DNA of 30,022 nucleotides. Source: a virus. The notes under the pieces are model-generated. The model did no database searches and was not told the origin of the DNA. It saw only the letters and a program-made list of their open reading frames with translations. Numbering within the stretch: position 1 is the stretch's first letter; each line of letters begins with the position of its first letter. The translations under genes were made by a program, and so were the position numbers. The stretch spans positions 1 through 30,022 of the IMG/VR virus record IMGVR_UViG_3300041402_000316. One strand, given 5' to 3'. Of this stretch, positions 1 to 30,022 are shown piece after piece.

Positions 1-162
1 CTCGAAGATCTCGCCGTCGTAATCTACGAACCCGGCGGGCATCTGAGCGGCGGGAATATCTTCGGGCTTAAGATTCTCTTGCGGAACGAACTTGATCCCC
101 GTCGCCCGGAGAACCTTCTCGACGTTCTTAAATATGCTTAAAACAGTATCAACGCTCGCCAC
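1..162 (-). CDS. Unknown neck/tail-region protein (N-terminal part only)
   Basis: Only the first 54 codons lie in the window; the gene continues past the left edge. I place the start at the GTG at 162, which has GGGGGTAA just upstream and begins 3 nt after the stop of the preceding gene, so the two are probably translationally coupled. The peptide opens with VASVDTVLSIFKNVEKVL, likely a helix, followed by a Pro/Gly-rich part. I recognise no family. Its place after the gp10-like and adaptor-like genes suggests a head-tail joining or tail completion role, which is inference from gene order only. Confidence 0.6.
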   Translation of the reverse strand, partial: MASVDTVLSIFKNVEKVLRATGIKFVPQENLKPEDIPAAQMPAGFVDYDGEIFE

Positions 163-165
163 AAC

Positions 166-1050
166 TTACCCCCGTATCAGTTTCACGCCGCCCATGCTCT
201 CGGACTCTTCCGCGCCGGATATAAAACCATCTTGCGAGAAGTCATATTTAAACGTAAGGCTTCCGAAAGAATTCTCGAACTGCTCTTGATAGTCTTTCCA
301 GAGATCCCAAAAGATCGAATCCCGATCGGTTGCGAGTCCCTTACAAATCTCCGCGACGGCAAGCAAGACGTGGGGCTCGTAAAGATCGGCGGCGTCGAGT
401 ACCAGAAACGGCCTCTTGCCTTTATCCCGAATCTTCTTTTTGATCTTATCGAAAGCATTTTCAATCTCGCGCAAGAAAGAACGGCGGAGAATATAATCAT
501 CCGTTCCGGCGTCCGAAGCGAAAGCGTTAAAAGTAACGACGCCCGTCGCCTGATCAAAGTCGGTAATTTCGCGCTCGTCGTCCTGTGTTGCAGAGTACGC
601 CATTCCGCCTGTCCAGTAATTATCGATAAACTGTTGCAACGCGAGATCCGTCATGGTCGTGGTCGAGCCCGCCGTTGACGTCCCTGCATACGATCGACCG
701 TTCTTTGCGAGAAGCGGGAGCTCCCGGATAAGATCGTCGTCGGTGATTACCATTTCAAGCTTCGAGAGTACGACGTCGTAAAAGAATACGCGATCGTAAT
801 CCGTCCCGTCGAGAGTGAAGGTCACGACGACTTTATAGTTCTCGTCGGGAATGTCGTTGTTGTCTGCCGATAAAGCATAAGAAAGCATTCCGTCGGCGTT
901 GACCGTCACGGTTACGCCGTCAAGGAACTTTGTCGTCTGCCCCGGCTTATAGACGTCCATCGTTGCGGCGGACGGAACGGCGATCAAGTTGTCTTGATAG
1001 ACATAGACCTTAAATGTACCACCGACGTCTGCGAGTATTTCCTGTTTCAT
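166..1050 (-). CDS. Putative head-tail adaptor with N-terminal beta domain
   Basis: This 294-residue protein starts at ATG 1050, behind GGAGGGCGGCAAA, and overlaps the preceding gene by ATGA. The first ~95 residues look beta-rich (alternating hydrophobics, Gly/Asp turns), like a small beta-sandwich. The rest is helical. It includes a basic segment around FDKIKKKIRDKGKRPF and a helix pair around LYEPHVLLAVAEICKGLA and FWDLWKDYQEQFENSF, the layout seen in gp6-like head-tail connectors. The family assignment is tentative and rests on this layout and on position beside an HK97-gp10-like gene. The beta domain could be a decoration or docking module. Confidence 0.55.
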   Translation of the reverse strand: MKQEILADVGGTFKVYVYQDNLIAVPSAATMDVYKPGQTTKFLDGVTVTVNADGMLSYALSADNNDIPDENYKVVVTFTLDGTDYDRVFFYDVVLSKLEMVITDDDLIRELPLLAKNGRSYAGTSTAGSTTTMTDLALQQFIDNYWTGGMAYSATQDDEREITDFDQATGVVTFNAFASDAGTDDYILRRSFLREIENAFDKIKKKIRDKGKRPFLVLDAADLYEPHVLLAVAEICKGLATDRDSIFWDLWKDYQEQFENSFGSLTFKYDFSQDGFISGAEESESMGGVKLIRG

Positions 1051-1487
1051 TTTGCCGCCCTCCGTATCATGTCAACAAAGATTTTGCGGGCATCGGCTCG
1101 ATCGTCCCGGCTTACACCGAAGAACTCGCGCCCCCCCTCTTCGTGAATAAAGATCGCTTTCTTTCTCTCTTCGGCGCGACTAAAAGTAATGTGTGCCACG
1201 CCCCCGCCTTTCCTTGCAACCGTCATGGAGTTTAGCATGTGACGATTGAACTGTAGATCCACTTTCGCGGTCTGCCGCCCTGCGGCTTCCCTGACGGCCT
1301 TATACTTTTTCGAGTACGGCTTAAACGTCTTTCCCTTGTAATCGACGCCCCGGTTCGTTCGCCTCTGAATATTTTCTTTTATCTTCGTCGCCGCAAGAGC
1401 CGTCGCTTTATCGAGATCGATGTCTTTTACGATCTGCTTAAAGCGAAGCGAAAGAGCTTTCGTACCCTGTATCGTCCCCTTTATCAT
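1047..1487 (-). CDS. HK97 gp10-like / virion morphogenesis protein
   Basis: 146 residues. The order of features matches the gp10/virion-morphogenesis families: an N-terminal helix, the segment FKPYSKKYKAVREAAGR, a VDL...MLNSM strand-helix, then AIFIHEEGG and a terminal FFGVSRDD followed by a basic helix. These proteins sit at the head-tail interface and help join or complete the tail. The ATG at 1487 is preceded by AGGGGTCGAGC. The gene overlaps the end of the upstream gene by 50 nt, which is long for this genome, but no later start has a better ribosome site. Confidence 0.75.
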   Translation of the reverse strand: MIKGTIQGTKALSLRFKQIVKDIDLDKATALAATKIKENIQRRTNRGVDYKGKTFKPYSKKYKAVREAAGRQTAKVDLQFNRHMLNSMTVARKGGGVAHITFSRAEERKKAIFIHEEGGREFFGVSRDDRADARKIFVDMIRRAAK

Positions 1488-2139
1488 GCTCGACCCCTGT
1501 AAGGTTTAAGTAATCGATCCCCCGGAGCTTTGAATCCCGACTTAAGTTAAAGAGCTTCACGCCTTGCGCCCTGTATGTCTCGAACGCTCTTTCAAAGAAG
1601 TTGATCGTTGCGGCAAGCTCGCACTCTTTTGACGGATGCATAATGTGCGAACAATCTGTTTCGCCGTTTGCCATACCTGCCGCGACAATCGGATCTGTCA
1701 TATCGGGAATATGATTTTTGTCGAAGTAATAAGACGAGCACCCTTTAAAATGGTGACGGTCTTTACCCGGCTTAAGATCGATCCCGACAATATAGATCTC
1801 CGCCGCTCCGAGTTGATAAGCGACGGTAAGCATCGTCGTTGCAACAGTCCCCCGGAGAGAGACAAGCCCTGTCCGTTCTGCGTCCACGCCGATCGACGGC
1901 GACCGGAACTGAATGTTTACTTGAGTCATGCCTTTAATATCGTGGAGTAGATTTTTCTCTTCGTGAATGTTTAAATAATAATCGGGGATAAATCTGTCGA
2001 GAATATCATTGCATCCGATTGTTACCCCGTCCCACTCTTCGAAGAACTCGATCGGGAAGTCGTCAATGGAACAACCCGTCCCGCAAATAAGAAACTTCTC
2101 GCCATCATGTTTCCCGATCAAGTCTTGAAGATCTGTCAT
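1438..2139 (-). CDS. GT42/DUF115-like glycosyltransferase-fold protein
   Basis: 233 residues. It resembles the fold shared by GT42 sialyltransferases and DUF115/MptE-like proteins: FLICGTGCSID at 16-26 (phosphate/nucleotide loop), IGCND at 41-45, SLRGTVATTMLTVAYQLG at 93-110, EIYIVGIDL at 113-121, a His-rich segment SHIMHPSK at 163-170 and VKLFNLSRDSKL near 193-204. In GT42 enzymes the matching positions bind the CMP-sugar and carry a catalytic histidine. Here H164 and H167 are candidates. It lies inside the head operon (ATGA overlap with the gene before, 50 nt overlap with the gp10-like gene) but is not an expected structural protein. It could modify a virion protein or host surface sugar, or be a moron. 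The substrate is unknown. Confidence 0.6.
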   Translation of the reverse strand: MTDLQDLIGKHDGEKFLICGTGCSIDDFPIEFFEEWDGVTIGCNDILDRFIPDYYLNIHEEKNLLHDIKGMTQVNIQFRSPSIGVDAERTGLVSLRGTVATTMLTVAYQLGAAEIYIVGIDLKPGKDRHHFKGCSSYYFDKNHIPDMTDPIVAAGMANGETDCSHIMHPSKECELAATINFFERAFETYRAQGVKLFNLSRDSKLRGIDYLNLTGVEHDKGDDTGYESSFASL

Positions 2140-2321
2140 GCCCTCGCCATCCTTTCTTTCGCCTGTGCCGTCTCGATCGTCCGCCTGACTTCGACTTCAC
2201 ATTCGCGGATCTCTTTCGCCGTAAGTAAGCGACCGAGATTTTTCTCGGCACTTCGCCGGACGCGGGCGAGCATACCGTGGAACACTTTCCTTCCGTGTTT
2301 ACTGCCTAACCCGTTCCCCAT
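2136..2321 (-). CDS. Small basic helical protein, unknown
   Basis: 61 residues from ATG 2321 to a TGA that overlaps the next start (ATGA at 2136-2139). It is rich in Arg, Lys, Glu and Ala (for example MLARVRRSAEKNLGRLL and ECEVEVRRTIETAQAKERM) and is predicted to be almost wholly helical. No family is recognised. It lies between the post-capsid gene and the GT42-like gene in the head operon, so it is probably a minor virion or assembly factor, but the sequence gives no direct evidence of role. Confidence 0.6.
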   Translation of the reverse strand: MGNGLGSKHGRKVFHGMLARVRRSAEKNLGRLLTAKEIRECEVEVRRTIETAQAKERMARA

Positions 2322-2324
2322 GCC

Positions 2325-2777
2325 TTACCCCTTCCGTTTTTTCGCGCTCTTGGACGTTGTGACGCCCGGAACTTCAACGGGATCGTTATACGTTGCGAGA
2401 GCGGCCTCGGCCTCTTCGTCGATCGTCGCTACTGGCATAAGCTTGACGAGCCCTTCGTTGCGCTTCTCTGCCGCCTTCGCGTCTTTAGGCGCGACAAGGA
2501 ATTCGGCGGGTATAATCTTGTGACCCTTTGTCATAGCCTCTTTTAACTGGATCATCGTCTTGCAAGCATAGCTCCGGGGAGTGCCGTCTTTCATGGTAAG
2601 CCCGGAGAGAACCCAAACGGCGCGCGGCTTTCCGTTGCCGTCCCGAAAGGGAACATTGTCTTGCCCGGCGCGAACGTTTGCTTGCATACCTATTCCACCA
2701 CGCCCGTCAACCTGTATAACCTCGTAACCGAGAGATTCCACTTTTGCCGCTATTGCCTGGCTTGCCTGTACTTCCAT
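2325..2777 (-). CDS. Unknown structural-region protein after the capsid gene
   Basis: 150 residues from ATG 2777, chosen because AAAGGGCGACAAA precedes it, nearly the same leader as another gene in this operon (GGAGGGCGGCAAA at 1050). An in-frame GTG at 2831 would add 18 basic residues but has its G-run too close. The product has a short helix, a Gly-rich segment (VDGRGGIGMQANVRAGQ), a beta stretch ending SYACKTMIQLKEAM, a helical part and a Lys/Arg-rich tail (SAKKRKG). It is the first gene after the capsid terminator. Genes in this position often encode head decoration or completion proteins, but I see no diagnostic motif. Confidence 0.6.
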   Translation of the reverse strand: MEVQASQAIAAKVESLGYEVIQVDGRGGIGMQANVRAGQDNVPFRDGNGKPRAVWVLSGLTMKDGTPRSYACKTMIQLKEAMTKGHKIIPAEFLVAPKDAKAAEKRNEGLVKLMPVATIDEEAEAALATYNDPVEVPGVTTSKSAKKRKG

Positions 2778-2835
2778 TTTGTCGCCCTTTCTTCTTTGTG
2801 GTTTATTAGATCTGCCCTTGTACGCTTTCACCCTT

Positions 2836-2871
2836 TAAAAAGTGGGGACGGAACGGAAGGGCAACCGCCCC
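2836..2871 (-). terminator. Rho-independent-like terminator after the capsid gene
   Basis: On the minus strand GGGGCGG pairs with CCGTCCCC (7 bp with one bulged T; 13-nt loop) and is followed by ACTTTTT. It starts about 35 nt after the capsid stop codon. Just before it, at 2885-2896, lies a perfect 12-nt palindrome, TCTCGCGCGAGA. The bulge and the short T-run make it moderate in strength, so it may allow read-through into the downstream connector genes. Confidence 0.5.
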
Positions 2872-2904
2872 GCCCCCTCTCGAATCTCGCGCGAGAATCA
2901 AGGC

Positions 2905-3948
2905 TTATTCGTGATCGGTTATCACTGACACGCCACCTGCGGCGGCAGTATTAACACAACCCTGCCCGTAAACCGCCGTAACGACGATCTCCGTAGCCCT
3001 GAGACTTGCGTCCCTCTGAAACTCCGTCCTTGCGCCCTCTTTCAACACGAAAGCAAGACCTGCCGTCTGTCCGGCGGGCATGATAACACCCTGACGGTCG
3101 GCGTTCGTATTAACCGAAGCACAATTCGTGGAGCGGAAAAGATCGACGCCATGAACCTCTTTGAGTGCGCCGAGACTCTGACCGAACACAGAAGGATTCC
3201 CCCAAATAGATCCGGTGCTTGCGGAAATCTCTTTCCTCAAGTCGTCCAACTGTATCGGGTGGAGTACAGCGACAAGATTATCGCCGATGTAATTCCCATT
3301 CTCTAACTCGTAAATTGAGTCGAGAACGTTGTCGGCTGTCATATTGACCCCGGTCGAACCAACGGAAACTCCGAAGCTCGAAGCCGCCGCAAGAACATCG
3401 AGATCGATCTTGTTCGCGAGAGCCTTTCCAAGCTGTGTCGCGTACTGATCGAGCGTCGTTGCGGAAGCACCGAGAAGAACGTCCGTTACCGTGATCATAA
3501 TACCCGCCTCGTCTGCGGTTATCGGGACAGACGTTGCGTTCATTGCGGCATTTGCGGCGTCCGTTCCTTCGGTAAGATCCGTCGCCGTCATAAGAGGCCA
3601 CTTAGGGAACTCTTCTGTCAACGTCGCCTCTGCCGAAATATCGGCCACATTTACAAGCGCGGGCATTATCGCCTCGGCATAAGCCGCTTCGATTATCAAT
3701 CGCGAAACAATCTCGGCGGCGACAAACTCGCCCACCGATCCCGCGTCGCTCGTAACCTCGTCAGCCGCACCCGCAATGTGAGGCGTCAAAGAACCGTCAG
3801 AGAAGAGATAAGAGAAAGCCCCCCTCGTTCCGTTCTTTACCGTCCCGACAATGTAAGGCACGCCGTCGCTCTTCACCTTGAAGAGATCTTCGATCCTGTA
3901 GACTATCGCCATGACAAAGGCGATTACTTTCCAAAGTTTGAAATTCAT
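2905..3948 (-). CDS. Major capsid protein (HK97-fold type)
   Basis: 347 residues, start ATG 3948 behind AGAGGTATTAAG. Residues ~70-130 have the layout typical of HK97-fold capsid proteins: EFVAAEIVSRLIIEAAYAEA, a beta arm, FPKWPLMTATDLTEGTD, SVPITADEAGIMITVTDVLL, then the long spine-like helix ATQLGKALANKIDLDVLAAA. Later come LVAVLHPIQLDDLRKEI, a Gly-rich loop, and a C-terminal beta part ending in a Gly/Ala-rich tail. The first ~65 residues precede this core and carry IVG (33-35) and FSYLFSDGSLTPHIAG (45-60), a motif also found at the N-terminus of the upstream scaffold-like gene. The order portal, MuF, scaffold, capsid supports the call. Confidence 0.85.
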   Translation of the reverse strand: MNFKLWKVIAFVMAIVYRIEDLFKVKSDGVPYIVGTVKNGTRGAFSYLFSDGSLTPHIAGAADEVTSDAGSVGEFVAAEIVSRLIIEAAYAEAIMPALVNVADISAEATLTEEFPKWPLMTATDLTEGTDAANAAMNATSVPITADEAGIMITVTDVLLGASATTLDQYATQLGKALANKIDLDVLAAASSFGVSVGSTGVNMTADNVLDSIYELENGNYIGDNLVAVLHPIQLDDLRKEISASTGSIWGNPSVFGQSLGALKEVHGVDLFRSTNCASVNTNADRQGVIMPAGQTAGLAFVLKEGARTEFQRDASLRATEIVVTAVYGQGCVNTAAAGGVSVITDHE

Positions 3949-3983
3949 CTTAATACCTCTTTTCGCTTAAGAGAGATAAGCCG

Positions 3984-4958
3984 TTAATCGGCCTTTTTAT
4001 ACTTCGCCATTCTCTTCTCTGCGAAACGGTTCGTTTTCTTTGCGAACTTGAAGTTGAGTCCCGGACGAGAACTCGACGGAATAGAAACGCCCCTGTCCCT
4101 TAATGCCTGAAACTCTTCGTCGGACATGCTGTTCACATCGCCCGGCTTGAGATTCGCAATTCCGTCGCCGCCGCCGTCGCCGTTAAACATCGACCCGCCG
4201 CCGCCTGAACCGCCTTTCGAAGAAGCATTAATAAAATGAGCGTTACCTTTGTCGGAAAGAAAGCTTTCAACAAGCCCCTTAACCGACATCTCTGTTCCGT
4301 CTGTGTTAATCCGCGCAACTCCGTCCGCGCTTTGAACCTGAACAGATCCATCGTCGGCGATCTTGAGAGAAGGAAAGAGCAACGACGCAATCTGTCCGGC
4401 ATTACGAACGTTGTAATTCAGGATCGTTTCTTTAAGATCCGTCCTTACCTTATCTTTCCGACTCGTCACTTTATCGGCTTCAAGGACTTTGATCCGAGCT
4501 TGAGAAGCTTCCCAATCTTTGGAATCAATATGCACCCCCTTGCCACCTTTGTCGCCGCCGTCACCTGCTCCCGGATTTTTCCCGCCCTTCAATACGTCAA
4601 CGTCCGACCTGAGCCCGGCGATGATTTCAGCACTCGCCTTGCTCGCGGATTCCATGTCCGTTTTATGCCTCGCGGACATTCTACCGAATGCGCTGTCGAT
4701 TGCCGCCTGTTGAAGATCGTTAAATTCCGCTTTCGCACCCGTACCCGCGCCGCCACCGTCGCCGCCGCCTGAGCCGTCGCCCGCATCGCCTCCGTCGTCA
4801 CCATCCTTGCCCCCGGCAATATGGGGAACATAAGACCCGTCGTCAAAGAGATAGAACATTCTCTTGTACTTCGCGCCCGGTGAAGCAACGTTGTATCTCC
4901 CGACGATTTTAGGTGTCGTCGTCCCACGCCCCGTTTTAAGTTCGTCAACCTGTAACAT
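3984..4958 (-). CDS. Capsid scaffolding protein
   Basis: 324 residues from ATG 4958, preferred because AAAGGGGGCTTAC is just upstream; an ATG at 4979 has no ribosome site. The gene immediately precedes the capsid gene. Layout: an N-terminal module with IVG (18-20) and MFYLFDDGSYVPHIAG (34-49); a Gly/Asp low-complexity linker; a helical, charged middle likely to form coiled coils (two stretches split by a Gly-rich linker); a folded-looking part (ILNYNVRNAGQIASLLFPSL); a Gly/Ser linker; and a basic C-terminal helix (FAEKRMAKYKKAD). Acidic helical bodies with basic tails are typical of scaffolds, whose tails bind the capsid protein. No protease domain is evident. Confidence 0.75.
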   Translation of the reverse strand: MLQVDELKTGRGTTTPKIVGRYNVASPGAKYKRMFYLFDDGSYVPHIAGGKDGDDGGDAGDGSGGGDGGGAGTGAKAEFNDLQQAAIDSAFGRMSARHKTDMESASKASAEIIAGLRSDVDVLKGGKNPGAGDGGDKGGKGVHIDSKDWEASQARIKVLEADKVTSRKDKVRTDLKETILNYNVRNAGQIASLLFPSLKIADDGSVQVQSADGVARINTDGTEMSVKGLVESFLSDKGNAHFINASSKGGSGGGGSMFNGDGGGDGIANLKPGDVNSMSDEEFQALRDRGVSIPSSSRPGLNFKFAKKTNRFAEKRMAKYKKAD

Positions 4959-5030
4959 GTAAGCCCCCTTTGCAAGCATTATCCATGCAAGCGTTTATTG
5001 TTGTTACGGAAAAAAGTCCCGCGCGCCCCT

Positions 5031-5327
5031 TTAAATTAACCTCTTCCGCTCGCCGTTTAGTATAGCCGCGACTCGCTTCGGATCTAACAAAGCCCTTATT
5101 ACCTTCGCGCAAACTATCGCCTTGTCGTCCCCCGACAACTTACTCCACATCGAGATCGGGATCTCCCGGAAGATCGCTTCCATCGCTTTCCGCATAAGAA
5201 AGTCGCGCGTCCGCTTTTGCTTCGCCGACATGGTATCGACCCCGAACGTTGTTGTCTTTGCGCCCGGAACGTTTCCGATACAAATCCCGCCGCTCTGTGT
5301 TCTCCGCTTTTGTGCGTTACGTCTCAT
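5031..5327 (-). CDS. Small basic protein in the head operon, unknown
   Basis: 98 residues, ATG 5327 with GAGGGGGCAAATA upstream, overlapping the previous gene by 11 nt. The N-terminus is very basic (MRRNAQKRRTQ). A helical part follows (RDFLMRKAMEAIFREIP and DDKAIVCAKVIRALLDPKR). I recognise no family. It sits between a Cys-rich mini-protein and the scaffold gene. Between its stop and the scaffold start there is a 72-nt gap with a duplicated GCTTGCA and no clear promoter. Confidence 0.6.
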   Translation of the reverse strand: MRRNAQKRRTQSGGICIGNVPGAKTTTFGVDTMSAKQKRTRDFLMRKAMEAIFREIPISMWSKLSGDDKAIVCAKVIRALLDPKRVAAILNGERKRLI

Positions 5328-5478
5328 TATTTGCCCCCTCTTGTTCCGTAGTTAACGTTCTGGTGTCTATAAGACCTGAACCGTCGCATTCCTTGCAGAG
5401 AACTAAATAATTAACGTCGGCAAAGCCGTTGCCCCCGCAAGCGAAACAAACTTCGAAATCCCTTGCTTCCTGATCCAT
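5317..5478 (-). CDS. DnaJ-type zinc mini-protein
   Basis: 53 residues from ATG 5478, which has GGGGGGCGCGTA upstream and overlaps the MuF-like stop by one base (TAATG). The open frame extends further upstream, but only inside the MuF gene. The core is two CxxCxGxG knuckles, CFACGGNG and CKECDGSG, nine residues apart, the half-module found in DnaJ zinc domains and many phage mini-proteins. It should bind one zinc ion. Its position between MuF-like and scaffold genes suggests a structural or assembly helper, but the function is unknown. Confidence 0.7.
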   Translation of the reverse strand: MDQEARDFEVCFACGGNGFADVNYLVLCKECDGSGLIDTRTLTTEQEGANNET

Positions 5479-6293
5479 TACGCGCCCCCCGGAACTGCGA
5501 CGAGTTGATGCCCGCATTGATACCCGCCGCGATTGATAAAAAAGTCGCCCTCTCGCTTGCCCTGCCAATCTCCCGAACCGATATTGTTCCACTCTTCCCG
5601 CGTCCGCGTCTCTCCGGCGTAAGCCCGGCAGAAGTCCCGCGTCCCCTTGACGGTCGAGCCGAAGTAAAGAAAGTTCTCGATTTCGAGATCGTCGGCTTTC
5701 TTTTGATTAAGCGTTGCGTCGAAAGACATAAGCGAATCATGCACCAACTGCCCGGAGTGTACCGCCATCGGGACGCCCCGCATGTCCTCGATCCCGACAA
5801 GTGAATTGCGAACACCGTCCACCAGATCTGCGAACCGCCCCCCGGCGAGCGTGGTCTTGTATATCTGATCTGCAAGCTCCTGTTGGAAGCGCGCCGCGAG
5901 CACTTCGTATTGAGTAAACGACCCGGCCTTAAGTGCGCGAATGACTTCGATGTCAACGTCAGTAAAGACGATCGGCAAGTCAAGCGTCTTGTAATATGCC
6001 GAGATTCCTTGTGCCGCCTCGTTGTACCCGGTAAGCGACGGCCTGATAAAACCGTCCCGATACTCGCGGGCGAAGATCTCGGTTAATGCTGTTTGTGTCC
6101 TGACGGCGAACTGAGCGTTGACCTGTTCGGAAAGTAAGAGTCCGCCCTTCGTCTTGGCGTCACTCAAGAGATCCATAACGTCGCGCTCGATATTGCGGAT
6201 CGCCCGGATAGATCTCGATTGATGCGTTGAGATCAAGCCTTGAAGAACCGCGTCTTTCGTCGTTGCCGCATTTATGATGTCGCGTCTTGCCAC
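5478..6293 (-). CDS. MuF-like head morphogenesis protein
   Basis: 271 residues. The N-terminal two thirds are helical (for example NIERDVMDLLSDAKTKGG and VIRALKAGSFTQYEVLAARFQQELADQI), and the C-terminus has the hallmark segments of the Mu gpF/SPP1 gp7 minor head family: FLYFGSTVKGTRDFCRAYAG, TREEWNNIG and a terminal RGGYQCGHQLVAV. These proteins bind the portal and are packaged in the head. It lies directly after the portal gene and an intervening zinc mini-protein, as expected. Cys216, Cys260 and His262 could contribute to a metal site, as in other family members. Confidence 0.8.
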   Translation of the reverse strand: MARRDIINAATTKDAVLQGLISTHQSRSIRAIRNIERDVMDLLSDAKTKGGLLLSEQVNAQFAVRTQTALTEIFAREYRDGFIRPSLTGYNEAAQGISAYYKTLDLPIVFTDVDIEVIRALKAGSFTQYEVLAARFQQELADQIYKTTLAGGRFADLVDGVRNSLVGIEDMRGVPMAVHSGQLVHDSLMSFDATLNQKKADDLEIENFLYFGSTVKGTRDFCRAYAGETRTREEWNNIGSGDWQGKREGDFFINRGGYQCGHQLVAVPGGA

Positions 6294-6469
6294 TTAACTT
6301 CGCCTTTCTGGTTCTGAAAAGCTGAAAAACGATAACAGTATTGTCGATACCATGTTCGGCATTCTTCGCAACGCTCAACGCCCGTTTTTTTTACGCTGAA
6401 ACTTAAAGCATTTCGACGGCAACCACAAACCCCACAATAAACATATTCGGTTTTATTCTTGCTCGCCAT
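6272..6469 (-). CDS. Zinc-knuckle mini-protein between portal and MuF genes
   Basis: 65 residues from ATG 6469 (GGGCGAAGAGA upstream), overlapping the portal end by 17 nt and the MuF start by 22 nt. It contains YCGVCGCRRNALSF and, 14 residues later, CEECRTWYRQYC: two Cys pairs expected to bind zinc, with aromatic and basic residues around them. Fold similarity to Com-like zinc fingers was considered but the match is poor. Overlap at both ends and lack of frame disruption support a real gene. Confidence 0.65.
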   Translation of the reverse strand: MASKNKTEYVYCGVCGCRRNALSFSVKKTGVERCEECRTWYRQYCYRFSAFQNQKGEVKWQDATS

Positions 6470-7910
6470 TCTCTTCGCCCTCTTCGCCCTTGCCCCCGGC
6501 GTTGAGCCCCTTTAAGAGATCCGCATCCTCGTCCGCTTTCGAAAGAACGTTCGCGTCGATCTCTTCGTCTATCAGCACAAGAGTTTCCTCGTCGGCGTCC
6601 TGTAGTGCCAAGCGCGCGCCCTTCTTCTGACTCTCTTTCTGGAACGTTTCGCTTTCAATGCGAAGCGTGCTCGCTTTCAATAGATTATCGAGATCCGCAA
6701 CAACGTCGTCGATGTTAAACTTGTCCGGGTAATTCACCGAGCCCGTAAACTCGACGTCCATAAACTTTGCATAAAGCCGAAAGATCTCCGACTCGGCGTG
6801 TTCGAGATTGTCGGCCTTCTCTGCAAGCGACGAATGCAACTGATCCTGTTCGAGCTTCAAGGCTATGCCGGATGCAATCTGTTTCGTCTCTTGCGCCCGA
6901 ACGCCGCCCATCTTCGCGATGCGGAAGATCTCGTCGATGTTATTCAAGACCCACATGCGAATCTCTGCGAGCGACGTGTGTGGAGCTTCAAGCCAGAACG
7001 GTTTTGCGTTCGCTTCACTCGGATCGAACTCAAGCACGTTCCCCGATCCGCCCTCAACGACACCGTTCTTGTCTTTCTTCCCGTAAGGCTTCGCAAGAAA
7101 CGGATAAGCCGCGTTCTCGATAATCTCTTTCGCATCCGAACAGAGATAATAAATATTCTTGTTGATCTCCGCGAGATCCGCGAGATCCGAAAGACCGACC
7201 ATTTTACGCCCGGAGCGTCTGTTGTAAAGAGTGATAAGAGGAATCTCTTCGAGATCGTGGTCGTCGCCGCCGATCTGTACGGCTTTCTTATTCTTCTTTA
7301 CGCTCCATTTTTCCCACCTGTCGCGCCACCAGAGACGATAAACGGTTTCTTTCTCGGAAACCACCTCCCGGATCTTCAAAAAGGTAAGCACGACCGCGCC
7401 CGTCTCTGTCCGTTCGTGCTTCCAATCGAGAACGTTCTCCGGCGTGATCATGCAAAGATAAGGGCGAAGCCCGGCCTCGACCTCTTCGGCCTTGTTGTCG
7501 GCGATCGACGGGGACTTATCGACAAAGATCCCGACGCGCCCATAAGCTTGAGCATACCGCCCGGCGTCACGCATAAACTGTTTAAAGCTCGCGCCATCAA
7601 AGTCGGCATTCTTTAGGAACTGTTCGAAGAGCTCTTCGCCGTCAAGTTCCGCGTAATCGTATTCGATCGTTTTGCGAAAGATGTGACTGACAAAAATGTC
7701 GATGATCGATCCGCAATAATTGTAATAATAAGCGATCGCTTTCCTGCGGGTATAGTTCGCGCTCGTCTCGCGTGGATGCCGGAGCAAATAGTTGCCCGCC
7801 GCGTACTCCACGCCGCCGAAGTATGATGCGATATAGAACGCCCACGCCGCCGAATACTTTTTATATATTGCGTGAGTCTCTTCGAGCTCGCTCTTTTTCG
7901 TCTTAGCCAT
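6453..7910 (-). CDS. Portal protein
   Basis: 485 residues, ATG 7910 overlapping the upstream stop (TAATG). The size and sequence order fit siphovirus portals of the DUF4055/SPP1 gp6-like group: N-terminal helices (AYYYNYCGSIIDIFVSHIFRK split over 55-75), the wing region GRVGIFVDKSP, PYLCMITPENVLDWK, a beta-rich part (EIPLITLYNRRSG), then the stem helices (NKNIYYLCSDAKEIIENAAYP and IRMWVLNNIDEIFRIAKMGG) and a long helical crown, ending in an acidic Gly/Glu tail. The portal is the dodecameric channel at the vertex, which binds TerL during packaging. TerL immediately precedes it apart from a small Cys-rich gene. Confidence 0.85.
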   Translation of the reverse strand: MAKTKKSELEETHAIYKKYSAAWAFYIASYFGGVEYAAGNYLLRHPRETSANYTRRKAIAYYYNYCGSIIDIFVSHIFRKTIEYDYAELDGEELFEQFLKNADFDGASFKQFMRDAGRYAQAYGRVGIFVDKSPSIADNKAEEVEAGLRPYLCMITPENVLDWKHERTETGAVVLTFLKIREVVSEKETVYRLWWRDRWEKWSVKKNKKAVQIGGDDHDLEEIPLITLYNRRSGRKMVGLSDLADLAEINKNIYYLCSDAKEIIENAAYPFLAKPYGKKDKNGVVEGGSGNVLEFDPSEANAKPFWLEAPHTSLAEIRMWVLNNIDEIFRIAKMGGVRAQETKQIASGIALKLEQDQLHSSLAEKADNLEHAESEIFRLYAKFMDVEFTGSVNYPDKFNIDDVVADLDNLLKASTLRIESETFQKESQKKGARLALQDADEETLVLIDEEIDANVLSKADEDADLLKGLNAGGKGEEGEENGEQE

Positions 7911-8266
7911 TACTGCACGCCCCCAAAGTTATGACCACACCGACAACAAGTAAAGTCGAATCCGGTCGTCGTCTTAAAAATAGCAAACTCGATCGCGCCG
8001 CATTGACAAACGATCGCATTGAGCATTTCCGCATCTACCACGCCCCACGACGGCGCGCCCGTTCTCATATCAAAGATCAACTTCTCTTCGAGCACTCCGA
8101 GCCCACGCTCTTGATCGGTAAGCCAACCGCCGCACTCGCATTGCGCTATGTCGCCCTGATTTAAGGTACGATATAGTGGTTGCGGTATCGCTTTAAATTC
8201 CTTGCAAGTACACGTTAACCGAAGCCGTATTCCGCCGCCGTCATTTTTTGCAATACCGTTAAGCAT
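7910..8266 (-). CDS. Four-knuckle zinc-binding protein between TerL and portal
   Basis: 118 residues if started at ATG 8266, which overlaps the TerL stop as TAATG, like two other junctions of this operon; an in-frame GTG at 8278 would add four residues. There are four Cys groups: CTCKEF, QCECGG, CQCGA and CCRCGHNFG, suggesting two zinc ribbons separated by about 50 residues (GVLEEKLIFDMRTGAPSWG). No enzyme motif is seen. Its tight coupling to TerL and portal suggests a packaging or assembly accessory. This is inference from location. Confidence 0.7.
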   Translation of the reverse strand: MLNGIAKNDGGGIRLRLTCTCKEFKAIPQPLYRTLNQGDIAQCECGGWLTDQERGLGVLEEKLIFDMRTGAPSWGVVDAEMLNAIVCQCGAIEFAIFKTTTGFDFTCCRCGHNFGGVQ

Positions 8267-9594
8267 TATCTTATCCACTTTTGCCCGGATGCCCGCTTGA
8301 GTTTAAGCGGAAACTCTCGCGTTATGTAATAACCGAATGCGTCGCTTGCGTGTGTCCTGTCGCTGTCGCGCTTATCGATGTCGCCTGTCCCCTCGCGCCA
8401 TGCGACCGTGTCAAGATCTCGAATCAGCATCTTGCAACGCGGATGGATATAAACGTGAGACTCGCCGCGCGCATTCAAGAGCATGTGATTGACGGCGTTG
8501 ACCCGGTCTTTCACACGGGGATTCGCTTTCGGAATATTAAGATCTCGAAGCGGATAAGTTGTCCGCTCGTCTCTGTCGGTGTACTCAAGATCCCCCATTA
8601 TCGCATAATCGGAAGAGCCCGCCGTCGATCCGTAAGACCCTGCGGCGTCGCCATAGATCTCAATTCCCGCAGGATGGTCGCCGTGAAGAGTAAGAAGCCG
8701 CGATCCCATCTCCCCTGTATTTGTACCATAAAGAACGATCTCGTCAAAGACCGCAATGTCGCGCCCGTCGCTCTGCAAGAGAATCCACGCGCAAGGATTG
8801 ATGTTAAAGTCGCAAGCGGCGATGATCGGAAGTCTCGGATTAAGCTCGACCCCGGCGTCGCTGTGAAGCTTCTTCGAGTAAGCATAATAAACTCGCCCGA
8901 CCGCACCCTCGAAAGATCCTTCGTACTCTTGCCGGAATGTCCGGGGATCAAGATCCCCCCGCGCGGCCTCGACCTCTTCCGCCGGGAGTATGTCGGAACT
9001 GAACCATGTAAAGAGTCCCCAACCGGGAGCGTCGATCGCCTTATCTGCAAGATCCTTGTAATGGTTCAAGCCCTCCGGGACGCCGATAAACCAACACCAA
9101 CCCGCCCTGTCTGATAGAGCCGGACGAACATTCTCTGTCCAAGCGGTCGAACGCATATTCGCGTACTCGTCAAGAACTCCCCCGTCCCACGGCATGCCCT
9201 CGATCCGTTGCGGCTTATCAAGGCCGATTACCCATATATCAGAACCGAAGATCGTCTTAATGCAAAGATCAGTTTCCCGGATGCCGTTCGGAGCGATCCA
9301 CGACTTCGGGATCATACGCTTAAGATCTTCCCAATAGATGCGCTTTGCCTGTCCGTGAGTCGGAGCGGCGGCGAAGTAGTGTGGATTCGCCCACGGCTTT
9401 TTGATCGGTAACGAACGAATAAGCTTTCGCTTTGCGATCTCCGTCTTGCCGGATCTCCGTCCCGCCGGGACTACTGCGAAGCGTGGTGCGTTGTGATAGA
9501 GCTCCGCCTGTTTATTGTGGTGTCGTAAGGGCGTCCATTGCGGCAACAATTGCATCGCGTGCTCGATCATCGATTTTGTCGGGATCTTGTTCAA
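8266..9594 (-). CDS. terL: Terminase large subunit (TerL)
   Basis: 442 residues. The ATPase domain has Walker A AGRRSGKT (44-51) and Walker B GGVLDEY (138-144, D142/E143), with APTHGQAKRIYWEDL as a likely adenine/Q-motif neighbour. The RNase H-like nuclease domain shows the acidic residues of CDFNINP (D262), IYGDAAG (D316) and THASDAFGYY (D418). TerL packages DNA through the portal and cuts it. The start is uncertain: TTG 9594 has GGAGAG nine bases upstream and I use it; ATG 9570 and ATG 9555 lack good sites. All of these overlap the terS end by 44-83 nt. Confidence 0.92.
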   Translation of the reverse strand: MNKIPTKSMIEHAMQLLPQWTPLRHHNKQAELYHNAPRFAVVPAGRRSGKTEIAKRKLIRSLPIKKPWANPHYFAAAPTHGQAKRIYWEDLKRMIPKSWIAPNGIRETDLCIKTIFGSDIWVIGLDKPQRIEGMPWDGGVLDEYANMRSTAWTENVRPALSDRAGWCWFIGVPEGLNHYKDLADKAIDAPGWGLFTWFSSDILPAEEVEAARGDLDPRTFRQEYEGSFEGAVGRVYYAYSKKLHSDAGVELNPRLPIIAACDFNINPCAWILLQSDGRDIAVFDEIVLYGTNTGEMGSRLLTLHGDHPAGIEIYGDAAGSYGSTAGSSDYAIMGDLEYTDRDERTTYPLRDLNIPKANPRVKDRVNAVNHMLLNARGESHVYIHPRCKMLIRDLDTVAWREGTGDIDKRDSDRTHASDAFGYYITREFPLKLKRASGQKWIR

Positions 9595-10042
9595 TCGGTC
9601 TATCTCTCCATCTGTCCGGTTGACGGTTCTTAAGCCAGAAGATTGCCGCCGTTACGTTCGGCTGTACGTTCTTGATTACGGTCTTAACGAGTTGATGCTT
9701 TGTAATTTTGCCTTGCCCGGCTTCCCCTGCCCCATACTTGATCGCCTCGAATGACTTTTCGCAAACCTTGTACCCGATCGCCATCTTATGCAAGGACTGC
9801 ACGACTTCGGAGTCCTTTACTGCCTTGCCCCTTTTTAGAACGGCGGAGAACTCGGCATCTTTTTTCCAATCTGTGATCGTTCGTTCTGCAATGCCAATGA
9901 TCCCGGCGATCTCTTTGTCGGTGAAGCCTAAACCTGCAAGCCGCTCGATCTGCACAAGATCGCACTTATCTCCCGGCTTCTCTTTCGGACGCCCCGGCTT
10001 CCGTTTCGCCTTGACTTTGCTCGCCTTTTTACGTTCTGCCAC
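9512..10042 (-). CDS. terS: Terminase small subunit (TerS)
   Basis: 176 residues from GTG 10042, chosen because GGGGTG sits six bases upstream; a GTG at 10051 is too close to that G-run. A basic N-terminus (KVKAKRKPGRPKEKPG, AT-hook-like GRPK) is followed by a helix-turn-helix, LAGLGFTDKEIAGIIGIAERTITDWKK split over ~45-72, then a helical oligomerisation region and the segment AAIFWLKNRQPDRWRD common in TerS proteins. TerS recognises the packaging site and loads TerL. The gene directly precedes terL, and the repeats upstream are candidate binding sites. Confidence 0.85.
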   Translation of the reverse strand: MAERKKASKVKAKRKPGRPKEKPGDKCDLVQIERLAGLGFTDKEIAGIIGIAERTITDWKKDAEFSAVLKRGKAVKDSEVVQSLHKMAIGYKVCEKSFEAIKYGAGEAGQGKITKHQLVKTVIKNVQPNVTAAIFWLKNRQPDRWRDRPIEQDPDKIDDRARDAIVAAMDALTTPQ

Positions 10043-10060
10043 AAAATGCACCCCATAGAA

Positions 10061-10100
10061 AAAGGGTAAGCACTACCCTTTACGAATAGCCCTTACCCTT
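10061..10100 (-). repeat. Repeat/hairpin cluster in front of terS (candidate packaging or control site)
   Basis: Read on the minus strand: AAGGGTAAG, a 10-nt gap, AAAGGGTA, GTGCT, TACCCTTT, TTC. AAAGGGTA and TACCCTTT form a perfect 8-bp hairpin with a 5-nt loop (10061-10081). The first copy, AAGGGTAAG (10092-10100), can instead pair with the CTTACCCTT on the far arm. So there are two direct copies competing for one complement. The hairpin ends about 20 nt before the terS start and is followed by a short T-run, so it could be an attenuator, a TerS binding site (pac/cos-like), or both. Confidence 0.5.
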
Positions 10101-10137
10101 GTCGAGTAGTATCGAAACCCCTTGCGCCCATGCTCTC

Positions 10138-10166
10138 GATATACTCCGATTCTATTTAATTGTCAA
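10138..10166 (-). promoter_or_regulatory. Sigma70-type promoter for the packaging/head operon
   Basis: On the minus strand a perfect -35 hexamer, TTGACA (10161-10166), is followed after exactly 17 bases by TATATC (10138-10143; four of six matches to TATAAT). Transcription would start near 10131, about 90 nt before the terS start. It is the only intergenic TTGACA in the window with a fitting -10 box. The stop codon of the upstream gene (TGA) lies within the -35 box. It probably drives terS, terL, portal and the head genes. Confidence 0.65.
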
Positions 10167-10459
10167 GGTTTCTGTTTGTTGCCGTTCTGTATTGGTATCG
10201 GTGCATAGACCGGATTAAACCTCTCGGATGGAGAGATAAGCGCAACTTTAAAATGTTCAAGCGGGTAAAACTCCACTCCGAATTCGTGGTCGTATTTGAT
10301 ACGCCCATTCGCCAAAGTTCGCGTACCGAGAAAAATACCTGTGATCTCTTTTTCTATTAATACCCATACTTTGTGAGTTTGCGAAGAAAGACCTGTCTGA
10401 ACGCTTTTATTGATACGCCGATACTTCCCTTTAACTGTTATTATGTCGCCGTGTTTCAC
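10163..10459 (-). CDS. Unknown protein at the end of the early region
   Basis: 98 residues from GTG 10459, with GGGGGGCGGGTAA upstream and a GTGA overlap with the preceding stop. The product begins MKHGDIITVKGKYRRI and looks beta-rich (THKVWVLIEKEITGIFLGTRTL, split; FGVEFYPLEHFKVALI), with a Pro/Asn-rich end. It resembles small SH3-like barrels in overall pattern, but I cannot name a family. It is the last gene before the terS promoter, and its stop overlaps the -35 box. Confidence 0.65.
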   Translation of the reverse strand: MKHGDIITVKGKYRRINKSVQTGLSSQTHKVWVLIEKEITGIFLGTRTLANGRIKYDHEFGVEFYPLEHFKVALISPSERFNPVYAPIPIQNGNKQKP

Positions 10460-10632
10460 TTACCCGCCCCCCCTTTTGTCTCGCCGTCCCCCTCGCCGCC
10501 TGCCGGATTAAAATCTACCGCCTCAAACGTACAACAGAGACGCGCGATAATCCTTCCGTACTGATTCCGAATTATCCCGTTCTCTTGAACGACAACGCTA
10601 TCGATTATCTTAACCTTAATTCCGTCTGCCAT
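10456..10632 (-). CDS. Small unknown early protein
   Basis: 58 residues from ATG 10632, which has GGGGGGGGCAGGT just upstream; an ATG at 10647 lies inside that G-run and has no site. The first 45 residues are beta-rich (IKVKIIDSVVVQENGIIRN) and the end is a flexible Gly/Glu/Lys tail. No family is recognised. It is preceded by a 91-nt intergenic gap that carries copy 1 of the TTATATATAA element, so its transcription may start there. Confidence 0.6.
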   Translation of the reverse strand: MADGIKVKIIDSVVVQENGIIRNQYGRIIARLCCTFEAVDFNPAGGEGDGETKGGAGK

Positions 10633-10663
10633 ACCTGCCCCCCCCATTTAAACATTCTTGCTC

Positions 10664-10706
10664 GCTTTATATATAAGCCCTGACGAGCTCGTTCCTTTAT
10701 CCCCGA
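10664..10706 (-). repeat. TTATATATAA element, copy 1
   Basis: Core on the + strand: TTATATATAAGCCCTGACG (10667-10685). Read on the minus strand it is CGTCAGGGCTTATATATAA. Upstream on the minus strand CGGGGATAAAGGAACGAGCT also aligns with copy 2 (18721-18762). It lies in the gap between two early genes, 34 nt before ATG 10632. It could be a promoter (AT-rich -10-like box), an operator (TTATATATAA is a palindrome), or a small duplicated coding remnant, because the frame through it reads SGLIYKA as in the other copies. No start codon precedes that frame here. Confidence 0.55.
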
Positions 10707-10723
10707 CCCTTTACCCTGCCCCT

Positions 10724-10861
10724 TTACTCGCAATCGACCTGATCGATCACGTCGTCGGCGGCATCTTTGAACGTTTCGCCGCGTTGATCGCACCAGTATT
10801 GGAAGTTTCGCGCCGCGCCCCGGAATCTCTGTTCCGCCTCGATCCACTCTTCATCCGTCAT
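10724..10861 (-). CDS. 45-residue acidic early protein, unknown
   Basis: ATG 10861 to TAA 10724, with ACGGGGGACGAC directly upstream. The product starts MTDEEWIEAEQRFRGAA and continues with NFQYWCDQRGETFKDAADDV. It is helical, acidic and rich in Trp/Phe. The ribosome site, start 12 nt after the preceding stop and natural composition support a real gene despite the short length. No family is recognised. Confidence 0.65.
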   Translation of the reverse strand: MTDEEWIEAEQRFRGAARNFQYWCDQRGETFKDAADDVIDQVDCE

Positions 10862-10872
10862 GTCGTCCCCCG

Positions 10873-11376
10873 TTAAAAAAGTAAGTTGTAAAGAATATCC
10901 CTGAGATCCTGCGCTTTCTGAATCAGGCCGAGAACTTCGTGCGGTTGAAGTTTCTTTTTTCTGCCCGTCTGTCTGTCCTCAAGCCACAAGACGCTGTGTC
11001 CGTCCATAACCACGTCGGGCGTCGCGGTTTCGAGCTCCCCCAAAGCGTTGAGGATCTTTGCTTCGTGCGAGTCCTTGTAAGTTTCGCCGAGCTCGCCCTT
11101 GATCTGGATCGGTTGTTCTCGCTGGCTCATGTCTGGGACTTTACACGCCCCGGAGTTTTTTTCGCGATACTCGTCCACGCGCTTGATCAGTAACTCGACC
11201 GACTGTAAATGCCCCTCAAGTGCGCCAAGCCTCTCGCACTCGTTCCGGTAGAAGTGCAACGTCGCGGGAACGGCGTTGTCTTTAGCAAGCAATAAGATTG
11301 CCGTCCCGTCTGTCTGAACGATACCTGTCGCCCTGTTTACCGCGTGAATCCGAAACTTTCTGTCAATCGATTCCAT
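10873..11376 (-). CDS. Conserved-type phage protein of unknown function
   Basis: 167 residues from ATG 11376, preferred because GAAAGGGCAGAGA precedes it; 13 more in-frame codons upstream lack a site. The N-terminal half (KFRIHAVNRATGIVQTDGTA, then AKDNAVPATLHFYRNECERLGA and a helix SVELLIKRVDEYRE) follows a pattern I associate with a widespread phage family of unknown role. The C-terminal half has SVLWLEDRQTGRKKKLQPHE and a terminal helix. It belongs to the early operon. No catalytic motif is visible. Confidence 0.65.
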   Translation of the reverse strand: MESIDRKFRIHAVNRATGIVQTDGTAILLLAKDNAVPATLHFYRNECERLGALEGHLQSVELLIKRVDEYREKNSGACKVPDMSQREQPIQIKGELGETYKDSHEAKILNALGELETATPDVVMDGHSVLWLEDRQTGRKKKLQPHEVLGLIQKAQDLRDILYNLLF

Positions 11377-11421
11377 TCTCTGCCCTTTCGTTTTAAGATT
11401 TAAGCCACTCGGCAAAAGACT

Positions 11422-11733
11422 TTATACAAAAGCCTTTTTTGTTGTAAAGTTATGATCGATAAACAAGTGAAAGACCTCGCCGTCGAGCTCCACCGTGTCA
11501 ACAAACACATAAGGCGCATCTTTTATCGCGCAGATTCGTATGCAAGGCTCTTCGGTCTTGAATAGTTGAAAATTGCACTCCGTCCACCTTGCCCCTGTAA
11601 CGTGCTGAGAGTCCACCAATCCATACAAGACCAGCGTGCCGTTTTCTACTCGCGCCGAAAGTGCAAGAGTAAAGTAAGGCATTTTAATTGTGCTCTCTTT
11701 GGGATCAACTTTAAATCTAAATACCTGTGACAC
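11422..11733 (-). CDS. DUF7352-like small protein
   Basis: 103 residues if started at GTG 11733, with GGGGGTGAAA in front; GTG 11739 touches the G-run. The pattern FRFKV, MPYFTLALSARVENGTLVLYGLVD (split), then ECNFQLFKT and FVDTVELDGEVFHLFID matches a small all-beta phage family (DUF7352, from memory) in which a MP...V...G...L(W/Y)..VD strand pair is followed by an F.IF.TG-type strand. The function is unknown. Both ends abut neighbouring genes in the early operon. Confidence 0.55.
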   Translation of the reverse strand: MSQVFRFKVDPKESTIKMPYFTLALSARVENGTLVLYGLVDSQHVTGARWTECNFQLFKTEEPCIRICAIKDAPYVFVDTVELDGEVFHLFIDHNFTTKKAFV

Positions 11734-11743
11734 TTTCACCCCC

Positions 11744-11959
11744 TTAAGATTTTAACCATTCGATCGCGTCCATTGTTAGTAAGGGAAGCAACGCCGGAAC
11801 TCCAAATCTCGACGGTTGCCCCCGGTGGTAGACGTTAAAGTCAAGAGCCGGGTCGTCGGTCGTTCCCGATCGCCATAGCCGCTTTCGGTGAAACTCGCAC
11901 AAGCCTTTACTGCGAACCACCCCCCGACACCCGTCCACCTTGCAAGCCCGATCAGCCAC
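11744..11959 (-). CDS. HNH-associated-type zinc finger protein
   Basis: 71 residues from GTG 11959 (AAGG six bases upstream), overlapping the preceding gene by 8 nt. It contains CKVDGCRGVVRSKGLCEFH followed by RKRLWRSGTTDDP: a C-x4-C-x7-C-x2-H zinc site that in many phage proteins precedes an HNH nuclease domain. Here no HNH His-Asn-His core follows; the rest (VYHRGQPSRFGVPALLPLL) is short. So this is either a stand-alone DNA-binding finger or a truncated relative of such nucleases. Confidence 0.6.
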   Translation of the reverse strand: MADRACKVDGCRGVVRSKGLCEFHRKRLWRSGTTDDPALDFNVYHRGQPSRFGVPALLPLLTMDAIEWLKS

Positions 11960-12851
11960 GGTCGGCCTTGAACTCTTTGATCGCCCCACACATATCGCAC
12001 GCCGGATCTTCGGGACATTTAACGTCGAGCCCGCAATGGTTCTGCATAACGGCCTCGACCAACACGTCAAACGAGATCTTGAGCGTGTCGCGCTCCGTCT
12101 CTATCCTGTTCCGTATTCCATCGGTCGAACTCTTTAGCGTGTTAAAGTTTTTCGTAATAAGCGTAATGCAATTAGTAAGCCGCAAGTTCTCTTTGTTCGC
12201 CTCTTTCGCGAAACTGCGAGCTTCCACCTTAAGCGCGCCGTTCTCCGCCCATACGTCGGCGAGCACCAGCCCAACAACACCCGTCGGATTCTCTTCCGCC
12301 GCGAGCTCGATATATTTATCAACCTGCCCGGCGAGCCGTTCGATCTCGACACCCCTTCCCGCGATCACGGTCGAGAGCTTTTCGGCTTCCGCCCGAAGTT
12401 GATCGTTGTCCGCCCGAAAATCTTCCATAACCATAACGGCGTCACCCACCGCCACAATCTTCGCGTTCTCTGTCTCTTCGAGTAAAACCTTGAGCCGTCC
12501 CGTCTCGTCCCGGTATCGATGCGAGAGTTTCGCCGCCTCTTTGAGATCCACCGTCAAAGAATCAATGTGCGCGTCCCGGATCTCAAGCTCTGTCGGCTCG
12601 CGCCGCTCGCTTTTTTGCCCCGTCTCGTAATAAGGCGCAAGCTCCGAGAGATTTATTGTCCGCCCCACCTCGCCATAAATTGCTTCGAGATCTTCGTCGG
12701 TATACTTAACCATCGCTTGAGCCATAATGCCCCGGTAAGTATACGGCGCGCCGAACGGTTGCCAACCCTGTCTAATCTTGTCTTTTACTCTGTCCCCTAA
12801 ATTGTCAACGTCGGTTCGGACTATTCTATATTCTTCAATTTTCCTCTCCAT
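11952..12851 (-). CDS. DUF1737-like protein with coiled coil and Cys-rich tail
   Basis: 299 residues, ATG 12851 behind AAAGGGGGCAAAG. The N-terminus (EEYRIVRTDVDNLGDRVKDK and GWQPFGAPYTYRG) matches the DUF1737 pattern (YkvV...L...Vn..i..GWqp.Gg). Residues ~70-260 are charged and helical with heptad-like Leu/Ala spacing, a likely long coiled coil. The C-terminus has CGLDVKCPEDPACDMCGA, a possible zinc site. The function is unknown. The layout suggests an oligomer with a small binding head. Confidence 0.7.
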   Translation of the reverse strand: MERKIEEYRIVRTDVDNLGDRVKDKIRQGWQPFGAPYTYRGIMAQAMVKYTDEDLEAIYGEVGRTINLSELAPYYETGQKSERREPTELEIRDAHIDSLTVDLKEAAKLSHRYRDETGRLKVLLEETENAKIVAVGDAVMVMEDFRADNDQLRAEAEKLSTVIAGRGVEIERLAGQVDKYIELAAEENPTGVVGLVLADVWAENGALKVEARSFAKEANKENLRLTNCITLITKNFNTLKSSTDGIRNRIETERDTLKISFDVLVEAVMQNHCGLDVKCPEDPACDMCGAIKEFKADRG

Positions 12852-12863
12852 CTTTGCCCCCTT

Positions 12864-13211
12864 TTAAAGTCCCTCGATCAATTCGATCAACCTGTTGCAC
12901 TCGTCCTCGTCGAACTTGCTTATGTGAGCTTCGTCCTTGTCGAGATCCATAAGCTCTGAAAGTTCCCGGTAAGCCCGGTTGCGTCCGTAGTCGTTCGCCG
13001 TCGTCCAATCGTCAAAGACTCGGTGCGCCTCGATACGCGCTTCCCTTGTCGCCTTGTCCGCCGGAATTCCCATCGGCGATCCGTCTGGATGCGCCCCGTG
13101 AGCCCCGCGACAAATAGGGTAATTAGGGCACTGATAATAAAAAGGATTCTTAAACTTCGACGGCTTAAGTATCATCGGCGCGCCGCAATCTCCGCAATTA
13201 ACTTCCGCCAT
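12864..13211 (-). CDS. DUF3268-like zinc-finger protein
   Basis: 115 residues, ATG 13211 with AGGGGGCGAGC upstream. A zinc ribbon (CGDCGAPMILKPSK, then YYQCPNYPICRGAHG) is followed by PDGSPMGIPADKATREAR and IEAHRVFDDWT. This order (ribbon, PxG..A....R, aHxxFD) is that of the DUF3268 zinc-finger-containing domain, also related to topoisomerase-type ribbons. The last third is an acidic helical region. Likely DNA- or RNA-associated in the early phase; the exact role is unknown. Confidence 0.7.
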   Translation of the reverse strand: MAEVNCGDCGAPMILKPSKFKNPFYYQCPNYPICRGAHGAHPDGSPMGIPADKATREARIEAHRVFDDWTTANDYGRNRAYRELSELMDLDKDEAHISKFDEDECNRLIELIEGL

Positions 13212-13677
13212 GCTCGCCCCCTATTTCTAACAAGCCTGTTCCGTGACACTTCTCGCAATCAACGTCTTGAAGATCGATATTGATTTCCAAGCCGTCGCCG
13301 CCGCAATACGAACAAGTCGTAATGTCGCGTTCTTTCTTCTTTTCGACAAGTTTTATTCGATAAGCCTCGACCTCAATATCGTTCGGATTGATCGCCTCTA
13401 TCGCCTCTTCGAGCGCAAGCTCTTTCGCTTCCACCTCGTCAACCGCCTCGACCTCGATCGAATAGTCCCCGGAGATCTCCACATAAACCCGATAAGTCTT
13501 TGTCTTGCCCGCCGCGCGCTTGCGCCCGCGCGCCTCTTCTTTTGCCGCCTCAAAATTCATTAACTTATAAGCGGCGATCTGTTCGGGATCTCCAAAGACG
13601 ATCTTTCGCCCGCAAAGAATACTTTCGTGTTTGTTGTGGTATCGGGGATCGTAACCCGTCTTTGTATCTGGACTCAT
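13198..13677 (-). CDS. Unknown protein with C-terminal DnaJ-type zinc motif
   Basis: 159 residues, ATG 13677 overlapping the preceding stop by ATGA. The N-terminus is polar. In the middle TYRVYVEISGDYSIEVEAVD followed by a helix of acidic and Ala residues suggests a small beta-alpha domain, as in many phage proteins with a YxVxVE start. The C-terminus carries CSYCGGDG and CEKCHGTG, two CxxCxGxG knuckles 16 residues apart, likely binding zinc. It overlaps the next gene by 14 nt. No function can be assigned. Confidence 0.65.
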   Translation of the reverse strand: MSPDTKTGYDPRYHNKHESILCGRKIVFGDPEQIAAYKLMNFEAAKEEARGRKRAAGKTKTYRVYVEISGDYSIEVEAVDEVEAKELALEEAIEAINPNDIEVEAYRIKLVEKKKERDITTCSYCGGDGLEINIDLQDVDCEKCHGTGLLEIGGEHGGS

Positions 13678-14003
13678 GGAGCACCCCCACCAACAACCCG
13701 CTTAAATTCCCCGAAGTCCTCGACCAACTTCCCCCGGAAGCACTCGCGCCACGCAATGCGTTTCTTGTGGGTAGAACAAAGACCCGCAATCTCGTCGGCC
13801 TCTTCTTCCCCGACCGCCCGCCATACTGCGAAGCGCGGTTTTTTAGCCGGACGCAACAGGCGAGTTAAATAAGTAATCTCAATTCCACAAGGCCGCTTAA
13901 CGTGATCCCTAAGATACTCGTAAGCGAACTCGATCTCTTCTTTGTCCGTACTGTACGCCGTCACTCGAACAAACTTCAAATAACTTAAATAGCCCTTTGC
14001 CAT
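13674..14003 (-). CDS. Unknown early protein
   Basis: 109 residues, ATG 14003 with AAGGGGGTGACGT upstream, an almost perfect match to the ribosome-site style of this phage. It looks alpha/beta: YLKFVRVTAYSTDKEEIEFA, then PCGIEITYLTRLLRPAKKP, FAVWRAVG, and a helix with CSTHKKRIAWRECFRGKL. Two cysteines and a histidine could bind metal but the spacing is not diagnostic. It is coupled to the next gene by ATGA. Confidence 0.65.
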   Translation of the reverse strand: MAKGYLSYLKFVRVTAYSTDKEEIEFAYEYLRDHVKRPCGIEITYLTRLLRPAKKPRFAVWRAVGEEEADEIAGLCSTHKKRIAWRECFRGKLVEDFGEFKRVVGGGAP

Positions 14004-14018
14004 ACGTCACCCCCTTTT

Positions 14019-14444
14019 TTACCTTTCGAGTCGTCCGTCGATATAGTCTTTTAAAATCTTTATTGCGTCGTCGGCGTTCCATGCGACAACAACGAGATTG
14101 CCCGCCTCTTGAAGTGCCGCGATCCAAGTCTCTTGATTCTCTGTCTTCTTGTTCGGCTTGATCTTCATTTCGATATAAAACGCGCCGAAGCCCCTACGCG
14201 GAACAGGCAAGCAAAGATCCGGGACGCCCGCCCGGAGTCCGCAATTCGTTTCGATCTTCCCCGTCGCCGTCGATCGCTTGCCGTGGTTCGGGACGGCATA
14301 GATAAGCGCGAGATCCGCGTATTGCGTCGGGAAGTATTGCGAAAGGTAAGCACACTCGGAAACGACTTGCATTTGCGCCGCCTGTTCTTTTTGAATCCGA
14401 AGCCCGCGCAATGACGGGAAGTAAAAAGTCGGGTGTTCCATCAT
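14019..14444 (-). CDS. VRR-NUC family nuclease
   Basis: 141 residues from ATG 14444, which overlaps the upstream stop (ATGA) and has ACGGGGGCGG upstream. The core motifs of the VRR-NUC (virus-type replication-repair nuclease) subgroup of PD-(D/E)XK enzymes are present: YAVPNHGKR, then GVPDLCLPVPRRGFGAFYIE split with the catalytic D and E-x-K (IEMK), and an outer helix with W and AALQEAGNLVVVAW. These stand-alone nucleases probably resolve branched DNA during phage replication or recombination. It lies in the replication part of the early operon. Confidence 0.8.
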   Translation of the reverse strand: MMEHPTFYFPSLRGLRIQKEQAAQMQVVSECAYLSQYFPTQYADLALIYAVPNHGKRSTATGKIETNCGLRAGVPDLCLPVPRRGFGAFYIEMKIKPNKKTENQETWIAALQEAGNLVVVAWNADDAIKILKDYIDGRLER

Positions 14445-14839
14445 CCGCCCCCGTCGTTGCAAGGATTCTCGCGGATCTCTTTACGGAGCGCGTTTACTGT
14501 TGCGGGTAAGTATTTATAAGTAGTGAGAGTGTAGACATTAAACCATTGCAATATTCTTTCCGCATGCGAAAGTGTTTCGTCTTTCTTTATCTGCCGCGCC
14601 CATATACTAAAATCTTCCGACTCGTACGACGACGGAGAAATCCGAGAAACCATAAAAGTCTCGGTTCTCTTTCTCGTTTTTGATTCTAAAATATCGCCGA
14701 CGTTGTACGGACATATAAGATCCGCAAGCTCTTGTTCCGCTTCGTGCTTTCGACCGTTCGCCTCGCTTATGATCGTTCGCTCCGCGTAGATCTTACCCCT
14801 TAAGATATTCTCTTTTGAAAAAAAATTAACAGTTCCCAT
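14441..14839 (-). CDS. Unknown early protein
   Basis: 132 residues, ATG 14839 just after GGGGTGAAGG. The N-terminal third is helical (ILRGKIYAERTIISEANGRK and EAEQELADLI); then NVGDILESKTRKRTETFMVS looks like beta strands of a small barrel, and the C-terminus is helical again. It lies between a possible helicase loader and the VRR-NUC gene. No recognised family. Confidence 0.65.
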   Translation of the reverse strand: MGTVNFFSKENILRGKIYAERTIISEANGRKHEAEQELADLICPYNVGDILESKTRKRTETFMVSRISPSSYESEDFSIWARQIKKDETLSHAERILQWFNVYTLTTYKYLPATVNALRKEIRENPCNDGGG

Positions 14840-14842
14840 CCT

Positions 14843-15268
14843 TCACCCCTTATGTTTTTCAGTGATTGTCTTTTTTCTTTTATTCATTTCATCGACGGAG
14901 ATCCCGCCCTTAAGATAGTGATTTATATTCGCCGAGAGCTCTCGCGAGACTTTAGACTCCCCGCGCATTCCTTTCTCTATCGCCTCTTCGGTTGTCCCTT
15001 GTTCCCTCGCGTGTCTAGCTTTTTCTTGCCCGGCCTCGCGTTCTCTTCTACCTATCGCAACAAAGCTTATCTGACTTAAAAGCTCGCCCATAGTAGGAAA
15101 ACGACGACACTCGGTTATTGATCGCGAAACTCCGGCTTCGAGATCCACGTCCGGGATCTCTTTCTTTTGGATCTCGCTCCACCAGACACCAAACGCCCCC
15201 GGCGGCATCTGCCAAACGAACGCCCCTTCGAGTCGATGGATCTGTTCTTCAAAGTGTTTCTTATCCAT
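14843..15268 (-). CDS. Possible helicase loader/replication accessory protein
   Basis: 141 residues, ATG 15268 behind AAGGGGCGGCA. The N-terminal ~75 residues (FEEQIHRLEGAFVWQ, FGVWWSEIQKKEIPDVDLE and CRRFPTMGELLSQI) have the helical pattern and the RFPT.GEL signature seen in phage loader/G39P-like N-terminal domains, which bind the replicative helicase. The rest is charged and flexible with a helix at the end (EMNKRKKTITEKHKG). It directly follows a replisome-organizer-like gene, the usual place for a loader. The assignment is moderate. Confidence 0.5.
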   Translation of the reverse strand: MDKKHFEEQIHRLEGAFVWQMPPGAFGVWWSEIQKKEIPDVDLEAGVSRSITECRRFPTMGELLSQISFVAIGRREREAGQEKARHAREQGTTEEAIEKGMRGESKVSRELSANINHYLKGGISVDEMNKRKKTITEKHKG

Positions 15269-15277
15269 TGCCGCCCC

Positions 15278-15958
15278 TTACATCGTTTCGAGACGAGCCG
15301 CGCGCCGGGCGTCGTCGCCCTTCTTTTCCGGCTCGATATATTCTTTCCAAAAGTCCGCCCTTAAAAACCGAATAGGATCTTTAGCGAAGCCCTCTCGACC
15401 GTTCTTTGATTTCGCATAATTCCCGACGGCTTGAAACAAGAGATCTCTATCGATCTTGTTTTTTCGTATGTAATCAAAACAAAGTTTTCGATTGAGCTTT
15501 TTCCCATTTCTTGCCGGGTATGCTTTCCAGAACTTTTCGAAAAAACGCGCATACTCTTTAAACTCTTCTTCTTCTTCTTTCTCTTCTTCTACTTCTACTT
15601 CTTTATGGTTGGAAAGTTTCTTGCAAGCGGCTTGCAAGTCTTTTGTATAATTATCCTTTATATCCGCCATCTTTGGAAGGTAGAGCTTCCACTCTTTTTC
15701 GGAAAAGTCGAACGAAAGTCGAGCAAAAGTCTGACAATACTCGTACACCTCTCGGAGTTTAGTCCGACTTGTGCGGAGCTTTCGTCGGAGAAACGCCGGA
15801 CTTATAGTCAACTCTCCGGTGATCTCGTTGCCGTTTTCCTTCGATATTATCTCTATTGTACCGAACCAAACGACATAGCCTGTCGCCCCGAACTTGTCCA
15901 TAAGAGCGACGATAAACGGATCGTCCAGAGAGTCAGAAAAATGCTTAAACCACTTCAA
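15278..15958 (-). CDS. Replisome organizer-like replication initiation protein
   Basis: 226 residues from TTG 15958, which has GGGGGGG seven bases upstream and overlaps the preceding stop as TTGA; a longer frame reaches 15988 but lacks a site. The N-terminal domain (KWFKHFSDSLDDPFIVALMD, FGATGYVVWFGTIEII) is a winged-helix start of the Lin1244/DUF4373-like or DnaD-type replication family. A very acidic linker (EVEVEEEKEEEEEF) leads to FWKAYPARNGKKLNRK and DPIRFLRADFWKEYI, a C-terminal module common in phage replication initiators. It likely binds the origin and recruits helicase. The linker codes are a low-complexity GAA/GAG run. Confidence 0.7.
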   Translation of the reverse strand: MKWFKHFSDSLDDPFIVALMDKFGATGYVVWFGTIEIISKENGNEITGELTISPAFLRRKLRTSRTKLREVYEYCQTFARLSFDFSEKEWKLYLPKMADIKDNYTKDLQAACKKLSNHKEVEVEEEKEEEEEFKEYARFFEKFWKAYPARNGKKLNRKLCFDYIRKNKIDRDLLFQAVGNYAKSKNGREGFAKDPIRFLRADFWKEYIEPEKKGDDARRAARLETM

Positions 15959-16449
15959 GAGATAACCCCCCCGCTTGAGCCCCGACATAAGTTACGAATA
16001 GTTTGCTTTAAGCCCCATATTCTGATTGCGCCAAGCCTTGCCATTTTACAACGCTCCACTTCGGAGAACTTGCGGCTCTTGTTGTGTTTCGGCTTTCTTA
16101 TAATGTTAGTTCTCCCCCTGTTCGCTCCCGAAGAGCCGACAAGGATAATTCCCGCACGCTCCGGGACGTGCTCGATGCAATCTTTCAAGTAGTCCGGGAG
16201 AGCAAAGTATAAATATTTAATTCTGTCGGAAAAATGTCCGTGTCTCTTTTTCTTATCTGCGATCAGATCGGACTTACTTGTTTTGATCTCAACCTCTGTT
16301 GCGTAGCCCGCCTTTGAAAGAACAAGAACGTCGCATTCGTGGAGATCAAGCCCCCAGTGCACGCCCGGAACGATAAGGTTTTCCAAGTAACCGAAACGAC
16401 TTGCGATCGCGATCTCTATATCAACGCACGTCAACTTTTCTTTCTTCAC
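15955..16449 (-). CDS. MmcB-like PD-(D/E)XK nuclease-fold protein
   Basis: 164 residues from GTG 16449, with AAGGGGGACAG upstream. The core is CDVLVLSKAGYATEVEIKTS: a D, then E-x-E-I-K, the active-site layout of PD-(D/E)XK nucleases, followed by SDLIADKKKRHGH and IKYLYFALPDYL as in MmcB-family DNA repair proteins. The C-terminus is basic (RKPKHNKSRKFSEVERCK). Located between the ERF and replication initiation genes, it probably processes DNA in recombination-dependent replication. Coupled to the next gene by TTGA. Confidence 0.7.
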   Translation of the reverse strand: MKKEKLTCVDIEIAIASRFGYLENLIVPGVHWGLDLHECDVLVLSKAGYATEVEIKTSKSDLIADKKKRHGHFSDRIKYLYFALPDYLKDCIEHVPERAGIILVGSSGANRGRTNIIRKPKHNKSRKFSEVERCKMARLGAIRIWGLKQTIRNLCRGSSGGVIS

Positions 16450-16471
16450 CTGTCCCCCTTAAAATTAAGCT

Positions 16472-16540
16472 CGCGCGGTTGTGGATCACACCGACCGAGA
16501 GTCGGCGAAAAGAGCCTTGCGGTTGTCTTTCAACCGCGCG
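16472..16540. repeat. Nested inverted repeats in the gap after the ERF gene
   Basis: The 97-nt gap between the ERF stop and the next gene holds a perfect 10-bp inverted repeat (CGCGCGGTTG at 16472-16481, CAACCGCGCG at 16531-16540). Inside are two more hairpins: CCGAC/GTCGG (16491-16505, loop CGAGA) and GCGGTTG/CAACCGC (16519-16537, loop TCTTT). The last shares an arm with the outer stem, so two structures exclude each other. On the minus strand the outer stem is followed by AGCTTAATTTTAA. Candidate attenuator, structured RNA or protein-binding site; a replication origin is possible. A 19-codon frame (GTG, MFARLKDNRK...) also spans it but has no ribosome site. Confidence 0.55.
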
Positions 16541-16546
16541 AACACG

Positions 16547-17425
16547 TTATTTATTTTCTTTCCAGAATGGACAGACTTCCCCGGTCGAAGTGCAGACGGC
16601 AACCATGCCCGCCGGATCTCCTGCGTGAAATTCGGAGTGCGGACATTGCTCGGCATTTTCGGTGCAATCGTCCGGGTAGCTCTTCGCGCCGAGCTCCTGC
16701 TGTTGTTCTTCTTTCTGTTTCGGATTGCCGAACGGCGTGTCTTTTATCCACTTAAGGATCTCCGGCATCTGCGATTGTTTAAGTTCCTTACCGCTTGAGA
16801 TTCCGAACCGCTTATATATATCTTCTTTCTTTAAAGACTTAACGTTCATCCCTGCAAAGATCCTCGCAAAATCTTTTTGCGTAAGCGGTGAATCTGTCGG
16901 CGGCGTCGGCGGAGATCCCGGCGGCGGCGTGGACGTGTTGTTCCGCCCTGTCGTCTGATTATCGTCCGTTTCAGGATCGACCGAGCCCGCTTCCGTCGGT
17001 ATGCAAAAGACTTGGAACATCGCCATTTTATAGGCCGACGACATTGCTTTGTTCGCGCCCTTGTCCGACGAGTCCGCACCCTCGCCCGTAACGACCGCAA
17101 AAACACTCGAACCGTCCGGGGCGAAGAACGTATATTTAACCGTTAAAAAGGTAAAATAAAGCGCGCCCCCGGCTTTTGTCGCGTGGTCTTCCCGGCGCGT
17201 CGTTAATACTTCCGGGACGACAAAGACTTGATGCGCCACAAGAATCGGATTAACCGCTTGATATACGTCGTCGATCCCCCTGAATTTGTACCGTTGCGCC
17301 GACTGTTTGTCTTTCGAGATCGGAGCGATCCCCGCCATAACTCGCGGAATAAGCGTGTAAATCATGTCGCCGACAATCTCTTCGACCGCCTCTTTTTTCT
17401 CTTCCTCTTTCTTTACCTCTGCCAA
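16547..17425 (-). CDS. erf: ERF-family single-strand annealing protein
   Basis: 292 residues from TTG 17425, which has AAGGGGGCAAG directly upstream. The ERF core is clear: RYKFRGIDDVYQAVNPILVA (45-64), VFVVPEV, YFTFLTVKYTFFAPDGSS, TGEGADSSDKGANKAMSSAY and KMAMFQVFCIPTE. ERF proteins anneal single-stranded DNA in recombination and genome circularisation. After residue ~150 comes a Pro/Thr/Asn linker, then a helical part, then a Cys-rich end (CTENAEQCPHSEFHAGD and CTSTGEVCPFW) that may bind zinc. That tail is an addition beyond the core fold. It follows the Gp157-family gene, a common pairing. Confidence 0.85.
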   Translation of the reverse strand: MAEVKKEEEKKEAVEEIVGDMIYTLIPRVMAGIAPISKDKQSAQRYKFRGIDDVYQAVNPILVAHQVFVVPEVLTTRREDHATKAGGALYFTFLTVKYTFFAPDGSSVFAVVTGEGADSSDKGANKAMSSAYKMAMFQVFCIPTEAGSVDPETDDNQTTGRNNTSTPPPGSPPTPPTDSPLTQKDFARIFAGMNVKSLKKEDIYKRFGISSGKELKQSQMPEILKWIKDTPFGNPKQKEEQQQELGAKSYPDDCTENAEQCPHSEFHAGDPAGMVAVCTSTGEVCPFWKENK

Positions 17426-17434
17426 CTTGCCCCC

Positions 17435-17998
17435 TTACTTAATCTTTAACGTGTCGGGATTGCGCTTCAACGTCACGCCCTCAATCGCGAACTTCTCGCC
17501 GTCCTTTATTCGCCCGGCTTTGATTGCCGCCATGATAACCTTTTTGTCGATCTTCGTGACGTCCGGTTGTGGGATCGTCTCGACAAATTCCTTCGAGATC
17601 TTTTTCCCGTCGATCTCGTCGATAACCTCGCGCCCCTTGACTCTCGTTAAGATTCCATGCTCGCCCTCGCTCTTGTCTATGTCGAGCCGCTTCATGCTCC
17701 GCAAAGTGATAAAACAAAGACCATCTATCCGGGCTTGATAAGACTTCGCGAGATCCACGTATCGCGCGGCCTCTTCTTTCGCGAACGCGACACGCCCCTC
17801 GAACATACGGATAACAAGCAAGTACCTGTCGAACTTTTCTTTTGCCGCCGCTTGCGCGACGTTGAAGTCCGCTTCCAGATCCGGCGGAAGCTCGCCGCCG
17901 TTGTCGTGCAAGATCTGGATAATACGTTCGGATTCTTCTACTATATCGACAAGCCTCGAATCTCCATCAACAACATTATTCGCAAGTAACGTTTCCAT
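17435..17998 (-). CDS. Siphovirus Gp157-family protein
   Basis: 187 residues, ATG 17998 with GGGGTG eight bases upstream. It has an N-terminal long helical part (IQILHDNGGELPPDLEADFN, FEGRVAFAKEEAARYVDLAK) and the C-terminal Gp157 pattern: a short beta part (GILTRVKGREVIDEI), ETIPQPDVTKIDKKVIMAAI, GRIKDGEKFAIEGVTLK. Gp157 proteins are common just before annealing proteins in phage replication modules. In a lactic phage the family was linked with phage resistance when expressed in the host. The molecular role is not known. Confidence 0.75.
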   Translation of the reverse strand: METLLANNVVDGDSRLVDIVEESERIIQILHDNGGELPPDLEADFNVAQAAAKEKFDRYLLVIRMFEGRVAFAKEEAARYVDLAKSYQARIDGLCFITLRSMKRLDIDKSEGEHGILTRVKGREVIDEIDGKKISKEFVETIPQPDVTKIDKKVIMAAIKAGRIKDGEKFAIEGVTLKRNPDTLKIK

Positions 17999-18266
17999 TT
18001 CGTAAACACCCCGTAAGTTTGTCCAGCATTTTTCCCATACCCGTAATCGTCTTGTCGCGAGTCCTGATCTGTTCTTTGTACTCCGCCGCGCAAAGCTTGT
18101 AGATTATCGGCGTAAGCTCGCGACGTTCAAGCTCGCGCCCTTTATGAATTCCGAACTGTGAAGCGATAAGAATTACAATCGCATGCCACACGACCGCGAT
18201 AAGGATTACGATCGCGTACGCAAATATTACAATCTTGTCGTCGCTCCGTCTGTTATTCCACTTCAT
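17976..18266 (-). CDS. Small membrane protein in the early operon
   Basis: 96 residues from ATG 18266, six bases after a GGGGG run; a TTG two codons upstream touches that run. After a short basic N-terminus there are two close membrane segments (IVIFAYAIVILIAVVW and AIVILIASQFGI), then a charged cytoplasm-type helix (GRELERRELTPIIYK) and a Cys-containing end. It overlaps neighbours at both sides. An early membrane protein may act in superinfection exclusion or host takeover, but this is inference. Confidence 0.65.
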   Translation of the reverse strand: MKWNNRRSDDKIVIFAYAIVILIAVVWHAIVILIASQFGIHKGRELERRELTPIIYKLCAAEYKEQIRTRDKTITGMGKMLDKLTGCLRNGNVTCE

Positions 18267-18783
18267 AAGCAACCCCCGGCTCGTTTACAAGTTTGTATTC
18301 GTGAAGCCGGGCGATCCAATTGTATCGATGCAAGATCCGATACCCCGGATTGACACGATCGCAATTAATCTCGCCGACACAAGCCGAAGCCGCGCAAGTG
18401 TGCGCCGCGACCGTTATGTCTCTCGTCGAAGCCCAACCGTCACCACAAAGAACAACCCGCCGAAGATATTCGACGACCCGTTGCAAGCGTGCGGATCTCT
18501 CCACCTTGCCCGCATGGATGCCCCGGCGCGAATTCGGTAATACCTCGCTTTGTGCTATCCCTCTGCTTGCTTCCATTACCCGGCGTACCTCTTCTGCTTT
18601 GCCGAGCTCGACAATCTCGCGCGTGTGAGAGAGTTGACACTCCGGGCAACAATACTTTTGCTTTTGATTAATCCGCCCGAACGGTTTCTGACAACTTAAG
18701 CGGGCGCAAACGTCCCCTGTCGCCTTATATATAAGCCCTAGCGGGCTCTTTCCTACGTCCCCGTCGCTCTGCCCCCTCTTCAT
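18253..18783 (-). CDS. Zinc-finger protein with HTH-like C-terminal half
   Basis: 176 residues, ATG 18783 overlapping the preceding stop (ATGA) with AAGGGGGCGAAAGG upstream. Residues ~26-50 carry CARLSCQKPF and KYCCPECQLSHTRE, a CxxxxC...CCxxC zinc site. The second half has a helix-rich part and DGWASTRDITVAA...INCDRVNPGYRILHRYN (split), which looks like a winged-helix segment followed by a strand, as in VRR-type regulatory phage proteins such as those with a TRDIA HTH. The first 30 codons contain copy 2 of the TTATATATAA element and read SPLGLIYKATG. No named family; likely DNA-binding. Confidence 0.6.
   Translation of the reverse strand: MKRGQSDGDVGKSPLGLIYKATGDVCARLSCQKPFGRINQKQKYCCPECQLSHTREIVELGKAEEVRRVMEASRGIAQSEVLPNSRRGIHAGKVERSARLQRVVEYLRRVVLCGDGWASTRDITVAAHTCAASACVGEINCDRVNPGYRILHRYNWIARLHEYKLVNEPGVAYEVE
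18721..18762 (-). repeat. TTATATATAA element, copy 2 (inside a gene)
   Basis: Core TTATATATAAGCCCTAGCG at 18725-18743 on the + strand. On the minus strand CGGGGACGTAGGAAAGAGCC precedes GCTAGGGCTTATATATAAGG, aligned with copy 1 over about 40 nt. Unlike the other copies it lies inside the 5' part of a coding sequence. AGCCC-GCTA-GGGCT can form a small hairpin directly in front of the TA-rich core. Confidence 0.5.
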
Positions 18784-18944
18784 CCTTTCGCCCCCTTGCC
18801 CGCCCTCTGCGGCCTTTTGCGCGGCTCTTCATAGTTCCGATCGCCGCAATTAGGACATGCGTCCGGCTTTGTCTCTTTGCCTGTCTCAAGATCAACCTTT
18901 CGAGTGCTCCATCGATGCAAGCATTTTTTGCAGTTAAGTATCAA
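18780..18944 (-). CDS. 54-residue zinc-ribbon protein
   Basis: Starts at TTG 18944, seven bases after a GGGGG run, and overlaps the preceding stop (TTGA); its TGA overlaps the next ATG. The product begins MILNCKKCLHRWSTRKVD and continues to ACPNCGDRNYEEPRKRP with a basic tail. CxxC...CxxC spaced by 20 residues is a classic zinc ribbon of nucleic-acid-binding mini-proteins. Coupling on both sides and composition make a real gene likely although it is short. Confidence 0.7.
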   Translation of the reverse strand: MILNCKKCLHRWSTRKVDLETGKETKPDACPNCGDRNYEEPRKRPQRAGKGAKG

Positions 18945-19126
18945 GATCCCGCCCCCTTTCTTTCGATTAAATGTTTGTTGTCGCCGTACCTTGAACCAAG
19001 GAACGCCATTACTGCCTCGACGTCCTCAAGCTCAAGATCCGCCATGATCGTCTCTATGATGATCAATCCATCCATTAAGTCGCTTTGCCCTGTGAGTAAG
19101 AAAGTTTTCGTCAATGACTCGCTCAA
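18941..19126 (-). CDS. Small early protein, unknown
   Basis: 61 residues from TTG 19126, which overlaps the preceding stop as TTGA and has GGGGGGCGACACA upstream; the frame is open further but those residues are a shadow of the upstream gene. The product (MSESLTKTFLLTGQSDLMDG, then IIIETIMADLELEDVEAVMAF, split) is acidic and helical. No family is recognised. Confidence 0.6.
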   Translation of the reverse strand: MSESLTKTFLLTGQSDLMDGLIIIETIMADLELEDVEAVMAFLGSRYGDNKHLIERKGAGS

Positions 19127-19308
19127 TGTGTCGCCCCCCGTTGCGTCGCCTGAATAGCCTCGTCGATCTCGTTGATCCCGCCGTCGGCCTTGAGATCCCC
19201 CATCCACACTTCCCGGCGTGCGCCGTCCTTATATTCGATCGTCGCTTCCCCTGTCGTCATGTCGCCTTTAACGATCTTGACTTCCAATCCGAATCGTGTG
19301 TAAACCAT
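19123..19308 (-). CDS. Small early protein, unknown
   Basis: 61 residues, ATG 19308 directly after GGGGGGCGAGG. The first half is beta-like (FGLEVKIVKGDMTTGEATIE, YKDGARREVWMGDL), similar in pattern to a small SH3-like barrel, and the end is helical (INEIDEAIQATQRG). No family is recognised. Confidence 0.65.
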   Translation of the reverse strand: MVYTRFGLEVKIVKGDMTTGEATIEYKDGARREVWMGDLKADGGINEIDEAIQATQRGATH

Positions 19309-19423
19309 CCTCGCCCCCCTCGTCGTGCTCGATTAGATCCCGCGCCGACTTCCGCGCCGGGCTCGACTTCGGAGTCGGCTCGGCAACGGAAAGATCGACG
19401 TATATATCTTTACTCTGATCCAT
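19268..19423 (-). CDS. Possible 51-residue acidic protein bridging two genes
   Basis: ATG 19423 lies within the last codons of the preceding gene and the frame ends at 19268, 41 nt into the next gene. It would read MDQSKDIYVDLSVAEPTPK, a Pro/Ser/Lys stretch, then DLIEHDEGGEDGLHTIRIG. There is no ribosome site, so it would depend on coupling. It fills an otherwise empty 100-nt gap. The chance of a false call is high. Confidence 0.35.
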   Translation of the reverse strand: MDQSKDIYVDLSVAEPTPKSSPARKSARDLIEHDEGGEDGLHTIRIGSQDR

Positions 19424-19913
19424 CGGAATCGGTGAGTGCGGGTTCCTCTGTATCGCCGCCGGGAATCGCGATCGTCTCGGTGTCGCCGCCCTCGAAGTGC
19501 TTCCCGAAGTGCGCGAGAAAGTAAGCGAGCTTCGCGCGAATCTCTGCCGCTTCCATTTCCTTCTTTTTGATCTCGCGCTTGAAGAAATCGATCGCCGTAC
19601 TCTTATCAAGAGAAACCTCAAGATCGTTGATAGGACAAAGCTCGATCCCTTCGGTCTGCTTATTAAGCACGACCGTTTCGATCTTCGCTTCGCTGTATTG
19701 AATATTGACATAAGCGACCACGATCGACGGAAGCTTCTCAAAGTTATCGAAGCCCGCGATTATACCGGGGAACGACGAGTACTTTTCGCCGTAAGCCTCT
19801 TTGACTAACACCTTGACGGCATCCCCGACGCGATACGACTCGACCGTCCTTGCCTCGCGCAAGTCAACCTCAAGCTTCACGCCACCGATCTCGATAATTT
19901 TACTGTTCTCCAT
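19410..19913 (-). CDS. Unknown early protein with coiled-coil end
   Basis: 167 residues, ATG 19913 with GGGAAGGGCAAAGAAC upstream. The first ~110 residues look like a beta-barrel (EIGGVKLEVDLREARTVES, YRVGDAVKVLVKEAYG, KLPSIVVAYVNIQYSEAKIE), reminiscent of KOW/Tudor-type folds. A charged helix follows (FFKREIKKKEMEAAEIRAKL) and an acidic tail. No family is recognised. It is the second gene behind the early control region. Confidence 0.65.
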   Translation of the reverse strand: MENSKIIEIGGVKLEVDLREARTVESYRVGDAVKVLVKEAYGEKYSSFPGIIAGFDNFEKLPSIVVAYVNIQYSEAKIETVVLNKQTEGIELCPINDLEVSLDKSTAIDFFKREIKKKEMEAAEIRAKLAYFLAHFGKHFEGGDTETIAIPGGDTEEPALTDSDGSE

Positions 19914-19961
19914 GTTCTTTGCCCTTCCCTTAAAGTTAAGGCGACCGAAGCCGCCCGTTGA

Positions 19962-20354
19962 TTAATTCCAATCCTTTTGGTTTATCTTCTTCGCCTCGGC
20001 TTTCGAGCCGACATAAACCGCATCGCCGATCTGATTCTCGTCGAGATCCTTTAACTGCACAACCCACGACTTCGTCTCGCGATCATACCAACGGACTATA
20101 ATAAAAATCGGAACGAACACGATTTCGCATTCGCTCCACTGTGAAAGGTTCGGCTTTTCCGCTCCACTGAAACTGACAATACGTTGATCGTTGTTTCGTT
20201 CGCCTGTACGACGCCCCGTTTTGTAATCGACTGCGTGACTCGATATGATGCAAACGGCTTTCGTGTAATCGCGAAAAGTCGTCCGCTCAACACACGTTTT
20301 ACCGTCCGGCGTTATAGCTGTAAGCCTTTTTGATTTTCCGTCTGATTTTGCCAT
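19962..20354 (-). CDS. First gene after the control region, unknown
   Basis: 130 residues, ATG 20354 behind GGAGGGACACCGATC. The product is basic at the start (MAKSDGKSKRLTAI), then beta-rich (CVERTTFRDYTKAVCIISSH; CEIVFVPIFIIVRWYDRETK; SWVVQLKDLDENQIGDAVYV) and ends in a Lys-rich helix. No family is recognised. Its place right behind a probable promoter makes it a likely very early gene, a position where phages often place host-takeover or anti-defence proteins. This is inference. Confidence 0.65.
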   Translation of the reverse strand: MAKSDGKSKRLTAITPDGKTCVERTTFRDYTKAVCIISSHAVDYKTGRRTGERNNDQRIVSFSGAEKPNLSQWSECEIVFVPIFIIVRWYDRETKSWVVQLKDLDENQIGDAVYVGSKAEAKKINQKDWN

Positions 20355-20382
20355 GATCGGTGTCCCTCCGATTAAGATGTGT

Positions 20383-20395
20383 GGGGCGATGCCCC
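20383..20395 (-). promoter_or_regulatory. 5'-leader hairpin in front of the first early gene
   Basis: GGGGC-GAT-GCCCC forms a perfect 5-bp GC hairpin about 30 nt before the start codon at 20354 and downstream of the possible promoter. It could stabilise the mRNA or affect the nearby ribosome site (GGAGGG at about 20365-20370). No T-run follows, so it is not a classic terminator. Confidence 0.45.
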
Positions 20396-20414
20396 TTGGT
20401 TGATGGTCTACCTT

Positions 20415-20463
20415 ATCATAACAATCAAGTAAGTCAAGCGGAAACGTAAATTATTTTAAAATA
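20415..20463 (-). promoter_or_regulatory. Possible early promoter with AT-rich palindrome
   Basis: On the minus strand an AT-rich block with the perfect palindrome TATTTTAAAATA (20452-20463) precedes TTGACT (20432-20437, five of six to the -35 consensus). A TATGAT box (20415-20420) follows, but only 11 bases away; at 16 bases the hexamer is TAAGGT. So the -10 assignment is unclear. TCAAG occurs twice in the same stretch, as in operator half-sites. It is the only non-coding stretch over 200 nt in the window and lies before the early operon, which supports a regulatory role. Confidence 0.4.
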
Positions 20464-20496
20464 GTTAACGAGCACCCCCGGTCTCCGTCAACCGTC

Positions 20497-20543
20497 AAGC
20501 CCCGAAATAGGGAAGCCCCGAAGATCTTTCGACCTCCGGGGCT
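20497..20543 (-). terminator. Strong hairpin with a duplicated arm at the end of the late operon
   Basis: AGCCCCGAAGATC and GACCTCCGGGGCT pair over 13 bp (two G-U pairs) around a TTTC/GAAA loop (20514-20543). The arm AAGCCCCGAA occurs again at 20497-20506, so the single CGGGGCT partner can pair with either copy. It begins about 50 nt after the last tail-block stop codon (20593), as a terminator would, but no T-run follows on the minus strand. It may be a factor-dependent terminator, an RNA-stability element or a switch. Confidence 0.5.
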
Positions 20544-20592
20544 CTTGGCAAAGAACGGATCAGCGTTTATACTACCAGATCCGGCGCGTTCT

Positions 20593-20829
20593 TCAATGAC
20601 TCTTTTTGACGACCTTCTGCACCCTCTCCGAATTGACGATCTTTGCGACCCGCTCTCGGACAACCGACTTTGGAGTGAATGCGCCACGCAAGACCATCTT
20701 AACAGATCCGTCGGACGGGACTTCCGAGACGGCGGAGATCCCCGTTACGCTGAACAGGAAAGAACGGATTCCCGTCAAGTACCCGTTGTCTTGTTGATAG
20801 ACGTCGCCTATTCCATGATCGATAATCAC
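20593..20829 (-). CDS. Small protein after the large tail gene
   Basis: 78 residues from GTG 20829, overlapping the tail gene stop by GTGA; a ribosome site is weak. The sequence (NGYLTGIRSFLFSVTGISAV, SVKMVLRGAFTPKSVVRERV, basic end) looks like a small beta protein with a helix. No family is recognised. It is the last gene of the tail block and may be a chaperone or tail-fibre attachment protein as often follows large tail genes, but this is only positional. Confidence 0.5.
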   Translation of the reverse strand: MIIDHGIGDVYQQDNGYLTGIRSFLFSVTGISAVSEVPSDGSVKMVLRGAFTPKSVVRERVAKIVNSERVQKVVKKSH

Positions 20830-22652
20830 GATTGAGTTACCACGCCTATAATTCTCGCGAGTGCGTTCGCGCTCGTAAACTTAAAGACGATCGTGTCGCC
20901 GTTGAGATCCGAAGCCTCAAGATCTATTTTATAAACGCCGTTCCCTGTCTCTGTAACTGAATTCGCGCAAGCACCGAAAGCCGCGCCGTCGATTGAGCGT
21001 TGCGCCGTTACCGACTCGCCCGTCTTGCCTGTCACCTTGTCCGAACTGTCAACCATAAAGAGCGGGAACGCCGCGAGCGCGACATTCTTCGGAATCCCGG
21101 ACGGGAGATTGTCGGTCTTTGCTTTGATTGCAGTAATCGCCACTCCGACCGTATCGACATTTTCGGAAATCTCGTCCTTCGTAATATCGGACGTTGTACC
21201 ATTATTGATAATGGTAAAGTGACCATCCCACTTGATCGCTCCACCGACGCAACTCGCCGCGAGTGTAAGCTTGCCATGCCCTCTGATATTGAGCACATCC
21301 GTTCCGTTTTGACCGAAGTTCTCGATCGTTAAATCCCCGGAAAAGTCTGTCCAGTATACTGTCGAATCTCCGACCGCCGCCCCGAAGTCGAGCGTTGCCC
21401 CGTTTTCCGAAGAGCAATTATGGAAGTCGGTTGTCCCCGTACTTAAAACAATAGTTCCTGTCACGTCGCAGTAATGACTCCGCGCCGCCGGGATCGTCAT
21501 GTCCCCCAAGTGGCATTGATGGAATTCCGGCAATACTGCCCCTGAACAGATACCACTAACATCCGCGCCCATTATATGAGAGCCGCTTATCGATTGCCCG
21601 CCAAGCGCGAGAGTCCACCTTTCGCCTCTGAAAGATTGTCCTTCTTGACTTGCCGTCAAAGTGAAAGAACTTGCCGGAGCAATGGCGAATCTTGACAAGC
21701 CAAGAGAAGCCGCGACCGTGTTTGCGTTAGGTAAACTGCTTAAGGCATTTAGAATCGTTCCGTGTTCGTAATCGGTCGTTCCTGTTGTTCCGCCGACGCT
21801 GTCAAGGAATACATGTCCGCCTTCATAAGTTCCGAATTCCTGAAGATCTCGCAGTCTCTTTGCAAAAGAGTTCGGGACATTATGAGCGACACCAGTAAAC
21901 GGTTCATCTGCTATGAGATCGACCAACGTCGCCGCATCGGTAAACATAGCAACAAGAGCGGCTGTTGCCTCCGCTTGCGCTTCGGCCTTCATTGCCGTTG
22001 ACATTCCTCCGAGATCCGTAAGCCCTGCACCCGCCACGCCGATCGTCGCGATTATTTCTGCAATCTCGGTGTCGATGTACTCCGCGATAGCGACAAGCGT
22101 CGTCGGGAGAGTCGTCCCGGTATCGAGAAGAATATCGTCGAGAATAAGATCGAGACGACCGCCGTCGATCAAATCCGTAAGCGCGCCCATTCTCGCCGCC
22201 GTGACCTCGTTTGTGTTCGCGAGCTTCGTATCGAGATCGAGCCCGCCCGCATCCGAGATCGCGAGTCCGCCCGCCGCATCTGCCGCCGCGTCCGGCAACG
22301 CCGTCATTCCGCCCCGGACGGCATCGTCGAGATCAAGTGCGTGTTGTGCGTTTGCGTTTCCATAAGTCTCGATAACAATCGCTCGATCGAGCCATGCCTT
22401 TGTCGCTGAGTCGATAACATAAACAACGATTCGAGCGGCTTCCATTTCTGTTGCCGTCAAGACAATAGAATATCCATTTCCCTCGTCGGTGAAGCCGTTC
22501 GTCGTGTTCGCTTCTGCCCCCTCGTCCTTCATTATTTTAGTGTCGCCGGAAGCATGGGAAGCATCGACCCGGAAGTCAACGCCGTCGATCTCGAAGAGAT
22601 CAAAATTGATTGTTGCCTCCACTCCGTATTTTCTTAAGTGTGACGCTTGCAT
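20826..22652 (-). CDS. Large modular tail protein (probable beta-helix tail spike/fibre)
   Basis: 608 residues from ATG 22652, preceded by GAGGGGGGTTAAA; the longer frame to 22688 lacks a site. Residues ~18-95 form a beta module (FDLFEIDGVDF, GDTKIMKDEG, GNGYSIVLTATEM). Residues ~100-240 are Ala/Asp/Leu-rich helices with a LDTKLANTNEVTAARMGALT segment common in metagenomic phage tail proteins. Residues ~260-510 are Gly/Thr/Ser-rich with repeated short strands, compatible with a right-handed beta-helix. The last 80 residues (FPLFMVDSSDKV..., GNGVYKIDLEASDL) resemble the N-terminal module. It probably binds host surface. The trimeric state is inferred. Confidence 0.7.
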   Translation of the reverse strand: MQASHLRKYGVEATINFDLFEIDGVDFRVDASHASGDTKIMKDEGAEANTTNGFTDEGNGYSIVLTATEMEAARIVVYVIDSATKAWLDRAIVIETYGNANAQHALDLDDAVRGGMTALPDAAADAAGGLAISDAGGLDLDTKLANTNEVTAARMGALTDLIDGGRLDLILDDILLDTGTTLPTTLVAIAEYIDTEIAEIIATIGVAGAGLTDLGGMSTAMKAEAQAEATAALVAMFTDAATLVDLIADEPFTGVAHNVPNSFAKRLRDLQEFGTYEGGHVFLDSVGGTTGTTDYEHGTILNALSSLPNANTVAASLGLSRFAIAPASSFTLTASQEGQSFRGERWTLALGGQSISGSHIMGADVSGICSGAVLPEFHQCHLGDMTIPAARSHYCDVTGTIVLSTGTTDFHNCSSENGATLDFGAAVGDSTVYWTDFSGDLTIENFGQNGTDVLNIRGHGKLTLAASCVGGAIKWDGHFTIINNGTTSDITKDEISENVDTVGVAITAIKAKTDNLPSGIPKNVALAAFPLFMVDSSDKVTGKTGESVTAQRSIDGAAFGACANSVTETGNGVYKIDLEASDLNGDTIVFKFTSANALARIIGVVTQS

Positions 22653-22653
22653 T

Positions 22654-23466
22654 TTAACCCCCCTCGATTCTTCGTCTGAAAATCTCAATACCTATTACCG
22701 CCACCTCCGCCGCAACCCCGAAAGGTAAGTCTGCAAGTTCAAAAAGAGCAAGAGGGTTTTCGTGCAGAAAACGAATGTCTGCGTCTGTCGGTACTCTATC
22801 TCTGTATATATATAACTCTCGAACATCACCAGTATAGTAAGTAGTAACCCTTTTACCGATATGCGGATTCTGCTCATTTGTAATGTTACCACTTACCGCG
22901 TCTGGTGTGCCTCTTTCCACACCATCTACATACATTCTTAACTCGTTTTTTACCCTGTCTATAACACCGAAGACTGTATGCGGGACAGAAGTGTCAGCTA
23001 TATTGTAAATTTCAGTCTCAAATACCGAAGAGCCATTGCATATTCTTACCCGTACATCTCCAACTGAAGCTCCGCCGCCACTTAATATTTCCCAGCCGGC
23101 GTCATCAACAGAACTTGACACCCGTGAAGATATTACAAACTGGTCAACATCAGATGTTTTAAACCTTGCGCCAAAAGCAAAAGAAGAAGTCCCTGCAACA
23201 TATAGGCTTGAACTACCTAAATTAACCGATTCATTTACCCCGTCAAAATTTAATGCATATCCTTCGGGGGTAACAACCCAATCCGTACCGAGCTCCATAT
23301 TAACAAGAGCCCCATGATTTTTATGTGGACTCTGATCGTGTAAAATATTACCTGTAACACCAAGAGCAGGAGCGAATGCGCCGACAAGACTTTTCCATGA
23401 GTCGGGATGTTTACTCTCCCCGGCACTTCTGGCGAAGCCCTGCTTATATGACGGCCTGAAGCTCAA
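22654..23466 (-). CDS. LamG-fold (concanavalin-like) tail protein
   Basis: 270 residues from TTG 23466, directly after the preceding TAA, with GAGGTG six bases upstream. After an N-terminal segment (SWKSLVGAFAPALGVTGNIL) comes the LamG/concanavalin pattern: DQSPHKNHGALVN, YALNFDGVNESVNLG, SSFAFGARFKTS, an internal strand set, RVKNELRMYVDGVERG, NPHIGKRVTTYYTGDVRELY, IYRDRVPTDADIRFL. Such domains bind sugars and occur in phage tail adhesins. The DNA is AT-richer and almost free of GATC, unlike the rest of the phage, which points to separate origin. Confidence 0.8.
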   Translation of the reverse strand: MSFRPSYKQGFARSAGESKHPDSWKSLVGAFAPALGVTGNILHDQSPHKNHGALVNMELGTDWVVTPEGYALNFDGVNESVNLGSSSLYVAGTSSFAFGARFKTSDVDQFVISSRVSSSVDDAGWEILSGGGASVGDVRVRICNGSSVFETEIYNIADTSVPHTVFGVIDRVKNELRMYVDGVERGTPDAVSGNITNEQNPHIGKRVTTYYTGDVRELYIYRDRVPTDADIRFLHENPLALFELADLPFGVAAEVAVIGIEIFRRRIEGG

Positions 23467-23973
23467 TTACTGCACCTCTGGTGGTATCTTGGTGAGCTTT
23501 ATAGAGTGAGCGTCTGCCGTACTGAGTAGGGCGTCTGCCGTGTTGTTATGAACGACGGGCGAAACGTAACGCGCAGGTATTCTAACAATGGCGGTAATCT
23601 TTAGTACGTCCGCCGCCACCGTCGAGACGACAACCGCCGAGTCAACACGCAAACAGTTTTTAAGCTGTGCTACGGTCATAGTACCTTCTGCCGAGGCCGT
23701 CGGGTCTGTAGTAGGCTTACCGTCAAAACCCGTAGTCTCGTCACTGAAAGACAAGTATAGGTCTACCGTCTCGCCTTCTACTGGTTGAGTATCGAAGCCG
23801 TCAATAAGCATTTCTATCTTACACTGTTCCGCGTGAGACGCAGCTCCCATGTCGTGATACGCACCCATCTGCACGGCATTTGCAGCCAGCCCGCCGATGT
23901 CGCAATCAAGGTCTCCACCAGTATTTAACCACTCGATCGTGGTCTCTGGTGCTATATAAAGTTTGTTCGGCAT
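23467..23973 (-). CDS. Unknown tail-type protein in the adhesin cassette
   Basis: 168 residues, ATG 23973 with AAGGAGACGAGG upstream (the canonical AAGGAG form, unlike backbone genes). Beta-rich: an opening KLYIAPETTIEW, AYHDMGAASHAEQCKIEMLI, GETVDLYLSFSDET, and an end YVSPVVHNNTADALLSTADA then IKLTKIPPEVQ. I have seen this layout in uncharacterised proteins beside tail fibres of other phages but know no family name. It probably is a virion component between tail and LamG protein. Confidence 0.6.
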   Translation of the reverse strand: MPNKLYIAPETTIEWLNTGGDLDCDIGGLAANAVQMGAYHDMGAASHAEQCKIEMLIDGFDTQPVEGETVDLYLSFSDETTGFDGKPTTDPTASAEGTMTVAQLKNCLRVDSAVVVSTVAADVLKITAIVRIPARYVSPVVHNNTADALLSTADAHSIKLTKIPPEVQ

Positions 23974-24009
23974 CGTTCCTCGTCTCCTTATTGGCTATTA
24001 AAATTTAGC

Positions 24010-24366
24010 CTACACGACGTCGCGGTTAAGACCCCAAAACATTAGGGTCGCCCTTGCCTTCGCGAGTATCGTTATCGTCAGTGCCGTATATCTCGCGTCT
24101 ATTTTCGCTTGCTTCTGAGCGTTATTATCTGCCGCCAAGAACGCAACGGTCTCGGAGTGCTCGTACAGTTCGCCGCTCTGAATCTTAGAGAGCTCCGTTG
24201 TTAGCCACGGGACAGCAGAGACAAAGTTCGAACCGTCTATATGCTGAGAGAGTGCGACTCTCAAGTCAACCCCGGCATTATTATCCTCTATTGGTATTGG
24301 TATGTGAAAGACGACCGAAGCCCTGCGTCCGTTTGGCGAAATGCTCTTGACGTGACAATTACTCAT
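24010..24366 (-). CDS. Unknown tail-type protein in the adhesin cassette
   Basis: 118 residues, ATG 24366 with AAGGAGGGTATAGA upstream, a perfect canonical ribosome site. It begins with a beta segment (NCHVKSISPNGRRASVVFHI) and continues helical (WLTTELSKIQSGELYEHSET, AQKQAKIDARYTALTITILA). It is the first gene of the low-GATC block. No family is recognised. Confidence 0.6.
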   Translation of the reverse strand: MSNCHVKSISPNGRRASVVFHIPIPIEDNNAGVDLRVALSQHIDGSNFVSAVPWLTTELSKIQSGELYEHSETVAFLAADNNAQKQAKIDARYTALTITILAKARATLMFWGLNRDVV

Positions 24367-24415
24367 TCTATACCCTCCTTTTATTGTCTACAATTTGCGG
24401 GCGGTCAGCCCCAGT

Positions 24416-24979
24416 TTAACCCCACTGGAAGTTTGCGGGAGCACCCGGAGCCAAAAAATCGACGCGTACCTCGTTCGAATAAGGGCTTTCGTTACCCGCC
24501 GTGTCGTAAGCCGTAGCCGCGCAAAAACCCTCGCCCCCGGACGAAATAAGCGTTCCATCATCAATGTGGTTTGTCACGTTACCGACGTCAACGGTTGTCG
24601 TGTACGCGCCCGGCGCAGAGCCACAATGTATTTTATACCCGGCGAGATCGGTAATCACACTTCCGTCAGTATTAGTTGTCACCGCACCCCATGTGAAAGA
24701 GGCCGGGTATGCCGCCCATCCGACTGATAAACTACCGAGCAGTAAGATTGCGGCTAATGCGCCCGCGACCTTACTGGCGTTTTCCTTTAAGTACCTGCCG
24801 ACCTCTCCGCGTATAAAACCCGCCTTCGCAAGACTTCGCGCAATGCCGTATATGCTTACTGCGATCATCGGCACAAGGGCATTCCACGGAGTCGGAATAT
24901 CAGCAACTAGCATCGCCCAAAGAGATATTATTATTGTCAGCCAGAACTCTGTCGTCTTGTAACCGGGTTTGATATTCAT
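24416..24979 (-). CDS. Holin-like membrane protein fused to a fibronectin-type domain
   Basis: 187 residues, ATG 24979 behind AAGGAGACTTACATT. Residues 1-55 resemble phage holins: a basic GYKTTEFW start, membrane segments WLTIIISLWAMLVADI and WNALVPMIAVSIYGIA. After a basic loop (RGEVGRYLKENASK) comes a third hydrophobic segment, VAGALAAILLLGSLSVGWAA, which looks like a signal peptide, then a beta domain of the Fn3 type (FTWGAVTTNTDG, LAGYKIHCGSAPGAYTTTVD, AATAYDTAGNESPYSNEV). No internal start codon exists between the parts, so it reads as one protein. Orientation would place Fn3 outside. It is the last gene of the lysis block; a lysis role for it is inferred. Confidence 0.65.
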   Translation of the reverse strand: MNIKPGYKTTEFWLTIIISLWAMLVADIPTPWNALVPMIAVSIYGIARSLAKAGFIRGEVGRYLKENASKVAGALAAILLLGSLSVGWAAYPASFTWGAVTTNTDGSVITDLAGYKIHCGSAPGAYTTTVDVGNVTNHIDDGTLISSGGEGFCAATAYDTAGNESPYSNEVRVDFLAPGAPANFQWG

Positions 24980-24997
24980 AATGTAAGTCTCCTTTTT

Positions 24998-25369
24998 TTA
25001 CGGCCTACAATCTCGCGGCCATTTTTGTTTTTCTCCGAGAGCCCGCTCCAAACAATCGCGCTCCCGCTTTAACTCTTCGCGCTTGTCCTGATAATAATCG
25101 TCGCCCGTCTTGTGGTGTTTGTCTTCAAGAAAATCGATACGCGGTTCGATCCACCAGATTCGAGCTCTGATCGCCCCCTTGCGGACTTCATCTTCAACAC
25201 TCGCAAGATGCAAGACCGCCGCCTCGACCGCCTCGACCGTCGCGAACTCTTCGTCGAGATTATCGAATCGACTATCGAGATAAGCGTCGGCCTTAAGCGT
25301 CCCGACAACGAGCATAGCGATTGCAACGACGACGCCGATAATCAATCGAATGTCGGTAAGCCTTTTCAT
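24998..25369 (-). CDS. Spanin-like (Rz-type) membrane/coiled-coil protein
   Basis: 123 residues, ATG 25369 overlapping the holin stop (TAATG). One N-terminal membrane segment (LIIGVVVAIAMLVVGTL) is followed by a charged, largely helical periplasm-type part (FATVEAVEAAVLHLASVEDE, FLEDKHHKTGDDYY, KREELKRERDCLERALG) with an end CRP. An i-spanin has this layout. No separate lipoprotein (Rz1) frame was found inside it. Its place after holin and endolysin supports a role in outer-membrane disruption, but this is inferred. Confidence 0.55.
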   Translation of the reverse strand: MKRLTDIRLIIGVVVAIAMLVVGTLKADAYLDSRFDNLDEEFATVEAVEAAVLHLASVEDEVRKGAIRARIWWIEPRIDFLEDKHHKTGDDYYQDKREELKRERDCLERALGEKQKWPRDCRP

Positions 25370-25848
25370 TATTTCTTTTTACCTCCACCGAATGCCCGGA
25401 GAGTATGAACACCAAAAAAGAAAGCCAAGACCATAAGCGTACCGACCCACCACATTTTATTGATTGCGATTACGCCCTCGGTGACGACGTGAATCCTCGA
25501 CGGAACAACCGCTCCGGCCTCGTTGATCGTAGCCGGAAGAATCGCCTCGCCGATAAGACAAAGAAGCCAAGCATAAACAAGATTGAACTGGACGCCTACC
25601 CACCGAAGCGCGAGCTTGCGCCGGGTAACACTCCGATCAGTGTTCTCATCATAAGAGGATTTAACAAACTCGACAAAGCTTCCGAGCGCGATCTTTCCGT
25701 TCTCGGCCTTCTCCTGATTGGTGTAAGAAAATTTATCTATGCCTTCGGCGAGCAAGTCGATCGGACGCGGCTTGTCGCCGCTTCCAGATCCGCCGCCGCC
25801 GAGCAAATAATTTGCCGCGCCTTTTATGAGATTAAAAGCTCCAAACAT
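25369..25848 (-). CDS. Three-helix holin (GTA_holin_3TM-like)
   Basis: 159 residues from ATG 25848, with GAGGGGATTTAATT upstream and 2 nt after the endolysin stop; the longer frame is a shadow of the endolysin gene. After an amphipathic start (FGAFNLIKGAANYLLGG) come a Gly/Ser linker, a soluble helix part (FVEFVKSSYDENTDRSVTRR) and hydrophobic segments LVYAWLLCLIGEAILP and WWVGTLMVLAFFFGV near the C-terminus. This fits the 'holin of 3TMs' family of gene transfer agents and phages. It would form membrane lesions that release the endolysin. Confidence 0.7.
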   Translation of the reverse strand: MFGAFNLIKGAANYLLGGGGSGSGDKPRPIDLLAEGIDKFSYTNQEKAENGKIALGSFVEFVKSSYDENTDRSVTRRKLALRWVGVQFNLVYAWLLCLIGEAILPATINEAGAVVPSRIHVVTEGVIAINKMWWVGTLMVLAFFFGVHTLRAFGGGKKK

Positions 25849-25850
25849 AA

Positions 25851-26333
25851 TTAAATCCCCTCGTCTTTCGTGTTCTTCTCTATTGCGTAAACTTGAACCT
25901 GCGCGAAACCCTGCGTCCCGAAATAGATCTTGCCGCCGATATAACCCCACCGAGCCCACTCGCCCCGGTCGTCAATATGAAAGCCCGGACTGTTCCAATC
26001 GGGATAGATCCCGAAGCCAACTTTCTCGGCAACCTGCAAATCGTCGAGAGCTTCGAGCATGCACTCGATCTGTTCGGGATAACTTAAAGTTGTATTGACA
26101 TGGAAGTCGCCCGCGTTTCCCTTATAATGCTGTGACTTGCTCGAATGCCCCCTTATCGCAAATCCGGCGTGGATAGTAATCGTCGCCGTCGGATCTTTCT
26201 CCCGGAAAGTCGCCCGGATCGCGGAAAGTAGTAAAAGAGTAAAGCCGTTCATCCGAAACGGATCGCCCCACGCATTTTTATTGTTATATTGCTCGCCCGG
26301 TCTGAAACCTTCTATCGCGCCCCATATCTTCAT
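25851..26333 (-). CDS. Endolysin, peptidase M15-type
   Basis: 160 residues, ATG 26333 with GGGGGCGAAAA in front. It carries the zinc-peptidase M15 pattern: SQHYKGNAGDFH (H69, D76) and, 43 residues later, GFHID (H119), with ARWGYIGG after it. This is the HxxxxxxD...H metal site of D-Ala-D-Ala type peptidases, seen in many phage endolysins that cut the peptide part of murein. No signal peptide is present, so export needs the holin just downstream. It lies right behind copy 3 of the TTATATATAA element. Confidence 0.8.
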   Translation of the reverse strand: MKIWGAIEGFRPGEQYNNKNAWGDPFRMNGFTLLLLSAIRATFREKDPTATITIHAGFAIRGHSSKSQHYKGNAGDFHVNTTLSYPEQIECMLEALDDLQVAEKVGFGIYPDWNSPGFHIDDRGEWARWGYIGGKIYFGTQGFAQVQVYAIEKNTKDEGI

Positions 26334-26401
26334 TTTTCGCCCCCGCGTGCCTTATATATAAACCCTGACGTCCTTTTGTCGCTATCTGCGACCGCTTGCA
26401 T
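26330..26401 (-). CDS. Possible 23-residue leader peptide before the endolysin
   Basis: ATG 26401 (GGAAGAGC upstream) to a TGA that overlaps the endolysin ATG. It reads MQAVADSDKRTSGFIYKARG then GEK. It spans copy 3 of the repeated element and shares (L/S)G(L/F)IYKA with the zinc-finger gene at copy 2. The ATGA junction suggests coupling to endolysin translation. It may also be a chance frame through a DNA element. Confidence 0.35.
   Translation of the reverse strand: MQAVADSDKRTSGFIYKARGGEK
26349..26392 (-). repeat. TTATATATAA element, copy 3, before the endolysin
   Basis: Core TTATATATAAACCCTGACG at 26352-26370 on the + strand (one change versus copy 1). It lies 18 nt before the endolysin ATG. 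A hairpin, GTCGC-TATCT-GCGAC (26378-26392), sits just beyond the core. If it is a promoter, the -10-like box would place the transcript start just before the endolysin ribosome site. Confidence 0.55.
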
Positions 26402-26432
26402 GCTCTTCCGGCTTCGCTTCCCGTAGACCCCC

Positions 26433-26747
26433 TTAAGCGTGTTTGCCGCGCTCCCGAACTAAAGTCCTCGTTTCGATCGTTGCGTCCCGGATCTCTGTCA
26501 TCATGTCCCACTGATCTGACGTCTCTTTTGCCTGACGCTTTTGCTCGTTTGCAATAGCATCGACCTTTGTTTCTAAGTTCTGTTGATAAGCCTCGCGACG
26601 TTCCCCGCAAAGTGTATCAGAAACGCCGCCTTTCTTTCCGATCGTGATAGACAAAGACAATAAGGCGATTGAAGCAACGAGCCCGCCCCAAAGAGTGACA
26701 AACGGCGATGCGAATAACGATGCGACGGCGTGGATCTTATCCGGCAC
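26433..26747 (-). CDS. Small membrane protein with coiled-coil tail
   Basis: 104 residues from GTG 26747 with AAAAGGGGGCGTC upstream. One membrane segment (LWGGLVASIALLSLSITI) is followed by a charged helical tail (RREAYQQNLETKVDAIANEQ, KRQAKETSDQWDMMTEIRDA). It lies upstream of the endolysin in the lysis region. The layout resembles spanins or holin regulators (antiholin-like), and no diagnostic motif separates these. Confidence 0.55.
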   Translation of the reverse strand: MPDKIHAVASLFASPFVTLWGGLVASIALLSLSITIGKKGGVSDTLCGERREAYQQNLETKVDAIANEQKRQAKETSDQWDMMTEIRDATIETRTLVRERGKHA

Positions 26748-26759
26748 GACGCCCCCTTT

Positions 26760-26897
26760 TTAATCTGTGTTTTTACATTCGATAGCAACATTGCTATTCG
26801 ATAAATGTTTGCTTTTCTCTACATCGATCCCGGCACGAAAAGCCGTAAAAAGAAAAACAATAATAATTAATCCCGTTGCTAACTCGCAAGTTTTCAT
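26760..26897 (-). CDS. 45-residue membrane protein
   Basis: ATG 26897 (AAGGTAAGGGA directly upstream) to TAA 26760. It reads MKTCELATGLIIIVFLFTAF then a polar tail with one more Cys. The hydrophobic stretch is a single membrane helix. It fills the gap between the fibre gene and the next membrane gene. A small inverted repeat (ATAGCAA, CA, TTGCTAT) lies in its second half. Function unknown; a small lysis-associated protein is possible. Confidence 0.6.
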   Translation of the reverse strand: MKTCELATGLIIIVFLFTAFRAGIDVEKSKHLSNSNVAIECKNTD

Positions 26898-26910
26898 TCC
26901 CTTACCTTTC

Positions 26911-27768
26911 TTATGGTTCGATAATCTTTACCCTGTCTGTGAAGCCGCCGACTTGAGGAATGTTATAGTCGGAATGCTTCTTGTTTCTGCCTTTACCCTT
27001 TAAGACCGAACCAAGATTCGTTAGGATGCTCTTACTTCCGACCTTTAAGTTATCCAACTTCCACCGCTTAACATCTATCGCCGTAAGATCCACCATTACA
27101 ATTTCGAGTCCATCAACGGCGGGATCTTTTTCCCTATATTCCGTGAATGGATGCGGCGCGCTTGCGATTCTTTCTTTGCTGTCTTTAGGCAACCAGATCG
27201 CCCCATTGTACGCCCACGGCGGATCTTCCGCTTCCGAAGAGCCTACAATCTTCCCGGTTGATATTTCGCGAAGTAAAAAAAGAAAATGCCCCCACTCCTT
27301 ATCTCCAATCATGTATGGCGGGGAGGACTGGATATATCGTGAATATAAATAGCAAGTCTGTGTAGAGCCAAAAGAACTATAGATACCTATTCTTGCCGCG
27401 TAATTCGCATGACTGCTTCTGTGCATAGTCATGCCTGTACTATTACCGCCGCCGATAAAATAAGCCAGCGTATAGTCGCCGCCCGTCAAGTCAAAGTTCG
27501 CCCACTGTGACGGATCTATAGACTGAGACTGAGAGGCTGTTCCGGTTTTCAAGGCAGGTTGATCAATACTTCCCGCCGGAATAGTTACAGGTTTCGAGTC
27601 AATGCCGTCGTGATAATGATCGACGTTCGGCGTGTAGTTATAACCGCCGATAACCTCGTAAAGAAAGACAAGGTTCTCGCGATAGCCGTCCATCAATACT
27701 TGATTAAGCGGCGAATCCGCGTCCGTCTGTCCGGTTGTCTGCGTGTTCCAAGTGTAAGTGAGTCCCAT
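26911..27768 (-). CDS. Tail fibre-like protein
   Basis: 285 residues, ATG 27768 with GAGGGGTAAGAC upstream. The N-terminus (TYTWNTQTTGQTDADSPLNQ, VLMDGYRENLVFLYEVIGG, DHYHDGIDSKPV) is a short attachment-type segment I associate with tail fibre proteins of many uncultured phages. The middle is beta-rich (YAARIGIYSSFGSTQTCYLY) with aromatic residues, and the end is basic. It lies between tail hub genes and the lysis block, as fibre genes often do. The receptor is unknown. Confidence 0.6.
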   Translation of the reverse strand: MGLTYTWNTQTTGQTDADSPLNQVLMDGYRENLVFLYEVIGGYNYTPNVDHYHDGIDSKPVTIPAGSIDQPALKTGTASQSQSIDPSQWANFDLTGGDYTLAYFIGGGNSTGMTMHRSSHANYAARIGIYSSFGSTQTCYLYSRYIQSSPPYMIGDKEWGHFLFLLREISTGKIVGSSEAEDPPWAYNGAIWLPKDSKERIASAPHPFTEYREKDPAVDGLEIVMVDLTAIDVKRWKLDNLKVGSKSILTNLGSVLKGKGRNKKHSDYNIPQVGGFTDRVKIIEP

Positions 27769-27771
27769 GTC

Positions 27772-28050
27772 TTACCCCTCGTCGGCTTCTTTGATTAAAT
27801 AGAGCATATCGACTCGCGTCGGCAACTTGCAAATAATTTGGAAGTAAGCCGGGCGTCCGTTCTGCGCCGGAGACACCTCGTCCATACCACCATACTCGTC
27901 GCACTTCTGACAAGCGGAGAGCAACCGCATCGCGCCGACCTTCATCTTCCGGCAACGTATAACCGGAACGGCCTCGCCGACAATCGGATCGCCCTCGCCC
28001 TTCGCCTTCTCCATCGCCTTTGCATGCGGCGTCTTGTTCTCTTCTGCCAT
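27772..28050 (-). CDS. Small Cys-containing protein beside the tail hub
   Basis: 92 residues from ATG 28050 with AGGGGGTAAGGGC upstream; an upstream extension is a shadow of the hub gene end. The first 40 residues are charged (MAEENKTPHAKAMEKAKGEG). Then VIRCRKMKVGAMRLLSACQK, CDEYGG, FQIICKLPTRVDMLYLI follow: four cysteines that could hold one metal. No family is recognised. Confidence 0.6.
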   Translation of the reverse strand: MAEENKTPHAKAMEKAKGEGDPIVGEAVPVIRCRKMKVGAMRLLSACQKCDEYGGMDEVSPAQNGRPAYFQIICKLPTRVDMLYLIKEADEG

Positions 28051-28054
28051 GCCC

Positions 28055-29725
28055 TTACCCCCTAATATAAAAGCCGGGATCGTTCCCCGCCCCAAGCTGA
28101 TTAGACCCGTCGCCGACGAAAGCGTATTCCTGTTCGGATGCGCTCGCCGAATCCCAATCGTTCGTGTGTCCCGGCGGGCTTATAAATCCATATTGCAAAT
28201 AAAATTTTGTCTCGATAAATTCAACATCAATCTCCATCGTTCCGAAATTAGGGCGAACGCTTGTAAGCATGCAACGCTCGTCCGTCCAATCGAGATCTCC
28301 TTTCTCCGAGACTTCTCTTGTCGTAATATCTCGGAGATCCGTCGGCTTGATAAATGTCGAATTGTAAGCAACGTCATTTATCCCAACTTTCGCCGTTACC
28401 TTAACAGACGGATCACGGAAACGCGACAAGAGATTTTGAGCCAACGCGATCGAATGATTGAGTCCGCCCAAAGCTGTAACAGTTAAGGCGTCCGTTTCGT
28501 TTCCGACGGGAAGATCTCCATAAGTCACAACGACCCGGATAGACTTTGTTGCATCCGAGTCCAGAATCTTATATTCGCCGTTCTTCGTAACCTTGACCGC
28601 TTCCCCGATCGTTCCGCCGGGCGCGGTATACTGCAAAGTCTCGTTCGTCGAGTTGTACGTTATAAGCCCGGTCGTCGATCCCGCCGGATTATTCTTTGAG
28701 ACGTGATAAACGACGATCCCTGTAATGTTCGACGTGTAAGTATACGTCCGTGATTTCGTCCACCGATCTTTGATCTCAAGAGTTTTCTCTTCGCCCCATT
28801 GAGTGATCGAATCGCTATCGATCGCCACGACCGCCGACTCGAAGTTGATAAACGGTTCGTCGTCCCCGCTTTCGTCATAATCGAAATGCACTTCTATTCG
28901 GTTGTAAAATAAAGACTCGTACCCGCTCTCGCAAGAGATTGAATCCTCTTTCAAGTTTACCGTGTCTGTCCACTTCTCAACCGTCTGTCCGGGAAGCGGC
29001 GGATTAAAACTTTTTACCGTGATCTTCTCGCCATCGTGCAAGACGAAAAAGTTCCCGATCAACTGCAATTCGTTAATGAGCTTGTCGATCTTTTCGGACT
29101 TATGTAAACGGCGATCGATGATTCGCCCCGCAAACCAGAGATCGCGCTCCGCCTCGATCCCGGTCGTGTCAACCTTCCCCGGATCGATTCCGGCCTTATC
29201 TTTCAAAAGATCGAGCACCACGTCGAGAATATTCGTATTGCGATAATCGACCGTCGCCGGATCTGGATTCGAGCCCGCCGCGATCGCCGGGATCTTCTGT
29301 CCACAATCATACATATCATCGACCGCGAAGATTTTAAGTTCGTTGTTGTCAAGCTCCCATTTGACAATCTTCCCGTCAAACGACGGAGCATAATCGGAGT
29401 AAGCGAAGCCGTCGGCAATAAAACCGTCGTAACGAATAACGCGCCTATTCTTGAGATATTCGGAGTTTATGAGCTTCTGGACGAGAGTCTTGCCGGAGAT
29501 CGTGAAGCTGATCCGTCCGCGAGTAGACCAACCCTTTTGAGTGTCGAGCTTGTTCTGCATAGTGGAATGACGAACGACGACACCCTCGACGTCGGAAAAG
29601 CCGTTCCCCTGTCCCGTTCCAAACTTCCGAACGCCGGAGTCGAGCGTTACCTCGAAGATCGTTGTCGGCCTGTTGTTGCCTTTCCTAAGCTCCCGAAGGA
29701 AAGCCGATGTAAGCGTTATTGCCAT
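28055..29725 (-). CDS. Tail hub/baseplate-type protein with internal beta insertion
   Basis: 556 residues, ATG 29725, 1 nt after the preceding gene. The start (LTSAFLRELRKGNNRPTTIF, EVTLDSGVRKFGTG) and a hub-like series of strands (FTISGKTLVQKLIN, RYDGFIADGFAYSD, FDGKIVKWELDNNELKIFA) resemble phage proteins at the tail tip (DUF2163/BR0599-like pattern; weak). Residues ~130-280 look like the helical/beta part of a gp27-type hub. Around 325-405 lies a Thr/Ser-rich beta domain (ITYNSTNETLQYTAPGGTIG) that looks inserted, after which hub-like sequence resumes (LAQNLLSRFRDPSVKVTAKV). Confidence 0.6.
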   Translation of the reverse strand: MAITLTSAFLRELRKGNNRPTTIFEVTLDSGVRKFGTGQGNGFSDVEGVVVRHSTMQNKLDTQKGWSTRGRISFTISGKTLVQKLINSEYLKNRRVIRYDGFIADGFAYSDYAPSFDGKIVKWELDNNELKIFAVDDMYDCGQKIPAIAAGSNPDPATVDYRNTNILDVVLDLLKDKAGIDPGKVDTTGIEAERDLWFAGRIIDRRLHKSEKIDKLINELQLIGNFFVLHDGEKITVKSFNPPLPGQTVEKWTDTVNLKEDSISCESGYESLFYNRIEVHFDYDESGDDEPFINFESAVVAIDSDSITQWGEEKTLEIKDRWTKSRTYTYTSNITGIVVYHVSKNNPAGSTTGLITYNSTNETLQYTAPGGTIGEAVKVTKNGEYKILDSDATKSIRVVVTYGDLPVGNETDALTVTALGGLNHSIALAQNLLSRFRDPSVKVTAKVGINDVAYNSTFIKPTDLRDITTREVSEKGDLDWTDERCMLTSVRPNFGTMEIDVEFIETKFYLQYGFISPPGHTNDWDSASASEQEYAFVGDGSNQLGAGNDPGFYIRG

Positions 29726-29726
29726 T

Positions 29727-30022
29727 CTACTCTTTCCGTCCTACGAGGTTGATCGTCACATGCCTATAAACTCCGGCGAGATCAAGGGGATTATTGAAGT
29801 CGTCGTCCGGGCGCATTAAAGAAACTTTTGTCGGACTGTTCGCTGTGTCGTGCGCAACAAAAAAATTCTTCACCCCGGACACGCTTCGCCAATCTACGAC
29901 TTTGGCATACGTTATCGGATCAGCAAAGAGGCGAAAATTCATAATCCGCCGCGTGTACTTCGTGTGGATGCCCGAAACATATCCGTCTTGCGTCACATTT
30001 ACAATCTTGGAATCTTGCTCGC
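29727..30022 (-). CDS. Tail-tip protein, C-terminal part
   Basis: The frame is open to the right edge (no stop before 30022), so the gene starts outside the window and only its last 98 codons are seen. GTG 29996 is an internal valine or a less likely start. The visible part is beta-rich (YTRRIMNFRLFADPITYAKV, VKNFFVAHDTANSPTKVSLM, GVYRHVTINLVGRKE). It lies just before the hub gene, where DUF2460-like and similar tail tip proteins usually occur, but I cannot assign a family. Confidence 0.6.
   Translation of the reverse strand, partial: EQDSKIVNVTQDGYVSGIHTKYTRRIMNFRLFADPITYAKVVDWRSVSGVKNFFVAHDTANSPTKVSLMRPDDDFNNPLDLAGVYRHVTINLVGRKE

Follow-up and report, generated by a model that had tools for sequence, protein, structure and literature searches.

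Why should a phage scaffold and a major capsid protein (MCP), encoded by separate genes, begin with copies of the same small module, and what might that module do during head assembly? The question is raised by a phage fragment from IMG/VR, 30,022 bases long (hereafter the window), whose head operon lies on the minus strand in the order TerL, portal, MuF-like minor protein, scaffold and MCP, with family support from PHROGs and Pfam:

8266-9594, minus strand: TerL gene
6453-7910, minus strand: portal gene (PHROG 145, E = 5e-78)
5478-6293, minus strand: MuF-like minor head protein (homology to HTVC026P gp30, E = 3e-28, and sequence inspection)
3984-4958, minus strand: scaffold gene, 324 aa, start ATG at 4958 (MLQVDELK...)
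2905-3948, minus strand: MCP gene, 347 aa, start at 3948 (MNFKLW...)

The scaffold belongs to PHROG 206 (head scaffolding protein, E = 5.6e-5), its gene sits between the portal and MCP genes, directly upstream of the latter, and it aligns with the scaffolds of 13 relatives through a conserved C-terminal N-P/R-F-x-E-x-R motif; residues 300-322 are, by analogy with other phages, presumed to be its MCP-binding end. The MCP is placed among HK97-fold MCPs by profile matches to PHROG 544 (E = 9e-15) and PHROG 267 (E = 3e-8), while its match to Pfam Phage_capsid (E = 1e-4) reached 22.3 bits and fell under the 24.2 cut-off. Plausible Shine-Dalgarno sites precede both reading frames. The MuF-like protein (5478-6293) carries no copy of the module; homologues of it were also found among ORFs of other outgroup loci, with no match among sister-clade loci. 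Two further features of the operon were recorded in passing. A gene between the MCP and neck genes (1438-2139, minus strand) gave a weak MptE-like match (PF01973, E = 9e-5, below its cut-off), which would be odd cargo in a head operon, and the portal ends in an extra, acidic, glycine-containing C-terminal tail (6453-6530, minus strand) in the window and in its nearest relative, L005, that most of the compared sister-clade portals lack.

The N-termini of scaffold and MCP carry homologous copies of one module of ~35 residues, with the common pattern P-x-IVG-(x)n-GA-(x)n-LF-x-DGS-xxPHIAG. The first-pass annotation had reported such a shared motif, and its residue numbering and coordinates are right for starts at 4958 (scaffold) and 3948 (MCP). 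The two proteins are laid out as follows:

4809-4913, minus strand: scaffold copy of the module, residues 16-50, PKIVGRYNVASPGAKYKRMFYLFDDGSYVPHIAGG
4731-4808, minus strand: Gly/Asp-rich linker of the scaffold, residues 51-76
3993-4061, minus strand: conserved C-terminal segment of the scaffold, residues 300-322, with residues invariant across 15 scaffolds
3880-3942, minus strand: N-terminal hydrophobic helix of the MCP, residues 3-23, outside the homologous module
3769-3858, minus strand: MCP copy of the module, residues 31-60, PYIVGTVKNGTRGAFSYLFSDGSLTPHIAG
2908-3765, minus strand: MCP body, residues 62-347, beginning where the relatives' MCPs begin (ADEVTS = MANEVT)

BLASTP of scaffold against MCP aligned the two N-termini with 23 of 65 residues identical (E = 2e-6). 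The local alignment score of 83 was reached by none of 2,000 shuffles (mean 37.7, maximum 71), and of the 666 protein pairs that the window offers this one ranked first, ahead of a pair scoring 54. Profile-profile comparison of MCP N-termini with scaffolds (hhalign; each profile a two-sequence alignment of window and L005) gave E = 2e-6, a probability of 89.5 and 45% identity over 42 columns, which span P-x-IVG through HIAG. At the DNA level, the motif pattern has two matches in the window against an expectation of zero. In L005, the similarity between scaffold and MCP modules was equalled by none of 5,000 shuffles, and an identical set of core residues is kept in both copies of the two phages. 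BLASTP, shuffles, profile comparison and the L005 pair together bear out the earlier proposal of homology through an old rather than a recent duplication; the profile comparison, in line with the check suggested, supplies statistical support at E = 2e-6, and the claimed codon differences are real, 11 of the 19 identical residues using different codons.

Relatives were fetched with portal and TerL queries; scanning IMG/VR with the MCP alone returned nothing. L005 has a portal 77% and a TerL 78% identical to those of the window, and both its scaffold (...PKIVGRFNAATPGAKYERLFWLFNDGSFAPYIAGG) and its MCP (...NPVIVGTKKVGAQGAFKYIFSDGSETLHLAGAADEVTS) carry the module; the contig breaks off 79 codons into the MCP. 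When relaxed, the DNA pattern of the motif, run over 2.9 million IMG/VR contigs, matched L005 only, twice, exactly at the scaffold and MCP copies, a count that may leave out near-identical copies of the window itself; the strict pattern matched no IMG/VR contig. The nineteen sister-clade loci come from phage contigs and from prophage-bearing bins labelled Deltaproteobacteria, and some few nearly duplicate one another; their MCPs all start at MANEVT or a close variant and lack the module. The window MCP body is 61-67% identical to these proteins and is preceded by a 61-residue extension ahead of the MANEVT position, with ...HIAGA running straight into ADEVTS. Of the acidic or glycine-rich linkers said to follow the motif in both proteins, the Gly/Asp-rich linker of the scaffold stands, but the MCP stretch AADEVTSDAGSVGE is the native N-terminus seen in all relatives. 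Sister-clade scaffolds, in most loci read, begin MxxVDELKTG and continue with a short linker and FxPEQQ, so that relative to them the scaffold module of the window is an insertion after VDELKTG; the scaffold of L089 lacks the VDELKTG start as well. The outgroup phages HTVC026P and DSL-LC06 have the module on neither protein. Looking for the pair in related phages, as had been proposed, thus found it on both proteins in L005 and on none of the sister-clade and outgroup MCPs and scaffolds read.

Two loci showed peculiarities of their own. In L127, the scaffold ORF (4598-5419) contains an in-frame stop and the MCP ORF (3158-4597) departs from the family near its C-terminus, anomalies that are probably assembly errors or signs of a decaying prophage. 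In the distant contig L057, three small ORFs (3832-4101, 4192-4452 and 6588-6884) have the basic motif KKVITAKQKSARRKNIAVAR in common near their N-termini, another phage case of a shared N-terminal segment.

Profile and fold searches gave no credible match of the module to a Pfam, PHROG or PDB domain, named phages gave a best E of 1, and among host-group genomes those of the relatives gave weak matches at most (E of 0.055 or worse). A search of 395 genomes from a single phylum, run without a positive control, yielded none at E <= 1e-4, and no second scaffold-MCP pair sharing N-termini was seen in the other fetched loci, where the search statistics were too weak to catch even the pair in the window.

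AlphaFold2 placed strands at residues 33-39, 44-49 and 54-57 of the MCP module (block pLDDT 64-66) and at residues 18-24, 33-38 and 43-46 of the scaffold module (mean pLDDT 60.8 for a 55-residue model), with block pLDDT of about 60-73 across models. With modest confidence, each copy is predicted to be a small three-stranded β-meander, of the same fold in both proteins. The MCP additionally begins with a predicted helix at residues 3-23 (pLDDT averaging 80 over residues 1-10 and 61 over residues 11-20), which is hydrophobic (best 15-residue hydropathy 1.84, and 1.88 in L005), an unusual beginning for a capsid protein. The alignment behind the MCP model leaves out the scaffold modules, which were misaligned when added, and the MCP body was modelled poorly (mean pLDDT 37 with 19 sequences).

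Both copies have been kept while the window and L005 diverged to near saturation at synonymous sites (dS 1.8 for the portal and 4.9 for TerL). Within the modules, dN/dS is ~0.4 (scaffold 0.17/0.45, MCP 0.37/0.91, NG86; Fisher p of about 0.046 and 0.027, respectively), modest evidence that both copies are under mild purifying selection. The MCP extension nevertheless evolves much faster than the start of the body, with dN of 0.69 in the helix, 0.37 in the module and 0.03 at the body start, and is 49% identical to that of L005 versus 95% over the adjoining 21 residues. The 5' DNA of the scaffold gene is, conversely, unusually similar between the two phages (NG86 dS of 0.45 in the module and 0.15 in the linker versus 2.0 in the rest of the gene), the low-dS stretch corresponding to the first ~75 scaffold codons (window 4731-4958, minus strand; L005 7302-7530). 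This low synonymous divergence suggests either exchange or recombination between lineages or constraint at the nucleotide level.

A conserved nucleotide element lies at the start of the same gene:

4931-4949, minus strand: element GTTGACGAACTTAAAACGG, encoding VDELKT

Its pattern, GTTGACGAAC-nnn-AAACGG, recurs throughout this phage group a few codons at most downstream of the scaffold start (L005 7311-7329, L006 3448, L009 3156, L129 9660, L144 3138); L129 and L144 are more distant phages whose MCPs are related. Without exception, the scaffold genes compared (19 of 19) use GTT, GAC and GAA, and AAA is used in all 17 that have the lysine, compared with a mean codon identity of 0.59 at conserved MCP residues and a general preference for GAG over GAA for glutamate. 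Stray matches elsewhere in IMG/VR are meaningless, because by our own estimate ~26 chance matches to this 16-base pattern are expected there, and no conserved pairing partner was found in the upstream sequence. The element looks like a signal, at the RNA or the DNA level, that overlaps the coding sequence; a translational operator and a DNA signal are both possible.

As to function, a common docking tag, as the first-pass annotation had supposed, remains our best guess. Tentatively, and short of conviction, we favour the reading that the module is a self-complementary docking patch that joins scaffold and MCP in the procapsid. Inside the procapsid, the module of one protein would bind that of the other, and this contact would supplement the conserved one made by the scaffold C-terminus; the scaffold module would be carried on its flexible Gly/Asp linker, and the MCP module would be held between the hydrophobic helix and the native N-arm. 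The MCP extension probably faces the scaffold in the procapsid, because it precedes the N-arm, and would act like a very short built-in scaffold domain tying the shell to the separate scaffold core. In P22, the C-terminal hook of the scaffold contacts the coat N-arm (PMC12005531), and in HK97 an N-terminal MCP domain serves as the scaffold, lying inside and touching the portal (PMC10275583), arrangements that make the MCP N-terminus a plausible place of contact. What the same small β-module on both partners would most simply provide is a contact of scaffold with shell that is self-complementary.

The chief alternative to such a patch is that both modules bind a third partner (the portal, the MuF-like protein or a host factor), which would gather scaffold and MCP at the nucleation site. 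The portal is an assembly hub in other phages (PMC10275583), and the acidic, glycine-rich portal tail in the window and L005 is mostly missing from sister-clade portals; we still consider this interpretation unlikely, because binding of the module by any portal feature is conjectural and the MuF-like protein also occurs in HTVC026P, which lacks the module, and in other outgroup loci. The MuF-like protein was rejected as a sufficient reason for the module on the ground of that module-less homologue. It is decidedly unlikely that the module is a mostly neutral relic of a partial duplication, in which the 5' part of one head gene was added in frame to the other and is tolerated, doing little or nothing in one of the two proteins: the rapid divergence of the MCP extension (49% versus 95%) and the fact that relatives manage without it would fit, but dN/dS is below 1 in both modules, and all four copies in the two phages retain one set of core residues despite near-saturated synonymous sites elsewhere in the genomes (portal dS 1.8, TerL 4.9). 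We regard as improbable a targeting or cleavage tag like the capsid targeting sequence (CTS) of T4, which would send both proteins to the core and perhaps be cut off. T4 internal proteins do have only an N-terminal CTS in common (PMC3012670), and such propeptides are cleaved (PMC5694885); however, the module is longer than the 10-20 residues of a CTS, its MCP copy lies away from the very N-terminus, and family searches of the window ORFs scanned recognised no head protease.

The origin of the pair bears on two further readings, both more remote. That the module is a relic of an ancestral fused scaffold-capsid protein, as had been suggested, is very improbable: fusions of HK97 type exist (PMC10275583), but neither protein carries the module in the sister clade or in the outgroup phages HTVC026P and DSL-LC06, so that a relic would need repeated paired losses. 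In the portal tree, the window and L005 form one group (93/100), sister to the module-less clade and with further module-less phages outside; one change suffices in 96% of bootstrap trees, although some outer branches are long. Because relatives lack the module on both proteins and its carriers form one portal-tree group, the simpler reading is a lineage-specific gain on both proteins before the window and L005 split, most simply one gain per protein on their common stem. In a four-sequence comparison, orthologous copies were closer (scaffold copies 73% and MCP extensions 49% identical) than paralogous ones (37-38%), so the duplication is older than that split. We caution that, with two phages of one group as carriers, the paired presence counts as one pair of evolutionary events and not as an independent correlation. 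An extension of the homology into scaffold VDELKTG, which would have made the scaffold the donor, was rejected, the ungapped score without the shared proline ranking 21st of 334 MCP windows. Chance or convergence is the least probable reading of all; the motif is short, but none of the tool results favours this reading, and 0 of 2,000 shuffles, hhalign (E = 2e-6), the repeat in L005 (0 of 5,000) and an IMG/VR pattern unique to L005 argue against it.

Among known systems, the window MCP resembles HK97-type fused scaffolds in having an N-terminal extension before the N-arm, with a predicted helix first and probably interior to the procapsid. It differs in that a separate scaffold gene is kept, in size and make-up (one predicted helix and three strands within 61 residues, compared with a largely coiled-coil domain of about 100 residues), and in that the extension has a predicted β-meander homologous to the N-terminus of the separate scaffold itself; a head protease removes the HK97-type domain, and none was recognised in the part of the ORFs scanned, in a window that may be incomplete. 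Scaffolds of the P22, SPP1 and phi29 type (PHROG 206) likewise have a separate gene just upstream of the MCP gene and a conserved basic C-terminal segment, but we know of none that shares a domain with its own MCP, as the window scaffold does. With the T4 capsid targeting sequence, the window shares the use of one N-terminal tag on several proteins of the prohead interior; the T4 tag is a short peptide that is cut off internal proteins, whereas the window has a module predicted to be folded, on scaffold and shell protein. Ig-like domains are small β-domains added to several phage structural proteins and commonly surface-exposed; the module, also a small (predicted) β-domain and added to two structural proteins, differs from them in having no Pfam, PHROGs or PDB match and in occurring on a scaffold, which leaves the head.

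Scaffolds fused to the MCP, separate scaffolds and shared targeting peptides are thus already known, but no precedent was found in the open-access literature searched for a separate scaffold and its MCP with a homologous N-terminal module, here described from two genomes (the window and L005). Speculatively, and we think it somewhat unlikely, these phages may have a hybrid system, in which the N-terminal self-association module of the scaffold is also installed on the MCP, which would make them a living intermediate between phages with separate scaffolds and phages with fused scaffolds of HK97 type. In such a system, the shell would carry its own short scaffold domain, matching that of the scaffold, and contacts between scaffold and shell would be homotypic. 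Placing the same self-binding patch on both partners would give scaffold-shell affinity an origin in one step, and the module carriers and their close relatives, in which scaffold and MCP both lack the module, offer a testable before-and-after pair for the transition between separate and fused scaffolds.
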